64,000 bases of DNA from Roseateles sp. (GTDB lineage Bacteria > Pseudomonadota > Gammaproteobacteria > Burkholderiales > Burkholderiaceae_C). How positions within the stretch are numbered: position 1 is the first letter of the stretch; every line of letters begins with the position of its first letter. Below the pieces are notes generated by a model that searched no databases, was not told the origin of the DNA, and saw only the letters and a list, made by a program, of their open reading frames with translations. The stretch covers positions 1-64,000 of the forward strand of contig NZ_JAFAGT010000060.1 in assembly GCF_019237615.1 (NCBI RefSeq), written 5' to 3'. The translations under genes and the position numbers were made by a program. Shown here piece by piece: positions 1-64,000 of the stretch.

Positions 1-154
1 ACCTTCAGCCGGCCCCATAGGCTCTCGGTCGGCGCGTTGTCCCAGCAATCGCCCTTGCGACTCATCGACGAACGCATGCCGTAGCCGCTCAGCTGAGCAC
101 GAAATTCTCGACTGCAGTATTGGCTGCCACGGTCGCTGTGAAGGATCTGACCTC
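1..154 (-). pseudogene. IS3-family transposase (OrfB) C-terminal fragment
   Basis: Read on the minus strand, this edge encodes the end of a DDE integrase core of the IS3 type: HSDRGSQY, which carries the second catalytic aspartate, then RKGDCWDNAPTES with the catalytic glutamate. Such proteins cut and join insertion-sequence ends. The frame stays open off the left edge, so the C-terminus lies outside the window. Upstream of about position 182 it no longer resembles a transposase and no N-terminal half or OrfA follows, so the copy looks truncated. It could be the intact tail of an element whose front was deleted. Confidence 0.75.
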
Positions 155-843
155 GCGTCAACACCCAGGAGTCGATGAACATTGGCTGGGCCTGGCCGTC
201 CTGGCTGTACCTGGATGTTCGCGCCTAGACCAAGCCAAGGGCGGCCCAGAGAGCGACTCTGGAGCCGCAACGTTTTGCCCCAGCGATCCTGGATGTTCGA
301 TCTACGGCCCGGTGCCGTTATCTGCCTTACAGCCAAGCACTTCGGCGTGGCAGGTGAACAGGTGGGTTCGGCGGGACGATCAATCGATGCCACCCACGCC
401 CTCATGATCGGCTCATTTCGGATGATCGTTGCCGGGCAGACCTAGGACGAGCGCGTCGAGCTGTGCGGCAATGAGCTGCAGCTAGGCCGGCACGCTCGAA
501 CTCATCACGATCCAGTCGAAACGGCAAACGATAAGCCGGCATCGCCCCGTTGTGTCGCTTCCGTCCAGCGTGCTCCCCCCTCCCTCGCACCCACGACTGC
601 ATTCTGGACGGCTCCACGCCATCCGAGCTCGTGCCGGAGCGGGAGGACCGCCTGATAGACTGATTCGGCAACAGGCAGCGACCGGACAGGTGCCCTCAGT
701 GCTTGGTGCTGAGACACATTTCAGGGTGGCTCTGGCAGAGCCACCCCAGTTCACCAAAGATGAGTGGCTAGACGGGTAGCCAGGAGAAGACCAGTGCAGA
801 TTGATGAGAAAATATCCTTAAAAATCAATAGCATAGGATTCTC
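155..843. other. Gene-free stretch between the transposase remnant and xthA
   Basis: About 690 bases without a convincing gene. Every open frame is short, overlaps others and matches no family I recognise. The stretch holds an 11-base direct repeat (ctggatgttcg, near 210 and 290), a perfect long hairpin near 724-746, and an AT-rich tract at about 800-840 just before xthA that stands out from the surrounding GC-rich DNA and probably holds the xthA promoter. I read it as decayed insertion-element DNA plus an intergenic region. Confidence 0.5.
724..746. repeat. Perfect 10-bp inverted repeat with 3-base loop
   Basis: GGGTGGCTCT, a GGC loop, then AGAGCCACCC form a perfect ten-pair stem. No T-run follows on either strand, so it is not a classical intrinsic terminator. 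It may be a bidirectional transcription barrier, a REP-like element or part of an insertion-sequence end. It lies between the transposase remnant and xthA. Confidence 0.6.
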
Positions 844-1626
844 ATGAAACTCGCCACCTGGAACGTCAACTCCCTGTCCGTACGCCTGCCGCAGGTGCTC
901 GACTGGCTGGCCGCCCACCCCGTCGACGCGCTGGTGCTGCAGGAGACCAAGCTCACCGACGACAAGTTTCCCACCATGGAGTTCGGCGAGGCCGGCTGGC
1001 AGGTGCAGTGGTTCGGCCAGAAGACCTACAACGGCGTCGCGCTGATCAGCCGTGAGCCGGCGACGGACGTCGTCAAGAACATCACCGGCTTTGCCGACGA
1101 GCAGGCCCGCGTCATCGCCGGCACGGTGGGCGGCGTGCGCGTCATCGGCGGCTACTTCCCCAACGGCCAGGCGCCAGACAGCGAGAAATTCGTCTACAAG
1201 ATGAACTGGCTGAACGGCCTGCGCGGCTGGCTCATCGAGGAGATGAAGCGGTACCCGGAGCTGGTGCTGATGGGTGACTTCAACATCGCCCCGGAGGATC
1301 GCGACGTCTACGACCCTGTCGCCTGGGCCGGCCAGATCCACTGCACGCCCGAGGAGCGCGAGCATTTCCAGAAGCTCATCCAGCTGGGCCTGAGCGATGC
1401 ATTCCGCCTCTTCGACCAGCCGCCCAAGAGCTGGAGCTGGTGGGACTACCGCAACTTGGCCTTCCGCAAGAACCAGGGCCTGCGCATCGACCACATCCTC
1501 GTCAGCGCGGCGCTGAAGAGCCGCGTGACAGCCTGCGAGATCGACAGGCTGCCGCGCAAGAACGAGCGGCCCAGCGACCACGCGCCCGTCATCGTGACGC
1601 TGGACGGTCAGGTGGCGGCGACCTGA
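844..1626 (+). CDS. xthA: Exodeoxyribonuclease III (AP endonuclease)
   Basis: A 260-residue enzyme of the endonuclease/exonuclease/phosphatase fold that cleaves DNA 5' of abasic sites and trims 3' ends during base excision repair. Visible motifs are WNVNSL at the N-terminus, the metal-binding glutamate in LQETKL (about E35), GDFNIAPED (about residue 143) and the catalytic DHAPV pair near the C-terminus (D245, H246). Length matches the family. The ATG follows an AT-rich leader. Its last bases overlap the converging DUF2235 gene by 19 nt. Confidence 0.95.
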   Translation: MKLATWNVNSLSVRLPQVLDWLAAHPVDALVLQETKLTDDKFPTMEFGEAGWQVQWFGQKTYNGVALISREPATDVVKNITGFADEQARVIAGTVGGVRVIGGYFPNGQAPDSEKFVYKMNWLNGLRGWLIEEMKRYPELVLMGDFNIAPEDRDVYDPVAWAGQIHCTPEEREHFQKLIQLGLSDAFRLFDQPPKSWSWWDYRNLAFRKNQGLRIDHILVSAALKSRVTACEIDRLPRKNERPSDHAPVIVTLDGQVAAT

Positions 1627-3311
1627 GGCGCGGGCACCGCCTGGCGGCGCTTGAACGACGTCAGGATCAGCGCCGCGACGCCCAGCAGTCCGACCCATTT
1701 GACGAGGCTGGCGGCGGCCAGCAGCAGCCCCAGCGGTGACGCGATCCAGGAATCGGCACGGACCGCCAGCAGCGCCAGCCAGGACAGCAGGTCCTCCAGC
1801 AGATCCGCACCCACCGCCATGGGCAGCGCCCAGCCGGCGCGGTTCAGCCATGCCGGCGGCCGCTCGCCGACGCGGATCAGGCCAGCATGGCGCGCAAAGG
1901 CCCGGCACACCCAGGGCGCCAGCAGCCATGTGTAGGCGGCGATCAGCATCAGGTCCAGCAGCAGCGCGGTGCCGGGCCGCTCGAAGCCCTTCGCCACAGC
2001 TGACCACTCGGCGAGGGGCAGGCCCAGCTGCCACTGCTGGAAGCGCAGGTTGGCGTCCCACGCGGCGTGCAGCAGCTCCTGTGGCGCGAGCGGGCCTTGC
2101 GGCGGGACGAGGGACCAGCCCATCAGCGCCAGCAGCGGCAGGACCAGCAGCCAGGCCAGCATCGTGACCCAGGACAGCGTGCCCGGTGCGCGCCAGACGG
2201 TGCCCGCCGGGAAGGCTTGCGTCCATTGCGAGACCGAGGGATGGGTGCTCATCTTCACGGGCAGGCTGGCCTGCTCGTCCATCGCCGCACGGGCCGTGTC
2301 GCGCACTTTCAGGCCGGTCAGCGCCCATAGCGGCATGGCGCGGGTCTCGCTGTTGATGCGCGCCGCGTCGCGGGTGGGTGGGACCGGATCGAGCGCGGGC
2401 ATCAGGCGGGTCACGTCCGCTTCGGTCGCGAGCGCTGGATGGCGGGCATTGGCGGGCAGGTTCAGCCCGCAGGCGAGCGCCTCGGCCACCAGCCACGCGA
2501 ACGGCGCCCGCGAGAGCTCGCTGTACCGGTAGGGGTTGCCGCCGCCGACGTCGCAGTGAGAACCACGGAACCAGCATTGCCTGATGTCACCCGGCTGCTG
2601 CCCGACCATGGTGTAGGCGCCGTCGTTCTCCGCATAGGCGCGAGGCAGGAACTGGGCCCGCTGCTCGTCCAGCGCCAGTGCCTGGCGCACATGCCGGAAA
2701 TGCTTGCCGGCCAGGTCGGGCTTGGCGGTGATCTTGAGGCCGAAGGGAGGCAGGCCCACGCTGGCCACGGTGTCCCAGACGCCGACGAAATGGATCTCGG
2801 GCCATTGCGCGGGCGTGCTGCCCTGGCCGAACAGCCGCGCGGCCTGGTCGGCAATGGCCTTGCGCTCCGGCGACTGGCGCGAGAAATAGGTGGCGACCAG
2901 GCTGGAGACCAGCGTGTCCTGGTGGCCGTCGATGATGCCGAAGGCGTTCACGAGCCCAGCGATGGAGCGCGCCGTGAAGGCGCCGCGTGAGAAGCCAAAC
3001 ACGAAGATCTGGTCGCCGGGCCGCCAGTTGGCCATCAGGAAGCGGTAGCCCTCGGCGACGTTGTCGAACAGGCCGCGGCCGAAGGCCAGGCCATCGATGC
3101 GCTCACGAGCGCGGCGGAACTTGTCCGCCACCGTCGTGCCGGGCAACTGGCCGGGGTTGCCGACGCCGGGGTCGCAATAGACCAGCCGGTCGGGGTCCGG
3201 GTAGAGCCCCAGCAGTTCCGCCAGCAGCACCACGTGGGTGTCCGAATGGCGGCCGCTGAGGTTGTTGTTGGTGCCGTCGCACAGCAGCACCAGTTGACGC
3301 GGCGGGTTCAT
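1608..3311 (-). CDS. DUF2235 alpha/beta-hydrolase with C-terminal membrane segments
   Basis: About 567 residues. The N-terminal two-thirds has the DUF2235 hallmarks: LCDGTNNN near the start, and a GFSRGAF nucleophile elbow holding the catalytic serine. This family includes T6SS phospholipase effectors of the Tle1 type and uncharacterised hydrolases. The C-terminal third has three hydrophobic stretches that look like membrane helices, so the protein is probably inner-membrane anchored. No VgrG, PAAR or immunity gene is adjacent, so an effector role is not supported here. I chose the ATG reading MNPPRQLVLL; the frame stays open for 23 more codons upstream without family similarity. Confidence 0.75.
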   Translation of the reverse strand: MNPPRQLVLLCDGTNNNLSGRHSDTHVVLLAELLGLYPDPDRLVYCDPGVGNPGQLPGTTVADKFRRARERIDGLAFGRGLFDNVAEGYRFLMANWRPGDQIFVFGFSRGAFTARSIAGLVNAFGIIDGHQDTLVSSLVATYFSRQSPERKAIADQAARLFGQGSTPAQWPEIHFVGVWDTVASVGLPPFGLKITAKPDLAGKHFRHVRQALALDEQRAQFLPRAYAENDGAYTMVGQQPGDIRQCWFRGSHCDVGGGNPYRYSELSRAPFAWLVAEALACGLNLPANARHPALATEADVTRLMPALDPVPPTRDAARINSETRAMPLWALTGLKVRDTARAAMDEQASLPVKMSTHPSVSQWTQAFPAGTVWRAPGTLSWVTMLAWLLVLPLLALMGWSLVPPQGPLAPQELLHAAWDANLRFQQWQLGLPLAEWSAVAKGFERPGTALLLDLMLIAAYTWLLAPWVCRAFARHAGLIRVGERPPAWLNRAGWALPMAVGADLLEDLLSWLALLAVRADSWIASPLGLLLAAASLVKWVGLLGVAALILTSFKRRQAVPAPQVAAT

Positions 3312-3406
3312 GCGGAGAGCCTCACGAGCGAAGGGGGGGAGGAATGCAGGCAGTTTTGCATCCGCACTCGTCCCCATCATCCCCAGAAGAGCGGAGGCTG
3401 GTGTCC

Positions 3407-4063
3407 CTAGACGGCGTCCAGCCGCGCCTGCAGCCGTTCAAAGAAACGGCCCACATGGATTCCATCGCAGAGTGCATGGTGCACGTCGACGGCCACCGGC
3501 ATCAGCAGCCGGCCCGCCTGCTCTGTGAAGCGGCCGAACGCCACCTTGGGCCGGTCATCGCCCTGGCCGCGGGCATGCGTGAAAGCCGTGAAGGCCAGCC
3601 AGGGCAAGGCTGTCATGTGGACCAGCGTCTCCTCGCGCACGTCGCCGGGCTCGTCGGCCGCGAACAGGTCGCCGCTGGCGCGGCGCACGCGCTCGACCTT
3701 GGGCTTGGCGCACGCCGCGAATGCGGCCAGCGAAGGTTCGCGCGGCAGCGTGACGAAGCCGAAGCTGCCGTCATCGCGCAGTACCGTCGTGCTGGCGTGG
3801 ATGACGGCGAACTCGCGCACGCCGCCGCCATCGGCCGTCAGCGTCTGGTGCATGGCCTCGATGCCGTTTGCCGCCTCCAGCGCTGCATGGTGGTAGGCCA
3901 GCCAGGGCGTCGCTCCATGTCGGGCAGCGCGCTCGCGCAGGCCGGTCACGTCCACCGGGACGGTGACGCTGAAGGCCGGCTGGGCCATGCGGCGGAAGTG
4001 CTCCAGGGCCGCGCGGCGCGGCCAGGCGTCCAGGGGAATGTCGCGATCTTGCATGGGCTGCAT
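3407..4063 (-). CDS. Chloramphenicol acetyltransferase-like O-acetyltransferase (CatA family)
   Basis: A protein of about 218 residues, the usual length for trimeric CAT enzymes that move acetyl from acetyl-CoA to a hydroxyl. The catalytic motif HHALCDG is present (second His about 196, Asp about 200), close to the classical HHAVCDG at 195/199, and the preceding VAVDVHHA strand fits. A chromosomal single copy among housekeeping genes suggests an intrinsic homologue rather than a mobile resistance gene; whether it acetylates chloramphenicol cannot be read from sequence. Start chosen at MQPMQDRD; MQDRD three codons later and a TTG upstream are alternatives. Confidence 0.8.
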   Translation of the reverse strand: MQPMQDRDIPLDAWPRRAALEHFRRMAQPAFSVTVPVDVTGLRERAARHGATPWLAYHHAALEAANGIEAMHQTLTADGGGVREFAVIHASTTVLRDDGSFGFVTLPREPSLAAFAACAKPKVERVRRASGDLFAADEPGDVREETLVHMTALPWLAFTAFTHARGQGDDRPKVAFGRFTEQAGRLLMPVAVDVHHALCDGIHVGRFFERLQARLDAV

Positions 4064-4090
4064 GCTCGCATGCCGGTCGCCCAAACAAGA

Positions 4091-4110
4091 CAGGCCGCTG
4101 GTGCGGCCTG
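4091..4110 (-). terminator. Intrinsic terminator-like hairpin after the alpha-CTD-like gene
   Basis: CAGGCCGC, TGGT loop, GCGGCCTG: an eight-pair perfect stem. Read on the minus strand it is followed by TCTTGTTT. It sits downstream of the stop of the alpha-CTD-like gene and before the acetyltransferase gene, where it would end the micro-ORF/alpha-CTD transcript. Confidence 0.6.
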
Positions 4111-4141
4111 GTCTCTGGAGGTGCGGGATTGGTTCGGGCCG

Positions 4142-4510
4142 TCAGTCGCCGCTGGGCTGGCGCATGCCGAAGTCGTAGAGGGCGCGCTTGAGTTCGTCGG
4201 CGCGCTCTTCGCCCAGATCAGCCAGCAGGCGGTTCGCCGGCGTGCCGCGGATCTGGCCGATCCGGTTGTAGCCCAGTGTCTTGGCGCGCGCCAAGGTACG
4301 GGGCGTCAGCGTCAGGCATTCGAGCGGTGCCTGGTCGGCGAGGCTCAGCAGCCGGGCATAGGTTTCCGAGGAGATGGCCACGATGCTTGCGCTGGCGGGC
4401 AATGCGGTCGGGGTCGAGGCCGGACGCAGGGGCTTTGATGGAAGGTGCGGAGGTGCGGAGCTCGTGGTCTGGAGCTGGTCACCTTCGCAATCCATCATCG
4501 CCGCGTACAT
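4142..4510 (-). CDS. Small protein with a stand-alone RNA polymerase alpha-CTD-like domain
   Basis: A 122-residue protein. Residues 1-60 are low-complexity and Pro/Ser/Thr-rich. Residues about 61-118 line up by eye with the alpha-subunit C-terminal domain: LTLTPR (Arg71 at the place of E. coli alpha R265), K77, IG at 84-85, DLG at 98-100 and ELKRAL. The positions matching alpha K298 and S299 are Glu and Arg, so UP-element binding may differ. LuxR-type activators commonly touch alpha-CTD, and this gene lies downstream of a lux-box-like site, so a decoy or co-regulator role is conceivable; that is inference. It follows the micro-ORF by 26 nt. Confidence 0.6.
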   Translation of the reverse strand: MYAAMMDCEGDQLQTTSSAPPHLPSKPLRPASTPTALPASASIVAISSETYARLLSLADQAPLECLTLTPRTLARAKTLGYNRIGQIRGTPANRLLADLGEERADELKRALYDFGMRQPSGD

Positions 4511-4536
4511 CTCGGTCGAGGCGTCTGCCTTGCTGG

Positions 4537-4593
4537 TCAGCCGCCGAAGCGGGGGACGCCGAGGATTTCGCAGATCAAGTCGATGAGTTGCAT
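4537..4593 (-). CDS. 18-residue micro-ORF with strong ribosome binding site
   Basis: ATG to TGA encodes MQLIDLICEILGVPRFGG. An AGGAG Shine-Dalgarno lies six bases before the ATG, better than that of most genes here. The peptide has a hydrophobic, Ile/Leu-rich first half with one Cys and ends in a Gly-Gly. It is preceded, 68 bases upstream, by a lux-box-like palindrome and followed by the alpha-CTD-like gene, so it may be a leader peptide, a signal peptide precursor or a small regulator. No family is recognised. The case for translation rests on the SD and position only. Confidence 0.45.
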   Translation of the reverse strand: MQLIDLICEILGVPRFGG

Positions 4594-4660
4594 GGGAGGC
4601 TCCTGTGGGATGGGAAAGAAATCGCTGACCCGGACTGTCCCTGTTTTTACCCCCCTAGAA

Positions 4661-4680
4661 ACCTAGCAAGTCTGCCAGCT
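4661..4680 (-). promoter_or_regulatory. lux-box-like operator upstream of the micro-ORF
   Basis: ACCTAGCAAGTCTGCCAGCT matches the layout of LuxR-family boxes (CT-N-rich centre-CAG with dyad symmetry) and differs at only two bases from the copy at the other end of the luxR gene. On the minus strand it is followed by a TAAAAA stretch about 24 bases from its centre, a possible -10, and then by the micro-ORF. Confidence 0.5.
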
Positions 4681-4688
4681 TGCGGTGC

Positions 4689-5417
4689 CTACAGAACGCC
4701 TGCCGCCACGCACTTGAGCACCGCCTGGTGCTTGGAGGTCACCTCCAGCTTGCGCATTGCATTGCCGAGGTGGAAGTTCACGGTCTTCTCGCTCATGCCC
4801 AGGATGACGCTGACCTCCCAGGCCGTCTTGCCCTGGGCCGTCCAGCTCAGCACGTCCAGTTCGCGTCGGGTCAGCTTGGGCAGCTCGCCCTTGTTGAGCT
4901 TGGGGCTCAGCAACCGGTCCGCGGCGGTCAGAGCATGGGCGGCAAGAAGCTGCAGGCCAGCCACCATGTGCATCAGCTGCCCCCCCGCCTTGGGCAGCGA
5001 CTCGTCGCGATCCACGCCAAGCACGAAATGCTTGTCACCCGGCAGATGCAGCTTGACCGCGATGCCGGTCTTGTAGCCGTAGGGGGCCTGCATCTCCCAC
5101 AGCTCACCCACGCCCGCCGAGACATAAGTGGCCTGGTCGTAGACCACGGGTACGGTCTGGGTCATGAGATGACCCACCACTGGATCCCGCAGTGCGTCGC
5201 CCCGATCCCGGGCGGCCTCGAGGTAGCCCACGGGCGTATTGCCATACGTGGTGATCTGCATGCCACTGTCCTGCAGCACTCCGCGCATCAACATGCCCGA
5301 AATGATGGGGAACCCCATGGCATCCGCCGTCGCGACGAGGCGGCGCTCGAAGCTCTCGAAGTCTTCGCTCAGCCCGACATCGATCAGCTGCTGGTAGTTC
5401 ATTTCGGGCTTGGCCAT
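4689..5417 (-). CDS. LuxR-type regulator with autoinducer-binding domain (orphan/solo)
   Basis: About 242 residues: an N-terminal autoinducer-binding domain and a C-terminal LuxR helix-turn-helix (LTRRELDVLSWTAQGKTAWE to MSEKTVNFHLGNAMRKL). In the ligand pocket the DPVV aspartate-proline pair is kept, but by eye the positions of TraR W57 and Y61 read Tyr and Ala, so the ligand may not be a standard acyl-homoserine lactone. No luxI is nearby. I chose the ATG of MAKPEMNYQQ; a TTG three codons earlier lies inside the operator, and MNYQQL is a later alternative. The operator abuts this ATG, which suggests autoregulation. Confidence 0.85.
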   Translation of the reverse strand: MAKPEMNYQQLIDVGLSEDFESFERRLVATADAMGFPIISGMLMRGVLQDSGMQITTYGNTPVGYLEAARDRGDALRDPVVGHLMTQTVPVVYDQATYVSAGVGELWEMQAPYGYKTGIAVKLHLPGDKHFVLGVDRDESLPKAGGQLMHMVAGLQLLAAHALTAADRLLSPKLNKGELPKLTRRELDVLSWTAQGKTAWEVSVILGMSEKTVNFHLGNAMRKLEVTSKHQAVLKCVAAGVL

Positions 5418-5437
5418 ACCTGCCAAGTCTGCCAGCT
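5418..5437 (+). promoter_or_regulatory. lux-box-like operator between luxR and the divergent orphan gene
   Basis: ACCTGCCAAGTCTGCCAGCT has the CTG-N10-CAG arrangement and inner CA-N4-TG dyad of Las/Rhl-type boxes; from memory it resembles the P. aeruginosa lasB box at most positions. It ends one base before the luxR ATG and lies 69 bases from the divergent gene's ATG, almost the same distance as the second copy to the micro-ORF (68). A TACTAA at 5476-5481 is a candidate -10 for the divergent gene. Confidence 0.6.
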
Positions 5438-5505
5438 TGTTCGCCCCCCCGAGCCGACCAGAGACTGCGCTCCCGTACTAAACACACGCCAGAGAGGAGG
5501 CGTCC

Positions 5506-5922
5506 ATGTCAGCCCTGATCCAGTTGCCCGAAGGCAGCGTCTGCTGGCCCGCGGCCGCCCTGCCCGGCGCCGCCCGCGACGCGAGGCATGCCCGGACCCA
5601 AATGCATTGCTCGCGCGGCGACGAGCGCCGGGCGAGCGGCTCCACGCGCTGGGACCGTTGCTATGCCGATGCCTGCGCCTGGGTGGAGTGGGACTGGGTC
5701 GAGATGATCGAAGGCACCATCGTGCAGGCCGATCCCCTCAATGTGCGCTCCAACGTGCTGCTGCTGGACGAGCGTGGCCGGCCGCTGCTGTCGTCGCGGC
5801 GGCGCGCGATGCTGGCGACGCTGGTGTACCTGCTGCCCTGGCAGGGACCGGTGCTGGATGCGCTCAGGAACACCTTGCACGGCCGCCGCGCCGGCTCCGT
5901 GGAGCAGCGCTTGGCCGCCTGA
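5506..5922 (+). CDS. Hypothetical protein divergent from luxR, behind a lux-box-like site
   Basis: A 138-residue protein I do not recognise. The ATG has an excellent GAGAGGAGG ribosome binding site. The first 45 residues are Ala/Arg-rich; the middle holds a Trp/acidic stretch (CAWVEWDWVEMIEG) followed by a beta-rich segment (NVLLLDERGRPLLSS) and a hydrophobic helix (MLATLVYLLPW). There is no signal peptide. Its promoter region carries the lux-box-like operator, so it is a likely target of the neighbouring regulator. Confidence 0.6.
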   Translation: MSALIQLPEGSVCWPAAALPGAARDARHARTQMHCSRGDERRASGSTRWDRCYADACAWVEWDWVEMIEGTIVQADPLNVRSNVLLLDERGRPLLSSRRRAMLATLVYLLPWQGPVLDALRNTLHGRRAGSVEQRLAA

Positions 5923-5989
5923 ACATGGGCGACAGCGCGGGGCGCCGGCTTTGCGCAGAATCGGTGGCTTCCCCGCTTGAAGCCGCACC

Positions 5990-6535
5990 ATGAGTTCATC
6001 TTCTCCCGACGACATCCTTGCGCAATGGCAGGCCGAGGAGGCCGCAGTTCGCGCGCGCCAGCAGCGCGACACCGGGCTGGCTTCGCGAGCGATGCTGGCC
6101 GGCAAGACCGGCCTGCAGCAGATGCAGGCCATGCTGGACGGCCTCGCGCCGCCGCCGCCGATCAGCCAGACGCTGGACTTCGCATTGATCTCGGTCGAGG
6201 ACGGCCAGGCCACCTTCCAGGGCCGGCCGCTGTTCAAGCACTACAACCCGCTGGGCAGCGTGCATGGCGGCTGGTTCGCGACGCTGCTGGACTCCGCCCT
6301 GGGCTGTTCTGTGCACACGACGCTGCCCGTGGGCCGCGGCTACACGACGCTGGAGTTCAAGGTCAACCTGGTGCGCAGCCTGAACGACAAGGTGCCGCTG
6401 GTGCGTGCGATCGGCCGCGTGGTGCATCGTGGCAGGCAGGTGACGACATCGGAAGCCACCCTCGTCGGCCACGACGGCAAGCTCTATGCCCACGCGTCGA
6501 CGACCTGCCTGCTGTTCGACCTGCCGCCGGCCTAG
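5990..6535 (+). CDS. PaaI-family hotdog-fold thioesterase
   Basis: A 181-residue protein with the PaaI/YdiI-type hotdog signature NPLGSVHGGWFATLLDSALG (about residues 84-103), including the HGG turn and the acidic residue on the central helix. The family hydrolyses aryl- or acyl-CoA thioesters in the cytoplasm. The N-terminal 50 residues are a charged helical extension. Substrate cannot be assigned: no phenylacetate genes are adjacent. It converges on eda, with two bases between the stops. Confidence 0.8.
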   Translation: MSSSSPDDILAQWQAEEAAVRARQQRDTGLASRAMLAGKTGLQQMQAMLDGLAPPPPISQTLDFALISVEDGQATFQGRPLFKHYNPLGSVHGGWFATLLDSALGCSVHTTLPVGRGYTTLEFKVNLVRSLNDKVPLVRAIGRVVHRGRQVTTSEATLVGHDGKLYAHASTTCLLFDLPPA

Positions 6536-6537
6536 CG

Positions 6538-7167
6538 TCAGGCGCGCAGCGCCGCGGCCTCGGCGGCCAGCTTGGTGATGCGCGTCCAGTCCTTGGCGTC
6601 GATGGCGTCCTGCGGCGTCAGCCAGGAGCCGCCGCAGACCTTGACGTTTGGCAGCTTCAGGAACTGCGGCGCGGTCTCCAGCGAGATGCCGCCGGTCGGG
6701 CAGAAGGCCACATCCGGGAACGGGCCGGCCAGCGACTTCAGCAGGTTCACGCCACCCACGGCGACGGCCGGGAACAGCTTCAGGAAGCCGAAGCCCGCCG
6801 CGTTGGCCTGCATGACTTCGGAGGCCGTCGACACGCCGGGCAGCAGCGGCAGGCCTTCGGCCTTGCAGGCCGCGGCCAGCGCGTCGGTGTAGCCGGGGCT
6901 CACGCCGAACTGGCAGCCGGCGTTCTTGGCGTGGGTGACGTCCTGCGGACTGCGCAGCGTGCCGGCGCCGACGATGGCGCCCGGCACCTTGGCCATGGCT
7001 TCCATGGCCTGCAGCGCGACGGGGGTGCGCAGCGTCACCTCAAGCACCTTGACGCCACCGGCGACCAGCGCTTCGGCCAGCGGCACGGCGTCTTCCAGGC
7101 GCTGGATGACGATGACGGGAATGACGGGGCCGTGGCTGGCCAGGCTGAGGGTATCGATCATCTTCAT
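6538..7167 (-). CDS. eda: KDPG/KHG aldolase (Entner-Doudoroff)
   Basis: About 209 residues (E. coli Eda has 213). It splits 2-keto-3-deoxy-6-phosphogluconate into pyruvate and glyceraldehyde-3-phosphate. Motifs: EVTLRTP with the catalytic Glu, [16 protein letters not shown], and LKLFPA with the Schiff-base lysine, then PTGGIS. I took the ATG of MKMIDTL, preceded by AAGGA; the longer frame to 7230 begins immediately next to the edd stop and its extra 21 residues are not family-like. It lies 62 bases after edd on the same strand and is surely co-transcribed. Confidence 0.93.
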
Positions 7168-7229
7168 GTTCCTTGATCCGTGAATGCCAGTGCTACCCGC
7201 TTCGCGCGTGCGGTCTGGCACCGAGTTCA

Positions 7230-9059
7230 TTAGAGCCAGGTGCAGGCGCCCTGCTCGGCGCTCAGTACATTGCGGCGCAGACCGGCGAAAAGCTCGCGGC
7301 CCAGGCCATGGGCATTGACGTCGGCCTCGGCGGGGTCGAGCCTGGCGACGTCACGAGCCGCCCATTCGGCGTCGCCGACCAGGGCTTGCAGGCTGCCGGT
7401 CAGCGCGCAGACGCGCACGATGTCGCCGTCGCGCAAGCGCGCCAGCGGGCCGCCTGCCAGTGCCTCTGGACTGACGTGGATGGCCGCCGGCACCTTGCCC
7501 GAGGCGCCGCTCATGCGGCCGTCGGTGACCAGGGCGACCCTGAAGCCCTTGCCCTGCAGCACCGCCAGCGGCGGCGTCAGCTTGTGCAGCTCGGGCATGC
7601 CGTTGGCATGCGGGCCCTGGAAGCGCACGACGACGATGACATCGCGCTCCAGCTCGCCGTTCTTGAACGCGGTGAGCATGGCCTCCTGCGTCGTGAAGAT
7701 GCGGCAAGGCGCCTCGACCATGTGGCGGTCCTCGGGAACCGCCGAGACCTTGATGACCGCGCGGCCCAGGTTGCCGTCAAGCAGCTTGAGGCCGCCAGTG
7801 GCGCTGAAGGGTGCGGCGGCCGTGCGCACGACGCCATCGTCGCCGCTGGCCGCGGGCATGGGCTCGCGCACGACCTCGCCGCCCTGCCCCACGGCTTGCG
7901 GTACGAAGGTGTAGGGGCGCAGTCCGTTGCCGGCGACGCTGAGCACGTCCTCGTGCATCAGGCCGGCGTCCAGCAGCTCGCGGATGACGAAGCCGGGGCC
8001 GCCGGCGGCCTGGAACTGGTTCACGTCGGCGCTGCCGTTGGGGTAGACGCGGGCGAGCAGCGGCACGACGGCGGAGAGGTCGGAGAAGTCCGTCCAGTCG
8101 ATCAGGAGGCCGGCCGAGCGGGCGACGGCGACCCAGTGGATCAGGTGGTTGGTGGAGCCGCCGGTGGCCAGCAGCGCCACCATCGCGTTGACGATGCAAC
8201 GCTCGTCGACGAGCTGGCCGATGGGCTTGGCGGGCTTGCCGGCCAGGCGGCCGCTGATGTCCAGCGCGCTGCCGACGGCCTCCCGCGTCAGCGCCGCACG
8301 CAGGTCGTCGTGCGGATGCACAAAGGCGCTGCCCGGCACGTGCAGGCCCATGGCCTCCAGCAGCATCTGGTTGCTGTTGGCCGTGCCGTAGAAGGTGCAG
8401 GTGCCGGCGCCGTGGTAGGCGGCGGATTCGCTTTTCAGCAACTCGTCCCTGCCCACCTTGCCCTGGGCGTAGAGCTCGCGCACCTTGGCCTTGTCGCTGT
8501 TGGAGATGCCGGTGCCCATGGGCCCGGCCGGCACGAAGACGCAGGGCAGATGGCCGAAGTGCAGCGCGCCGATCAGGAGACCCGGCACGATCTTGTCGCA
8601 GATGCCCAGCAGCAGCGCGGCGTCGAAGACGTCATGCGTCAGCGCGATGGCCGTGCTCATCGCGATGGTGTCGCGCGAGAACAGGCTGAGCTCCATGCCG
8701 GGCAGGCCCTGGGTGACACCATCGCACATGGCCGGCACACCGCCGGCCACCTGCGCGGTGGCGCCCAGGCGATGGGCCTCGGCGCGGATCTGGGCCGGGT
8801 AGTCCTCGTAGGGCTGGTGGGCCGAGAGCATGTCGTTGTAGGCCGTGACGATGCCCAGGTGGGGCGCCTTCTCGGCGACGATGCGCAGCTTGTCGTTGGA
8901 TGGCAGCGCCGCGACGGCATGGGCGACGTTGGCGCAGCCCATGCGCTCGAAGCCGCGCTGGCGGTTGTTGAGCTGGGCGATGCGGGCCAGGTAGTCGCCG
9001 CGCGGCTTGGCGCTGCGCTCCCGGATGCGTTGTGTGACTGCGGTGAGCGTGGAATTCAT
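7230..9059 (-). CDS. edd: Phosphogluconate dehydratase (Entner-Doudoroff)
   Basis: A 609-residue IlvD/Edd-family [4Fe-4S] dehydratase that turns 6-phosphogluconate into KDPG, the substrate of the downstream eda product. Family features seen: a full-length IlvD/Edd fold with [52 protein letters not shown] and [17 protein letters not shown]. The start has a strong GGAGG site. The upstream region carries two palindromes that could be the sugar-acid operator. Presence of edd/eda indicates glucose breakdown through the Entner-Doudoroff route. Confidence 0.95.
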
Positions 9060-9081
9060 GCTGTGCCTCCTGGGACCGCGT

Positions 9082-9123
9082 TTACGTAACCGGTCCTTGG
9101 GAATTTAAGTAACCATATTACTT
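9082..9123. promoter_or_regulatory. Paired palindromic operators in the edd/chaC divergent region
   Basis: Two palindromes lie 20-65 bases upstream of edd: TTACGTAA (8 bp) and AAGTAA-ccata-TTACTT (6-bp arms, 5-base gap). The GTAA/TTAC half-sites recall HexR (RpiR family) or GntR operators known for edd operons in other proteobacteria, but neither matches a consensus exactly and no regulator gene is adjacent. Confidence 0.4.
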
Positions 9124-9177
9124 CGCCCAAGGAGCCCGCGGGTTACGGCCTGGGTACCGACGTGACAAGATGGGCGC

Positions 9178-9801
9178 ATGGCGTCACAGGCAATCCACAT
9201 TCCCCATGGGCCGGCCCGCAGCGCGCATCTGCTGCAACGCACGATGGCCGAATGGCGATCCAGCGGCGACGACCTGCTGCTGTTTGCCTACGGCTCGCTG
9301 ATCTGGCGGCCGGAGTTCGAGTATGCCCAGGCCCTGCCCGCGCGCGTACTGGGCTTCCATCGCGTGCTGCGCATGCGCTCGCGCGTGAACCGCGGGTCGC
9401 CGCAGCAGCCGGGGCTGGTGCTGGCGCTGATCTCGGGTGGCAGCTGCCGCGGCCTGGTCTATCGCGTCCCGCGCGAGATCGGCGAGGCCGTGCTGCCGCG
9501 GCTGTGGGTGCGCGAGATGCCCAATGGCGTCTACGAGCCGCGCTGGCTGAACTGCGAGACGCCGTCCGGCCGCCTGCGCGCGCTGGCCTTCACGCTGTCG
9601 CGCCAGAGTCCGAACTGGACCGGCCCGCTGCACGAGCCCGAGCTGCTGTACATCTTTCGCCACGCCAGCGGCCGCTATGGCACGACGCTGGACTATCTGC
9701 TGCGCACCGTTCAGGGTTTGCGCGAGCATGGCATCCGCGACACGGAGCTGGAGCGCCAGGCCCACCTGGCCGCGCAGCACGGCCTGTGCGCGCCGCTGTG
9801 A
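9178..9801 (+). CDS. ChaC-type gamma-glutamylcyclotransferase
   Basis: A 207-residue protein of the ChaC/GGCT fold. The nucleotide-free anion-binding motif FAYGSLIW starts at residue 36, and LWVREM (around 110) carries the acidic residue expected in catalysis. ChaC enzymes cleave the gamma-glutamyl bond of glutathione to 5-oxoproline and Cys-Gly in the cytoplasm. It is transcribed divergently from edd and shares that intergenic region. Length and motif fit the bacterial ChaC group well; the physiological substrate is inferred from the family. Confidence 0.85.
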   Translation: MASQAIHIPHGPARSAHLLQRTMAEWRSSGDDLLLFAYGSLIWRPEFEYAQALPARVLGFHRVLRMRSRVNRGSPQQPGLVLALISGGSCRGLVYRVPREIGEAVLPRLWVREMPNGVYEPRWLNCETPSGRLRALAFTLSRQSPNWTGPLHEPELLYIFRHASGRYGTTLDYLLRTVQGLREHGIRDTELERQAHLAAQHGLCAPL

Positions 9802-9823
9802 GCCGCGCGGCAGCCGCCTACAT

Positions 9824-10435
9824 CTAGCTGCCCTGCAGCCGAGCGAGGTCTTCCACGGTGTCCACGTCGACGTGCACGCCGGGATCGTCGACAGTGATGG
9901 GCTGGGCCGCATAGCGCGCCACGATGCGCCGCGCGCCCTCGTCGCCCTGCAAGGCCACCAGCTCGGAGTAGAGCTCGGTGCCGAAGCCGACCGGATGGCC
10001 CTGGATGCCACGGTACTGGGCATAGCAGACGGGAAAGCGCTCCAGGCCTTCCGCGACGGCCACGATGGTGGCGGGCTGCACCAGCGGCATGTCGGCCGGC
10101 AGGATGAGCCAGCCATCGGCGTCGCCGGTGGCGCTGACGCCGGCGGCGATGGAGTGGCCCATGCCGACGGGCTGGGGGCGACCCTGGGCATCGCGATCGG
10201 GCAGTGTGACGACGTCGCGCGCCGCGACCAGCCTGTGCACGGCCGGCGCCAGCGCCGCCGTCGTCACCACGACGACCGGGAGCTGCGTCGCAATGGCGTG
10301 GCGCAGGCTGCGCGCCAGTACGGTGTCTCCACTGGGCAAGCCACCCAGATGCTGCTCGAGCTTGTGGCCCGGACCTCTGAACCGCGAGCCGCGACCGGCG
10401 GCCAGCACAACGACGGCGGGGCGTCGCTTTGTCAT
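9824..10435 (-). CDS. MocA/MobA-like nucleotidyltransferase
   Basis: About 203 residues with the N-terminal VVVLAAGRGSRF loop that binds nucleotide phosphates, and LPADMPLV as the metal-binding aspartate motif. This is the NTP_transf_3 family, which includes molybdenum-cofactor cytidylyl- and guanylyltransferases. The closest pattern is MocA, which makes molybdopterin cytosine dinucleotide for xanthine-dehydrogenase-type enzymes; no such enzyme is in the window. Start is the ATG of MTKRRPAV, eleven bases after GGAAGGA; the longer open frame runs back through pdxH and is not real. Confidence 0.75.
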   Translation of the reverse strand: MTKRRPAVVVLAAGRGSRFRGPGHKLEQHLGGLPSGDTVLARSLRHAIATQLPVVVVTTAALAPAVHRLVAARDVVTLPDRDAQGRPQPVGMGHSIAAGVSATGDADGWLILPADMPLVQPATIVAVAEGLERFPVCYAQYRGIQGHPVGFGTELYSELVALQGDEGARRIVARYAAQPITVDDPGVHVDVDTVEDLARLQGS

Positions 10436-10570
10436 TTGCAATTGATCCTTCCAAACCCTCGCTGCCCAGCTTCGGTCTGCGCCGTTTGCTGCGGTGCCAC
10501 AAGCATGCCGAGTGGCACTGCGCTTGAAACTGGTACGTTCACTTAAGGGAAGGTCTGCATACTTCGCTCC

Positions 10571-11206
10571 ATGAGCAAGCTGAGCGAATTTCGAAAGAGC
10601 TATGAACTGGGCGAACTTGACGAGTCCCAGGCCATGGACGGCCCGCTGGCCCTGTTCCAGCGCTGGATGGACGAGGCCATCGCCCATGATGTGTCGGAGC
10701 CGACCGCGATGACGGTGGCGACGGTCGGCGTCAATGGCCGGCCGTCGACGCGCATCGTGCTGCTCAAGGGCTGTGACGCGCGCGGCATGGTCTGGTTCAC
10801 GAACTACGAAAGCCGCAAGGGCGAGGAACTGGCTCACAACCCCTACGCGGCGCTGCAGTTCCACTGGGTGGAGATGGAGCGCGTCGTGCGCATCGAGGGG
10901 CGCGTCGAGAAGACCTCGGCCCGGGAGTCAGACGACTATTTCAAGAGCCGGCCGCTAGATTCGCGCCTGGGCGCCTGGGCATCACCGCAGAGCCGCGTCA
11001 TCGGCACCCGTGCGGTGCTGGTGGCCAATGCGGCCAAGGCCGCCGTCCAGCATGGGCTGAACCCGGAACGGCCGCCGCATTGGGGAGGCTTCCGTCTGGT
11101 GCCGGACCTGTTCGAGTTCTGGCAGGGGCGCCGCTCAAGGCTGCACGACCGCCTGCGCTTCCGGCTGCAGGGCAGCGACTGGTTGCGCGAAAGGCTGGCG
11201 CCCTAG
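10571..11206 (+). CDS. pdxH: Pyridoxamine 5'-phosphate oxidase
   Basis: A 211-residue FMN enzyme that oxidises pyridoxine or pyridoxamine phosphate to pyridoxal phosphate, the last step of vitamin B6 supply. FMN and substrate motifs [27 protein letters not shown] and the family C-terminus RLHDRLRF to ERLAP are all visible. The length is close to the E. coli protein. It converges on the DUF3299 gene with a 4-base overlap. PLP made here is needed by GlyA and the aminotransferase further along. Confidence 0.95.
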
Positions 11207-11688
11207 TTGACGGCGTTGCCGTCCTCGACGCGGTAGTACAGGCCGTAGGGGTCGTCGGTCAGCACGGCCAGCTGGCCTTCGACGACGACAGGCTCCAGCG
11301 TATAGCGTACCGGCTTCCTGGTGCGCACCTCGACCAGGCCCTCGGGGCCGGCGGGCACGCAGAAGGAGCAGGTCGTCGGCACCGAGGACAGCAGAAAATG
11401 CTGCTGCTTGTCGCCCGCCTCCAGCGGCATCATGAAGCCCTGCACCTTGACCGTCTTGCGGTCCAGCGCCTGCACGGCGGCCGGGAAGGTCGGGATGATT
11501 TTCTTTTTCTCCGCCCTGGCCGTGACCTGGGACAGCAGCTTCCACGACACGATGTCGGCGCGCTCCTCCAGCGGCTTGAAGGGGCTGCGCGGGTCGTGGT
11601 AGCCGGGACCCTGGCCGATGGAGGGCGCGGTCTGCGCGAACACGGCCGAGGCGGCCAGGCAGAGGATGAGCAGGGGCTTGAACTTCAT
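11203..11688 (-). CDS. DUF3299 periplasmic protein
   Basis: About 161 residues with a signal peptide ([16 protein letters not shown]). The mature part is DUF3299: [19 protein letters not shown] followed by [14 protein letters not shown], whose CxxC is a candidate metal or redox site. DUF3299 proteins often sit beside FtsX-type ABC transporter genes, including the zinc-responsive zrg locus of Vibrio cholerae as I recall it. Here it is last in the msrA-ATPase-permease run. A metal handling role is inference. The start MKFKPLL is chosen because it begins the signal peptide. Confidence 0.75.
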
Positions 11689-11708
11689 GGTGAGCGAATT
11701 GTCGGTGT

Positions 11709-12902
11709 TCAGCGCGGAGCTTGCAGCAGGCTGGTGACATCCAGGCGATAGGCCCGCCAGGCCGGCCAGGCCGCGGCCAGCAGTGCCAGGCCGCAGGCCA
11801 GCAGCGGCACCAGCCACTCGGCCTCGCTGACGCCCAGCGGCCCCAGGCGCAGCGACTGGCGCTCGGCCAGCAGGCGTTCCAGCACGGCGACCAGGCCGTG
11901 CCCCGCCGCCAGGCCCAGCACGGCGGCCAGGCCCGCCAGCAGCAGCGCCTCCAGCGCGATCAGGGCCGCTACGCGCGAGGCCGGCGCGCCCAGCATGCGC
12001 AGCATGGCCAGGTCGCCCTGGCGCGCGCGCACCGCGTGCAGCAACGCCACCCAGACCGACAGCCCCGCGGCCGCCAGCAGCACGATACCGAAGCCGCGCA
12101 GCACCTCGGTGCCGGCACCCACCAGCCGCATCAGCCGTGCCGTCTCCAGCGCCGGCGCGGCCGACTGCAGGCCGTCCTGGGCATTGACCCAGCGCGGCAG
12201 CATGACGGCCGCCAGCGGGCTGCGGTAGCGCACCAGGATCAGGGTCGTCTCGCGCGCCTCATCGGCCTCCTCATGCGCCGCGCCGGCATGGTGCGCCTCA
12301 TGCACCTCCCATACCGACGCAAGGTCCGTCAGCACGAGGCGGTCCAGCACGCTGCCCGATTCGGCCAGTACGCCGACAACTTCGAACGGGTGCTCGCCAT
12401 GGGCGCCGCCACCCTCGGCCAAGCCATGGCTGCCGGCAAAGCGGTCGCCGATCTTGAGCCCGCTCGCCCGTGCGACCTCGGCGCCCAACACGGCCTGCAT
12501 GGGCCGGGTCCACAGGGCGCCCTGCCCCAGCGTCGCGCCGTACAGCCCGACATAGTCCGGCGTCGTGCCCACGATGCGGTAGCCGCGGAAGGAGTCGCCC
12601 AGAGACAGCGGCACGGCCTGGGCCACCAGCGGCTGTCGCTTCAGCAGCTCCAGCGTGGCCAGCGGGATGTTGCCTGTGGGCGCGTCGAGGTGGAAGACGC
12701 CGGCCAGCATGATCTGCATCGGGCTGCCCTTGGCGCCCACGACGAGGTCGATGCCGGCCAGGTCGCGCCTGAGCCCGGCCTCGACCTGGGCGCTGGCGCG
12801 CAGCACGAAGGTCACGGCCGCGAGGCCCAGCGTCAGCAGCAGCAGGTTCAACGCCGTCGTCAGCGGGCTGGACCACAGGTATTTCCAGGCCAGGCGAATC
12901 AC
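11709..12902 (-). CDS. FtsX/MacB-type ABC transporter permease
   Basis: A 397-residue permease with one N-terminal membrane helix (LTTALNLLLLTLGLAAVTFV), a large periplasmic domain, and three C-terminal helices, the FtsX layout. Such permeases move lipoproteins or peptides, or transmit force, rather than import solutes. A His/Glu-rich loop (VHEAHHAGAAHEEADE, near residue 205) in the periplasmic part suggests metal binding. It overlaps the ATPase gene by 4 bases and precedes DUF3299, so the three probably form one system. Confidence 0.85.
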   Translation of the reverse strand: MIRLAWKYLWSSPLTTALNLLLLTLGLAAVTFVLRASAQVEAGLRRDLAGIDLVVGAKGSPMQIMLAGVFHLDAPTGNIPLATLELLKRQPLVAQAVPLSLGDSFRGYRIVGTTPDYVGLYGATLGQGALWTRPMQAVLGAEVARASGLKIGDRFAGSHGLAEGGGAHGEHPFEVVGVLAESGSVLDRLVLTDLASVWEVHEAHHAGAAHEEADEARETTLILVRYRSPLAAVMLPRWVNAQDGLQSAAPALETARLMRLVGAGTEVLRGFGIVLLAAAGLSVWVALLHAVRARQGDLAMLRMLGAPASRVAALIALEALLLAGLAAVLGLAAGHGLVAVLERLLAERQSLRLGPLGVSEAEWLVPLLACGLALLAAAWPAWRAYRLDVTSLLQAPR

Positions 12903-13543
12903 AGCATGACCTCCGCCACGTCCTGGCGGGCGTTCAGCGCGTCGACCACCCGCGCGTCATGGCTGGCGATGACCAGCGTGCAGCCTTCCCGCTCGGCGGC
13001 GTCCAGCAGCAGCGCCAGCATGTGCAAGGTGTGCTCGTCGTCGAGGCTGGCGCTGGGCTCGTCGGCCAGAAGCAGGCGCGGGCGGCGCATCAGCGCGCGG
13101 GCCAGTGCCACGCGCTGGGCCTGGCCCACGCTGAGCTGGTGCGGCCGGCGGGCCGCCAGTCCGGCGACGTCCAGCGCCGCCAGCAGCTCGGCCGCGCGTC
13201 CCGGATCGGCGCCCTGCCCCGCCGCCAGGGCCGGCAGCGCAAGGTTCTCTGCCACTGTCAGGGCTTCGCTCAGGTGCAGTCGCTGCGGCACGACGCCCAA
13301 CGTCGCGCCGCGCCAGGCGTCCAGCGCCCGCGGGCTCATTCCGGCCAGGCCGGAGCCGGCGACGCTGAGCTCGCCCTGCTGCACGCGCAGCAGGCCGGCC
13401 AGCAGCGCCAGCAGCGTCGACTTGCCCGAGCCCGAAGCGCCGCGCAGCAGAAGATGTCGCCCCGCGCCTAGCGTGAAGTCGGCGTAGCGGATGGGCGCCT
13501 CGGCGCCTGCGTAGTGGTGGGACAGCCCCTGCCAGGCCAGCAT
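12899..13543 (-). CDS. ABC transporter ATP-binding protein (LolD/MacB type)
   Basis: About 214 residues with Walker A GASGSGKSTLL, the signature LSVGQAQR (a variant of LSGGQ with Val in place of the first Gly), Walker B LLLADEP and the H-loop IASHD. It drives the adjacent FtsX-type permease. The start is the ATG of MLAWQGLSHHY, whose A is also the last base of the msrA stop codon, so translation is coupled to msrA. The much longer open frame upstream lies inside msrA in another frame. Confidence 0.88.
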   Translation of the reverse strand: MLAWQGLSHHYAGAEAPIRYADFTLGAGRHLLLRGASGSGKSTLLALLAGLLRVQQGELSVAGSGLAGMSPRALDAWRGATLGVVPQRLHLSEALTVAENLALPALAAGQGADPGRAAELLAALDVAGLAARRPHQLSVGQAQRVALARALMRRPRLLLADEPSASLDDEHTLHMLALLLDAAEREGCTLVIASHDARVVDALNARQDVAEVML

Positions 13544-14079
13544 CACTTGACCAGCCGCTTGAAGCTGGCGAGGAACTTGTCCACCTTGCCTGCGACGACA
13601 AAGGCGCAATAGCCCTGGTCGGGATTGCGGGCGTAGTAGTGCTGGTGATAGGCCTCGGCCGGGTGGTAGTTGGCCTCGGGCTGCAGCTCGGTGACGACGC
13701 GGCCGGCGTGGTGCTCGCTGGCCTCCTTGATCAGCTCGGCCGCGAGCTCGCGCTGCGCCTCGGTGTGCCAGTAGATGCCGGAGCGGTACTGGGTGCCGAC
13801 GTCGGCGCCCTGGCGGTTCAACGTCGTCGGGTCGTGGATGGTGAAGAAGACCTCCAGCAGCTCGCGCAGGGAGACCTCCCCCGGGTCGAAATCGATGCGC
13901 ACGACCTCGGCATGGCCGGTGTTGCCACTGCAGACCTGCTCGTAGTTGGGGTGTGGCGCCTGGCCGTTGCTGTAGCCGTTCTCGACATGGTGCACGCCGC
14001 GCACGCGCTCGTAGACAGCCTCCAGGCACCAGAAGCAGCCGCCGGCCAGGGTGATGCGCTCGAGATTCGTTGCGGTCAT
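13543..14079 (-). CDS. msrA: Peptide-methionine (S)-S-oxide reductase
   Basis: A 178-residue enzyme that repairs methionine-S-sulfoxide in proteins. The active site is GGCFWCLE with catalytic Cys15; YRSGIYWHTEAQ and the C-terminal HQHYYARNPDQGYC, whose final Cys can resolve the disulfide, also fit. The start is an ATG preceded by CCCTCCC read as GGGAGG on the other strand. No signal peptide, so it is cytoplasmic. Its stop overlaps the ABC ATPase start by one base. Confidence 0.95.
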   Translation of the reverse strand: MTATNLERITLAGGCFWCLEAVYERVRGVHHVENGYSNGQAPHPNYEQVCSGNTGHAEVVRIDFDPGEVSLRELLEVFFTIHDPTTLNRQGADVGTQYRSGIYWHTEAQRELAAELIKEASEHHAGRVVTELQPEANYHPAEAYHQHYYARNPDQGYCAFVVAGKVDKFLASFKRLVK

Positions 14080-14089
14080 GGGAGGGCTT

Positions 14090-17000
14090 TCAATGTGCGC
14101 CGAGGGACAGCTCGACATGGGGGCGCCAGGTTTCATCGCAACCCTGATCGCAGAGCTTGGGAGCGGCAACGAAGACGCGGGCATTGGGCGCACCACGGGC
14201 CAGCAGCGCGTCCCGCACGGCGGTGGCGCGGGCCACGGCCAGCTGGCGCAGGGCCTCGTCGTCGACGGCGTAGCTGCCCAGCAGCAGGCCACGCATCTGC
14301 TCGGGCGGCAGATCCTTGGGCAGGCCGATGAGGTTCTTGGGCTTGTTGGGCAGCTTGCTGGCCTGGTAGAGGCGCCTGAGCGCGGCGTCCGGCGCCGGGT
14401 TGGTGAGCAGCGCGTTCTCGGCCCTGAGCGCCTGGGCCAGGCGCTGCTCGCGAATGGGCTGGTTCTCGGCGGCAATGCCGGCCCAGCCGGTCAGCGTGAG
14501 CTGCACGCCGGGTTTGTCGACCAGCAGCTTGGCGATACGGTCGAGCTGGTCGATGGCGGACAGCTCCGTGCTGCCGGGCAGGAAGGCAATCTGGGCTTCC
14601 TCCGGGTTGTCGCTGCCGCTGAACAGCGCAAAAGGCGAGGTCAACGCCTTGCCGATGAGGTTGAGGATGAGCTTCCAGACCAGGCCACCGACGCTGAAGT
14701 CGGGGTCGTTCAACGAGCCGCTGACGGGCAGGTTGACGTCGATGACGCCGTTGCGGTCCTTCAGCAGCGCGACGGCGAAGCGCACCGGCAGCGTCGTCGC
14801 GTCGGGGCTGTCAACCTTGTCGCCGAAGGTGAGCTGGTTGAGGATGATCTGGTTGCTGGCGACGAGCTGGCCGCCGGGCTCGACCTTGTAGCGCACCTTG
14901 GTGGAGAGCTTGCCGCGCTCGATCGCATAGCCGGCGTACTTGCCGGCGTAGGGCGACAGCGGCGCGAGTTCGATGTCGGTGGCGTTGGCGGCCACGTCCA
15001 TGGCCAGCGGCGCACCGGGCTTGAGCTGGCCGTCGATCTCCAGCAGGCCGGTGCCTGCGATCTTGCCGCGCAAGGTCAGTGGCGCCATCTGCGGACTGGT
15101 GGATGAGAAGGCGCCCAGCGAGCCTTGCAGATCCGTCAGCCGGGCGCTGTAGTGAGGCCGCACGAAGCGGTCGTTGAAGTCGACGGTGCCACGGTTGACG
15201 CGGATGTGCTCGGCGGCGAACTCCGGCGCAGGGGCTGACGCCGCCGCTGCCGCCGGCGCCGAGGCGGCGTCGGCCGGGCCGATGTCGCGCAGGTTGAAGC
15301 GCCCCTGCTCGTTGACGATGAGGCGGGCATAGGCGTCGTCGAGCTGGGCTTCCCGCACGGCCAGGCGTGGCGGCGCGCCGGGCGCCAGCGCGAGCTTGAG
15401 GCCGTCGAGCTGCAGCATCTGCCAGCTCAGCAGGTCTTCGCCGACGACGCGTTCGCCGTCCACGGAGCGCGCCTGCTGCACGGCCAGCGGGCCCACGCGC
15501 ACATCGCCGTCGGCGCTGGCCGACCAGCCACCGCCGGCCTGCTGGCTGGCGTTGACCGTGGTCCTGAGCCCCAACTCGGCACGCTGCAGATGCAGGCCCC
15601 AGGCTGGGTCGAGGTAGGCATTGAGCAGCTGCAGGGGCAGTGCCTTGGTCTGCAGGCTGCCGCTGGCGGACAGTGGCGCCAGGCCGAGGCGGCCGCTCCA
15701 CTGCAGGCTGCCGGCGCTGGCCGCCACCGGCCGGTCATTGGCGCCCAGCGCCGCGAGCTGGCCCGAGAGCTGGGCTGGCACCATGGCTTTGGCCGGCCAG
15801 CTCAGCGCGCCCAGCTGCAGCCGCAGCGGCTCGACGGCCAAAGCCACTGGCGTCATGCCGGCGGGCACGGCGGCGTCGTGCCAGCGCAGCGCGCCGCGCT
15901 CGACGCTCAGGCCGGCGAGCTGCAGCTTCCAGCCGGGGCCCGCGGCAGGGCCTGTCGCCGCGCCCGCCGGCTGCAGCAAGGCCGCGAGGTTGAGGCGGCC
16001 GTCGCGCTCTCGGGCGAACTGGGCGCGCGGCGCGTCCAGGGACAGCATGCCCAGGCTGATGCTGTGGGTGGCCGGCTCGACACTGGCCTTGTCGAGTCGG
16101 GCCGAGGCCAGCGTCAGCAGTCGCGGCGAACCGGGCAGGCTCAGGCGCGCATCGCCGACATGCAGCTCGGCCAGTGTCAGCTCGGCGCGCTCGGCGGCAC
16201 CTTCGGCCAGCGGATTCTTGACGCGCAGGCCGGCCCGGGTGGAGAGCTCCGCCGTCAGCCGCGCGCCCGCGGGCAGCGGTAGCCAGGCAGCCAGGCGCTC
16301 AAGGGCCAGGCCGTTGAGCTCGGCGTCGGCTTCCAGCAGCTCGGGCGCCAGTCGGGCCTTGGCGCTCAGCGTCGCCCGATCCAGTTGCAGGCTGGCATCC
16401 AGCTGGGCCGGCGCCTTCAGCGGCCAGGCGGCCGTGCCGAGCTTGAGCTGGATGGCGTCCAGCACGAGATCCTTGCCGGCGCTGAAGCGACCATCCTTGA
16501 CCTCGAGGCCGGCGACGCTGACCTGCCAGGGCGGGGACGCGGGCCCTGCTGCCCCGCCCTGCCCCGCCGGCAGCTGCACCCAGCGGGCCTCGGGCGACTC
16601 CAGCAGGATCTGGCCGAAGCCGAGCTGGCGCCGCAGCGGCTGCACGTCGGCCAGCGGCAGATTCAGGTGCTTGAAGCCCAGCAGCGGCTGGCCATCGGGC
16701 TGGGTCAGCGCGAGATCATGCAACTGCACGCCGCCGCTGAGCTTGACGCCGGGCGGCTGCTTGGGCCGCTCGGCGAAGTCCACGGCCAGGTCGACGTCGA
16801 GCCGGCCACTGCCCAGGCGCAGCGGCGCGCTGGCGGGCACATAGGCAGCCAGCGGTGCGAGGTCGAGGCCGGCGAACTTGAACGACAGGCGGGCACTGGC
16901 GTCCTCGGCGAAGGGCAGTGCCTCGGCGCGGCTGTCGAAGGCGACGCCGTCGAGCTGGCCGCTCAGGTGCGGCCGGACCTTGGCCTCGACGTCGGCCGGC

Positions 17001-17578
17001 AGCGTGGACAGGAAAGGCAGGGCCAGGCGCAGCTCGCTGAGCTCGTGCTGGCGTTGGACGGGGCGGTCATCGAAGACGATGCGGCCTTCGCCGAGCTCGA
17101 TGTTGTAGACGGCGAATTCGGGCTCGGCCGCCTCGGGCTCGCCGGGGGCTGCGGGTTTGGCGGCCAGGCGCTGGATCAGGTCGTCGATGTCGTAACGGCC
17201 CTCGGCCAGGTGCGCGATGCGCAGCTCGGGCCGGGTGAGCGTCAGCGACTCGACGACGGCGCGCCCGTGCAGCAAGGAGCGCAGCGACAGAGCCGCGTCC
17301 AGCTTGGCCAGCGTGAACAGCGGCGGCCGGCCGGCGCCGGGGCCGGCAATGCTGAGGCCTTCCACGACGAGGGCGAGGCGCCAGGGCTGGAAATGAGCCT
17401 CCTCGATGCGGATCGACCGTCCCAGGGCCTGGCTGGCCAGCTCGGCGCCACGGCCGGTGACCCAGCCCGGCAGCGCCAGCGTCACGATCAGCAGCAGCAG
17501 CGTGCCGAGCGCCGACAGGGCGGCGAGGGTCCAGAGGGCGATGCGGGCGGCACGGAACGGGAAGCGGAAGGATGTCAT
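14090..17578 (-). CDS. Large DUF748 (AsmA-like) envelope protein with OmpA-like C-terminus
   Basis: About 1162 residues. An N-terminal membrane anchor (LWTLAALSALGTLLLLIVTLAL, 13-34) leads into a long beta-rich periplasmic part of the AsmA/DUF748 type, with repeats such as LEVKDGRFSAGKD and EHIRVNRGTVDFNDRF. The last 200 residues resemble an OmpA-type fold (IAFLPGSTELSAIDQLDRIA). AsmA-like proteins are thought to bridge the periplasm and move phospholipids to the outer membrane. The start is the ATG of MTSFRFPF; the open frame upstream runs through the divergent YdcF gene. It is followed directly by msrA. Confidence 0.85.
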   Translation of the reverse strand: MTSFRFPFRAARIALWTLAALSALGTLLLLIVTLALPGWVTGRGAELASQALGRSIRIEEAHFQPWRLALVVEGLSIAGPGAGRPPLFTLAKLDAALSLRSLLHGRAVVESLTLTRPELRIAHLAEGRYDIDDLIQRLAAKPAAPGEPEAAEPEFAVYNIELGEGRIVFDDRPVQRQHELSELRLALPFLSTLPADVEAKVRPHLSGQLDGVAFDSRAEALPFAEDASARLSFKFAGLDLAPLAAYVPASAPLRLGSGRLDVDLAVDFAERPKQPPGVKLSGGVQLHDLALTQPDGQPLLGFKHLNLPLADVQPLRRQLGFGQILLESPEARWVQLPAGQGGAAGPASPPWQVSVAGLEVKDGRFSAGKDLVLDAIQLKLGTAAWPLKAPAQLDASLQLDRATLSAKARLAPELLEADAELNGLALERLAAWLPLPAGARLTAELSTRAGLRVKNPLAEGAAERAELTLAELHVGDARLSLPGSPRLLTLASARLDKASVEPATHSISLGMLSLDAPRAQFARERDGRLNLAALLQPAGAATGPAAGPGWKLQLAGLSVERGALRWHDAAVPAGMTPVALAVEPLRLQLGALSWPAKAMVPAQLSGQLAALGANDRPVAASAGSLQWSGRLGLAPLSASGSLQTKALPLQLLNAYLDPAWGLHLQRAELGLRTTVNASQQAGGGWSASADGDVRVGPLAVQQARSVDGERVVGEDLLSWQMLQLDGLKLALAPGAPPRLAVREAQLDDAYARLIVNEQGRFNLRDIGPADAASAPAAAAASAPAPEFAAEHIRVNRGTVDFNDRFVRPHYSARLTDLQGSLGAFSSTSPQMAPLTLRGKIAGTGLLEIDGQLKPGAPLAMDVAANATDIELAPLSPYAGKYAGYAIERGKLSTKVRYKVEPGGQLVASNQIILNQLTFGDKVDSPDATTLPVRFAVALLKDRNGVIDVNLPVSGSLNDPDFSVGGLVWKLILNLIGKALTSPFALFSGSDNPEEAQIAFLPGSTELSAIDQLDRIAKLLVDKPGVQLTLTGWAGIAAENQPIREQRLAQALRAENALLTNPAPDAALRRLYQASKLPNKPKNLIGLPKDLPPEQMRGLLLGSYAVDDEALRQLAVARATAVRDALLARGAPNARVFVAAPKLCDQGCDETWRPHVELSLGAH

Positions 17579-17617
17579 CACAGCGGACGCATTATTGATG
17601 TCAGCGATGATGCCGGG

Positions 17618-18409
17618 GTGAACCTCGCCCTCGATTACTCCGGTTTCAAGACCCTGGTGCTGGCGGTCGTTCTGCCTCCAGCGCCGCTGCTGCTTCTGGC
17701 CGCATGGGGCGGTTGGCGGCTCAGGCGCGGCCGGCGCTTCGGCGGGGCCTTGCTGGCGCTGGCGCTGACCGGGGTGTGGCTGTCGGGCACCGAAGCTGCC
17801 GGCGAGCTGCTGAGCCGGGTCGTCGGGCAGCCCGCGCTGCTGCCGCCGAGCCAGGTCGACGCCCTGCGCGGCCGCCAGGATGGTGCCGTGCTGGTGCTGG
17901 GTGCCGGCGTGCGGCGGCTGGCGCCGGAGTTCGGTGGCGGCGCCCCGACACGACTCACGGCCGAACGCCTGGCCTATGGCGTCTGGCTGGCCCGGCGCAG
18001 CGGCTGGCCACTGGGGTTCACGGGTGGGATTGGCTGGACGGCGGGCCAGCTGAGGCAGCCCGAGGCCGTGATCGTCGCCCGGGTGGCCGCCGAGGATTAC
18101 CGCCTGCCGCTGCGCTGGGCCGAGGCCAGTTCGCGCGACACGCGCGAGAACGCGGCCCACACGCTGCCCATGCTGGCGGCGGCGGGCGTGAAGGAGGTGA
18201 TCCTCGTCACGCACGAGACCCATATGCGTCGCGCGCTGCGCGCCTTCGAGGCGGAGGCCGCGCCACTGGGCCTGCGGGTGCTGCCGGCACCCGTGGGGCT
18301 GCGCGAGGATGCGCTGAGCAGCTTTGACGACTGGTGCCCGTCCGTCGACGGTTTTGAGCGCGTGCGCTACATCGCCTACGAGGCGCTGGCCTGGTGGGCG
18401 GGGCGTTGA
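17618..18409 (+). CDS. YdcF/ElyC-like DUF218 membrane protein
   Basis: About 263 residues from a GTG. Two hydrophobic segments at the N-terminus (LVLAVVLPPAPLLLLAAW and FGGALLALALTGVWL) anchor a DUF218 domain: VLVLGAGV, TAERLAYGVWLARR, SSRDTRENA with the conserved Arg/Asn, and VILVTHETHMRRAL. Relatives SanA and ElyC act in envelope or peptidoglycan-precursor homeostasis in E. coli. It is divergent from the DUF748 gene with 39 bases between starts. In-frame ATG codons are lacking, which is why a GTG is chosen; the site before it is weak. Confidence 0.75.
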   Translation: MNLALDYSGFKTLVLAVVLPPAPLLLLAAWGGWRLRRGRRFGGALLALALTGVWLSGTEAAGELLSRVVGQPALLPPSQVDALRGRQDGAVLVLGAGVRRLAPEFGGGAPTRLTAERLAYGVWLARRSGWPLGFTGGIGWTAGQLRQPEAVIVARVAAEDYRLPLRWAEASSRDTRENAAHTLPMLAAAGVKEVILVTHETHMRRALRAFEAEAAPLGLRVLPAPVGLREDALSSFDDWCPSVDGFERVRYIAYEALAWWAGR

Positions 18410-18423
18410 GGCGTCGAATATAG

Positions 18424-18455
18424 AAACCCCGCCGGGCTTTCAGGCCGGGCGGGGT
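18424..18455 (-). terminator. Intrinsic terminator of ubiD
   Basis: On the minus strand ACCCCGCC pairs with GGCGGGGT around a GC-rich inner stem, and is followed by TTTCTATATT. It lies about 90 bases after the ubiD stop, between the convergent ubiD and YdcF-like genes. It lacks a T-run in the plus direction. Confidence 0.65.
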
Positions 18456-18547
18456 GGGTGGCGATGCCACCTTGGGGCTCCAGGGCGATCTGCCGAGGGG
18501 CTCCTGGCGCGCAAAGATTGCGCCAGAGGGTTTGCCTCAAAAGGCCC

Positions 18548-20107
18548 TCAAACAGTAGGCGAGCCAGCTTCCTGCTTCAAGAAGAGTTGCCCGAATAGCG
18601 CATCGGCGCGCGCCGTGATCTCGGGAGGCAGGCTGATGCCGCGACCCCATTCGCGCGAGGTTTCGCCGGGCCATTTGTTGGTGGCGTCCAGCCCCATCTT
18701 GCCGCCCAGGCCGCTGACGGGCGAGGCGAAGTCGAGATAGTCGATGGGCGTGTTGTCGACCAGCGTGGTGTCGCGCACCGGGTCCATGCGGGTGGTGATG
18801 GCCCAGATGACTTCCTGCCAGTTGCGCGTGTCGATGTCGTCGTCGACGACGACGATGAACTTGGTGTACATGAACTGGCGCAGGAAGCTCCAGATGCCGA
18901 ACATCAGCCGTTTGGCATGACCGGGGTAGGACTTCTTGATGGACACGACGGCCATGCGATAGCTGCAGCCCTCGGGCGGCAGGTAGAAGTCGACGATCTC
19001 CGGGAACTGCTTCTGCAGGATGGGTACGAAGACCTCGTTGAGCGCGACGCCCAGGATGGCGGGCTCGTCCGGCGGCTTGCCGGTGTAGGTGGAATGGTAG
19101 ATCGGGTTGCTGCGCTGGGTCTGGCGCGTGACCTCGAAGACGGGGAACCAGTCCTGCTCGTTGTAATAGCCGGTGTGATCGCCGAACGGGCCTTCCAGCG
19201 CATGCAGATAGCCGTCCTTCTCCTTCAGCGGCACGCCGCGCTCGCTGACGCCGGTGAAGCCTGGCGCGGCGGGCGGAATATGGCCTTCCAGCACGATCTC
19301 GGCCGACGCCGGCGCCTGCAGCGGCTGGCCCCGGCCCACGCCGGTGTTGACCAGTTCCGTACGCGAGCCACGCAACAGGCCGGCGAACTGGTACTCCGAG
19401 AGGGCATCGGGCACGGGCGTCACGGCACCGAGGATGGTGGCCGGGTCCGCTCCCAGGGCCACGGCGATGGGGAAGGGCTCGCCCGGGTGGGCCAGCGCGA
19501 AATCGCGGAAATCCAGCGCGCCGCCGCGGTGCGCAAGCCAGCGCATGATGACCTGGCGGGGGCCAATGAGCTGCTGGCGGTAGATGCCGAGGTTCTGGCG
19601 AGGCCTCGCCGGACCGCGCGTGATGACCAGACCCCACGTGATCAGGGGGGCGGCGTCGTCCGGCCAGCAGGTCTGGATGGGCAGGCGGCCCAGGTCGATG
19701 TCGCCGGACTCCAGCACCTCTTCCTGGCAGGCCGCGCGGCGCTGAACGGCGGGCTTCATGTCCCACAGCGCCTTGGCCATCTGCAACAGCTTTCCGGCGT
19801 CCTTCAGGCCCTTGGGCGGCTCGGGCTCCTTGAGGCTGGCGAGCACCCTCCCCACGTCCCTCAGATCGGCCAGGGACTCAGCGCCCATGCCGAGTGCGAC
19901 TCGACGCGTCGTCCCGAAAAGATTCGTCAAGGCGGGCGAGGAAAACCCGGCCGGCGCCTCGAACAGCAGGGCCGGTCCGCCGGCACGCAGCACCCGGTCG
20001 CTGAGGGCCGTCATCTCCAGCACGGGCGAGACTTTTTCACGCACGCGCTTGAGCTCGCCAAGGCCTTCCAGGCCGGCGATGAAGTCCCGCAGGTCGCTGT
20101 ATTTCAT
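18548..20107 (-). CDS. ubiD: 4-hydroxy-3-polyprenylbenzoate decarboxylase
   Basis: A protein of about 519 residues of the UbiD family. It removes the carboxyl group of the ubiquinone ring precursor with prenylated FMN made by UbiX. The N-terminus ([20 protein letters not shown]) and the segments [41 protein letters not shown] and [17 protein letters not shown] are typical of proteobacterial UbiD. The start is the ATG of MKYSDLRD, fitting family length; the open frame extends 45 codons upstream without similarity. ubiX is not in the window. Confidence 0.93.
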
Positions 20108-20140
20108 AACCAAAAGTAGTTTAGAAGTGTTGAAACAGCC

Positions 20141-20168
20141 TTGACGGGTTATCTTCGGCTCGTAAAAT
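20141..20168 (+). promoter_or_regulatory. Sigma-70-type promoter for the lytic transglycosylase gene
   Basis: TTGACG, 16 bases, TAAAAT: a near-consensus pair in otherwise GC-rich DNA, pointing at the transglycosylase gene, whose start is about 150 bases downstream of the predicted transcription start. Confidence 0.55.
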
Positions 20169-20326
20169 TCGCGGCTTCGGGTTTCCACTGAAGCCCAACC
20201 GGCCGGGTCCTCCGGGCACAGAGATGCCACAGGCCAGAGCAATCGACCGGGAAATTATCACCGTCGCTCCACCCAGACCGCCTCGCAACGGCGGCAACCT
20301 GAGGTAGGCGCGGCACAAGGAGTCGC

Positions 20327-21172
20327 ATGACGACACGTCAAGACCTGTTCAGCCTGGCTCGCCACACGCGGGATTCGGCGTCGCTGTTCGTGAAGGACAT
20401 CGGCAACGGCCTGCTCGTGGTCAGCCACAACACGCTGGCCCTCCTCGGGCTCGCCGTGGTGGCGGTGCTGCTGGTGTTCACGAGCCAGGCGGGCCTGCGC
20501 GAGAAGCTGGAGTCCGCCACGCTGGGTTGGCTGCACGCCCGCCAGGAGGCGCGCGCTGAGGCCGACGGCAGCGCGCTGCTGGTGCCGGCCGAGCCCGAGG
20601 CCATAGCCCGTGCCACCGCCACCGACCCGCGCGGGCTCAGCCGCCAGCAGGCCGCCGTGGCCCATTGGCTGGCGCGCCGCTACCGCGTGGCGCCCGAGCC
20701 CGTCAGCCGGCTGGTGCAGGAGGCCTGGGCCGTGGGCCAGCGCGCCAAGGTGGAGCCGACGCTGATCCTTTCCATCATGGCCATCGAATCGGGCTTCAAC
20801 CCCTTCGCACAGAGCTCCGTCGGCGCTCAAGGCCTGATGCAGGTCATGACCCGGGTGCACGACGACAAGTACGAGGCCTTCGGCGGCACGCTCGCGGCCT
20901 TCGACCCGGTCACCAATCTGCGCGTGGGCGTGCAGGTGCTCAAGGAATGCATCCAGCGCGCAGGCAGCCTGGACGAGGGCCTGCGCTACTACGTCGGCGC
21001 CGCCAACCTGGCGGACGACACCGGGTACACCGCCCGCGTGATGGCCGAGCACGACCTGCTCAAGGCCGTGGCCGCCGGCCGCGCTGTCCCGGCCAATGCC
21101 GCCGCGCGCCCGCTGCGCGAGGCGGCGTCGGCGCCCACTGGCGAATCTGCTCAGGTGGCCTTGCTGCGCTGA
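20327..21172 (+). CDS. Membrane-anchored lytic transglycosylase (SLT domain)
   Basis: A 281-residue protein with one membrane helix ([15 protein letters not shown], about 43-57) and a C-terminal SLT domain. The catalytic Glu lies in [13 protein letters not shown] (about E154), followed by [10 protein letters not shown] and the RYYVGA loop in place of the usual AYNAG. These enzymes cleave glycan strands of peptidoglycan, leaving anhydromuramic ends. It stands alone between the ubiD promoter region and glyA. Confidence 0.88.
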
Positions 21173-21186
21173 CTTACACTGCCGGT

Positions 21187-21288
21187 TCACGCGACTGGCG
21201 ATCAGGGTCACGAGCTGACCCGAGGTGGGCCACCACCGGGGAGCGTGAGGCGGTTCCAAGGAGCCGCTGTCAGCCGTTCGCCTGGGCA
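21187..21288 (+). promoter_or_regulatory. ZTP (pfl) riboswitch upstream of glyA
   Basis: The leader has the conserved ZTP-riboswitch blocks in order: CGACTGGCG, then CCACCACCGGGGAGC, then CGTTCGCCTGGGCA. TCACGC at the 5' end pairs with GCGTGA after the GGGGAGC block, closing helix P1, and the last block supplies the pseudoknot strand. Known members sense ZTP/ZMP, the alarmone of 10-formyl-tetrahydrofolate shortage, and switch on one-carbon genes such as glyA. About 60 bases remain between the aptamer and the glyA ATG for the expression platform. Confidence 0.9.
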
Positions 21289-21351
21289 GCCCTGGACGTC
21301 GCGCCTGCCGCGATCGCCTGGGACTCACCGCCTGACCTTCGGAACACCAGC

Positions 21352-22605
21352 ATGTTTGACCGCACCACCTCCACCCTCGCCCTGGTCGACCCCGAGCTCT
21401 GGACCGCCGTCCAGAACGAGAACCGCCGCCAGGAAGACCACATCGAGCTGATCGCGTCGGAGAACTACACCTCCCCCGCCGTCATGCAGGCCCAGGGCAG
21501 CCAGCTCACCAACAAATACGCCGAGGGCTACCCGGGCAAGCGCTACTACGGTGGCTGCGAGTACGTGGACGTCGCCGAGCAACTCGCCATCGACCGCGTC
21601 AAGCAGCTCTTCGGCGCCGAATACGCCAATGTGCAGCCCAACTCCGGCTCCCAGGCCAACCAGGGCGTGTTCTTCGCGCTGCTGCAGCCCGGCGACACCA
21701 TCATGGGCATGAGCCTGGCCGAAGGCGGCCACCTGACCCACGGCATGGCGCTGAACATGAGCGGCAAGTGGTTCAACGTCATCAGCTACGGCCTGGACGC
21801 CAATGAGGCCATCGACTACGACGCGATGGAGGCCCTGGCCCGCGAGAAGAAGCCCAAGCTCATCATCGCCGGCGCCTCCGCCTACTCGCTGCGCATCGAC
21901 TTCGAGCGCTTCGGCAGGATCGCCAAGGAGATCGGTGCCTACTTCATGGTGGACATGGCCCATTACGCCGGCCTCATCGCCGCGGGCGTCTATCCCAACC
22001 CGCTGCCCCACGCCGACGTCGTCACGTCCACCACGCACAAGAGCCTGCGCGGCCCGCGCGGCGGCATCATCCTGACCAACGACGAAGCCATCGCCAAGAA
22101 GATCAACTCGGCGATCTTCCCCGGCATCCAGGGTGGCCCGCTGATGCACGTCATCGCCGGCAAGGCCGTGGCCTTCAAGGAAGCGCTGACGCCGGAGTTC
22201 AAGGCCTACCAGGAACAGGTCGTCAAGAACGCCAAGGTGCTGGCCCAGACGCTGATCGAGCGCGGCCTGCGCATCGTCTCCGGCGGCACCGAGAGCCACG
22301 TCATGCTGGTGGACCTGCGTCCCAAGAACCTGACCGGCAAGGAAGCCGAGGCCATCCTGGGCGCCGCCCACATGACCTGCAACAAGAACGGCATCCCCAA
22401 CGACCCGCAGAAGCCCATGGTCACCAGCGGCATCCGCCTGGGCACGCCGGCCATGACCACGCGTGGCTTCAAGGAGGAGCAGGTGCGCCAGACGGCCCAC
22501 CTGATCGCCGACGTGCTGGACAAGCCGCACGACGAGGCCAATCTGGCCGCCGTGCGCGCCAAGGTGGCCGCACTGACGGCAGCCTTCCCGGTCTACCGCG
22601 GCTGA
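21352..22605 (+). CDS. glyA: Serine hydroxymethyltransferase
   Basis: A 417-residue PLP enzyme, the same length as E. coli GlyA. It converts serine and tetrahydrofolate to glycine and methylene-tetrahydrofolate. The PLP lysine is in [15 protein letters not shown] (about K229); [28 protein letters not shown] and [12 protein letters not shown] are family landmarks. The start MFDRTTST follows the ZTP riboswitch, which ties expression to one-carbon supply. nrdR follows two bases after the stop, so they form one operon. Confidence 0.97.
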
Positions 22606-22607
22606 CG

Positions 22608-23051
22608 GTGCGCTGCCCGTTCTGCTCTCACACCGAAACCCAGGTCTCCGAAACCCGGGAGTCGGATGAGGGCGACGTCGTCCGCCGGCGGCGCCGCTGC
22701 CTGTCGTGCGACAAGCGCTTCACGACCTATGAGCGGGCCGACATCACCCTGCCCTCGGTCGTCAAGAAGGACGGCCGGCGCGCCGATTTCGACTCCGCCA
22801 AGCTGCGTGCCTCCATGCAGCTGGCGCTGCGCAAGCGGCCGGTCAGCGTCGAGCAGATCGACGCCGCGCTGAACCGCATCGAGGAGAAGCTGCTGGCCAG
22901 CGGCGCGCGCGAGATCGCATCGACGCGGCTGGGCGAGCTGGTCATGCGCGAACTCAAGCGCATCGACAAGGTGGCCTATGTGCGCTTCGCGTCGGTCTAC
23001 CGCAGCTTCGAGGACGTCGACGAGTTCCGGCAGCTGATCCGCGAGATCTGA
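22608..23051 (+). CDS. nrdR: Transcriptional repressor NrdR
   Basis: A 147-residue regulator of ribonucleotide reductase genes. The zinc ribbon has Cys3/Cys6 and Cys31/Cys34 (MRCPFC and RRCLSC), followed by an ATP-cone that senses nucleotides ([16 protein letters not shown]). Starts with GTG, as MRCPFC must be the N-terminus for the zinc ribbon to be complete. It is coupled to glyA, a common order in beta- and gammaproteobacteria. Confidence 0.96.
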
Positions 23052-23408
23052 CCCGGGTTGGCCCTGATTCTCTTCGGAGAGGGCGAGTGGGTGATGGCCC
23101 AACAGGCCCAGACGCCGGGGCTCCAGCATCGCCAGGGCCTGGTAACGCAGGTTGGCGGCATCGAGCTGGGCCTGGTAACGCAGGTTGGCGGCATCGAGCT
23201 GGGCCTGAGCGGCGGTTCGGTGATCCGTCAGGTCGCCGCCCTCGCCGCATCCCGGATGCGCAACTGCGCCGTCGGCGCCGGGATGGGCAATATCCCCAGG
23301 TTCGCCTGAGCCCCTCATTCGCGGTGGTCGCCGACCGGCGGCGCGACTCGGCGGATGAGCGGCGCGGGTGAACCAGGGTCGCCATCGATGCCTGCCGAGA
23401 ATCATTCG
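23052..23408 (+). other. Intergenic region between nrdR and the minor pilin genes
   Basis: About 357 bases with no convincing gene. It carries a 33-bp tandem duplication (listed separately). Read on the minus strand, the duplicated block gives in-frame repeats of QLDAANLRYQA, but that frame continues into nrdR in the opposite sense and has no start signal, so I do not call it a gene. The pilin promoter is presumably here but no clear -35/-10 pair was seen. Confidence 0.5.
23141..23206. repeat. Two exact 33-bp tandem repeats
   Basis: The 33-base unit beginning ggtaacgcaggttggcggca occurs twice in immediate succession, and the six bases before the first copy (gggcct) match the unit's end. The unit length is a multiple of three. 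It lies in the gap after nrdR. The exactness suggests a recent duplication and possible copy-number variation. Confidence 0.9.
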
Positions 23409-23882
23409 ATGCGCATGCCTCGTCGCCCACGTCGCCAAGGCTTCAGCCTGATCGAGCTGATGGTCGCGCTCGCCGTTGCCGGCATCCTTGCCGCCATTGC
23501 CTACCCGGCCTATACCTCCCAGTTGCAGCGCGGCCGGCGGGCCGACGCCATCGCCGCGCTGTCGGCCGTCATGCAGGCCCAGGAGCGATTTCGCAGCAAC
23601 GTCAGTAACTATGCGTCGTCGCTGAATTCCCTGAACATCAACATTTCAGACATCACGCCGCACTACCAGGTCAGCCTGAGTGGCGTCGGGAACCCAGCGG
23701 CTTTCTCGACCGGCTATATCGCGACGGCGACGCCGGTGCCTGGCGGCAAGCAGGCACGCGACTCCGCCTGCAAGAGCTTCACGGTGACCCTGAACCGTGC
23801 GACCCCCACGTATACCGCGTTGGGGGACCCCGACAACAGCGGGTCCGACCGGGACACCAGAGCACTCTGCTGGCCCAATTGA
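23409..23882 (+). CDS. Type IV pilin-like protein (PilE family)
   Basis: About 157 residues. A short basic leader (MRMPRRPRRQG) precedes the prepilin peptidase site G-FSLIELMVALAVAG, with the +5 Glu of class III signal peptides. The C-terminal half has two cysteines (DSACKSF and RALCWPN) that would form the disulfide loop of PilE-type pilins. It heads a minor pilin cluster. The ATG just before the leader is chosen; two earlier in-frame starts would add residues atypical for a prepilin leader. Confidence 0.82.
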   Translation: MRMPRRPRRQGFSLIELMVALAVAGILAAIAYPAYTSQLQRGRRADAIAALSAVMQAQERFRSNVSNYASSLNSLNINISDITPHYQVSLSGVGNPAAFSTGYIATATPVPGGKQARDSACKSFTVTLNRATPTYTALGDPDNSGSDRDTRALCWPN

Positions 23883-23884
23883 CC

Positions 23885-24478
23885 ATGCAGAAGCGTTTTC
23901 TTGCGCCGAAGACTCGCCGGTCGGGCCTGACGCTGGTCGAGATCCTGGTCGGGCTGGGCGTGCTGGCAATCCTGCTGGCGGTTGCCGCGCCTTCGATGGC
24001 CGACCTGCTGGAGCGGCGTCGCGTGATTGCCGCCGCCGAGGAGGTCGCGAGCGTCCTCACCTATGCCAAGGCGGAAACCACGTCGACCAATTCCGTGCTG
24101 ACCGTGCGATTCGACCCCGGCACCAGCATGAGCTGCGCCGCCGTCACGACGTCTGCAACGGGCTTCAACAACAGGTGCAAGTGCAATCAGGATCCGGCCC
24201 TGATCTGTCAGGGCGCCGGTGCCGAGCTGTTGCGCCTGTTCCAGTTGCCTGCGGACTACGTGACCTTCGCGGCGGACACGATCGACCACAAATGGCCGGG
24301 CACCTCGTACCAGCTTAAGTTCGGGCGCATGCAGATGGACGTCGCCGCACTGGGGTTCCACGTCGATGTGGTCAGCAAGAAGAAGAAATACACCTTGCGT
24401 GTAGAGGTCAATACGGCCGGCCGGGTAAGGGTTTGCACGCCCGCCGGCGACATGACCGGATACGCAAGATGCGCATGA
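23885..24478 (+). CDS. fimT: GspH/FimT-family minor pseudopilin
   Basis: About 197 residues. The prepilin leader ends RRSG-LTLVEILVGLGVLA, followed by a GspH-type domain with FDPG and three cysteines near residues 85-105 (SCAAV, RCKCNQ). Minor pilins of this group prime type IV pilus assembly at the inner membrane. The ATG three bases after the upstream stop is chosen over the TTG that overlaps it. The next gene overlaps by four bases (ATGA). Confidence 0.78.
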   Translation: MQKRFLAPKTRRSGLTLVEILVGLGVLAILLAVAAPSMADLLERRRVIAAAEEVASVLTYAKAETTSTNSVLTVRFDPGTSMSCAAVTTSATGFNNRCKCNQDPALICQGAGAELLRLFQLPADYVTFAADTIDHKWPGTSYQLKFGRMQMDVAALGFHVDVVSKKKKYTLRVEVNTAGRVRVCTPAGDMTGYARCA

Positions 24479-25194
24479 ATCTCCACCTGCGCCGTGCAAG
24501 CCGCGGCCTGGCCGAGCGGGGCTTGGGCCTGGTCGAGTTGATGGTGGGCATCACCGTCGGGTTGATCGTCGTCGCAGGGGCGACCCTGGTCGCGACACGA
24601 CAGATCACCGAGCATCGCCGGCTGATGCTCGAAGTGCAGATGCAGCAGGATCTGCGGGTCGCGGCCGACCTGCTGCAGCAGGACCTGCGTCGCGCGGGTT
24701 ACCGCGGACTACCGGCCAACGGCGTGTGGGAGCCGGAGCGCAGCGCGGGCACGATCCCGGCCAAGCCCGCGGCGTCCAGCCCGTACACCGTGCTGACGCA
24801 GCCGCAGGGCACGAACGATCTGCTCTACCGCTACGCGCGGCCGCCGGCCGGCACAACCGCCGTCAACACGAGCAATGCGCTGGCCAGCAATGAACAGTCT
24901 GGCATCCGGCTGAGCAACAAGACGCTCTATCTCCAGCTCGGTCAGTCCAATTGGCAGCCCATCACCGATCCGGATGCGGTGCTGATCGAGAACTTCACTC
25001 CCGTCATCAGCACGCAGCAGATCTCGCTGGAGGATGTGTGTGACTGCACCACCGGCGGCGCCTGCCCGACGCTGACCCTGAGGCGCGTGGACGTCACCAT
25101 CCAGGCCGTTTCCAAGTCGGATCGCAACGTCAAGCGCACCTTGCGGGTCAGCGAAAAGATCCGCGCCGACCTTGTCGACGGGGTCTGCCAATGA
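24475..25194 (+). CDS. pilW: PilW-family minor pilin
   Basis: About 239 residues. The leader ends ERG-LGLVELMVGITVGL, the prepilin cleavage pattern, and the sequence LQQDLRRAGYRGLP (around residue 65) is characteristic of PilW. A cysteine-rich loop (DVCDCTTGGACPT) follows. PilW belongs to the minor pilin priming complex with FimT, PilV and PilX. Coupled at both ends by ATGA overlaps. An ATG two codons earlier is equally possible. Confidence 0.82.
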   Translation: MNLHLRRASRGLAERGLGLVELMVGITVGLIVVAGATLVATRQITEHRRLMLEVQMQQDLRVAADLLQQDLRRAGYRGLPANGVWEPERSAGTIPAKPAASSPYTVLTQPQGTNDLLYRYARPPAGTTAVNTSNALASNEQSGIRLSNKTLYLQLGQSNWQPITDPDAVLIENFTPVISTQQISLEDVCDCTTGGACPTLTLRRVDVTIQAVSKSDRNVKRTLRVSEKIRADLVDGVCQ

Positions 25195-26492
25195 GGCGCG
25201 GATTCGGCGTGGGCCGATCGGCACAGAACGGTGCCGCCACGCTGGTGGTGGTCATGGTGCTGTTCCTTGTGATGGCCCTGCTGGCTGCCTATGCCAACCG
25301 CAGCCTGATGTTCGAGCAGCGCATCTCGGGCAGCTACTACCGTGCCAGCCTGGCACAGGAGATGGCCGAGGGCGGCGTGGAATGGACGGTGGCCATGTTG
25401 AATGGCACCGGCATCGATGCCAGCTGCCAGCCGGTGAGCAGCGGCGGGACACGGTTCGCCGACAAGTACCTCGCCATTTCATCGGTGGATCGCAGTGTGC
25501 AGAGCAAGACTGCTGCCGCCCTGGAATTCGCGGTCGATTGCGCCAGAACCGGCAACACCCTGGTCTGCCGCTGCCCGGCGCCCAACGACCGGACCGCCCA
25601 GCCCGCCACGACCGTTCAGGGCCTGCTCGTGCCCAGCTTCGGGCTTGCCCTGGGCACCGACGTGACCCTGCACTACGGCAGCTTCCAGGTGACCTCGCAG
25701 GGCTGCAGCGACAGCAGTGTCGACAACTGCAGGACCGATGGTGCGGAGGGCCGCAGCCCGAAGGCCATCGCCACGTCCGTGCAGACGGCGTCCATCGCCT
25801 TCATCGCCGCGGTGCCCTCCTCTCCCGCCAGCCCCTTGACGGTCAAGGGCAGCCTGACGACCACGGGCAGTGGCGGGCTGGGCCTGCACAACACCGATCC
25901 AGCATCTTCAGGCCTGCTGGTCGTCTCGGGCGGGACTGCGCCGGCCCTCGTCGACGCCCGCATGGACAGCGTGCCCGGCACCCCACCCGCACAGGCGCGC
26001 ATCTTCGACGACGCCGGACTGAGTAGCTTGTCCGCCGACTGGTTCTTCCGAACCTATATGGGCATGGCGCCCAGCCGCTACCAGAACCATCCGTCGCTGC
26101 GCGTCGTCACCTGCCCCGCCGGTGATTGCGGGCCGGCTCTGCAGGCCGCCTACGCCGCGGGCCAGCGCATCCTGTGGATTGCAGGCCCCATGACCATCGC
26201 CTCCAACGTCGTCATCGGTGCCGTCAACGACCCGCCGCTGATCATCGTCAACGGCAATGTCGTGCTGAGCGGGCCCATGCAGATCAACGGCATGCTGGTG
26301 GCGCTCGGCGACCTGGCCTGGAGCAACACCGGGGGGCTCACGTCGCTGATCACGGGCATGGTGCTGGTCCAGGGCGACATGACCGCGACGGGCAGCATGG
26401 ACATCCAGTACCTGCAATCCATCGCCAATCAGCTCCGCAACCGCCAGGGCAGCTATGCGCGGGTCTCCGGCAGCTTGATCGACGCCGACTGA
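25191..26492 (+). CDS. pilX: PilX-family minor pilin / pilus assembly protein
   Basis: A 433-residue protein. The N-terminus RSAQNGAATLVVVMVLFLVM is the PilX_N type hydrophobic helix, which lacks the canonical Glu5, and MFEQRISGSYYRASLAQEMA fits the PilX pattern. The C-terminal part is long compared with a typical PilX and is beta-rich with a regular run of turns (PPLIIVNGNVVLSGPMQING), like the extended versions in Burkholderiales. No pilY1 adhesin gene follows. Confidence 0.75.
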   Translation: MRRGFGVGRSAQNGAATLVVVMVLFLVMALLAAYANRSLMFEQRISGSYYRASLAQEMAEGGVEWTVAMLNGTGIDASCQPVSSGGTRFADKYLAISSVDRSVQSKTAAALEFAVDCARTGNTLVCRCPAPNDRTAQPATTVQGLLVPSFGLALGTDVTLHYGSFQVTSQGCSDSSVDNCRTDGAEGRSPKAIATSVQTASIAFIAAVPSSPASPLTVKGSLTTTGSGGLGLHNTDPASSGLLVVSGGTAPALVDARMDSVPGTPPAQARIFDDAGLSSLSADWFFRTYMGMAPSRYQNHPSLRVVTCPAGDCGPALQAAYAAGQRILWIAGPMTIASNVVIGAVNDPPLIIVNGNVVLSGPMQINGMLVALGDLAWSNTGGLTSLITGMVLVQGDMTATGSMDIQYLQSIANQLRNRQGSYARVSGSLIDAD

Positions 26493-26505
26493 CGGAGGCA
26501 GAGCC

Positions 26506-27834
26506 ATGTCCGAGCTGCATTCCACCTCCGCATCGCCCCGCACATCCACACGCCAGCAGGGCGTCACCCTGATCGAGGCACTCGTGGCCTTGCTGGTGAT
26601 GTCCTTCGGCATGCTTGCCCTGGTGGGCCTGATGAGCAACCTCCGCTATGGCGCGGATCTCGCCAAGCAGCGCAGCGAAGCCATGCGCATTGCGCGCGCT
26701 GAAATCGCCCAGATGCGCGATTTCTCCGAACTCCGCCGCGCCTCCAGCACGCCGGCTTCCGCCGGGGTCTACGCCGCAATGCTCGCCGAAACCGTCACCC
26801 CTTTGCCGGTGAGGCCGGTGACGCTGCCCGACTCCAATACGACCTATGTCGTGCAGCGCAACATCGGCTCCCTCGCTACCGGCGGGCAGGGGCTGACGGT
26901 GCGCGTGAACGTGAGCTGGACGGACCGGACCGGGGACCTGCAGTTCGTCAACCTCGACACCGTCATCGCCTCCGTCGACCCGGTCTTCAGCGCAGTGGTG
27001 GGGTTCACGCCTCGCAGGGCCCCGCTGACCCAGCCGTCCGCCCGCAACCCGGCCATTCCGGCCGGAGCCAAGCAACTGGGCAAGGACATCAGCGCCTTCC
27101 GCCCCGACGCGCTGGCTGGCACGGTCTGGGTCTTCAACAACCTGGATGGCACCATCATCGGCAAATGCGAAATCCCCGCCGGCACGCCGGTGTCCACGCT
27201 CACCACCGCCGATGTCGAGTCCTGCATCAACGGCACGGTCGGCTATCTGCTCAGCGGCGTGGTCCGCTTCTCCAACACCAGCCCGCCCAACCCCGGCCTG
27301 CCCGAAGCCGGCGGCTTTCAGCTGGGCCTGAGCATCGTCAACGGGACCTATTGGCTGCCGCGGCTCACACCCCAGGGTGTTCCGGTGATGAGCAGCGGCA
27401 ACATGGTGCTGGACAGCTTTGTCGCCACGGCTCCCGCGGCAGCGGACCAGCAGTGCCTCAGCGATTCGGCCAGCAGCCCGCCCTACGTCAGCTACTACTG
27501 TGTCGTCTACCCGAAGGAGGCCGGTCCCGCCGGCTCGCGCCTGACCTGGTCGGGCCAGTTGGTCCTGACGGGTTTTGCGACCGGCGCCAGCGCCGCCCAG
27601 TTCCGCGTCTGCCGCTACAGCGCCGACTACAACGGCAGCGGCGGCGGCTTCACGGCCGACTGGACGGCCCTGGAGAACGAAGAGCATCCGGCCGTCTACG
27701 CCAAGGTCGCCGGCTCGCTGACGCGCCAGAACTTCCTGGTGGTGCGCGGCGACCTCAACTGCCCCACGGCGCCCGCCGTCGATCCGGCCCACGGCGTCTT
27801 CGCCGACTATTCGACGATCCAATTGCAGCCTTGA
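26506..27834 (+). CDS. pilV: PilV-family minor pilin
   Basis: A 442-residue protein with prepilin leader ending RQQG-VTLIEALVALLVMSF and the PilV-type segment around NLRYGADLAKQRSEAMRIA. The long C-terminal domain contains cysteines at DQQCLSD, SYYCVVY and FRVCRYS that may form disulfides, as expected for a surface-exposed pilin tip subunit. It completes the minor pilin operon; no pilY1 gene follows and ribD begins 28 bases later. Confidence 0.78.
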   Translation: MSELHSTSASPRTSTRQQGVTLIEALVALLVMSFGMLALVGLMSNLRYGADLAKQRSEAMRIARAEIAQMRDFSELRRASSTPASAGVYAAMLAETVTPLPVRPVTLPDSNTTYVVQRNIGSLATGGQGLTVRVNVSWTDRTGDLQFVNLDTVIASVDPVFSAVVGFTPRRAPLTQPSARNPAIPAGAKQLGKDISAFRPDALAGTVWVFNNLDGTIIGKCEIPAGTPVSTLTTADVESCINGTVGYLLSGVVRFSNTSPPNPGLPEAGGFQLGLSIVNGTYWLPRLTPQGVPVMSSGNMVLDSFVATAPAAADQQCLSDSASSPPYVSYYCVVYPKEAGPAGSRLTWSGQLVLTGFATGASAAQFRVCRYSADYNGSGGGFTADWTALENEEHPAVYAKVAGSLTRQNFLVVRGDLNCPTAPAVDPAHGVFADYSTIQLQP

Positions 27835-27862
27835 CGGAGGGCGCGCTGGCTAGACTGGCGAC

Positions 27863-28894
27863 ATGAATCCGCCGGACCTCCATGCCGCCCTGCTGCGCGC
27901 ACTCTCCCTGGCCGAGCAAGCCGTCGGCCTGAGCGACCCCAACCCCCGCGTCGGCTGCGTCATCCTGGCGCCCGACGGCCGTGAGCTGGGTGCCGGCCAC
28001 ACCCAGGTCGCGGGCCAGGCCCACGCCGAGGTCATGGCGCTGCGGGATGCCGCCGCCCGCGGCCACGACGTGCGCGGGGCGACGGCCGTCGTCACGCTGG
28101 AGCCCTGCTCCCACCATGGCCGCACGCCGCCCTGCTGCGACGCGTTGATTGCTGCGGGCATCGCGAACGTCGTCTGCGCCATCGAGGATCCCAACCCCCA
28201 GGTCGCCGGCCAGGGCCTGTCGCGACTGCAGGCCGCGGGCATCCGGGTCGAGCTGGCCGAGCCCGCCGTCGCCGCGGCGGCCCGCGAGCTGAACATCGGC
28301 TTCTTCTCGCGCATGCAGCGCGGCCGCCCCTTCGTGCGCCTGAAGTCGGCCATCTCGCTGGACGGCCGCACTGCCCTGCCGGACGGTCGCAGCCAATGGA
28401 TCACCGGCGAAGCGGCCCGCGCCGACGGCCATGCCTGGCGCAAGCGCGCGGGCGCCGTGCTGACCGGCATAGGTACCGTGCTGGCCGACGATCCGCGGCT
28501 GGACGTGCGCCTGGTGCCCACAGCCAGGCAGCCGCTGCGCATCGTGCTGGATCCGCGGGGCCGCATGCCGGCCGACGCCTGCCTGCTGCAGCCGCCCGGC
28601 GAGGCCCGCGTCATCGGCCCGGGCCGTGCCGACCTGCCTGCCCTGCTCACCGAGCTGGGCGGCCAGGGCATCAACGAGTTGCACGTCGAGGCCGGTCCGA
28701 CGCTGTCAGGCGCTTTCCTCGATGCCGGCCTTGTCGACGAGTTGCTGGTCTACCAGGCGCCCCTGCTGATCGGCGAGGGCCGCCCGCTCGCTGCGCTGGC
28801 GCCTCTGGCCGAGCTCGGCCATGCCCGTCGCTGGCAACTGCTCGAGGCCACCTCCGTGGGTCAGGATCTGCGCCTGCGTCTGCGGCCGACCTAG
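27863..28894 (+). CDS. ribD: Riboflavin deaminase/reductase
   Basis: A 343-residue bifunctional enzyme for the second and third steps of riboflavin synthesis. The zinc deaminase domain has HAEVMAL and PCSHHGRTPPC; the reductase domain has VRLKSAISLDGRTAL and the GPTLSGAFL substrate loop. It opens a rib operon (ribD, ribBX, ribH). No FMN riboswitch precedes it: only 28 bases separate it from pilV. Confidence 0.95.
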   Translation: MNPPDLHAALLRALSLAEQAVGLSDPNPRVGCVILAPDGRELGAGHTQVAGQAHAEVMALRDAAARGHDVRGATAVVTLEPCSHHGRTPPCCDALIAAGIANVVCAIEDPNPQVAGQGLSRLQAAGIRVELAEPAVAAAARELNIGFFSRMQRGRPFVRLKSAISLDGRTALPDGRSQWITGEAARADGHAWRKRAGAVLTGIGTVLADDPRLDVRLVPTARQPLRIVLDPRGRMPADACLLQPPGEARVIGPGRADLPALLTELGGQGINELHVEAGPTLSGAFLDAGLVDELLVYQAPLLIGEGRPLAALAPLAELGHARRWQLLEATSVGQDLRLRLRPT

Positions 28895-28918
28895 GGTCGC
28901 CACCTACAATTGCCCGCT

Positions 28919-30016
28919 ATGCCCATCTCCCCCATTCCCGAGCTGGTCGCCGAGTTGGCCGCCGGCCGCATGGTCATCCTGGTCGACGAGGAAGATCGCG
29001 AAAACGAGGGCGATCTCGTCCTCGCCGCCGACCTCGTCACGCCCGAGGCGATCAACTTCATGGCCAAGCATGGCCGCGGCCTGATCTGCTTGACGCTGCC
29101 GCGCGAGCATTGCGAGCGACTGCAGTTGCCGCCGATGACGCGCCGCAACGGCACCCAGCATGGCACGGCCTTCACCGTGTCCATCGAGGCGGCCACCGGT
29201 GTCACGACCGGCATCTCCGCCGCCGACCGCGCCCGCACCGTGCAGGCCGCGGTCGCCGCCGAGGCCAAGGCCAGCGACCTGGTCCAGCCCGGCCACATCT
29301 TCCCGTTGCAGGCACAGGACGGCGGCGTGCTGATGCGCGCCGGCCATACAGAGGCCGGCTGCGACCTGGCCCGCATGGCCGGCCTGTCGGCCACCTCCGT
29401 GATCTGCGAGATCATGAAGGACGATGGCAGCATGGCCCGGCTGCCCGATCTGGAGATCTTCGCCAAGGAGCACGGCCTGAAGATAGGCACGATCGCCGAC
29501 CTCATCGAGTACCGCAGCCGTCACGAGAGCCTGATCACGCGCGTCGCCCAGCGCCGCCTGAACACGGCCCAGGGCGAGTTCGACTGCCAGGTCTTCACCG
29601 ACCGCACGGGCGCCACCCACCTGGCCCTCAGCCATGGTGCCTGGCAACCCGGCGACGAGGTGCTGGTGCGGGTGCATGAGCCGCTGTCCGTCATGGACCT
29701 GCTGGAGGCCGGCTCCTGCGGCCACTCCTGGGGCCTGCCGGCTGCGCTGGCGGCGCTCAAGGCCAGCCCGGCCGGTGCCGCAGTGCTGCTGAACTGCGGC
29801 GAGGATGCCGCCGGTGTGCTGGCCCGCGTGCAATCCAGCGAGCCGGTCGCGGTCTCCAAGGGTGCCATGGACCTGCGCACCTACGGCGTCGGCGCCCAGA
29901 TCCTGAAGGCCCTGGGCGTGCACCGCATGAAGCTGCTGGGCAGCCCGCGCCGCATGCCCAGCATGACCGGCTACGGCCTCGAAGTGACCGGCTTCGTCGC
30001 CCCCCCTTCCTGCTGA
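28919..30016 (+). CDS. ribB: DHBP synthase fused to a degenerate GTP cyclohydrolase II domain (RibBX type)
   Basis: About 365 residues. The N-terminal 200 residues are an intact 3,4-dihydroxy-2-butanone-4-phosphate synthase: [11 protein letters not shown] and KHGRGLICL, with [12 protein letters not shown]. The C-terminal half has the RibA fold, but where GTP cyclohydrolase II carries three zinc cysteines there is [20 protein letters not shown], leaving one Cys. This matches the RibBX group shown in Shewanella to make only the butanone phosphate. A separate ribA is expected elsewhere. The ATG is preferred to the TTG three codons before. Confidence 0.9.
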
Positions 30017-30032
30017 ACGACGGAGGCACGCG

Positions 30033-30506
30033 ATGCAAGATTCCGAACAAGGCCGGCCCGGCTTCGAGGGCGCACTCGACGGTAGCGAGCTCAGCATCGC
30101 CATCGTGCAGGCACGCTTCAACGACGCCATCACCTCGGCCCTGGCCAGCGCCTGCCTGGCCGAGCTGTCGGTGCTGGGCGTGCCGGCCGAGGCCATCCGC
30201 CACGTGACCGTGCCCGGCGCGCTGGAGGTGCCGCTGGCCCTGCAGGCGCTGGCCGAGAGCGATGACTACGACGCGCTGATCGCACTGGGCTGCATCATCC
30301 GCGGCGAGACCTATCACTTCGAGCTGGTGGCCAACGAAAGCGGCGCGGCCATCACGCGCGTCGGCCTGGACCATGGCACTCCCATCGCCAACGCCATCCT
30401 CACCGTCGAGAACGAAGCCCAGGCCTGGGCCCGGGCCGAACCCAAGGGCCGCGACGCCGCGCGCGTTGCCGTCGAGATGGCCAACCTGCTGAAAGACATC
30501 GAGTGA
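30033..30506 (+). CDS. ribH: Lumazine synthase
   Basis: A 157-residue enzyme joining the butanone phosphate from RibBX to the pyrimidine from RibD to give lumazine. Motifs [24 protein letters not shown] and [12 protein letters not shown] with the catalytic His are present. Its end overlaps nusB by 4 bases, the usual ribH-nusB pairing in proteobacteria. Confidence 0.96.
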
Positions 30507-30985
30507 ACGCCACCCCCGCCAAGACCGGCAATCGACCCGGCGCCAAGCGCGCCCCCGCCAAGTCCGCCCGCCGCCGCTCGCGCGAGGCCGCCGTGCAAGG
30601 CCTGTACCAATGGCTGCTGACCGGCGAGGACGTCGGCGCCATCAACGCCCTCGGCCGCGAGCAGGAAGGCTATGCCAAGCTCGACGTCAAGCATTACGAC
30701 GCGCTGTTGACCGGCTGCGTGAACGAGGCCGCCGACCTCGACGCCATCCTGTCCCGTCACGTGGACCGCCAGACCACCGAGCTCTCGCCCATTGAGCACG
30801 CCATTCTGATGATCGGCGCCTACGAGCTCAAGCACTGCATCGACATCCCCTACAAGGTCGCTATCAACGAGGCGGTCGAACTGGCCAAGTCCTTCGGTGG
30901 CACCGATGGTCACAAATACGTCAATGGCGTGCTGGATCGCGCGGCCGTCGACCTGCGCCCCGTCGAGGTCAGCGCGCGCCGATGA
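30503..30985 (+). CDS. nusB: Transcription antitermination factor NusB
   Basis: A 160-residue all-helical protein that binds boxA RNA with S10/NusE in rRNA antitermination. A basic N-terminal tail of about 25 residues (Lys/Arg/Ala-rich) is longer than usual, then [14 protein letters not shown] begins the core and [13 protein letters not shown] ends it. It starts at the GTG inside the ribH end and overlaps the following aminotransferase gene by 4 bases. Confidence 0.95.
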
Positions 30986-32160
30986 AGCTCGCCTCGCGGC
31001 TGGCCCGCATCGAGCCCTTCTACGTGATGGAGCTGGCCAAGGCCGCGGCCCAGGCGGCGGCCGGTCCGCTGTGTGATCCCGCCCGCGGCGGACGGCGCAT
31101 GATCCGGCTGCATGTCGGCGAGCCCGATTTCGGCGCCTCGCCGGCAGTGCGCGATGCCGCCGCCCGCGCCGCGCAGGGCCCCACGCCCTACACCGACTCG
31201 CTGGGCCTGCCTGCACTGCGCGAGGCCATCTCGCGCTGGTATGCGCAGCGGTTCGGCCTTGTCATCGCCCCTGAACGCATCGCCATCACGGCCGGCGCAT
31301 CGGCCGGCCTGCAGCTCGCCTGCCTCGCCCTCTTCGAGCGCGGCGACGAGGTGTTGATGCCCGACCCGTGCTATCCCTGCAACCGCCACTTCGTGGCGGC
31401 CACCGACGCGACGCCTCGCCTGCTGCCCACCGGCGCGGCCGAGCGCTTCCAGCTCGGTGCCGGCCAGGTGCGCGAGGCCTGGACACCGGCCACGCGCGGC
31501 GTGCTGCTGGCCTCGCCCAGCAACCCCACCGGCACCTCCATCGCGCCCGAGGTGCTGGCCGACATTGCCGGCTTTGTGCGCAGCCAGGGTGGCGTCACGG
31601 TCGTCGACGAGATCTACCTGCCGCTGAGCTACGAGGAGCATTTCGGCCACAGCGCGCTGGCCCTGGGCGACGACATCGTCTCGGTCAACAGCTTCTCCAA
31701 GTACTTTGGCATGACGGGCTGGCGGCTGGGCTGGCTGGTGCTGCCGCCTGCCCTGGTGCCGGCCATCGAGCGGCTGGCGCAGAACTTCTACATCTGCCCG
31801 TCCACGCTGGCGCAGCTTGCGGCGCTGGCCTGCTTCGAGCCCGAATCCATCGGCGAGTACGAGCGTCGTCGCGCCGTGCTGAAACAGCGCCGCGACTACA
31901 TCGTGCCGGCGCTCGATGCGCTGGGCCTGAGCGTGCCGGTGCCGCCGGACGGCGCCTTCTACGCCTGGATGGACGTCAGCCGCCACCACCCCGACAGCTG
32001 GACGTTCGCTCATGAGCTGCTGCAGCGGGCCCAGATCGCGCTGACGCCGGGTCGCGACTTCGGTGTCGCCGACCCGCAGCGCTGGATGCGGCTGTCCTTC
32101 GCCTCGTCCATGGAGGACCTGGAAGAAGCCGTCGCCCGCCTGCGCGAGGTGCTGGCGTGA
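30982..32160 (+). CDS. Class I/II PLP-dependent aminotransferase
   Basis: A 392-residue fold-type I aminotransferase. The PLP lysine lies in [26 protein letters not shown] and the C-terminal MRLSFASS arginine are the usual PLP and carboxylate contacts. The best guess is an aspartate/alanine-type transaminase; the substrate is not certain. It is coupled by ATGA to nusB and by GTGA to ybgC, an order common in Burkholderiales. Confidence 0.88.
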
Positions 32161-32552
32161 GCTTCGAGTTCCCGATCCGGGTCTACTGGGAAGACACCGA
32201 TGCCGGTGGCATCGTCTTCTATGCCAACTACCTGAAGTTCTTCGAGCGCGCCCGCACCGAGTGGCTGCGCGCGGCCGGCGTCGAGCAGCACCAGCTGCGC
32301 GAGGATACCGGCGTCATCTTCGTCGTCGCGGCCACCAGCCTGCGCTATCTCGCGCCGGCCCGGCTCGACGACCTGCTGACCGTCACCGTCGAACCCCTGC
32401 CCGCCGGCCGTGCCAGCCTCGTCGTTCGCCAGCGCGCGCTGCGCGGCGACACGCTGCTGTGCGAAGGCGAGATCCGCATCGGTTGCGTGCGCGCCGACGA
32501 CCTGAAACCCCAACGCCTGCCCGACACCGTCGTCGCGGCGATCACTGCATGA
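32157..32552 (+). CDS. ybgC: Tol-Pal-associated acyl-CoA thioesterase
   Basis: A 131-residue hotdog thioesterase with the 4HBT signature YWEDTDAGGIVFYANYLKFF, where Asp is catalytic, then ERARTEWLR. YbgC acts on acyl-CoA or acyl-ACP and is commonly first in the tol-pal operon. A GTG start overlaps the aminotransferase stop. Confidence 0.93.
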   Translation: MSFEFPIRVYWEDTDAGGIVFYANYLKFFERARTEWLRAAGVEQHQLREDTGVIFVVAATSLRYLAPARLDDLLTVTVEPLPAGRASLVVRQRALRGDTLLCEGEIRIGCVRADDLKPQRLPDTVVAAITA

Positions 32553-33223
32553 ACCAAGAACTCTCCATCGTCTCCCTGATCCTGCATGCCAGCTTCGCGG
32601 TGCAGCTCGTCATCGCGGGCCTGCTGCTCGTGTCGCTGGCGAGCTGGAGCGTCATCTTCGGCAAGCTCATCGGTCTGGGCCAGATCAAGCGCCGCAACGA
32701 CGCCTTCGAGGCCGAGTTCTGGAGCGGCAAGAACCTCAACGACCTCTACCAGTCGGTTGGCAGCCGCCAGGACGGCGCGCCGCTGGAGCGCATCTTCGCG
32801 TCCGGCATGCGCGAGTTCCTGAAGCTGCGCGAGAAACGCGTCACCGACGCCGGTGCCCTGCTCGACGCGGCGCGCCGCGCCATGCGCGCCAGCTTCCATC
32901 GCGAGCTGGATGCGATGGAGAGCAACCTGTCCTTCCTCGCCTCGGTCGGTTCCGTGTCGCCCTACGTGGGCCTGTTCGGCACCATCTGGGGGATCATGCA
33001 CGCCTTCGTGGGCCTGTCCAACCTGACGCAGGTGACGCTGGCCACCGTGGCCCCCGGCATTGCCGAGGCGCTGGTCGCGACGGCCATCGGCCTGTTCGCC
33101 GCCATCCCGGCCGTGCTGGCCTACAACCGCTTCGCGCGCCAGATCGACCGCAGCGCGATCACGCTGGAGACCTTCATCGAGGAGTTCTCCAACATCCTGC
33201 AACGCAACGCGACGCAGCACTGA
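32549..33223 (+). CDS. tolQ: Tol-Pal system protein TolQ
   Basis: A 224-residue inner-membrane proton channel subunit. Three membrane helices are visible: FAVQLVIAGLLLVSLASWSV, YVGLFGTIWGIMHAFVGL and ALVATAIGLFAAIPAVLAY. With TolR it uses the proton gradient to energise TolA, keeping the outer membrane attached during division. The ATG overlaps the ybgC stop. Confidence 0.96.
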   Translation: MNQELSIVSLILHASFAVQLVIAGLLLVSLASWSVIFGKLIGLGQIKRRNDAFEAEFWSGKNLNDLYQSVGSRQDGAPLERIFASGMREFLKLREKRVTDAGALLDAARRAMRASFHRELDAMESNLSFLASVGSVSPYVGLFGTIWGIMHAFVGLSNLTQVTLATVAPGIAEALVATAIGLFAAIPAVLAYNRFARQIDRSAITLETFIEEFSNILQRNATQH

Positions 33224-33657
33224 TGGCCACCGTCTCCTCCCGTGGCGGTCGCCGGCGCCGCACGATGAACGAGATCAACATGGTCCCGTTCATCGACGTG
33301 ATGCTGGTGCTGCTCATCATCTTCATGGTCAGCGCACCGCTGATCACGACCGGCCTCGTGGACCTGCCCAGCGTGGGCAAGAGCCGCCAGCAGCCCGAGC
33401 ATGTCATCCAGGTCATCGTCGGCACCGACGAGAAGCTCAAGATCAAGGTCGACCAGCTGGAGCCCGAGTCCATCCCGGTCAACCGGCTGGCCGAGCGCGT
33501 CAAGAAGGCCCAGGGGAGCGACGCGAACAACCCCGTCGTCATCTCCGCCGACAAGAACGTCAAGTACGAGGCCGTCGTGCAGGTCATGGACTCGCTGCAG
33601 CGCGCCGGCATCCAGCGCGTCGGCCTGGCCGTGAAGAGCGGCGCGTCCAGCCAATGA
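33223..33657 (+). CDS. tolR: Tol-Pal system protein TolR
   Basis: A 144-residue ExbD/TolR protein. The single membrane helix NMVPFIDVMLVLLIIFMVSA holds the proton-carrying Asp. The rest is periplasmic and ends in the ALAGI-like VVQVMDSLQRAGIQRVGLA. Its start overlaps the tolQ stop by one base. Confidence 0.96.
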   Translation: MATVSSRGGRRRRTMNEINMVPFIDVMLVLLIIFMVSAPLITTGLVDLPSVGKSRQQPEHVIQVIVGTDEKLKIKVDQLEPESIPVNRLAERVKKAQGSDANNPVVISADKNVKYEAVVQVMDSLQRAGIQRVGLAVKSGASSQ

Positions 33658-33664
33658 TCGATCG

Positions 33665-34525
33665 ATGAGCGTCGCGACCCTGCGTCCCCCTGAAGCCGCC
33701 GGCCTGGGCCGCGGCCTCGTGCTTGCGCTGATCGCGCACGGCCTGCTCATCCTCGCGTTGAGCTACGGCCTGCATTGGCGCAGCGACTCGTCGGCTGCCT
33801 TCGAGGCCGAGTTGTGGTCGGCCGTACCGCAGGTCGCCGCACCCCGCGAGGAGGCCCCGCCGGAGCCCGAGCCTCAGGCCCAGCCCAAGCCCGATCTGAA
33901 GGCGCAGCAGCGCGCGGCCGAGGAAGCCGCCGCCGAGCAGCGCGAAGCCGAGATCGCGGTCGCCAAGGCCCGGAAGATCAAGGAAGAGAAGGCCCGCGAG
34001 GACGCCGCCAGACTCGAGCGCGAGAAGGTGGCCAAGGAAAAGGAAGCCAAGGAAGCCAAGGACAAGGCCGCCAAGGAGAAGGCGGCCAAGGAAGAGCAGG
34101 ACCAGCGCAAGAAGCTCCAGGACGCCAAGGCGGCGAAGGAGGCCAAGGAGGCCGATGCCCGCCGGGAGGCGCAGCGCCAGGAGTTCCTGCGCCGCATCCA
34201 GGGGATGGCCGGCGGTACGCCGGGCTCGACCGGGGCGGCAGCGCAGAACTCCGCGCCGTCGGCGGGCTACGCGGGCCGCATCAAGGGCAAGATCCGCCCG
34301 CTCATCATCTACTCGGACGACGGCGCCGCAAACCCGACCGCCGAAGTGCAGGTTGCGCTGGGCCCCGACGGCCGCATCCTCGGCACCAAGGTGCTCAAGG
34401 CCAGCGGCGACGGCGATTGGGACCGCGCCGTGCTGCGCGCCATCGAGAAGGCCGAGACGCTGCCCCGCGACGTCGACGGCCGCGTGCCACCGGTGCTGAT
34501 CCTCAGCTTCCGCCCACGCGAATAA
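33665..34525 (+). CDS. tolA: Cell envelope protein TolA
   Basis: A 286-residue protein: N-terminal membrane helix (GLVLALIAHGLLILALSYGL), a Pro/Glu stretch, then a Lys/Glu/Ala-rich coiled coil (about residues 75-180), and a C-terminal TonB-like domain (YAGRIKGKIRPLIIY to VPPVLILSFRP). It transmits TolQR energy across the periplasm. tolB and pal do not follow; instead a convergent doxX gene overlaps its end by 23 bases, so those partners must be elsewhere. Confidence 0.93.
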   Translation: MSVATLRPPEAAGLGRGLVLALIAHGLLILALSYGLHWRSDSSAAFEAELWSAVPQVAAPREEAPPEPEPQAQPKPDLKAQQRAAEEAAAEQREAEIAVAKARKIKEEKAREDAARLEREKVAKEKEAKEAKDKAAKEKAAKEEQDQRKKLQDAKAAKEAKEADARREAQRQEFLRRIQGMAGGTPGSTGAAAQNSAPSAGYAGRIKGKIRPLIIYSDDGAANPTAEVQVALGPDGRILGTKVLKASGDGDWDRAVLRAIEKAETLPRDVDGRVPPVLILSFRPRE

Positions 34526-34991
34526 ACCGGTCGACGGACCAGCGGCCGGAGCCGAACAATGCGATCACCAGGGCCAACACACCCCACAGCATGTGCTGGG
34601 CCTGGGCGACTGGCGTGAAATCCTCGCTCATCAGCGAAAGCGCCGCCATCAGGTTCACGACGAACAGGCTCGCGCCGGCGAAGCGCCCGGCCAGCCCCAG
34701 CACCAGCAGCACCGGCAGCACCAGCTCGCCCGTCGTGCCCATGTAGGCGGCCAGCGTGGGCGGCAGCAGCGGCACCTGGTAGTAGTCGTGGAACAGGGCC
34801 AACGTCGACGACCAGTCGCGCAGCTTGGTCAGGCCGGACATGAAGAAGATCCGGGCCACATAGAGCCGTGCCGCCAGTAGGGCCAGGGACTGCAACTGGC
34901 TCAGCAGCGCCTCCAGGGGCGCCGGCAGCCGCGTGGGCGCCAGGCCCGGGTCGGTGAAGGCGCGCAGCGTGCGGGAGATCAGGGTGTTCAT
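34503..34991 (-). CDS. DoxX-family membrane protein of the bufferin operon
   Basis: A 162-residue DoxX protein with about four hydrophobic helices, starting LAARLYVARIFFMSGLTKLRDW, which is the family signature. DoxX members are quinone- or redox-related membrane proteins and are often the last gene of DUF2282-DUF692-DUF2063 operons, as here. Its start overlaps the DUF2063 stop by four bases. Confidence 0.87.
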   Translation of the reverse strand: MNTLISRTLRAFTDPGLAPTRLPAPLEALLSQLQSLALLAARLYVARIFFMSGLTKLRDWSSTLALFHDYYQVPLLPPTLAAYMGTTGELVLPVLLVLGLAGRFAGASLFVVNLMAALSLMSEDFTPVAQAQHMLWGVLALVIALFGSGRWSVDRFIRVGGS

Positions 34992-35686
34992 GGCGGCTTG
35001 CTCCGTTCCGGTGGTGTGGTCCCGACCGCTTGCAGCCAGGTCTTCTGCAGCGCGGCTTGCAGCCAGGCGCCGAAGTCGAAGTCGGTCTCGGCGCCGGAAC
35101 CTTTCACCTCGGCGGCCGCAAGCGCGTCGGCCAGGCTGGCGCCATCGAGCAGGCAGCGCATGAAGACCGCCTCGGCCGCCGGCAGGGCCTGCCACTGCCC
35201 ACGCCAGCCCTGGCGCCAGACCAGCACCGGGCCGCCCGCCTGCGCCAGCATCGCGACGCCGGGGCGCAGACGCAGCCACAGCGCTTCGGGCGGCGTATCG
35301 CCGAGCAGCTGGAGCGAGTCGGCGTCCAGCGCGACATCCCCAGCCCGCTCGGCCTGGTGCAAGGCCCAGTCCAGTCGTGCCAGATCGGGCAGGCCCGAGG
35401 CTTCGCCGGCGCGTTCGACGAGAAAGCCGGCCAGCGCTCCGCCCCATTCCCCGAGGTCGCCGCATTCGGGCGGACGTGCACGCCAGAAGGTCCAGGCCAG
35501 CGCCGCGAACTCGGCCTCGCCGAGGGCGTCGCGCAGCCGGCCGAAGGGCACGGCCAGCGCCCGGTCGGACAGCGCCACCAGGTTGCCGCGGTAGGCGGCC
35601 AGGCCGCGCTGGCCGCCGCTCAGCCCGGCGGGCGGCTCGCCACGGCCCAGCAGTGCATCGAGCAAGGCCTGTTGCCGGGCCTTCAT
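34988..35686 (-). CDS. DUF2063 protein, BufC/HvfC-type partner
   Basis: About 232 residues. The N-terminal DUF2063 helices ([12 protein letters not shown] to [21 protein letters not shown]) and the RxNLV-type stretch match the HvfC/BufC family, the partner of DUF692 oxygenases in making modified copper-binding peptides. It lies between the DUF692 and DoxX genes and overlaps both by four bases. The start is the ATG of MKARQQALL. Confidence 0.87.
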
Positions 35687-36534
35687 GGCTGCACCGCCCT
35701 CGCCCGCTCGGCCTCCGCGAGCAGCACGTGCAGTTCGGGCAAGTCCTGGTCCCATTCGATCAGCGTCGGCGTCGGCCCGAAGCGCGCGATGGCATGCGCG
35801 TGGACGCGCCACACCTCGTCGCGCACGCGGCTGCCGTGGTCGTCGATGACGAGGCCGTCCTCGCGCTCGCAATGCCCGGCCAGGTGCATCTCGCCGACGC
35901 TGCCGGGGCGAATCGCATCGACCCAGCGCATCGCCTCCCGCGCCGCGGCCTCGGGCCCGTGGCCCGCGTTGCGCGCGTTGACGACGAGGTTGTTGACGTC
36001 CAGCAGCAGGCCGCAGCCGCTGCGCCGCGTCAGTTCGTTGAAGAACTCGGGCTCGGCCAGCGTGTCCCCGCCCCAGCCCACGTAGGCACTGATGTTTTCG
36101 ACCAGCATGGGCCGGCCCAGGCGTTGCTGCACCGCGTCCACATGGCGGGCCAGCAGCGCCAGCGACTCGTCGTTGAACGGGATGGGCAGCAGGTCCGCCG
36201 CGTGCAGTCCCGAGCCGACGCGCGCGAAGCAGGCGTGGTCGGACACCCAGGCAGGTTGCACCCGTTCGACGAGGCGGGCCAGGCGCTCCAGGTGCCAGTC
36301 GTCCAGCCCGACCGCGGAGCCCAGGCCCAGGCCCACGCCATGCAGGCTGACCGGGTAGGCCGCGCGACCGGCTTCCAGCACGGCCAGCGCGACGCCGCCG
36401 TCGGCGAAGAAGTTCTCCGAATGGACCTCGATGAAGCCGAGCGCGGGCCGCTGGGCCAGCAGGGCCTCGTAGTGGGGCTGGCGCCAGCCGACGCCCACGC
36501 AGGGCGTGGCCGGCACCCCGGCTTGCGGGTTCAA
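35683..36534 (-). CDS. DUF692 multinuclear iron oxygenase, BufB/HvfB type
   Basis: About 283 residues of an MbnB-like TIM barrel. Iron-ligand type motifs are seen: [47 protein letters not shown] and EMHLAGH. Family members oxidise cysteines of a precursor peptide to copper-binding heterocycles. The TTG of [12 protein letters not shown] is chosen because residues upstream, from an ATG at 36573 inside the precursor gene, look like an out-of-frame read of it. Either start is possible. Confidence 0.88.
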
Positions 36535-36538
36535 GTCG

Positions 36539-36796
36539 TCACTTCTTGGCCGGAGGCTTGGTCGAGCCGCCATCCTTCTCGCAGCTGCCCTTGGCGACGT
36601 ACTTCCACTCGCCGGGGGACTTGTCGGCCTTGGCCAGGCCGGCGCAGGAGTGGGCGCCGGTGGCGCAGTCGTTCTGGCCGGCCTTGGCGATGCCATAGCA
36701 CTTCTCCCTGGCGGCGTCGGCGGCCTGGGCCTGGGCAACGAGGCCCAGGGACAGGGCGGTGGCAAGGGCCGAGGACATGAGGGCTTGGTTCTTCAT
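36539..36796 (-). CDS. DUF2282 bufferin-type precursor peptide (BufA1)
   Basis: An 85-residue precursor with a Sec signal peptide ([18 protein letters not shown]) and a small core with four cysteines: EKCYG, NDCATG, HSCAG and GSCEK. In bufferins two of the central cysteines are converted to thiooxazole-type groups that hold copper, protecting the periplasm from copper stress. It leads the operon with DUF692, DUF2063 and DoxX genes, and is read divergently from an ECF sigma gene. Confidence 0.88.
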
Positions 36797-36859
36797 GGAC
36801 AGGTCTCCGAAAGCTGAGGGGTGGTGAACTAAGCGGCCGATGATGCGGCGGCTGCGATG

Positions 36860-36887
36860 AAGTCGCAAGACACGCCCAGTCCTTACA
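36860..36887 (-). promoter_or_regulatory. Candidate ECF-sigma promoter of the bufferin operon
   Basis: On the minus strand TGTAAG, 16 bases, CGACTT. GTAA-type -35 and CGNCTT-type -10 elements are common for ECF factors controlling such operons. It lies about 65 bases before the precursor ATG and directly beside the start of the sigma gene, which might itself be read from the opposite strand nearby. Confidence 0.35.
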
Positions 36888-36899
36888 CTGCGCGCCGCC

Positions 36900-37481
36900 A
36901 TGGCCGCCTCAACCGACTTCTGCCGCCAGATCGAGGCCTTGCGCCCCACCCTGCTGAAATACGCCCGGCTGCAGCTGCGCAATCCGGCCTGGGCCGAGGA
37001 TGCCGTCTCCGAGACGCTGCTCGCCGCGCTCGAGAAGCCGCAGGCCTTTGCGGGCGCCAGCCAGCTCAAGACCTGGCTCATCGGCATCCTCAAGCACAAG
37101 CTCGTCGACCAGATCCGCCGCAACAGCCGCGAACTGTCGACGACGGCCGGTACCGATGACCGCGAGGACCTGGACGAGCTGCTGTTCGCCGCCGACGGGC
37201 ATTGGCGTGAGACCCAGCATGACTGGGGCAACCCGGAGGATGCGCTGCGTCAGCTCGACTTCATGAAGGTACTGGAAGCCTGCGTCGAAAAACTGCCCGG
37301 CCAGCAGGGGCGGCTCTTCATGATGCGCGAATGGCTGGAGCTGGAATCCGACGAGATCTGTAAGGAACTGGCCATCACGCCGACCAACCTCTGGGTCATG
37401 CTGCACCGGGCCCGGCTGCGGCTGCGCGAATGCCTGCAGGCGGGCTGGTTCGACGCGGCATCCCATGGAGAAGCGCCTTGA
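36900..37481 (+). CDS. ECF-type RNA polymerase sigma factor
   Basis: A 193-residue sigma-70 family protein with region 2 ([20 protein letters not shown], then [19 protein letters not shown]) and region 4 ([20 protein letters not shown] to [16 protein letters not shown]). There is a long linker with an acidic stretch between them. It is divergent from the bufferin operon and is followed, with a TTGA overlap, by a zinc-finger anti-sigma, so it probably drives the bufferin genes upon copper or related stress. Confidence 0.9.
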
Positions 37482-37672
37482 TCAAGCTGAAGATCACCTG
37501 CCGGGCGGCCACGCAGATCATCCTGCAGGCCGAGGACCGCCGCATGCCGCTGGCCGAGCGGCTTTCGCTGCGCCTGCATCACCGCATCTGCAGCAACTGC
37601 CGCCGGTTTGCCCGTCAGGTGCGGCTGATGCGCCTGGCCAGCGCACGCTGGCGGCAGCACCCGGTCGAGTGA
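37478..37672 (+). CDS. Small zinc-finger anti-sigma factor
   Basis: A 64-residue protein from a TTG that overlaps the sigma stop. It carries HHRICSNC, the H-x3-C-x2-C motif of ZAS (zf-HC2) anti-sigma domains. There is no membrane helix, so it would be a soluble anti-sigma whose zinc site may sense metal or oxidation. Its stop is directly adjacent to the end of the convergent pcp gene. Confidence 0.8.
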   Translation: MIKLKITCRAATQIILQAEDRRMPLAERLSLRLHHRICSNCRRFARQVRLMRLASARWRQHPVE

Positions 37673-38326
37673 TCAGCTCGTGGGCGCGCCCTCGTCCGGC
37701 GCGGCCGACGCCGAGGCCTCCTCGCTTTCCAGCGCGATCGCCACGGCCAGCTGGATCGCGGCGATCTGCGCCGCCAGGCCCATGCTGGGCACCGAGGGCT
37801 GGGCGCGCGCTGCCTGCTCAGGCAAGGCCGGCACGTGGATGAAGCCGCTCCTGACCCCGCGGCCTGCCAGCCGATGCTGCAACTCGAAGAAGACCTGGTT
37901 GCAAACGAAGGCGCCGGCCGTGAGCGACAGCCCGGCCGGATGGCCGGCCGCGCGCAACCCGTTGCGTATGGCCTTGACGGGCAGCGTCGAGAAATAGGCC
38001 GCGGGCGCGTCGGGGCGCACCGGCACGTCCTGCGGGCGCTCGCCGGCGTTGTCGGGGATGCGGGCGTCGATCAGGTTGACGGCCACGCGCTCGATCGAGA
38101 TCTCCGTGCGGCCGCTGGCCAGGCCCAGGGCGATGACGAGATCGGGCTTGAATAGGGTCAGCGCCGCCTCGAGCGCCTCGGGCGCGCCACCGAAGCTGGT
38201 GGGCAGGCAGCGCGCGTGCACGGTCGCGCCGGCGATGACGTGCCCCTGCAGCGAGCGCGCCACTTCCCAGGACGGATTGATGGCGTCGCCGCCGAAGGGC
38301 TCGAAGCCGGTGAGCAGGATGTTCAT
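37673..38326 (-). CDS. pcp: Pyroglutamyl-peptidase I
   Basis: A 217-residue cysteine peptidase that removes N-terminal pyroglutamate from peptides. The start MNILLTGFEPFGGDAINPSW, the Glu region IALGLASGRTEISIERVAVN, and the active-site Cys in AGAFVCNQVFF match the family. The catalytic His lies near FIHVPALP. Divergent from the MSHA operon; its promoter region is shared with it. The long open frame upstream is non-coding. Confidence 0.93.
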   Translation of the reverse strand: MNILLTGFEPFGGDAINPSWEVARSLQGHVIAGATVHARCLPTSFGGAPEALEAALTLFKPDLVIALGLASGRTEISIERVAVNLIDARIPDNAGERPQDVPVRPDAPAAYFSTLPVKAIRNGLRAAGHPAGLSLTAGAFVCNQVFFELQHRLAGRGVRSGFIHVPALPEQAARAQPSVPSMGLAAQIAAIQLAVAIALESEEASASAAPDEGAPTS

Positions 38327-38443
38327 GCCGCCATTCTCGCGAATCGGCACGCCGCGCGCCTGCGTCGTTTGCACGGTGTTTCTCCAGGGGAGGCGAGTCA
38401 CGACTGCCCTCCATAATCGCCGGCACTCCCTCTGCGCTTGCCC

Positions 38444-40993
38444 ATGATCGACCCGTCCCAGCCCCTGTCGTGGCCCCACGGCGATGCCGCCCCTTCCGCT
38501 CCCGCCCCTGCCCCCGTCCCGGCGTCGGCGTCGGCGTCGGGCTTCTCCTGGCCCTGCCCACCCTACGCGGCGTATCCCCAGCCCCAGGTGCAACGCGGCC
38601 AGGAGGCCTGCGAGATCCTCGGCCTGAACAACAGCCGAAGCGCCGGCCAGCTGCTGCACCTGGACGTCGCCGAGCGCGTCGTGCAGATCAACGTGCCGCC
38701 GGCGCGCAACGGCATGCCGCTGAAGTTCAGCCAGTTCCGCGCCGTCAAGCTGCAGCGCCCGCTGACGGTGCCGCCGCGCGACGCTGGCGACGCGAACTCG
38801 CCCCTCAGCGTGGACCAGCGCCCGCGCTCGGAGTTCCGCATCGTCTTCAACGGCGGCGACGAGCTCAAGGGCGTGACCATAGGCCACCACCACGACGGTC
38901 TGGGCCTGTTCCTGTTCCCGCCCCTGTCCGGCGATGACGACTCGGTGCGCCGTGTCTTCGTGCCTCGCGAGGTGCTGGCGCATTTCGAGATCGGCGAGCG
39001 CATCGGGGACATGCTGCTCAAGGACGAACTCGTCACCCCAGAGCAACTGAAGGCAGCCGCCGTCGAGCAGACCGGCCTGCGCCGGCGCCGCGTCGGCGAT
39101 ATCCTGGTCGAGCAGCAGGTCGTCACGGCCGAGCAATTGCTGCAAGCCATCGAGCAACAGGCCAAGATGCCCATGGTGCGCATCGGCGAAGCGTTGCTCG
39201 CGCTGGACCTGGTCACGCCCCAGCAGCTGGACCAGGCCCTGATGCAGCAGCGCGAGGACCGCTCCGTGCCACTGGGCGAGTTGCTGGTGCGCAAGGGAGT
39301 CATCAGCCGAGCGCAGCTGCAGTCGGCGCTGGCGCGCAAGATGGGCTACCCGGTCGTCGACGTCGAGAAGTTCGCCATCGAGCCCGACGCGGTCCGCAAG
39401 CTGCCGCATGCGGTGGCCAAGCGCCTTGAGGTGCTGCCGCTGGTGCTGCGCGAGGGCCGCCTCATCGTCGCGATGGAAGACCCGACGCGGCGCGACGCCC
39501 TCGACGAGGTCGAGTTCATCACGCAGCTCAAGGTCGTGCCGACGCTGACCAAGCTGGGCACGCTGCAGTTCGCCATCCCTGCATCCTTCGACCGCTACGG
39601 CGCCGATGCGCTGCCGCGCAGCAACACCGACCCGCTGCCCGACTTCCAGCCTGACTTCGCGCTGGACAGCTCCAACAAGCTCATCGAGAGCCTGGAGCGG
39701 GACAGCAGCGAGCGCGCCACGCGGGAAGAGGAATCGACCATAGAGCAGAGTGACAACTCGCTGGTCCGCCTCATCAACTCGATGATCATCGAGGCGCATG
39801 GCCAGGGCGTGTCCGACATCCACATCGAGACCTACCCGGGCCGCGAGAAGCTCAAGATCCGCTTCCGCCGCGACGGCGTGCTGCAGCATTACCTGGAGCT
39901 GCCTCACACCTACCGTAATGCAATGATCGCGCGCATCAAGATCATGTGCGATCTCGACATCTCCGAGCGCCGCAAGCCGCAGGACGGCAAGATCAACTTC
40001 GGGCGGTTCTCGGCCCAGCACAAGCTGGAGCTGCGCGTCGCGACCATCCCCACCACCAACGGGCTGGAGGACGTCGTCATGCGCCTGCTGGCCAGCAGCA
40101 AGCCAATGCCGCTGGACCGCATCGGCCTGAGCGCGGCCAACCTCGCGGCCCTGCGGGCGGCCGTGGCCCGGCCCTATGGCATGGTGCTTTGCGTGGGTCC
40201 CACCGGCTCGGGCAAGACGACGACGCTGCACTCGGCGCTCAGCCACATCAACACGCCCGAGCGCAAGATCTGGACCGCAGAGGACCCGGTCGAGATCACC
40301 CAGGCCGGCCTGCGCCAGGTGCAGGTGAACCCCAAGATCGACTGGACCTTCGCCAAGGCGCTGCGCTCCTTCCTGCGCGCCGACCCCGATGTCATCATGG
40401 TCGGCGAGATCCGCGACCAGGAGACGGCCGAGATCGCCGTCGAGGCCTCGCTGACCGGCCACCTGGTGCTGTCCACGCTGCACACCAACAGCGCGCCCGA
40501 GACCATCACGCGTCTGCTGGACATGGGCATGGACCCGTTCAACTTCGCCGACTCGCTGCTGGCCGTGCTGGCCCAGCGCCTGGTGCGACGCAGCTGCACG
40601 GCCTGCCAGACGGCCGAGCCCATGACCGAGGTCGAGCTCGGCGAGCTGCTGGACGACTACCTCCACGTCTTCCCGGCCGGCGCACGGCCCGACCGCCTCG
40701 CGCTGACGGCGGAGTGGACCCGGCAGCATGGCCGGGATGGCCGGCTGATGAAGTTCACCAGCCCGGGCTGCCCCGCCTGCGGCAACAGCGGCTACAAGGG
40801 CCGCGCGGGCCTGCACGAGCTGCTGACCGTGTCACGGGACACCCGCCGCATGATCCAGACCGGTGCCCGCGCCGAGGAGCTGCAGCAGACCGCATTGGCC
40901 GAGGGCATGCGCTCGCTGCGCCAGGACGGTATCGTCAAGGTGCTGCAGGGCGTCACCACCATCGCCGAAGTCCACGCCACCAGCAACAGCTAG
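38444..40993 (+). CDS. GspE/PulE-type ATPase with four MshEN-like motifs
   Basis: About 849 residues. After a Pro/Ala-rich start and a unique domain of about 140 residues come four tandem copies of the motif RIGxxLxxxxxxTxxQLxxAxxxQ (about residues 186-300), the c-di-GMP-binding element of MshE, normally present twice. Then an MshEN C-part, and an ATPase domain with GPTGSGKTTTL, EDPVEITQAGL and STLHTNSAPETI. A zinc site (CTACQ and CPACG) follows. It is much longer than the canonical PilB/MshE. It heads the MSHA operon, three bases before mshE. Confidence 0.85.
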   Translation: MIDPSQPLSWPHGDAAPSAPAPAPVPASASASGFSWPCPPYAAYPQPQVQRGQEACEILGLNNSRSAGQLLHLDVAERVVQINVPPARNGMPLKFSQFRAVKLQRPLTVPPRDAGDANSPLSVDQRPRSEFRIVFNGGDELKGVTIGHHHDGLGLFLFPPLSGDDDSVRRVFVPREVLAHFEIGERIGDMLLKDELVTPEQLKAAAVEQTGLRRRRVGDILVEQQVVTAEQLLQAIEQQAKMPMVRIGEALLALDLVTPQQLDQALMQQREDRSVPLGELLVRKGVISRAQLQSALARKMGYPVVDVEKFAIEPDAVRKLPHAVAKRLEVLPLVLREGRLIVAMEDPTRRDALDEVEFITQLKVVPTLTKLGTLQFAIPASFDRYGADALPRSNTDPLPDFQPDFALDSSNKLIESLERDSSERATREEESTIEQSDNSLVRLINSMIIEAHGQGVSDIHIETYPGREKLKIRFRRDGVLQHYLELPHTYRNAMIARIKIMCDLDISERRKPQDGKINFGRFSAQHKLELRVATIPTTNGLEDVVMRLLASSKPMPLDRIGLSAANLAALRAAVARPYGMVLCVGPTGSGKTTTLHSALSHINTPERKIWTAEDPVEITQAGLRQVQVNPKIDWTFAKALRSFLRADPDVIMVGEIRDQETAEIAVEASLTGHLVLSTLHTNSAPETITRLLDMGMDPFNFADSLLAVLAQRLVRRSCTACQTAEPMTEVELGELLDDYLHVFPAGARPDRLALTAEWTRQHGRDGRLMKFTSPGCPACGNSGYKGRAGLHELLTVSRDTRRMIQTGARAEELQQTALAEGMRSLRQDGIVKVLQGVTTIAEVHATSNS

Positions 40994-40995
40994 CC

Positions 40996-42723
40996 ATGAC
41001 CGAAGCCGACGCCGCAGCCGCTCCCCGCCCAAAACTGCGTCTCGGCGACGTCCTCGTCGAGCAGCAGCTCATCTCGGCCGAGCAGCTCGGCCAGGCGCTG
41101 GAGCTGCAGCGCGCCACCGGCAAGAAGCTGGGCCGCCTGCTCATCGAGGCCAACCTCATCTCCGAGGAGGCGCTGGCCCATGTGCTGGCCCGCCAGCTGC
41201 GCGCGCCCTTCGTCAACCTGAAGACCTTCCCGCTCAAGACCGAGCTGGTGCGGCTGCTGCCCGAGACGCCGGCGCGGCGCTTTCGCGCGCTGGTGCTGGA
41301 AGAGCGCGGCGACACCCTGCTCGTCGCCATGGCTGACCCGCTGGACCTGTTCGGCTTCGACGAGCTGGCCAAGATCCTGAAGCGCCGCCTGGCCATGGCC
41401 GTCGTCGCAGACAGCCAGCTCGCTGCCGTCTACGACAAGCATTACCGCCGCAGCGACGAGATCTCGGGGCTGGCCAAGGCGCTGGAGAAGGACATCGGCG
41501 ACGCGGTGGACTTCGGCGCGCTGCAGGCCAGCGTGGGCCAGGAGGGCGCGCCCGTCGTGCGGCTGCTGCAATCGGTGTTCGAGGATGCGACGCGGGCCGG
41601 CGCCTCCGACGTGCACATCGAGCCCCAGGAGGGCGAGCTGCTGATCCGCAACCGGGTCGACGGCATCCTGCAGACGCTCACCCAGGCCGACAAGCGCATC
41701 GCCCCGGCCCTGGCCCAGCGCCTGAAGCTGATGGCCGGCCTGGACATCTCCGAGAAGCGCCTGCCCCAGGACGGCCGCTTCACTCTGCGCCTGTCGGACC
41801 GCACGCTGGACGTGCGCCTGTCCACCATGCCCAGCCAGTACGGCGAATCCGTGGTCATGCGTCTGCTGGGCCAGGGCACGTCCTTGCGCCGCCTGGCCGA
41901 CCTCGGCATGCCCGAGGACATGCTCAGGCGGTTCCGGGACCTGCTGGCGCGCGACGCCGGCATGATCCTGGTCACCGGCCCCACCGGCTCCGGCAAGACC
42001 TCGACGCTCTATGCCGCGCTGGCCGAGCTGGATGCCGAGAAGCTGAAGATCATCACGGCCGAGGATCCCATCGAATACCGCCTGCCCGGTCTGACCCAGG
42101 TGCAGGTCAACGACCGCATCGAGCTGGACTTCGCCAAGGTGCTGCGCGCCGCGCTGCGCCAGGACCCCGACGTCATCCTCGTCGGCGAGATGCGTGACGC
42201 CGAAACGGCCGAGATCGGCCTGCGCGCGGCCATCACGGGCCACCTGCTGCTGTCCACGCTGCACACCAAGGACACCGTGTCCACGCCCTTCCGGCTGCTG
42301 GACATGGGCGCCCCGCCCTTCATTGTGGCCACGTCGCTGCAGGCCGTGCTGGCCCAGCGCCTGCTGCGCGGCGTCTGCAGGCATTGCGCCGAGCCGCACC
42401 TGGCCACGCCGCAGGAGCAGGCCTGGATCCACGAGGTGCAGGCCCTGAACGGGGAGCCGCCCGCCCCGGTGGCCAGCGTCAAGGGCCGCGGCTGCTCCGA
42501 ATGCAACGGCACCGGTACCCAGGGACGGCGTGGCATCTACGAGATGCTGGAAATCGACCCCGACATGGCCCTGGCCATCCAGAAGAGCGATGCCGGCGCC
42601 TTCCTCGCCGCGGCGCGCCGTGCCCTCAAGGGCAAGACGCTGGCCGACCGCAGTCTGGCCCTGGTGCGCGAGGGCCAGACCTCGCTGGCCGAGGCGGTGC
42701 GCATCAGCGTGGATGCCGACTGA
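40996..42723 (+). CDS. mshE: MSHA pilus assembly ATPase MshE
   Basis: A 575-residue secretion ATPase. Two MshEN motifs lie at residues 15-65 (RLGDVLVEQQLISAEQL and KLGRLLIEANLISEEAL), the expected c-di-GMP-binding pair. Then Walker A GPTGSGKTSTLYAAL, ITAEDPIEYRLPGL, and a zinc tetracysteine (CRHC and CSECNG). It powers pilus polymerisation at the inner membrane. Length matches V. cholerae MshE. Confidence 0.93.
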   Translation: MTEADAAAAPRPKLRLGDVLVEQQLISAEQLGQALELQRATGKKLGRLLIEANLISEEALAHVLARQLRAPFVNLKTFPLKTELVRLLPETPARRFRALVLEERGDTLLVAMADPLDLFGFDELAKILKRRLAMAVVADSQLAAVYDKHYRRSDEISGLAKALEKDIGDAVDFGALQASVGQEGAPVVRLLQSVFEDATRAGASDVHIEPQEGELLIRNRVDGILQTLTQADKRIAPALAQRLKLMAGLDISEKRLPQDGRFTLRLSDRTLDVRLSTMPSQYGESVVMRLLGQGTSLRRLADLGMPEDMLRRFRDLLARDAGMILVTGPTGSGKTSTLYAALAELDAEKLKIITAEDPIEYRLPGLTQVQVNDRIELDFAKVLRAALRQDPDVILVGEMRDAETAEIGLRAAITGHLLLSTLHTKDTVSTPFRLLDMGAPPFIVATSLQAVLAQRLLRGVCRHCAEPHLATPQEQAWIHEVQALNGEPPAPVASVKGRGCSECNGTGTQGRRGIYEMLEIDPDMALAIQKSDAGAFLAAARRALKGKTLADRSLALVREGQTSLAEAVRISVDAD

Positions 42724-42730
42724 GCGCCGG

Positions 42731-43963
42731 ATGAGCAACTTCACGTTCAAGGGGCGCAACACCCGCGGCGAGCTGGTGGAAGGCATCGTCGACGCGGCCA
42801 GCAGCGACGCCGTCGCCGCCCAGCTGATGGCCGGCGGCGTCGTGCCCGTCAGCATCGAGGCGACGCCGGAGGCCGTCGGCGTCGCGGGGGGCGGCGGCTG
42901 GCTGCAGGCGCTGCTCGCCAAGCCTGTCACGCAGGAGGACACGCTGGTGCTGACGCGCCAGCTCTACACGCTGCAGAAGGCTGGCGTGCCCATCCTGCGC
43001 TCCCTCGCCGGCCTGGAGGCGTCCACCAGCCATGCCGGCATCGTCAGCCTGCTGCGGGACGTGCATGCCAGCCTGGACCAGGGGCGCGAGCTGGCCACGG
43101 CCTTCGCCCGCCATCCGAACGTGTTCAGCAGTTTCTACGTCGCGATGACCCGCGTCGGCGAGCTGACGGGCCGGCTGACCGAGGTCTTCCTGCGCCTGGC
43201 CCAGCACCTGGAGTTCGAGCTCGACACCCGCGCCCGCATCAAGCAGGCCCTGCGCTACCCGCTGATGGTCGTCGTCGCGATGGGCGTTGCGCTGATCATC
43301 ATCAACCTCGTCGTGCTGCCCAAGTTTGCCGACGTCTTCGCGCACTTCAAGAGCGAGCTGCCGCTGATGACGCGCCTCCTGCTCGGCTTCTCGGGCTGGA
43401 CGGTGAAATGGTGGCCCCTGGTCGCCGCCGGCGGCATCGCGCTGGCACTGGCCTGGCGCAACGGGGTCGCCACCACCGGCGGCCGCTACGCCTGGGATCG
43501 CTTCAAGCTGCGCCTGCCCATCGTCGGAGACATCGTCCTCAAGGCCACGCTGGCCCGCTTCGCGCGCAGCTTCGCGCTGGCCAGCAGTGCGGGCGTGCCC
43601 ATCAGCCAGGCCCTGACCGTCGTCGCCCAGACGGTGGACAACGCCTACATCGGCGCCCGCATCGAGCAGATGCGCGACGGCGTCGAGCGCGGCGAGAGCA
43701 TCTCGCGCTGCGCGACCGCCACTGGCGTCTTCACGCCCATCGTGCTGCAGATGATCGCGGTGGGCGAGGAAACCGGTGAGCTGGACGCGTTGATGACCGA
43801 GATCGCGCAGATGTACGAGCGCGAGACCGACTACGCCGTCAAGGGACTGTCCGCCGCCATCGAGCCCATACTGCTGGTCGTCATCGGCTTGCTGGTGCTG
43901 ATGCTGGCGCTGGGCGTCTTCCTGCCGCTGTGGAACCTCAGCCGGGCCGCCATGGGGCGCTGA
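42731..43963 (+). CDS. mshG: MSHA inner-membrane platform protein MshG
   Basis: A 410-residue GspF/PilC-type platform protein with paired T2SSF domains. The family features VLTRQLYTLQKAGVPILRSL and FARSFALASSAGVPISQAL are plain, as are three long helices (LMVVVAMGVALIIINLVVL, WWPLVAAGGIALALAW and the C-terminal ILLVVIGLLVLMLALGVFLP). It links the ATPase MshE to pilin insertion. Confidence 0.93.
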   Translation: MSNFTFKGRNTRGELVEGIVDAASSDAVAAQLMAGGVVPVSIEATPEAVGVAGGGGWLQALLAKPVTQEDTLVLTRQLYTLQKAGVPILRSLAGLEASTSHAGIVSLLRDVHASLDQGRELATAFARHPNVFSSFYVAMTRVGELTGRLTEVFLRLAQHLEFELDTRARIKQALRYPLMVVVAMGVALIIINLVVLPKFADVFAHFKSELPLMTRLLLGFSGWTVKWWPLVAAGGIALALAWRNGVATTGGRYAWDRFKLRLPIVGDIVLKATLARFARSFALASSAGVPISQALTVVAQTVDNAYIGARIEQMRDGVERGESISRCATATGVFTPIVLQMIAVGEETGELDALMTEIAQMYERETDYAVKGLSAAIEPILLVVIGLLVLMLALGVFLPLWNLSRAAMGR

Positions 43964-44105
43964 CCGCGGCCGTGAAGCCTGCAACGGTTTTCCAGGCGAC
44001 AGGGGGCGTCCACACAATTTGTGCGCTTTTCACTTCTCATTGCTGACCCGTTAGCCGATATTCCCGCCACCCCCGGACCACAGCGCGCCGCGCAGGAAGG
44101 CACCC

Positions 44106-44510
44106 ATGAACAAGTCTCAGCAAGCCGGCTTCACCCTGATCGAGCTGGTGATGGTCATCGTCATCCTCGGCGTGTTGGCGGCCGTCGCGCTGCCCAAGTT
44201 CGTCAGCGTGGATGCCGATGCGCGGGCGGCCGCCCTCAATGGCGTGGCCGGCGCGCTGAGCTCCGGGTCCGCGGTCAACTACGCTTCCCGCAAGGCCAAC
44301 AACACCAAGGGCGTCGCGGTGGCCAACTGCAGCGACGTCGAGAAGACCATGCAAAGCTACAACGGCACGCCTGGCACCGGCCTGCCCAGCAGCAGCTACA
44401 CGATCACCGCGGCCGCCATCACCGCGGACAACACCGTGTCGTGCACTCTGACGCAATCAATCAACGGCAACACGGCGACCACAACCTTCACCGCCACCGG
44501 TATCTCCTGA
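44106..44510 (+). CDS. mshA: Major MSHA-type pilin
   Basis: A 134-residue type IV prepilin with a very short leader [22 protein letters not shown], and one pair of Cys (VANCSDV, TVSCTLT) in the C-terminal domain that would form the pilin disulfide. Size and order after mshG suggest the major subunit. The strong AGGAAGG site and a 142-base gap before it suggest separate, high expression, but no clear promoter was found in that gap. Confidence 0.85.
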
Positions 44511-44514
44511 GCAC

Positions 44515-44961
44515 ATGCCACGCAACCCGCGTGGCTTCACGCTGATCGAGCTCATCCTCGTCGTCGTGATCACGGCCGCCCTGGCAGTGTTCGCCCTCCC
44601 CAAGGTGGTGGACACGACGCTGTGGCGGCTGCGCTCGTTTGGCGACGACCTGCAGGCCCGTCACCAGGCCATGCTGCGCCTGGCCCTGCAGCAGCGCCGG
44701 CCCATCGTGGCCACCCTCACCGGCAGCGGCGTCAGCTGGGCCTACGCCGGCGGCGCCGTCATCGACACCCTGCCCTGCCCGGCGACCGAGAGCCCCTGCA
44801 TCGCCGAGGGCGGCAGCCGCTCGGTGACCTTCAACAGCGGCAACAGCGGCGCGACGGCCACCGGCACGGGCGCGGCGATGAGCGCCACCGTCGCCTATGG
44901 GAGCTACAGCCAGGCCTACCGCATCGAGACGGACACGGGTCTGATTTATCCAACGCCTTGA
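44515..44961 (+). CDS. MshC-like minor prepilin
   Basis: A 148-residue prepilin starting MPRNPRG-FTLIELILVVVITAALAVFA. The C-terminal half has two cysteines in PCPATESPCIAEG and a GspH-like beta domain. In position (between the major pilin and the MshD-like gene) it matches mshC of MSHA loci. Only four bases separate it from the pilin gene. Confidence 0.75.
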   Translation: MPRNPRGFTLIELILVVVITAALAVFALPKVVDTTLWRLRSFGDDLQARHQAMLRLALQQRRPIVATLTGSGVSWAYAGGAVIDTLPCPATESPCIAEGGSRSVTFNSGNSGATATGTGAAMSATVAYGSYSQAYRIETDTGLIYPTP

Positions 44962-44998
44962 GGTTTCGAAGGTGCCCGGCTCGGCTAGCATTTCGCGC

Positions 44999-45559
44999 AT
45001 GCCGGCCATGCACCTCAGGCGACGCCCGCGCGGCCTGACCCTGATCGAACTGCTGCTCTTCGTCGTCGTGGTCGGCGTCGCCCTGAGCGCGCTGCTGCAG
45101 GTCTTCGTCGCTGCCACCCAGGCCAGCGCCGACCCCATGATCCGTCGCCAGCAGCTCGCCATTGCCGAGTCGCTGCTGCGCGAGGTCGAGCTGATGCCCT
45201 TCACCTGGTGCGACCCGACCGACACGAAGGTCGCGACGGCCGGCTCCGCGGCGGACTGCGCGACGCTCCCGGAAGCCAGCGGCCCCGAGGCCGGCCAGAC
45301 CCGCTACGGTCCGTCCAATTTCTTCAACAACGTCAACGACTACGCCGGCTTCTCCATGAGCGGCATCCGCGACGTGACGAACGCGGCCGTCGCCGGCCTG
45401 GGCGGCTACGGCGCCGCGGTGGACGTCACCGCGGCCGCGCTGGACAACGTCGCCGCCGGCGCGGCACTGAAGATCACCGTCACCGTCACCGCGCCGGACG
45501 GCAGCAGCCTGAGCTTGCAGGGCTGGCGCACCCGCTACGCGCCCAACGCGCCGGACTGA
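44999..45559 (+). CDS. mshD: MshD-like minor prepilin
   Basis: About 186 residues. Prepilin leader MPAMHLRRRPRG-LTLIELLLFVVVVG, followed by QQLAIAESLLREVELMPFTWC (PilV/MshD-type) and a second Cys in AADCATL, a likely disulfide. Expected length and place for mshD. The ATG of MPAMHL is chosen over an upstream GTG that would give an atypical leader. Confidence 0.78.
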   Translation: MPAMHLRRRPRGLTLIELLLFVVVVGVALSALLQVFVAATQASADPMIRRQQLAIAESLLREVELMPFTWCDPTDTKVATAGSAADCATLPEASGPEAGQTRYGPSNFFNNVNDYAGFSMSGIRDVTNAAVAGLGGYGAAVDVTAAALDNVAAGAALKITVTVTAPDGSSLSLQGWRTRYAPNAPD

Positions 45560-45561
45560 GC

Positions 45562-46353
45562 ATGAGGGCAGAACGCGGCTTCACGCTGATCGAGTCGGTG
45601 ATGGTCATCGCCATCACCGGTGTCGTGATTGCCATCGTGGCCGTCTTCATCGCGCCCGCGACGACGGCCTATTTCTCGAGCTCAGCGCGCGCCCAGCTCG
45701 GCGACGAGGCCGACACCGCACTGCGCCGCATCGGCCGTGACCTGAGCCGGGCCCTGCCCAACAGCGTCCGCGTTTCAGCCAGCGCGCTGAGCGTGGAGCT
45801 GATCCCGGTCAGCGGCGCAGCGCGCTATGCGACGGAGTCAGGCAACCCGCTGAAGTTCGGCGTCGTCGACGCGGGCTTCGACATCGTCGGACCGCCGCTC
45901 ACGCTCAGCCACGCCAGCCAGCAACTGGCCTGGTACAACCTCGGCGCCGGCACCCCCGACGCCGATGCCTACACCCTCAGCAACGTGCGCACCTCGACCA
46001 GCGCCGCCGGCAACGCCAGCAGCGTCGGCATCACCGGCGCGCCGCTGCCCAACCCGCTGCAGGCGCCGCCGTTCCGTGTCTACGCCATAGAGCCGCCCGT
46101 CAGCTACCGCTGCGACCTGGCGGCCGGCACGCTGACGCGCTACAGCGGCTACGGCTTCAACGCCGTCCAGCCCGACCCGCCTTCCGGCGGCAGCAGCGCC
46201 GTGCTGGCCCGCGACGTGACAGCCTGCCTCTTCGGCTACGACCCCGGTGCCGTTGCCGCCCGCTACGCCCTGGTCACGCTGCAGATCTCGCTGAGCCGCA
46301 GGGGCGAGACGGTCAGCCTCTACCATGCCGTCCACGCGGACAACCTGCCATGA
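45562..46353 (+). CDS. mshO: MshO-like minor prepilin
   Basis: A 263-residue PilW-type prepilin. Leader MRAERG-FTLIESVMVIAITGVV and the helix segment ARAQLGDEADTALRRIGRDLSR fit MshO, which primes MSHA assembly. Two late cysteines (YRCDLAAG, TACLFGYD). It is two bases after the MshD-like stop and overlaps the next gene by four. Confidence 0.8.
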   Translation: MRAERGFTLIESVMVIAITGVVIAIVAVFIAPATTAYFSSSARAQLGDEADTALRRIGRDLSRALPNSVRVSASALSVELIPVSGAARYATESGNPLKFGVVDAGFDIVGPPLTLSHASQQLAWYNLGAGTPDADAYTLSNVRTSTSAAGNASSVGITGAPLPNPLQAPPFRVYAIEPPVSYRCDLAAGTLTRYSGYGFNAVQPDPPSGGSSAVLARDVTACLFGYDPGAVAARYALVTLQISLSRRGETVSLYHAVHADNLP

Positions 46354-46799
46354 CCACGGCGCGCGGCTTCACGGCAATGACGATGCTGTTCATCCTGGTG
46401 GCGCTGGCGGCCCTGGGGGCCGCGCTGGCCTCGCTGAGCCAGCGCCAGCAGCTCGGCTCGGCGGGTGAGCTGGCGGCCGCGCGGGCCTACCAGGCCGCGC
46501 TGGCGGGGCTGGAATGGGGTAGTTGGCAAGTCTTGAGCGGCCCGGCCGGCACGCCCCAGCCGGCCTGCTTCGCCACCAAGAGCATTGCCCTGGCCGACCA
46601 GCTTGCCGGCTTCGCGGTCACCGTCAGCTGCACGCGCACGCCGTCCAGCGGCACCGTCAGCGACGGCGACCAGAATCTGGCCTTCTACGCGCTGCAGGCG
46701 ACCGCCTGCAACCTGCCGGCCGGCGGCGCCTGCCCCAACGGGGCGACGGCAGAGCCCACCTACGTCGAGCGGCAACTGCTGCGGACGCTGTCCCGATGA
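46350..46799 (+). CDS. mshP: MshP-like minor pilin
   Basis: A 149-residue protein starting MTTARG-FTAMTMLFILVALAALGAA; like MshP it has a PilX-type start without the usual Glu5. Two cysteines pairs (PACFATK, VSCTRT and TACNLPAGGACPN) follow. It lies between mshO and mshQ with ATGA overlaps on both sides, the same order as in known MSHA operons. Confidence 0.75.
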   Translation: MTTARGFTAMTMLFILVALAALGAALASLSQRQQLGSAGELAAARAYQAALAGLEWGSWQVLSGPAGTPQPACFATKSIALADQLAGFAVTVSCTRTPSSGTVSDGDQNLAFYALQATACNLPAGGACPNGATAEPTYVERQLLRTLSR

Positions 46800-49639
46800 A
46801 GAGCTCCGCCCTCCTCGTCTTCCTCGGCCTGCTGCTGGTGGCGACGCTGAGCCGCGCTGCGCCCAGCTATGTCGGCGCCAGCACCCAGGCCCAGTCGTCG
46901 CCGACCAACCTGATCTCGCTGACCCCGCCTCCCGGCCTGGCCGCGGGCGACATGATGCTGGCCGTGCTGGTGCAGCGTACCGGCAGCGTGCCGCTGGACC
47001 AGAACATGATCAGCGTGCCCACCGGCTGGGTGCTGGTGCGCAGCCAGGACGACGGCATCAACAACTCCATCGGCCTGTCCATCTACCGCAAGCAGGCCAC
47101 CGCCTCGGAGCCGGCCAGCTACGACTGGAAGCTGGGCTCCACGGGCCGCGCCGCGGGCGCCGCGCTGGCCTTCCGCGGCGTGGACACGACGACGCCCATA
47201 GACGCCAGCGCCTCGCAGTCCAACGCCGCCTCCGCCACCTACACGGCGCCCTCCGTCCTGACGAGCACGGCCAGCGCCCTCCTCGTGGCCGTCCACACGG
47301 CCGTGAACGGCAATGGCAGCGTCGCCACCCCCAGCGGCATGACCCAGGCGGTCAACATCGGCACCAGCGCCGGCCCCAACGGCCTGGTGCTGGGCACCTC
47401 GTATGCCGCCCAGGCCGGCGCCGGGGCGTCGGGCAGCAAGCAGTCCAGCGGCAACGCGGTGCTGGCCAGCCTTGGGGTGCTGGTGGCGCTGCGCAGCGGC
47501 GGCCCCTCGAGCAGCACCGACCACTATGAGCTGTCCCTGCCCACCAGCAGCCTCACCTGCCTGCCCACGACGCTGACCGTCAAGGCCTGTGCCAACGCCA
47601 GCAGCCCCTGCACCAGCGTCGACACGACGGTCAACGGCAGCGCGGGGTTGAGCAGCAGCGCCGGCACGCTGGCCGGCAGTGTCGTCAGCTTCAGCAACGG
47701 CGTCGCGACGACCACGCTGAGCCTGCCGGCGGGCGCGGACGGCACGGCCGTGGCCGTGACGCTGAGCGGGGAGACCGTGCCTGCCGCCAACGGCCGGCAA
47801 TGCTGTCCCAACGGCGGCAGCTGCAGCGCCGCCAACAGCTGCACCACCACCTTCAACCGGGCCGGCTTCATCATCTCGGCAAGTGCCGGCGGCGGCGTCG
47901 CCAGCCTGCCCACGCAAACGGCCGGTACAGCGTCCAGCGGCCTCTTCCTGCGCGCCGTGCGCAGCAACACGACGACCCAGGCCTGCGAGCCCGCGCTCAG
48001 CGGCAGTCGCAGCGTGAACTGGGCCTATCAGTGCAACGACCCGTCGACCTGCAGCGGCGGCAACCTGATGAGCGTCAACGCCGGCCTGCCCACCACCGTC
48101 CAGCGCAACGCCGCCGCCGCGGCGCTGGCCTACTCGGCCGTGGCGATGACGTTCGATGCCAACGGCAATGCGCCGTTCACGCTCAACTTCGCCGACGTGG
48201 GTCGCACGACCCTGTACTTCAACACCACCATCAACGGCGACCCGCTCAGCGGCGCCAGCAACGCCTTCGTCACGCGGCCCGGCGGCTTCACGGTCGACAG
48301 CGTCAGCAACGCCGCTGCCGCGCCCAACCCGGCCGCCGCGGGCCCTGGTGACGCCGTCTTCACGCAGGCCGGCGCGCCCTTCGGAGCCCGTATCACGGCC
48401 GTCACATCGGGCGGCGTCGCGACGCCCAACTTTGGCCGCGAGAACACGCCCGAGGGCGTGCTGCTGACGCCCGGCCTGGTGCAGCCGGCCGGAGGTGCGA
48501 CCGGCACGCTAGGCAACGCCACGCTGGCCGGCGGGCAGTTCAGCGGCGGCAGCGCCAGCGTCGCCAATCTCAGCTACAGCGAGGTGGGCATCATGCAGAT
48601 CACGGCCTCCACGGCCAGCAGCGCCGGCTACCTGGGCAGCGGCAGCGTGACGGGCACGCCCAGCGCCAATGTCGGCCGCTTCGTGCCGGCCGGCTTCGTG
48701 ACCAGCGGCTTCGCCGTCACGCAGCGCAGCGATCTCGGCTGCAAACCAGCCTCCGACTTCAGCTACCTGGGCGAGAACTTCGTCGTGGCCTTCACGCTGA
48801 CTGCGCTGAACACGGCCGGCGCGACCACGCAGAACTACACGGGCAGCTTCGCCAAGCTGGCCGTCGCGACGCCGGTCAACCTCAACCTGGCCGGCGTCGC
48901 CGGCGCGACGTCGTTCAAGGGCGCAGGGCTCCCCACCTCGGCCGGCAGCGGCAGCTGGAGCAGCGGCGTGGCCAACGTGCGTCTGACAGCCAACGCGGTC
49001 CGCGGCACCAGCCCCGGCGGCCCCTTCGACACGGCCCAGTTCGGCATCGCGCCCGTGGATGGCGACGGCGTCGGCATGCTGGCGCTGAACCTGGCCACCA
49101 GCCCGCCCTCGACCACCGTCGACCGCAGCCTGCTGGGGCAAGTCCGGCTGCGATACGGCCGCCTGCGCTTGCAAAATGGCATGAGTGCCCCCAACCGCGC
49201 GCTGACCCTGCCGCTGACGGCCCAGTACTGGGACAGCGGTCTCGCCGCCTACAGAACCAACACCTTGGATTCCTGCACCAGCGTCAGCGCCGCAAACCTG
49301 AGCTTCGGCAATTTCCGACCGAAGCCGCTGGGCGTCAGCATGAACCCGGCCAGTGTCACCGTGGACCCCGTCAACGGCAGCTTCATCACGCTGACTCAGA
49401 GCAGTGGCGCGCGCCTCAGCGTCGACGTCGCCATCGCCCTGGACGCCGCCTCGCCGCCGCCCGACCAGTCCTGCCTCGCCAAGGCGGGCTGGGCCCCCAC
49501 GACGCCGGCAACGCAGGGCGCCAACCTGGCGAGCCTGCGCGGCAACTGGTGCGGCGCCAGCAACGACCCCGGCGCCCGAGCGAGCTGGGGGCTGTACCGC
49601 GGCAGCGACGGCGTCCTCTACCAGCGGGAGAACTTCTGA
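46796..49639 (+). CDS. mshQ: MshQ-like secreted surface protein (DUF6701 type)
   Basis: A 947-residue exported protein with signal peptide (LLVFLGLLLVATLSRAAPSY). Residues about 25-230 resemble a surface domain common in secreted proteins (AGDMMLAVLVQRTG, TGWVLVRSQDD, TASEPASYDWKLG, FRGVDTTTPIDA). The rest is Thr/Ser/Gly/Asn-rich beta-structure with scattered cysteines, ending like MshQ proteins (GARASWGLYRG). MshQ is thought to act as a pilus-tip or adhesin-like component; the name is by position and architecture. Confidence 0.75.
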   Translation: MKSSALLVFLGLLLVATLSRAAPSYVGASTQAQSSPTNLISLTPPPGLAAGDMMLAVLVQRTGSVPLDQNMISVPTGWVLVRSQDDGINNSIGLSIYRKQATASEPASYDWKLGSTGRAAGAALAFRGVDTTTPIDASASQSNAASATYTAPSVLTSTASALLVAVHTAVNGNGSVATPSGMTQAVNIGTSAGPNGLVLGTSYAAQAGAGASGSKQSSGNAVLASLGVLVALRSGGPSSSTDHYELSLPTSSLTCLPTTLTVKACANASSPCTSVDTTVNGSAGLSSSAGTLAGSVVSFSNGVATTTLSLPAGADGTAVAVTLSGETVPAANGRQCCPNGGSCSAANSCTTTFNRAGFIISASAGGGVASLPTQTAGTASSGLFLRAVRSNTTTQACEPALSGSRSVNWAYQCNDPSTCSGGNLMSVNAGLPTTVQRNAAAAALAYSAVAMTFDANGNAPFTLNFADVGRTTLYFNTTINGDPLSGASNAFVTRPGGFTVDSVSNAAAAPNPAAAGPGDAVFTQAGAPFGARITAVTSGGVATPNFGRENTPEGVLLTPGLVQPAGGATGTLGNATLAGGQFSGGSASVANLSYSEVGIMQITASTASSAGYLGSGSVTGTPSANVGRFVPAGFVTSGFAVTQRSDLGCKPASDFSYLGENFVVAFTLTALNTAGATTQNYTGSFAKLAVATPVNLNLAGVAGATSFKGAGLPTSAGSGSWSSGVANVRLTANAVRGTSPGGPFDTAQFGIAPVDGDGVGMLALNLATSPPSTTVDRSLLGQVRLRYGRLRLQNGMSAPNRALTLPLTAQYWDSGLAAYRTNTLDSCTSVSAANLSFGNFRPKPLGVSMNPASVTVDPVNGSFITLTQSSGARLSVDVAIALDAASPPPDQSCLAKAGWAPTTPATQGANLASLRGNWCGASNDPGARASWGLYRGSDGVLYQRENF

Positions 49640-50622
49640 TGCGCTGGCCCTGGTCCCCGCGCAGCAGCTCCCAGCGCCTGCTGCTGCGCCTGGCGGGCGG
49701 CCGGCAGGCCTTCGTGCTGACCGATGGCGCGCCGGGCGAGGCCCCGGTGCGGCTGCTGCGCTGGGGCCTCGTCGACGCGGCAAGGCCCGTCCCAGCTGGC
49801 GAGGCCATCGCGCTGCTGGACCCGGCAGACTACAGCATCCTCAAGGTCGACACGCCCAACGTGCCGCAGGAGGAGCTCAAGGCCGCGGCGCGCTGGCAGA
49901 TCAAAGAGCTGGTGGATGTGGATGTCGCCGAGCTGACGCTGGACGTCATGCATGTCGGCGGCGACATCCAGCGGGCGCAGCGCCAGCTCTTCGTCGTCGC
50001 GGCGCGCAACAGTGCCATCAAGGCCTTGACCGACGGCGCCGCCGGCCTGACCGACCAGGTTTCCATCGTGGACATCTGGGAGACGGCGTTGCGCAACCTG
50101 CTGGCCCTTCGGGCCCGGGCCGACGACCTCGCCGCGCGCGCCTGTGCGGCCGTTCTCATCGAAGAGGGGCAATGCCTGCTGGTCGTCTGCGCCGGCGACG
50201 AGCTCTTCTACACCCGACGCATCGAGGCCGACCCCGCCCTGCTGGCCCGGGCGCGTGGCGAGCAGGCCGATGGCCCCGCCCCCGAGCTGCCGCTGGGCTT
50301 CGAGTACCAGCCCGGCGGTGACTTCGAAGGCGGCACCGCCCGGGAGTCGCCGCTGGTCGTCGAGCTGCAGCGCTCCATCGACGTCTGGGAGCGCAGCTGG
50401 CCCGAGCTACCGCTGGCGCGCCTGTACGCCGTCTCGGCCTCGAACGGCCCCGAGGTCGCTGCGCTGATCCAGCGCGAGCTGGGCCTGCGCACCGTGGCCC
50501 TGGACCCGCTCGCTGCCTTCGCCGCCGGCCACCCTGAGCCCGAGGGCGACGCCGCCCAGGCCCTGGCCGCCTGCATTCCCCTGCTGGGCGCCGCCCTGCG
50601 CACCGAGACCAGGCAGCTCTGA
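49639..50622 (+). CDS. mshI: MshI, PilM-like MSHA biogenesis protein
   Basis: A 327-residue protein with PilM-type features (NVPQEELKAAARWQIKELVD) and an actin-like fold, the cytoplasmic component that anchors the PilN/PilO-like proteins. Domain: IDVWERSWPELPLARLYAVS. The ATG used overlaps the mshQ stop by one base; the longer frame upstream lies inside mshQ. Confidence 0.78.
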   Translation: MRWPWSPRSSSQRLLLRLAGGRQAFVLTDGAPGEAPVRLLRWGLVDAARPVPAGEAIALLDPADYSILKVDTPNVPQEELKAAARWQIKELVDVDVAELTLDVMHVGGDIQRAQRQLFVVAARNSAIKALTDGAAGLTDQVSIVDIWETALRNLLALRARADDLAARACAAVLIEEGQCLLVVCAGDELFYTRRIEADPALLARARGEQADGPAPELPLGFEYQPGGDFEGGTARESPLVVELQRSIDVWERSWPELPLARLYAVSASNGPEVAALIQRELGLRTVALDPLAAFAAGHPEPEGDAAQALAACIPLLGAALRTETRQL

Positions 50623-51308
50623 TGCCGCAGCAGATCAACCTCCTCACGCCCATCCTGCTGGCCCCGAAGCGCTACTTTTCGGCGCTGACGCTGCTGCAGG
50701 CCACCGGGCTGCTGGTCGCAGCCGGCCTGGCGGCGGCAGCGTGGATGCAACAGCGCGACCGGCAGGCCGCGCTCGACCATCAGGCCTTGCTGGCCCGCTA
50801 CGCCGCCGAGCGCCAGCAGCTGAGCGTGGCGCATGCGACGCTGCCCGCGCCGCAGGACGTCAACAGCCTGCAGCAGCAGCTGCAGCCGCTGGAGGCCGGC
50901 AACGCCCAGCGCCGGGCCCTGCTCGCCAGCCTGGGCAGCGAAGGCGGCCGCATGGCCGGCCAGCGCCATTCCGACCTGCTCGCCCTCATCGCCCGCAGCC
51001 TGCCGGAGTCCGCCTGGCTCAGCGAGCTGCACTACGCGCCTGGCCGGGTCGAGCTCATCGGCGGCACGCTGGACACCAGCGTGCTGCGGCCGTGGCTGGG
51101 CCAGCTCGGCGCGCACCCGCTGCTGGTCGGGCAGGAGCTTTCGGCGCTGCGCGTCGAGCGCAGGGGTGCGGCGGAGGGCGCCGTCGGCAGCCACCCCCTG
51201 CTGGAGCACGGCGGCCTGCTGGCCCAGAGCCCCCTGCCGGTCTGGGCCTTCCGGGTCGTCAGTGCGCCGGCGGCTGCGGCCAGCGCTGCTTCGGGAGGTG
51301 CACGATGA
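50622..51308 (+). CDS. PilN-like MSHA inner-membrane protein
   Basis: A 228-residue bitopic protein. The PilN signature INLLTP at residues 5-10 is followed by a membrane helix (LLQATGLLVAAGLAAAAW) and a coiled coil with many Gln. The periplasmic part has SLPESAWLSELHYAPG, then LIGGTLD. It links MshI to MshJ. It overlaps neighbours by one and four bases. Confidence 0.78.
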   Translation: MPQQINLLTPILLAPKRYFSALTLLQATGLLVAAGLAAAAWMQQRDRQAALDHQALLARYAAERQQLSVAHATLPAPQDVNSLQQQLQPLEAGNAQRRALLASLGSEGGRMAGQRHSDLLALIARSLPESAWLSELHYAPGRVELIGGTLDTSVLRPWLGQLGAHPLLVGQELSALRVERRGAAEGAVGSHPLLEHGGLLAQSPLPVWAFRVVSAPAAAASAASGGAR

Positions 51309-51970
51309 AGGCACAGACCGACCAGGCCCTGCTGCGCCGCTTGCGGGCCGCCTGGGAGCGCCAGGCTCAGCGCATCGATGCGCTGAGCCTGCGCGAGCGC
51401 AGCTTCCTCTTCCTGAGCCTGCTTGCCGTGCTGGCCGCGCTGTTCGATACGCTGGTACTGTCGCCGCATGCCGCGCGAACCGCACAGCGCCGCGAAGAGG
51501 CCGCGCGGCACGCCGCCGAGTTGGGCCAGATGCGTGATCAGTTCGTCGCCGCCAGCCAGGGGAGCAGCGACCCTGTCGCCCGGCTGCGTCGCCAGCTCGA
51601 CGGCGCCCGTACCGAGCGCGCGCGCCTGGACGAGGCCTTGCGCCGCGCCGGCTCGGCCAGCGCCGGCGAGGGGCTGGCCGTCGTGCTGCAGCGCCTGCTG
51701 GCGCAGCAGCCGGGCCTCGTGCTGGAGCGCTTGCGACTGCTGGACGATGCGCCCGTCGCCGGCGAGCATCAGCCGGCGCTTGATGGCCTGAGCTGGCAGG
51801 GCGTGGAGCTGCAGGTGCAGGGCGGCTATCACGACGTCCAGCGTTATCTGCAGGCGCTGGAGCGCGAGCTGCCCGGCCTGCGCTGGGGCCAGATGCGCCT
51901 GAGCGCGGGCGGCGGCAACGAAGCGTCGCGCCTGCAGGCCGAGCTTTTCCTGCTGAAGGTGCATCCATGA
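51305..51970 (+). CDS. mshJ: MshJ, PilO-like MSHA biogenesis protein
   Basis: A 221-residue protein. Cytoplasmic N-terminus WERQAQRIDALSLRERSFLF, a membrane helix (LSLLAVLAALFDTLVLSP), a coiled coil, then a ferredoxin-like PilO domain (GVELQVQGGYHDVQRYLQAL). Order and architecture fit MshJ. Confidence 0.82.
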   Translation: MKAQTDQALLRRLRAAWERQAQRIDALSLRERSFLFLSLLAVLAALFDTLVLSPHAARTAQRREEAARHAAELGQMRDQFVAASQGSSDPVARLRRQLDGARTERARLDEALRRAGSASAGEGLAVVLQRLLAQQPGLVLERLRLLDDAPVAGEHQPALDGLSWQGVELQVQGGYHDVQRYLQALERELPGLRWGQMRLSAGGGNEASRLQAELFLLKVHP

Positions 51971-52377
51971 GAGCCCCCGCGCTGTTGCCGCTGCTGCTGC
52001 TGCTGCTGGCGCTCGTGCCAGCCCGCGCCGACGAGCCCACCCGCGACCCGACCGCCTGGCCGCCAGCGCTGCGCAGCGCGCTGGCCGCCGCCGTGCCGGC
52101 GTCGGCCGCCTCCGGCGCCGAGGACGACAGGGCCATCCGCCAGGTTGTCTTCGCCGAAGGTCGCGGCTACGTCGTGCAGCGTGGCCGCCGCCATGGCGTC
52201 GGCGAGCGACTCGACGGCGCGCGCATCGAGCGCATCACCGAGCAGGCTGTCTGGCTGCGCGAGGCCGGCCAACTGCGCCGCGAGCCGCTGTACGGCGGCG
52301 TCGAGAAGCGCCCGCCCGCGCCGCCGCCCCCGGCCGCGTCGGCCGCCGCCGCCAGGAAATCCAAGGAGAAGCCATGA
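51967..52377 (+). CDS. mshK: MshK-like periplasmic protein
   Basis: A 136-residue exported protein: signal peptide MRAPALLPLLLLLLALVPARA, then a PilP-like stretch DRAIRQVVFAEGRGYVVQRG where residues fit MshK, and a Pro/Ala/Lys-rich tail. It would connect the inner-membrane complex to the MshL secretin. ATGA overlaps on both sides. Confidence 0.75.
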   Translation: MRAPALLPLLLLLLALVPARADEPTRDPTAWPPALRSALAAAVPASAASGAEDDRAIRQVVFAEGRGYVVQRGRRHGVGERLDGARIERITEQAVWLREAGQLRREPLYGGVEKRPPAPPPPAASAAAARKSKEKP

Positions 52378-54134
52378 AGGCCCCCGCCCCCCGTCTCTTG
52401 CTGCTCAGCGCCGCCGTGCTGCTGGCGGGTTGCGCGGACAAGCCGCTGCGCGTGGCCCAGCCCAGCCAGGCGTTGCGCGAGGAGCTGCAGGCCCAACGCA
52501 CGGTCCCGCCCGCGCTGGCGGCCTCCGTCCCTGCCGCGCCGTCCCAGCCTGCGCCGCCCCCCGCGCCCGCCCTGCCACCGGAGCCACGCTTCGACCTCAT
52601 CGTCAACGGTGCGCCGGCCCGCGACGTCTTCCTGTCGCTGGTCAGCGACACGCGCTACAGCATGCTGGTGCACCCGGCAGTGGCAGGTCCGCTGTCGGTC
52701 ACGCTCAAGGGTGTCACGCTGCGCGAGTCGCTGGACGCCATCCGCGAGGTCTACGGCTTCGACTATTCCATCGACGGCCGCCGCATCACCGTCTTTCCGC
52801 CGACGCTGCAGACCCGCGTCTTCACGATCAACGCGCTGGCCCAGCAGCGCAGTGGCCGCAGCGAGGTGCGCGTCTCCTCCGGCGCCGCGCCGGCTGGCTC
52901 CACCGGCAACACGGCCGCGGGCGTCTCCGGCAGCACCAACACCGTGCTGCAGCAGGAAAGCAGCCAGCTCAGCACCAAGGTCATGGCCGACTTCTGGAGC
53001 GAGACGAGCAATGCGCTGAAGGCTCTGGTCGGCGCCGGCGAAGGCCGCACCGTCATCACGAGCCCGCAGACCGGCACGGTTGCCGTGCGCGCCATGCCTG
53101 AGGAGTTGCGCCATGTCGAGGCCTGGCTGAAGGCGACGCGACTGTCCGTCGAGCGCCAGGTCATGCTGGAGGCCAAGATCGTCGAGGTCGAGCTGCGCGA
53201 GGGCTACCAGAGCGGCATCGACTGGTCGCGCGTCGGCGACCGCGGCGCCATCGGCCAGACCAGCGTCAACCCCTCCATCCCCACCGGCGTCAGCACCATC
53301 ATCAACCCGCTGGTCAGCAACACGCGCGGCCTGCCGGTGCTGTCCACCGGCACGCAGAGCCCCGCCTGGCCCGACCTCATCCCCCTGCCCTCGGCGGGCG
53401 GTGGCAGCTTCGGCCTGGCGCTGTCCCGCGGCGGCTTCCAGGCACTGCTGAGCTTCATCGAGAGCCACGGCGACACGCAGATCCTGTCCAGCCCGCGCAT
53501 CGCCACGCTGAACAACCAGAAGGCCGTGCTCAAGGTCGGCACCGACGACTACTTCATCACCGGCATCAGCGGCAGCAACAGCAACAGCAGCACAAACAGC
53601 ACCGGCACCAACGGCGTGGTCAACCAGATCCCGACCTTGACGCTGACGCCATTCTTCAGCGGCGTCGCGCTGGACGTGACGCCGCAGATCGACGCAGCCG
53701 ACATGATCACGCTGCACGTCCACCCCTCGGTCTCCAACGTGACCGAGAAGGTCAAGCAGGTCGACCTCGGTTCGGTCGGCAACTTCCGCCTGCCGCTGGC
53801 CAGCGCCAGCGTCAACGAGAGCGACACCGTCGTGCGCATCCCCGACGGCCACATCGTCGCCATCGGCGGCCTGATGCAGATGGAGGCGACGCGCCGAGGC
53901 TCGGGCCTGCCCGGCGCCGACAGCAACCCGCTGACGTCCATGCTGTTCGGCAACCGCGCCAACAACGGCCGCAAGCGCGAGCTGGTGGTCCTCCTCAAGC
54001 CCAGCATCATCCGCAGCGCGGAGGACTGGGAGCAGCACAATCGCCTCGTCAGCGAGTCGCTGGACGACACGGAGAGCCGGTCGCGGCGTGTGATCCGCCT
54101 GGACGGGGCGGCGGAGGTTCGTCCGCCGAAGTAG
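52374..54134 (+). CDS. mshL: MshL outer-membrane secretin
   Basis: A 586-residue secretin. Lipoprotein-type signal with lipobox LLAGC at about residue 20, then a secretin N0/STN domain (YSMLVHPAVAGPLSVTLKGV), N1-type domain, and the C-terminal secretin core (LLSFIESHGDTQILSSPRIATLNNQ, VGTDDYFI, TVVRIPDGHIVAIGG). It forms the outer-membrane pore for the MSHA pilus and ends the operon, meeting senC tail-to-tail with no gap. Confidence 0.92.
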   Translation: MKAPAPRLLLLSAAVLLAGCADKPLRVAQPSQALREELQAQRTVPPALAASVPAAPSQPAPPPAPALPPEPRFDLIVNGAPARDVFLSLVSDTRYSMLVHPAVAGPLSVTLKGVTLRESLDAIREVYGFDYSIDGRRITVFPPTLQTRVFTINALAQQRSGRSEVRVSSGAAPAGSTGNTAAGVSGSTNTVLQQESSQLSTKVMADFWSETSNALKALVGAGEGRTVITSPQTGTVAVRAMPEELRHVEAWLKATRLSVERQVMLEAKIVEVELREGYQSGIDWSRVGDRGAIGQTSVNPSIPTGVSTIINPLVSNTRGLPVLSTGTQSPAWPDLIPLPSAGGGSFGLALSRGGFQALLSFIESHGDTQILSSPRIATLNNQKAVLKVGTDDYFITGISGSNSNSSTNSTGTNGVVNQIPTLTLTPFFSGVALDVTPQIDAADMITLHVHPSVSNVTEKVKQVDLGSVGNFRLPLASASVNESDTVVRIPDGHIVAIGGLMQMEATRRGSGLPGADSNPLTSMLFGNRANNGRKRELVVLLKPSIIRSAEDWEQHNRLVSESLDDTESRSRRVIRLDGAAEVRPPK

Positions 54135-55199
54135 TCAGGCCTGGATTCGCAGCGGCCGCTCGCCGGTCGGCGTGACACGGCCCACGACAGCCGCCGCATC
54201 GAATCCGTGACGGGCGAAGGTGGCCAGCACCGCATCCACGGCGCCCGGCTCGCAGGACACCAGCAGGCCACCGCTGGTCTGGGGGTCGGTCAGCAGCGCG
54301 CGATCCTCTGCGGCGAAGCTCTCGGGCAGTTGCACGTCGCCGCCATAACCGGCCCAGTTGCGCCCCGACGCGCCGGTGACGAAGCCCCGCTCCGCCAGCT
54401 CGCGCACGCCCGCCAGCAGCGGCACCGTGCGCCAGTCCAGCTCCACCGTGCAGCCGGCGCCGCGCGCCAGCTCCAGCGCATGGCCGGCCAGCCCGAAGCC
54501 GGTCACGTCGGTCAGCGCATGCACGCCCGGCAGCGCCGCGAGGTCCGGCCCCGGCGTGTTCAGCCGCGTCGTCGTCGCGATCATGCGGGCATAGCCCTCG
54601 GCGTCGAGCTGCTCTTTCTTCAGCGCCGCGCTCAGGATGCCCACGCCCAGCGGCTTGCCCAGCACCAGCATGTCGCCGGGCCGCGCATCGGCGTTGCGCT
54701 TGACGCGCTTGGGATGCACCAGGCCCAGCGCGACAAGGCCGTAGATGGCCTCCACCGAGTCGATGGTGTGGCCACCGGCGATGGGGATGCCCGCCGCGCG
54801 GCAGACCGAGGCGCCTCCCTCCAGCACGCGGCCTATGGTCTGAGTGGACAGCACGTTGATGGGCATGCCCACCAGGGCCAGCGCCAGGATGGGCCGGCCG
54901 CCCATCGCGTAGACGTCGCTGATCGCATTGGTCGCTGCGATGCGGCCGAAGTCGAACGGGTCGTCGACGATGGGCATGAAGAAGTCCGTCGTCGCGATCA
55001 GGGCCTGTTCTTCGTTGAGCTGGTAGACGGCGGCGTCGTCGGCCGTCTCTATGCCCACCAGAAGCTCCTTGGGGATAGGCAGGGCCGTCGTGCCCTTCAG
55101 GATCTCGGACAGCACGCCCGGCGCGATCTTGCAGCCGCAGCCGCCGCCGTGGGACAGCGAGGTCAGGCGGGGTTCGTTGGAGGGGATGGGAGCATTCAT
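54135..55199 (-). CDS. senC: Selenophosphate synthetase (SelD/SenC) of a selenoneine cluster
   Basis: A 354-residue ATP-dependent enzyme making selenophosphate from selenide. SHGGGCGCK has the catalytic Cys21 and Lys24 (Cys, not Sec). TDDVFM-type TTDFFMPIVDDPFDFGRIAA, ALVGMPIN and LTDVTGFGLAGHALE are family motifs. No selA, selB or tRNA-Sec is in the window. Its start overlaps senB by 4 bases, so this copy serves selenoneine synthesis, though it could supply selenium for other uses. Confidence 0.9.
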   Translation of the reverse strand: MNAPIPSNEPRLTSLSHGGGCGCKIAPGVLSEILKGTTALPIPKELLVGIETADDAAVYQLNEEQALIATTDFFMPIVDDPFDFGRIAATNAISDVYAMGGRPILALALVGMPINVLSTQTIGRVLEGGASVCRAAGIPIAGGHTIDSVEAIYGLVALGLVHPKRVKRNADARPGDMLVLGKPLGVGILSAALKKEQLDAEGYARMIATTTRLNTPGPDLAALPGVHALTDVTGFGLAGHALELARGAGCTVELDWRTVPLLAGVRELAERGFVTGASGRNWAGYGGDVQLPESFAAEDRALLTDPQTSGGLLVSCEPGAVDAVLATFARHGFDAAAVVGRVTPTGERPLRIQA

Positions 55200-56167
55200 G
55201 GCTGGGAGGTCTTGGCAAGCAGCGCACCGACGAGGCGGCGCAGCGTGCCCTGTTCGGCCTCGGGCGCGAACAGGGCGGCGCGCGGGCTGAGCAGGGTGGT
55301 CAGTCGGGGAAGCATATCGGCATCGTCGCGGGCACGGGCAAGCAGGGCCGCCAGGCCCTCGTCGTCGCCGGGTTCGAAGAGGCCCTCGTAGCCCTCGCCC
55401 AGCAGGCCCAGGTTGCCGTCTATGCGCGAAGCCAGCACCGGCGTGCCGCTGCGTATGGCTTCGATGACGACATGGGCGCCCCCCTCCATGAGGCTGGCAT
55501 GCACCAGCACATGGGCGGCCTGGATGTGCCGTCGCACGGCTGCGTGCTCCATGCCGCCCAGCCAACGGAAGTTCGACTGCCCGGCCGCCAGCGCGGCGGC
55601 CTCCGCGCCCAGCGCCGGGTCCAGCGCGGCGCCGATGTGGTCGAGCCGTAGGTCGGACCGCCCGGCAAGGCGGCGAGCAGCACGCCAGTAGGTGCGAGGG
55701 TCCTTCTCGTCGCGCAGATGGCCCACCATGACGGCACGCAGATGCCGGTGGGTATGGACCCGCGGCGCGCGCGCCGCGCAGGACTGCAACACCACATGGG
55801 CCTTGGCCTGCAGCGCCGCCGGCAACTGGCGCGGGCCCAGCTCGTTCAGCACGACGAGGGCGTCGGCCAGCACCAGCGAGCGCTGGGCGCCGGCATCGCT
55901 GCCGATGTCGCGGTAGAGGTCAGTCCCGGTCATCACCAGCACCAGGGGACGCGCCGGATGGGCCGCGTGCCAGGCCGCGATGGACGCCGCCGAGCGGCGC
56001 GCATGTAGCGCGATCAGCAAGGACTCGTCGCCCCCGTCCCAGCGTTCGGCCAGGCGCACGCGGTAAGCTGGTCGCAGCAGCCGCGCCCAGCGGTGGGCCG
56101 TCTGCCAGTTGCCGTTGTGGGCCTGGGCCAGGGCCGGCGTCACGATGACGAGGGAATCACGATGCAC
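55196..56167 (-). CDS. senB: Selenosugar synthase SenB (GT4-type glycosyltransferase)
   Basis: A 323-residue GT4-like protein with the SenB landmarks: IVTPALAQAHNGNWQTAHRW at the N-terminus, VMTGTDLYRD, VGHLRDEKDPRTYW, and HASLMEGGAHVVIEAI as donor-binding Glu motif. SenB couples selenophosphate with a UDP-sugar to form the selenosugar used by SenA. The start is a GTG that overlaps the divergent senA ATG region; a later GTG would delete the first beta-strand. Confidence 0.9.
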   Translation of the reverse strand: MHRDSLVIVTPALAQAHNGNWQTAHRWARLLRPAYRVRLAERWDGGDESLLIALHARRSAASIAAWHAAHPARPLVLVMTGTDLYRDIGSDAGAQRSLVLADALVVLNELGPRQLPAALQAKAHVVLQSCAARAPRVHTHRHLRAVMVGHLRDEKDPRTYWRAARRLAGRSDLRLDHIGAALDPALGAEAAALAAGQSNFRWLGGMEHAAVRRHIQAAHVLVHASLMEGGAHVVIEAIRSGTPVLASRIDGNLGLLGEGYEGLFEPGDDEGLAALLARARDDADMLPRLTTLLSPRAALFAPEAEQGTLRRLVGALLAKTSQP

Positions 56168-57328
56168 GACAGCAGCCTAACCCGGGTCGCCCTGGATGCC
56201 CGTCGGGGCGGCCCCGAAGTGCTCGCCCGGGCGCTGGAAGCCAGCCGCGCCGACACGCTGGCCACCTTCGCCGCCTTGGCGCAGGCCCTGCCCCGGCTCG
56301 CCGTGCCGCTGCGCGCCGAGATCAACCCGCCGCTGTGGGAGCTGGGCCATGTCGGCTGGTTCCAGGAGTTCTGGGTCGGACGCAATCCCGAGCGGGGGCT
56401 GGGGCCGCGCGCCGACGCCCGTGCCCCGCGCCGGGCGCCGCTGCGCGCGAATGCCGACGCCCTCTACAACTCCGGCGAGGTGCCGCACGACAGCCGCTGG
56501 CAGCTCCCCCTGCCCGATGCCGCCGCGACGCGCGACGACCTCGCCCGCCAACTGGCCCAGACCCAGGCCCTGCTGCGCGAGGCCGGCGACGGCGACGACG
56601 CGCTCTACTTCTTCCGCCTCGCGCTGCTGCACGAGGACATGCACCACGAGGCCGCCCTCTACATGGCGCGCGGCCTGGGCCTGCCCGTCGTCGATGCGCG
56701 CTGGCAGCCACTGCCCCTGCCTGCACCGCCGGCAGCCCTGGAATTCGACGCGGGCCAATGGCGGCTGGGCAGCGACACCGACGCCGGCTTTGCCTTCGAC
56801 AACGAGCTGGCCGGCCTCGACGTCGCGCTGCAGCCCTTCAGCATCGACGCCCAGGCCGTGCGCTGGGCCGAATACCTGCCCTTCGTCGAAGCCTGCGACC
56901 AGCCTGCGCCGCGCTATCTGCGCCGCGACGATGGCCGCTGGCAGTCATGGCGCCACGGCCAATGGCAGCCGCTGGACCTCTCCCTCGCCGCCTGCCATCT
57001 GACCCGCGACGAGGCCCAGGCCTGGTGCCTTTGGGCGGGCCGGCGCCTGCCGACCGAGGCCGAATGGGAGTTGGCCGCCTGCACTCGACCCGAGGACTTC
57101 CGCTGGGGCGACGTGTGGGAATGGACAGCCAGCCCCTTCGCGCCCTTCCCCGGCTTTGAGCCCCACCCCTACGGCGACTATTCCGCCCCCTGGTTCGACG
57201 GCCGCCCCGTGCTGCGCGGCGCCTCCCACTGCACCCAGCCGCGCATGCGCCATCCGCGCTATCGCAACTTCTTCCCGGCCGCGCGCAGCGACGTGCCGGC
57301 CGGCTTCCGCAGTTGCGCGGCCGGCTAG
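56162..57328 (+). CDS. senA: Selenoneine synthase SenA (EgtB-like)
   Basis: About 388 residues. N-terminal DinB-like domain with iron ligands in WELGHVGWF (about H62) and HEDMHHEA (about H157 and H161), the three-His site of EgtB enzymes; C-terminal formylglycine-generating-enzyme fold (RRLPTEAEWELAA, WEWTASPF, RGASHCTQPRMRHPRYRNFF). SenA joins the selenosugar to hercynine to give selenoneine. Neighbours senB and senC support SenA over EgtB. Start and end of the two divergent genes overlap by a few bases. No egtD was seen. Confidence 0.88.
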   Translation: MHDSSLTRVALDARRGGPEVLARALEASRADTLATFAALAQALPRLAVPLRAEINPPLWELGHVGWFQEFWVGRNPERGLGPRADARAPRRAPLRANADALYNSGEVPHDSRWQLPLPDAAATRDDLARQLAQTQALLREAGDGDDALYFFRLALLHEDMHHEAALYMARGLGLPVVDARWQPLPLPAPPAALEFDAGQWRLGSDTDAGFAFDNELAGLDVALQPFSIDAQAVRWAEYLPFVEACDQPAPRYLRRDDGRWQSWRHGQWQPLDLSLAACHLTRDEAQAWCLWAGRRLPTEAEWELAACTRPEDFRWGDVWEWTASPFAPFPGFEPHPYGDYSAPWFDGRPVLRGASHCTQPRMRHPRYRNFFPAARSDVPAGFRSCAAG

Positions 57329-57338
57329 AGTGCGGCCG

Positions 57339-58169
57339 GTGAAGATCTCCCTGCTAGACCTGAGTGCCCGCCACGCGACGGCGAGGCGCGACGCGGCCGC
57401 TGCGCTGACCGGCCTGAGCATCGACATCGCCGAGGGCGAGCAACTGGCCGTCATCGGTCCCTCGGGCGCGGGCAAGACGACGCTGCTGGAGGTGCTGGCC
57501 TGCGCCCGCCCGCCGGCCTCGGGCCGCCTGGCGGTGGACGGCGCAACGCCCTGGTCGCTGCCGCGCCGCGCGCTGCAGGCCTTGCGCGGGCGGCTCATCC
57601 TGGTGCCGCAGGTGCCGCCGCTGCCGCCGCGCCAGCGCGTCGTGACGGCCGTCCTGGCCGGGCGGCTGCCCGGCTGGAGCCTGTGGACGGCGCTGCGCTC
57701 ACTGTTCTACCCGGTCGACATCCCCGCGGCCGATGCGGCGCTGGACGTCTTCGAGCTGAGCGACAAGCTGTTCGAGCGCGTGGACCGCCTGTCTGGTGGC
57801 GAGCGCCAGCGCGTAGGCCTGGCCCGCGCCCTGGTCGCGCCGGCGCGGCTGTGGCTGGTGGACGAGCCGCTGTCGGCCCTGGACCCTGCCCGCGCCCAGC
57901 GCGCCATTGCCGCCCTGGTGCGCGAGGCCCGTGCACGCGGCGTGACGCTGGTGGCCACGCTGCACCAGGTGGACGCCGCGCTGGCTCATTTCCCACGCAT
58001 CCTGGGCCTGCGCGAGGGTCGGCTGGTGTTCGACCTGCCCGCCGCCGAGGTCACGCCCGAGCTGTTGGCACGCCTGTATGCCCAGCACGAGGACGAGCTG
58101 CTCGGCGGCCCAGCACCGGCCGACGACCGGCCCCGGCCCGCCCCGCCCGTGGTGATGCAATGCCGCTGA
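57339..58169 (+). CDS. Phosphonate-type ABC transporter ATPase (PhnC-like)
   Basis: A 276-residue ATPase with IGPSGAGKTTLLE (Walker A), LSGGERQRVGLARA (signature), LWLVDEPLSALD (Walker B) and TLHQVDAAL (H-loop), of the PhnC type. It begins with GTG ten bases after senA and overlaps the permease gene by ten. A gene for the solute-binding protein PhnD is absent. The association with selenoneine genes suggests selenium or selenoneine transport; that is inference. Confidence 0.85.
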   Translation: MKISLLDLSARHATARRDAAAALTGLSIDIAEGEQLAVIGPSGAGKTTLLEVLACARPPASGRLAVDGATPWSLPRRALQALRGRLILVPQVPPLPPRQRVVTAVLAGRLPGWSLWTALRSLFYPVDIPAADAALDVFELSDKLFERVDRLSGGERQRVGLARALVAPARLWLVDEPLSALDPARAQRAIAALVREARARGVTLVATLHQVDAALAHFPRILGLREGRLVFDLPAAEVTPELLARLYAQHEDELLGGPAPADDRPRPAPPVVMQCR

Positions 58170-58987
58170 ACGCCGCTGCGCGCCGTGACCCCGCCTGGCT
58201 GGGCCGCCTGGGCCTGGCCGCCGCCGGGGCCGTGCTGCTGTGGCCGCTGCTGGTCGCCACCGAGTTCAAGCCCTGGCTGCTGCTGGAGCCCGACTCGCTG
58301 CGCGTCACCGGCCGCTTCGTCGGCAGCTTCTTCCCGCCTGCCTTCGGCAGCGACTTCCTCTGGATGCTGGCTCGCGAGACCTGGCGCACGGTGGCCATTG
58401 CGACGGCCGGCGTGACACTGGCGCTGCTGGTCGCGCTGCCACTGACGCTGGCGGCCACGCGGGCGCTGTCGGTCTCGGCGCTGGCCGGAGCGATGGCGCC
58501 CCTGCCCTACGCCGCGCGCCAGCTCGTGCGCGGCCTGCTCATAGGGCTGCGCAGCATGCCGGAGCTGGTCTGGGCCCTGGTATTCGTGCGCGTCGTGGGC
58601 CTGGGACCCACGTCGGGCGTGCTGGCCATCGCGCTCACCTACGGCGGCATGCTGGGCAAGGTCTATGCCGAGATCCTTGAGAGCGGCGACGCACAGGCCT
58701 CGCAGACGCTGCTGCGCAATGGCGCCACCCGGATGCAGGCCTTCGCCTACGGCCTGCTGCCGCAGAACGCCGCCGAGCTGACCAGCTACACCGTCTACCG
58801 CTGGGAATGTGCCATCCGCAGCTCGGTGGTGCTGGGCTTCGTCGGCGCGGGCGGCCTGGGCCAGCAGATGGACAGCTCGATGAAGATGTTCGCCGGCGGC
58901 GAGGTGGCGACCATGCTGCTGGTCTTCGTGGCCCTGGTCGCGCTGGCCGACCGCCTCAGCGCCGCACTGCGGCGTGCGCTGGGTTGA
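58160..58987 (+). CDS. Phosphonate-type ABC permease (PhnE-like), first copy
   Basis: A 275-residue membrane protein of about six helices with the permease EAA-type motif IGLRSMPELVWALVFVRVVGLG and C-terminal SYTVYRWECAIRSSVVLGFVG, typical of PhnE. It pairs with the following permease to form the channel. The longer alternative frame upstream lies inside the ATPase gene. Confidence 0.85.
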   Translation: MPLNAAARRDPAWLGRLGLAAAGAVLLWPLLVATEFKPWLLLEPDSLRVTGRFVGSFFPPAFGSDFLWMLARETWRTVAIATAGVTLALLVALPLTLAATRALSVSALAGAMAPLPYAARQLVRGLLIGLRSMPELVWALVFVRVVGLGPTSGVLAIALTYGGMLGKVYAEILESGDAQASQTLLRNGATRMQAFAYGLLPQNAAELTSYTVYRWECAIRSSVVLGFVGAGGLGQQMDSSMKMFAGGEVATMLLVFVALVALADRLSAALRRALG

Positions 58988-58991
58988 CGCG

Positions 58992-59789
58992 ATGAAGCCA
59001 TCGCACAAGCTCCCGCCGCCGCTGTTCAGCGCCCGCTGCCGTGCCTGCTGGCTGGTGGCCGGCGTGCTGGCCCTGGTCGTGGCCAGCTTCGCGTCGCTGG
59101 ACCTGAAGCTGGCTAACTTCGCGTCAGGCGAGGCGCTGGCCAGCATGGGCCGCTTCATGCGCGAGTTCTTTCCGCCTGATTTCAGCCCCAGCTTTGTCCG
59201 CAAGGTGGTGGACGGTGCCTGGGAAACGCTGGCCATGTCGGCCCTGGGCAGCTTGCTGGCGGCGCTGGCCGGTCTGGCCCTGGCCCTGCCGGCCAGCCAG
59301 CTGAAGCGCGGCCGCGCTGCGGCACGCCTGCTGCTCAATGCGTTGCGTTCGGTGCCCGAGCTGGTGTGGGCGGCCATGCTGCTCATCAGCGCCGGCCTGG
59401 GCCCCTTCGCCGGCACGCTGGCCCTGGCCATCCATACCAGCGGCGTACTGGGCCGGCTGTTTGCCGAAGCGATCGAGAACGCGCCACCCGGCCCCGGCGC
59501 CGCGCTGCGCACGCAGGGCGCGGGCGCGACCCGCGTGTTCCTCTACGCCACGCTGCCGCAGGTGCTGCCGCAGTTGATGAGCTACACGCTCTACCGCTGG
59601 GAGAACAACATCCGCGCCGCCGCCGTGCTGGGCGTCGTCGGCGCCGGCGGCCTGGGCCAGCTGCTGATGTTCCACATGGGCCTGTTCCAGATGGACAAGA
59701 CGGCCACCGTGCTCATCGCCATGCTCGTGCTGGTCGCGCTGGTGGACGGCGCCAGCTTTGCGCTGCGCCGCTGGATGACACGTCAGTAG
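58992..59789 (+). CDS. Phosphonate-type ABC permease (PhnE-like), second copy
   Basis: A 265-residue permease paralogous to the preceding one (RSVPELVWAAMLLISAGLG, SYTLYRWENNIRAAAVLGVVG). Two PhnE genes in tandem form heterodimers in several phosphonate importers. Five bases separate it from the first. Its end overlaps the convergent beta-helix gene by seven bases. No PhnD binding protein is found on either side. Confidence 0.85.
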   Translation: MKPSHKLPPPLFSARCRACWLVAGVLALVVASFASLDLKLANFASGEALASMGRFMREFFPPDFSPSFVRKVVDGAWETLAMSALGSLLAALAGLALALPASQLKRGRAAARLLLNALRSVPELVWAAMLLISAGLGPFAGTLALAIHTSGVLGRLFAEAIENAPPGPGAALRTQGAGATRVFLYATLPQVLPQLMSYTLYRWENNIRAAAVLGVVGAGGLGQLLMFHMGLFQMDKTATVLIAMLVLVALVDGASFALRRWMTRQ

Positions 59790-61612
59790 GCGCCTGGCAG
59801 ATGGGTGGCAGTGCTCCACCCCAGCAGCTTGCGCAGGTCCGCCGGCACCGGCAGCGGCAGCACGCCCTCGGGCACCCGGGCCAGCTCGAAGCGGCGCAGC
59901 TCCGGGCTGCGGAAGACGGCGCCGCCGTCGGACGCCAGCGCCCTGCCCCTGATCTCCACGCCGGGCACGGCCTGGCGGAACTCGTCCAGGCTGGCGAACT
60001 GGGTCTGGCAGGGCGTGCCCGGCACGGGCGCCCAGCCGACCAGCGGCTGGCCGCTGCCGGAGCGAAGGTAGACGTTGCCGTCTATGCGCGCCGTCATGGC
60101 CTCGCTGACCTTGCCGCAGATGGCCGGCGCCTGTTCGATGCGCAGCAACGGCCCCTTCACCGCCGCGTCGGCCACCACCAGGTTGGCCTCGAAGACATGG
60201 CCCACGCGCTCGTTGACGTCCGGCCCCGTCTGCGGATGCCAGCCGAAATGGTCGCCCTGGGCGCTGCGTTCGTTGCGGTCGATCAGCACCGGCGAGTTGA
60301 CGAAGGTGTTGTGCTGCACCCTGGCGCCCGCGCTGTTCAGCACGCGCAGGCCCTGCTGGTTGTTCACGAACACGTTGCCGGCGACCGTGACACCCTTGGA
60401 GATCTCGAAGAACAGGCCGGCGAGCGCGCCTTCGACGTGGTTGTTGACGAAGACGCCGTCGACGTTGCCGACGTCGTACCAGACGCCGTTGGAGTACGGC
60501 TGCTCGACGACGAGGTTGTCCCGCAGCGTGACTCGGTAGGACTGGTTGAAGATCTTCACCGCCGACGGGTAGTAGCCGGTCAGCCGCCGGACGTTGTTGC
60601 GCCGGATGAGGTTGCGTTCCAGGAGCACGTCGGACGAACCGATGACGTAGATGCCTTCGGTGCCGGTGTCGCTGACCAGCGAGTTGCGGATGACAAGCTT
60701 GTCGCCGCGGAAATAGCCGGCCACGCGCGAGCAATGGGTGATCGTGACGTTCTCCAGCAGCGTGCCGACGACTTCCTTGCCGTGCTCGGCCTCGGCAGAC
60801 GGGCCGACCGGGTCGTCCGTCGGCTCCTCGGACACCGGTGTCGAGGGCTTCCTGCCCTCGATGTCGATGGCGCGGTAGGCGTATTGCGTGAAGGTGAGGC
60901 CGCGCAGCGTCGGGCCCTTGCGGTCTGATTCCTTGCCGTGCACCTTGCGGGACGGACGATGCAGGGCAACGTCGTGCGCTGTGATCTCGACGAGGCGTCC
61001 GGCCGGGTTCACGCCGATGTAGACATGACCCTTGGCATAGTCGACGAAGAAGCCCTTGGCGCCGACCTCGCCCGGCCAGCCGGCGGACTGCAGCGCCTCA
61101 CCGTCGACGAAGACCATGTCGTTGTTGAAGCGGTGCAGAGGCGTCAGCATGCCCTCGCGTTCGGCCCGCCACCAGCCCAGCGGCGCCGCGGGGAAGAGCG
61201 TCGCCCACTTCGTGCGCCAGACGTTGTTGCCCAGGCTCTCCCACTCGGTCGCCACGCGCGTGCCCTTCAGGACCGGTATTTCATCCTGATAGGGCTGGAT
61301 GGTGATGCCCTGGTTGAGTTGCAGCCCGCCCGTGCGGTAGGTGCCGCCGCGCATGATGATGGCGTCGCCGCTGACGACGCGGTCCATGGTGGCCTCGATG
61401 GACGTCGGCTCGCCGATGGAGCTCCCTAAAGCCTGGGCCTTGCCCTCCGGAGCGACGAAGTAGACGTGGGCCGCCTTGGGCAGCGCATAGCGTTGCGGCA
61501 CGGGCCCATAGGGGCCGCCCGAGGGCTGGGCGACGGCAGCGCTGCCCAGCAACTGCGCGGCGACGAGGCCGAGTCCGGCGGTCCAGCGGGACGGGTGGAA
61601 CAGGAAGCTCAT
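59783..61612 (-). CDS. Secreted right-handed parallel beta-helix protein
   Basis: A 609-residue exported protein. Signal peptide (LGLVAAQLLGSAAVAQPS), then from about residue 45 the DUF1565/beta-helix start (GEPTSIEATMDRVVSGDAIIMRGGTYRTG) and regular coil repeats (NVTITHCSRV, DKLVIRNSLVSDTGTEGIYV, DVLLERNLIRRNNV, VDGVFVNNHVEG, VTVAGNVFVNNQQG). Relatives include polysaccharide lyases and epimerases. No catalytic assignment is possible by eye. A LacI-type palindrome lies in its promoter, so sugar control is likely. Confidence 0.8.
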   Translation of the reverse strand: MSFLFHPSRWTAGLGLVAAQLLGSAAVAQPSGGPYGPVPQRYALPKAAHVYFVAPEGKAQALGSSIGEPTSIEATMDRVVSGDAIIMRGGTYRTGGLQLNQGITIQPYQDEIPVLKGTRVATEWESLGNNVWRTKWATLFPAAPLGWWRAEREGMLTPLHRFNNDMVFVDGEALQSAGWPGEVGAKGFFVDYAKGHVYIGVNPAGRLVEITAHDVALHRPSRKVHGKESDRKGPTLRGLTFTQYAYRAIDIEGRKPSTPVSEEPTDDPVGPSAEAEHGKEVVGTLLENVTITHCSRVAGYFRGDKLVIRNSLVSDTGTEGIYVIGSSDVLLERNLIRRNNVRRLTGYYPSAVKIFNQSYRVTLRDNLVVEQPYSNGVWYDVGNVDGVFVNNHVEGALAGLFFEISKGVTVAGNVFVNNQQGLRVLNSAGARVQHNTFVNSPVLIDRNERSAQGDHFGWHPQTGPDVNERVGHVFEANLVVADAAVKGPLLRIEQAPAICGKVSEAMTARIDGNVYLRSGSGQPLVGWAPVPGTPCQTQFASLDEFRQAVPGVEIRGRALASDGGAVFRSPELRRFELARVPEGVLPLPVPADLRKLLGWSTATHLPGAY

Positions 61613-61632
61613 GCGGTCTCCATATGCGCAAA

Positions 61633-61644
61633 GGTAGCGCTACC
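61633..61644 (-). promoter_or_regulatory. LacI-type operator before the beta-helix gene
   Basis: GGTAGCGCTACC is a perfect 12-bp palindrome with the central CG pair that LacI-family repressors recognise; similar sites are known for sugar regulators such as XylR of Caulobacter. It begins 21 bases upstream of the beta-helix gene's ATG, overlapping the expected promoter or leader. A CATAAG element follows on the promoter side. No LacI gene is in the window. Confidence 0.65.
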
Positions 61645-61727
61645 AATTCTTATGGAACGCACCCTACCACTGTTTGTGACAGTCGCTGCGCCGTCAGGGC
61701 GGCTCCCGGGAAATCCCGGGGATCCCC

Positions 61728-62609
61728 TCAACGTGCCTTGGGGCCCGCCAGCCCCAGCGCCAGCGCGATGCCCACCAGCACGACGGCGCCGCCTGCCACC
61801 ATCTGCGCCGTGACGGCCTCGCCCAGGAAGACCGCGCCCCACAGGATGGCGAAGAGCGGGATCAGGAAGGTGACGGAGACCGCATTGGTCGGCCCCACGC
61901 GGCTCATCAGCCGGAAGTAGAGGATGTAGGCCAGCGCCGTGCACAGCGCCGCCAGCGCCAGCGCGGCGCCCCAGGCCACGCCGCCGGGCATGGCGGCGGG
62001 CCACAGCCAGGCGGCCGGCAGCGCCAGCAGCAGCGCCGCGGCGAACTGGCTGCCGGTGGCCACAGCCAGCGGCGATACGCCGGCGAGGTAGCGCCTGGTT
62101 GCGTTTGCGGCCAGGCCGTAGCAGAGCGTGGCCATCGCGCAGGCCCCCACGGCGAACAGGCCGCTGTGGTCCGCGCCGGCCTTGAAGCTGGCCTTGTCCC
62201 AGGCCAGGAAGGCAACGCCGGCAAAGCCAATGACCAGGCCCAGCACGCGCAGCGGCGTCAGCCCCTGGCGCAGCCAGACGAACGCGACGATGGCCGTCCA
62301 CAAGGGCGTCGTCGCGTTGACGATGCTGGACAGCCCCGCCGTGATGGACAGCGCCGCGAACGAGAACAGCGCGAAGGGGATGGCACTGTTCAACGCGCCG
62401 ACCAACAGCAGCCCCTTCCAATGCGTGCGCAGCGCGGCCATCTGCCCCCGCGATGCCAGCAGCGGGATCAGCATGACGCTGGCCAGGCCCACGCGCACGG
62501 CGGCCAGCGCGATGGGACCGAACTCGTGGGCGCCGAGGCGCATGAACAGGAAGGACGCGCCCCAGAGCGCCGCGAGCAGGACCAGTTCGCCGATGTCGAA
62601 AGTCTTCAT
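61728..62609 (-). CDS. EamA/DMT-family transporter
   Basis: A 293-residue membrane protein with ten hydrophobic segments in two EamA repeats (LVLLAALWGASFLFMRLGA opening the first; MATLCYGLAANATRRY opening the second). Members export metabolites such as amino acids or purines. Substrate unknown. Overlaps ogt by four bases. Confidence 0.88.
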   Translation of the reverse strand: MKTFDIGELVLLAALWGASFLFMRLGAHEFGPIALAAVRVGLASVMLIPLLASRGQMAALRTHWKGLLLVGALNSAIPFALFSFAALSITAGLSSIVNATTPLWTAIVAFVWLRQGLTPLRVLGLVIGFAGVAFLAWDKASFKAGADHSGLFAVGACAMATLCYGLAANATRRYLAGVSPLAVATGSQFAAALLLALPAAWLWPAAMPGGVAWGAALALAALCTALAYILYFRLMSRVGPTNAVSVTFLIPLFAILWGAVFLGEAVTAQMVAGGAVVLVGIALALGLAGPKAR

Positions 62610-63100
62610 GCTGCGACGCTCTCCAGCTTCAGCAAGGCCTGCTTGCGTTCCAGGCCGCCGGCATAGCCGGTCAGCGAGCCATCGGCACCGACGACACGGT
62701 GGCAGGGGATGAGGATGGAGATGGGGTTGCGGCCCACGGCCGCGCCCAGCGCGCGCGCAGCCTGCACGCGGCCCAGGCGCCGGGCCAGCCGGCCATAGGT
62801 GTCGGACGCGCCCGGCGCGATGGCGAGCAGGGCCTGCCAGACCTCGCGCTGGAAGGCCGTGCCGGCCGGGTCCAGCGGCGGCATCGTGAACGGCCTGCCA
62901 CCGAAGTAGGCCCGGAGCGCCGCCTCGGCCGCCGCCAGCACGGCGTCGCTACCGTCGTCCTCGGGCACGTCCAGCGCGCCGGGGTGGTGCTTCTGGCCGT
63001 CGAACCAGAGGCCCGACAGGCCGGCGGCGCTTCGCGCCGCCGTCAGCGCGCCCAGTGGCGTCGCGATGCGGCGCTGCAGGATGTGATGCTGGGTGTTCAT
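62606..63100 (-). CDS. ogt: Methylated-DNA-protein-cysteine methyltransferase
   Basis: A 164-residue suicide DNA-repair protein. The active-site PCHRVVGADG is intact, with Asn-hinge VGRNPISILI and GTAFQREVWQALLAI. It removes O6-methyl from guanine by transferring it to its own cysteine. Its start overlaps the alkA stop by four bases, giving an alkylation-repair operon. Confidence 0.94.
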   Translation of the reverse strand: MNTQHHILQRRIATPLGALTAARSAAGLSGLWFDGQKHHPGALDVPEDDGSDAVLAAAEAALRAYFGGRPFTMPPLDPAGTAFQREVWQALLAIAPGASDTYGRLARRLGRVQAARALGAAVGRNPISILIPCHRVVGADGSLTGYAGGLERKQALLKLESVAA

Positions 63101-64000
63101 GAATGTCTCCAGAGATGCAGGACGGCGTAGCTGCGGAAAGGGCGCCAGTGCTCGGCGGCGGCGAGATAGGCCTTGGCCGACACCGGTGGCCCGTCGCCGC
63201 TGAGCGCCTTGCGCAGCACGACGTCGCCGGGCGGGAAGCTGTCGGGCCAGCTCCAGCCGCGCATCAGCATGTAGCCGGCCGTCCAGGGGCCGACGCCGGG
63301 AATGGCCGTCAAGGCCTCGGCCGCGGCCTCGGGCGTGCCCTCGCGGCGCGCAAAGGCCAGCGTGGGCCAAGCACTGGCCAGCGCGATGAGGCTGTCGGCG
63401 CGGCGGCCGATGATGCCTAGCGACGCGATGTCGTCGCGCGTCGCGGCGGCGATGCGTTCGGGGGCGGGGAAGAGCCGGCTGCAGCCATCAGGAGCGTCGG
63501 CCAGGGGCTCGCCGAAGCGTTCGGCGAAGCGGCCCGCCAGCGTCCGCGCGGCGGCTACGGTGACCTGCTGGCCCAGCACTGCCCGCACGGCCAGCTCGAA
63601 CCGGTCCACGCAACCCGGCAGGCGCTGGCCCGGCACGGCGCCCTCGCCCAGCGCGGCGGCGATGGCCTGCGGGTCGGCATCCAGGTCCAGCCAACGGCGC
63701 AGGAGCGGCAGCAGCGAGCCGGCGGCCGGCCACAGCGTGGGCGACAGCTCCACGCCGACCTCGCCGGACTTGTCGAAGCTCACGCGCAGCCAGCCGGCGT
63801 GGCGGCGGCCGGCGTGGGTCAGGGCCAGCGTGCGGGTGACGCCATGCCCGTCCACGGCCTCGACGCCGGCAACGGCGCGCGGCGCCAGGAAGGCCAGCAC
63901 GCCGGCCACGTCGTAGGGCTCGCGATAACCCAGCCGCAGCCTTGAAACCGGGTTGGACGGCCCTGCCCCGCCGCCCTCGCGCCCGACACGGCGAAGGGCC
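63097..64000 (-). CDS. alkA: DNA-3-methyladenine glycosylase (AlkA), probably Ada-AlkA fusion, partial
   Basis: At least 300 residues; the N-terminus lies beyond the right edge. AlkA N-domain LRLGYREPYDVAGVLAFLA is followed by the HhH-GPD part: AVRAVLGQQVTV and LTAIPGVGPWTAGYMLMRG then DVVLRKAL with the catalytic Asp region. It excises alkylated bases. The residues before the AlkA domain (LRRVGREGGG) resemble the end of an AraC-type DNA-binding domain, as in Ada-AlkA fusions. An ATG at 63909 is only internal. Confidence 0.85.
   Translation of the reverse strand, partial: ALRRVGREGGGAGPSNPVSRLRLGYREPYDVAGVLAFLAPRAVAGVEAVDGHGVTRTLALTHAGRRHAGWLRVSFDKSGEVGVELSPTLWPAAGSLLPLLRRWLDLDADPQAIAAALGEGAVPGQRLPGCVDRFELAVRAVLGQQVTVAAARTLAGRFAERFGEPLADAPDGCSRLFPAPERIAAATRDDIASLGIIGRRADSLIALASAWPTLAFARREGTPEAAAEALTAIPGVGPWTAGYMLMRGWSWPDSFPPGDVVLRKALSGDGPPVSAKAYLAAAEHWRPFRSYAVLHLWRHS

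Follow-up and report, generated by a model that had tools for sequence, protein, structure and literature searches.

Organization of the luxR locus

The window analysed here, a stretch of 64,000 nucleotides from a Roseateles sp. genome, holds a LuxR-type regulator gene with a lux box on either side, each box directed outward to a unit of its own, an arrangement that an earlier note on this DNA had described and that stands. The luxR gene (4689 to 5402, minus strand) encodes an Autoind_bind domain (PF03472, 42.4 bits) and a GerE domain (PF00196, 72 bits). Its frame is open to a TTG at 5426, and an alignment of relatives points to the conserved ATG at 5402 as probably the true start, which would place 17 bases between the gene and operator 1. 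This operator (5420 to 5439, CTGCCAAGTCTGCCAGCTTG; 18-mer form CTGGCAGACTTGGCAGGT at 5418 to 5435, minus strand) lies between luxR and a gene of 138 codons, and operator 2 (4663 to 4682, CTAGCAAGTCTGCCAGCTTG; 18-mer form CTGGCAGACTTGCTAGGT at 4661 to 4678, minus strand) lies directly 3' of luxR and 5' of a micro-ORF. The two operators are identical at 18 of 20 bases, as had been claimed; no operator-pair match arose in any of 100 rounds of shuffling the window, and the lux-box motif, with at most one mismatch allowed, has exactly two sites in the 4.8-Mb draft genome, both at this locus. The spacing of 68-69 bases once given for both sides fits the micro-ORF, whose start (4593) is 69 bases from operator 2, but not the 138-residue gene, whose start (5506) is 66 bases from operator 1, so the matched spacing holds, if approximately. 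A -10-like GACAGT starts at base 32 from the centre of operator 2.

The luxR gene was likewise correctly described as having no luxI partner. No luxI adjoins it or was found elsewhere in the draft genome (108 contigs, 99% complete): the sole Autoind_synth match lies on a different contig and was ruled out as a candidate because it is a PEP-CTERM/exosortase acyltransferase (exosort_acyl, TIGR03694). In the same genus, represented by 20 of the 60 genomes searched, the best LuxI score did not exceed 34.5 bits and was a partial match.

The 138-residue product of the divergent gene (5506 to 5922, plus strand), previously taken for an orphan, belongs to the RsaM family (DUF4902, PF16245; 26.2 bits against a cut-off of 25). 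A family profile built from 36 relatives (A3) matches the solved Burkholderia structure BcRsaM (4o2h) with an E value of 8.4e-6, and 26 of its 36 members match PF16245 at E 0.01, the member from L104 not being among them. RsaM is a negative modulator in several acyl-homoserine lactone (AHL) systems. In the best 80 of 206 related loci (see below), rsaM lies upstream of luxR and divergent from it in 78, and was not found in L055 and L071. The arrangement has been described: in the excerpted text of PMC10710839, rsaM genes stand divergent from LuxR solos without an adjacent luxI in Pelomonas, Kinneretia, Albitalea and others.

The genome from which the window comes has another LuxR-RsaM pair, with the peptide MWTLIAELLGLPYGGGN. 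This second Roseateles system has a box type of its own, with 18 matches in 21 genomes, every one of which flanks a luxR; an Rfam search for an RNA beside the second circuit gave no match at that place in five such loci. The window-type box has 22 matches in 21 genomes: 20 at the luxR locus, and two elsewhere (G006:C21 and G090:C6) with one mismatch each.

The micro-ORF and the αCTD-like gene

The micro-ORF (4537 to 4593, minus strand) encodes MQLIDLICEILGVPRFGG, a leaderless member of the peptide family described below with the core VPRFGG, and is preceded by a Shine-Dalgarno sequence, AGGAG, at 4600 to 4604. It is exactly 18 codons long in all 18 same-genus loci that hold the αCTD-like gene, and each has a GGAG- or AGGA-type site. 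Aligned across same-genus loci, it has 73% nucleotide identity and no gaps; the next 90 columns have 46% identity and 16% gaps. Codon-level selection on these 18 codons alone is weak (pN/pS 0.70, matched by 31 of 200 column shuffles), and the stronger evidence for the micro-ORF is its recurrence at other loci. The idea that it is the frameshifted N-terminus of the αCTD-like gene was discarded, since a stop stands at codon 19 in all 18 loci. The window's peptide consists of 18 residues without a double-glycine leader, in a genome that gave no match to a C39 peptidase, and its secretion is therefore unsupported in this organism; C39 peptidases are present in some same-genus genomes. The peptide may act inside the cell or leave it by another export route.

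The small gene 3' of the micro-ORF (4142 to 4510, minus strand, start uncertain) had been described as encoding a stand-alone protein like the C-terminal domain of the RNA polymerase alpha subunit. The gene is conserved in the genus, but the likeness, confined to the C-terminal half, is weak and only suggestive: PF03118 matches weakly in six of 16 members (best E 0.035), the window's own row being without a match, and a profile comparison gave 51 collinear columns (P 0.006, against 0.62 for a control pair). It was found in 18 of 20 same-genus genomes and in none of 129 others, it marks one clade of the LuxR tree, and by tblastn it is absent from 63 of the 78 peptide loci among the best 80 of 206. 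It is thus a genus-specific addition, and not part of the core system as had been supposed; its product is a plausible output of the circuit in the window's genus. The earlier note had also said that its view would fail if luxR in most relatives lacked both the operators and the neighbours, and this is not what was found: the 18 same-genus genomes with the αCTD-like gene keep luxR and the micro-ORF as well. In one of these loci (L009), luxR is cut by the contig end, so operator 1 and rsaM are outside view there.

Twin boxes and a peptide family in relatives

Named genomes were scanned with eleven aligned LuxRs (A1), a set that includes one LuxR of L034. This yielded 206 confirmed stretches, and the best 80 of them make up the set used here; these loci were confirmed with L047 as query, partly overlap the other locus sets, and in some cases share a genome. 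Among these best 80, most titles name Burkholderiales and some are unclassified bins, and two bins bear the labels Vitreoscilla (L059) and Methylotenera (L087). A small ORF 3' of luxR whose peptide has xP(R/K/Y)xG(W/G/F), or something close to it, as its core occurs in 78 of the best 80 of 206. The two misses are L117, whose contig continues for only 37 bases past the luxR match, and L071, a true absence. A strict core pattern was found in 54 of the 80 target zones and, in the background, in 12 of 3,797 zones, and a loose pattern in 69 of 80 against 161 of 3,797; both core and box patterns were written after loci of the LuxR-peptide family had been viewed. Six of the peptides (L065, L070, L072, L077, L080 and L089) were found only with a relaxed Shine-Dalgarno requirement, and that of L130 has a GTG start. 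The peptide ends exactly at the core in 64 of 78 loci and contains the core twice in 11; in L058 the core is ten residues from the end. The leaderless forms include one of only nine residues (MTSFPRVGF), and other genera have either short forms or double-glycine precursors beside their LuxR-RsaM pairs. The micro-ORF of the window is real, as proposed, but rather than a curiosity of one locus it is the local form of a peptide family.

The twin boxes recur as well (pattern CT[AG]..AG..[CT]T..[CT]AG). Among the best 80 of 206, a box 3' of luxR is found exactly in 69 loci and with at most one mismatch in 74, against none (exact) and 72 (one mismatch) of 3,855 background segments of 140 bases. The box 5' of luxR is found exactly in 56 and with at most one mismatch in 74, the background of 350-base segments giving none and 192 of 3,855. 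A hexamer beginning at base 32, counted from the middle of the downstream box, matches TATAAT at 3.58 positions on average over 74 loci, compared with 1.30 (SD 0.45) over all offsets, and four or more bases match in 59% of the 74. Such a -10-like element would place the box near -42.5, the position where LuxR-type activators act. The 15 αCTD loci give equally high scores at offsets 23 and 32 (3.07 and 3.0), and on the rsaM side nearly the same offset is favoured, weakly (2.16 at 33).

The peptide and box follow a particular group of LuxRs. In a comparison of 30 LuxR loci of related genomes, the 15 LuxRs with an A1 score of at least 284 had the box in 13 cases, the peptide ORF in 12 and at least one of the two in all 15, several of these positives being already among the counted loci; the 15 control-set LuxRs with lower A1 scores had no box and one chance ORF match (for scores below 120, box 0/14 and chance ORF match 1/14). 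When the first twelve LuxR genes were read, a peptide was found beside six and none beside those of L021, L024, L026 and L028 or either LuxR of L034. The last locus, where two LuxRs (one of them a row of A1) stand beside a DUF4902 gene, is without the peptide, as are L186 (one of the L034 pair) and L235, with LuxR scores of 207-211. Among 399 genomes drawn from the order, three match at an E value of at most 1e-60, the window's own included, and this is a lower bound because up to seven candidates were scored per genome; of the two new genomes, one (L234) has the peptide and the other (L235) does not. Neither Pfam nor NCBIfam gave a family above cut-off for ten leadered peptides. Plasmid records yielded seven distant LuxR matches (28-37% identity). 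Two IMG/VR contigs carry a LuxR-type gene and a small peptide ORF near a phage-type repressor; phage records had no match for the LuxR of L190, and two further viral scans gave the same two contigs only.

Leaders, exporters and the ligand-binding domain

In 34 of the best 80 of 206 loci, genes for an HlyD protein and a C39-ABC transporter were found by tblastn 3' of the peptide ORF, and the exporter domains were confirmed for L104, which comes from Mitsuaria sp. PDC51, and L122. All 34 peptides of these loci have a double-glycine-type leader, with GA in L112; a leader regular expression flagged 33 of them and L094 (VTGG) was added by eye. In the loci without an exporter, 42 of 44 peptides are leaderless, the other two (L077 and L084) having a leader-like GG or GS. 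A LuxR tree made by a quick method has support of 85 and 88 for its main split; the leaderless, exporter-less loci form one large group and a small clade (L096, L119, L126 and L128) inside the exporter group.

The similarity of the peptide cores follows that of the ligand domain of LuxR. The partial Mantel correlation was 0.35 given the DNA-binding domain, with none of 2,000 permutations as high, whereas that with the DNA-binding domain given the ligand domain was -0.07. Within the exporter loci the correlation was 0.25 (4/2,000) and within the rest 0.45 (0/2,000); some shared ancestry remains in these tests, and 15 of the 78 cores were set by hand. The pocket itself differs from that of LasR, in which Tyr56, Trp60 and Asp73 contact the AHL head group. 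The equivalent of Tyr56 is kept in none of 78 LuxRs and that of Trp60 in one, leaving Asp73, kept in all 78, as the remaining member of the AHL-receptor set. A Trp at the position of LasR W88 is kept in 34 of 34 exporter loci and in 6 of 44 others. Since the AHL-contact Asp is kept, as is the W88 Trp in the exporter clade, these LuxRs may yet accommodate another small ligand.

Relation to known systems

LuxI/LuxR/RsaM circuits have lux boxes and autoinduction. Those of Burkholderia, Acinetobacter and P. fuscovaginae, as outlined in the excerpts of PMC10710839, share with the family described here a LuxR-type regulator, an adjoining signal gene and an RsaM modulator; here, however, a peptide ORF occupies the place of luxI, and the LasR Y56 and W60 residues are lost. 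Closest in layout is the RsaM-LuxR solo pair, type 6 of Venturi et al. (2023; PMC10710839), with rsaM divergent from a luxR that has no adjacent luxI. The peptide ORF, second lux box and exporter, all present in the family here, go unmentioned in the excerpts of that paper. Other LuxR solos have been connected with peptide-like compounds: PipR and OryR are LuxR-type regulators reported to be responsive to such compounds, and PipR responds to peptide-like inducers from outside (excerpts of PMC4981722 and PMC10134790). Their inducer is exogenous or plant-derived, the ligand was later listed as an ethanolamine derivative, and the neighbours are pip and peptidase genes; neither of these excerpts mentions an encoded peptide, unlike the micro-ORF peptide encoded beside luxR here.

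Peptide signals encoded beside their receptor are familiar from other bacteria. In streptococcal SHP/Rgg circuits a short ribosomal peptide is encoded beside its regulator, and the Rgg-regulated PCAT locus rtg combines double-glycine peptides with PCAT export (excerpts of PMC7018657), much like the exporter loci here. The receptor in these systems is an RRNPP protein with TPRs, in Gram-positives, while that described here has no place in the RRNPP group, being LuxR-type and from Burkholderiales. The arbitrium system of Bacillus phages (AimR-AimP) has a receptor gene and a small peptide ORF, as seen on the two IMG/VR contigs near a phage-type repressor, but AimR is a TPR protein and the receptor here is LuxR-type. 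Among the titles and abstract openings found by full-text searches of open-licence papers, none concerned a LuxR-type regulator coupled to an encoded peptide; the excerpts of a study on density signalling in Azoarcus (PMC3262810) do not mention LuxR.

A proposed peptide-responsive circuit and its alternatives

The conserved unit of rsaM, box, luxR, box and peptide is a genomic fact, close to certain, and the earlier view of the locus as a self-contained circuit agrees with the way in which it stays together in relatives. Judged from sequence, it probably forms a closed autoinduction circuit in which LuxR is paired with a ribosomally made short peptide and not with a LuxI-made AHL. The best reading, in which we have fairly good confidence, is that the peptide would replace LuxI and its AHL as the signal of LuxR. 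The peptide is probably the ligand because its small ORF lies behind a lux box, in the place expected for luxI, and because core similarity follows the LuxR ligand domain. The peptide, or its C-terminal core, would bind the ligand domain of LuxR, and the complex would activate the peptide gene from operator 2 as positive feedback. It would also activate rsaM from operator 1, though to a lesser degree. This second branch may be a braking feedback, as RsaM is a negative modulator elsewhere. At loci with a double-glycine leader, the adjacent C39-ABC/HlyD exporter would cut and export the peptide, which would then serve as a pheromone. The form predicted for the window's genus is an 18-residue peptide with neither leader nor adjacent exporter, and with the αCTD-like gene next downstream on the same strand. 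Since the operators occur nowhere else in the genome at one mismatch or less, and unless weaker sites serve, RsaM, the αCTD-like protein or the peptide would have to carry the output. In its broadest form, the proposal is of a class of Gram-negative quorum sensing in which encoded peptide pheromones activate LuxR-type receptors. These pheromones, with a core like xP(R/K/Y)xG(W/G), would be C39-ABC-exported in some lineages and reduced to leaderless micropeptides in Roseateles and relatives, and two or more phage-like contigs would encode them beside repressor genes; we consider this broader claim to be evenly poised.

In the window's genus the peptide may instead work on LuxR within the cell, as a cofactor or antagonist, and not as a signal from one cell to another; it would then be a microprotein modulator within a cell-autonomous switch. 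This is a serious contender, a little short of an even chance, and it overlaps with a peptide ligand, such that the confidence placed in the two need not add up to certainty. It would fit the 42 leaderless peptides of 44 exporter-less loci, the window's genome without a C39 match and the confinement of the operators to the locus. The 34 loci with a double-glycine-type leader and adjacent exporter genes (domains checked in two) suggest, on the other hand, that export is what the LuxR-associated peptide family in general is made for; leadered and leaderless forms share one kind of core, and some same-genus genomes do have C39 peptidases.

Double-glycine leaders and C39-ABC exporters also serve bacteriocins, and one peptide's leader is weakly like RaxX (E 0.011), as might be expected if the peptides were small bacteriocins or RiPP effectors under a LuxR that senses an AHL or metabolite and does not bind them. 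This appears unlikely given that, at the two loci read, the recognizable genes following the peptide are those of HlyD and C39-ABC, that leaderless forms can be as short as nine residues, and that the cores vary with the ligand domain.

Still less probable is that the LuxR solo with its RsaM simply eavesdrops on AHLs and that the small ORFs are incidental. The Asp at LasR D73 is kept throughout, L034, L071 and L235 have no peptide, and RsaM has been described beside LuxR solos (excerpts of PMC10710839). An incidental ORF would nevertheless have to recur in 78 of 80 loci, behind a lux box in 69 (74 with one mismatch), beside receptors that have lost the Tyr56 and Trp60 equivalents, when 14 LuxRs outside the family show no box and a single chance ORF. 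Finally, the micro-ORF lies 5' of the αCTD-like frame, is read from the same strand and ends 26 bases short of that frame's first ATG, which might suggest a translational leader acting by attenuation or coupling, but this is highly improbable with 63 of 78 peptide loci lacking the αCTD-like gene (tblastn) and an amino-acid core that is kept beyond position alone.

In summary, a peptide as the signal of LuxR is the reading that we favour. The general view is that LuxR-type receptors respond to small diffusible metabolites, chiefly AHLs, and that peptide pheromones are a Gram-positive trait. The logic and parts of the circuit proposed here are already known, and the signal class alone would differ. 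Should the peptide prove to be the ligand, genome sequence alone would reveal both a LuxR receptor and its signal, and the specificity, cross-talk and evolution of the pair would therefore be testable by synthesizing the six-residue core. It would also account for a set of LuxR solos without a known ligand and give RsaM an AHL-free setting. Were binding demonstrated, this would be a new class of quorum sensing.

Neighboring genes and related peptides

In the window, the circuit of rsaM, luxR, two lux boxes and a short peptide ORF is adjoined by a chloramphenicol-acetyltransferase-fold gene (3407-4084, minus strand), which matches PF00302 at 72 bits and falls under the NCBIfam CatA cut-offs, and by a Tle1-like phospholipase-domain gene (1608-3380, minus strand). 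No connection of either gene to the circuit is evident.

In another locus, L066, luxR is followed by a tandem pair of small ORFs, encoding MQHPTNQAPGFPRVGF and then MTSFPRVGF, the latter only 9 residues long; both carry the same core, the motif proposed as the signal of the adjacent LuxR.

LuxR is also paired with MSFFELIAELLGLPYVGGN or MHSFFDAFLELLGIPYGGG on two viral-collection contigs, L190 (IMGVR_UViG_2738541337_000001, 3947-6886) and L191 (IMGVR_UViG_3300049190_000028, 3989-6609). Each contig also bears a Cro/CI-type repressor gene and, in convergent orientation, another gene of LuxR type; this layout of LuxR, peptide and repressor is reminiscent of arbitrium, the AimR-AimP peptide system of Bacillus phages.

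A conserved RNA in the second Roseateles circuit

The second Roseateles circuit, a further LuxR-RsaM pair with its own peptide and box type, is adjoined in L050, L069, L072, L083 and L089 by repeated tRNA arrays about 1 to 2.4 kb upstream of luxR, with an opposite-strand tRNA between the array and rsaM.

Its peptide ORF is followed by an RNA, ~100 bases long and strongly conserved, that folds into hairpins with C-rich loops and ends in a terminator. The RNA is present in the window's own genome (L050, G000:C20, about 31.1-32.2 kb) and in L063, L065, L069, L070, L072, L074, L076, L078, L080, L083, L085 and L089. Alignment of second-circuit loci showed the hairpin CGTTCGG-CGCCCC-CCGAACG to be discernible in 13 of 14, the exception being L060; the first-hairpin loop CACCTCCA was exact in 10 of the 14. 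An Rfam search of five of these loci found no family at the position of this RNA. One possibility is that the RNA acts as an anti-Shine-Dalgarno sRNA and is the output of the second circuit.
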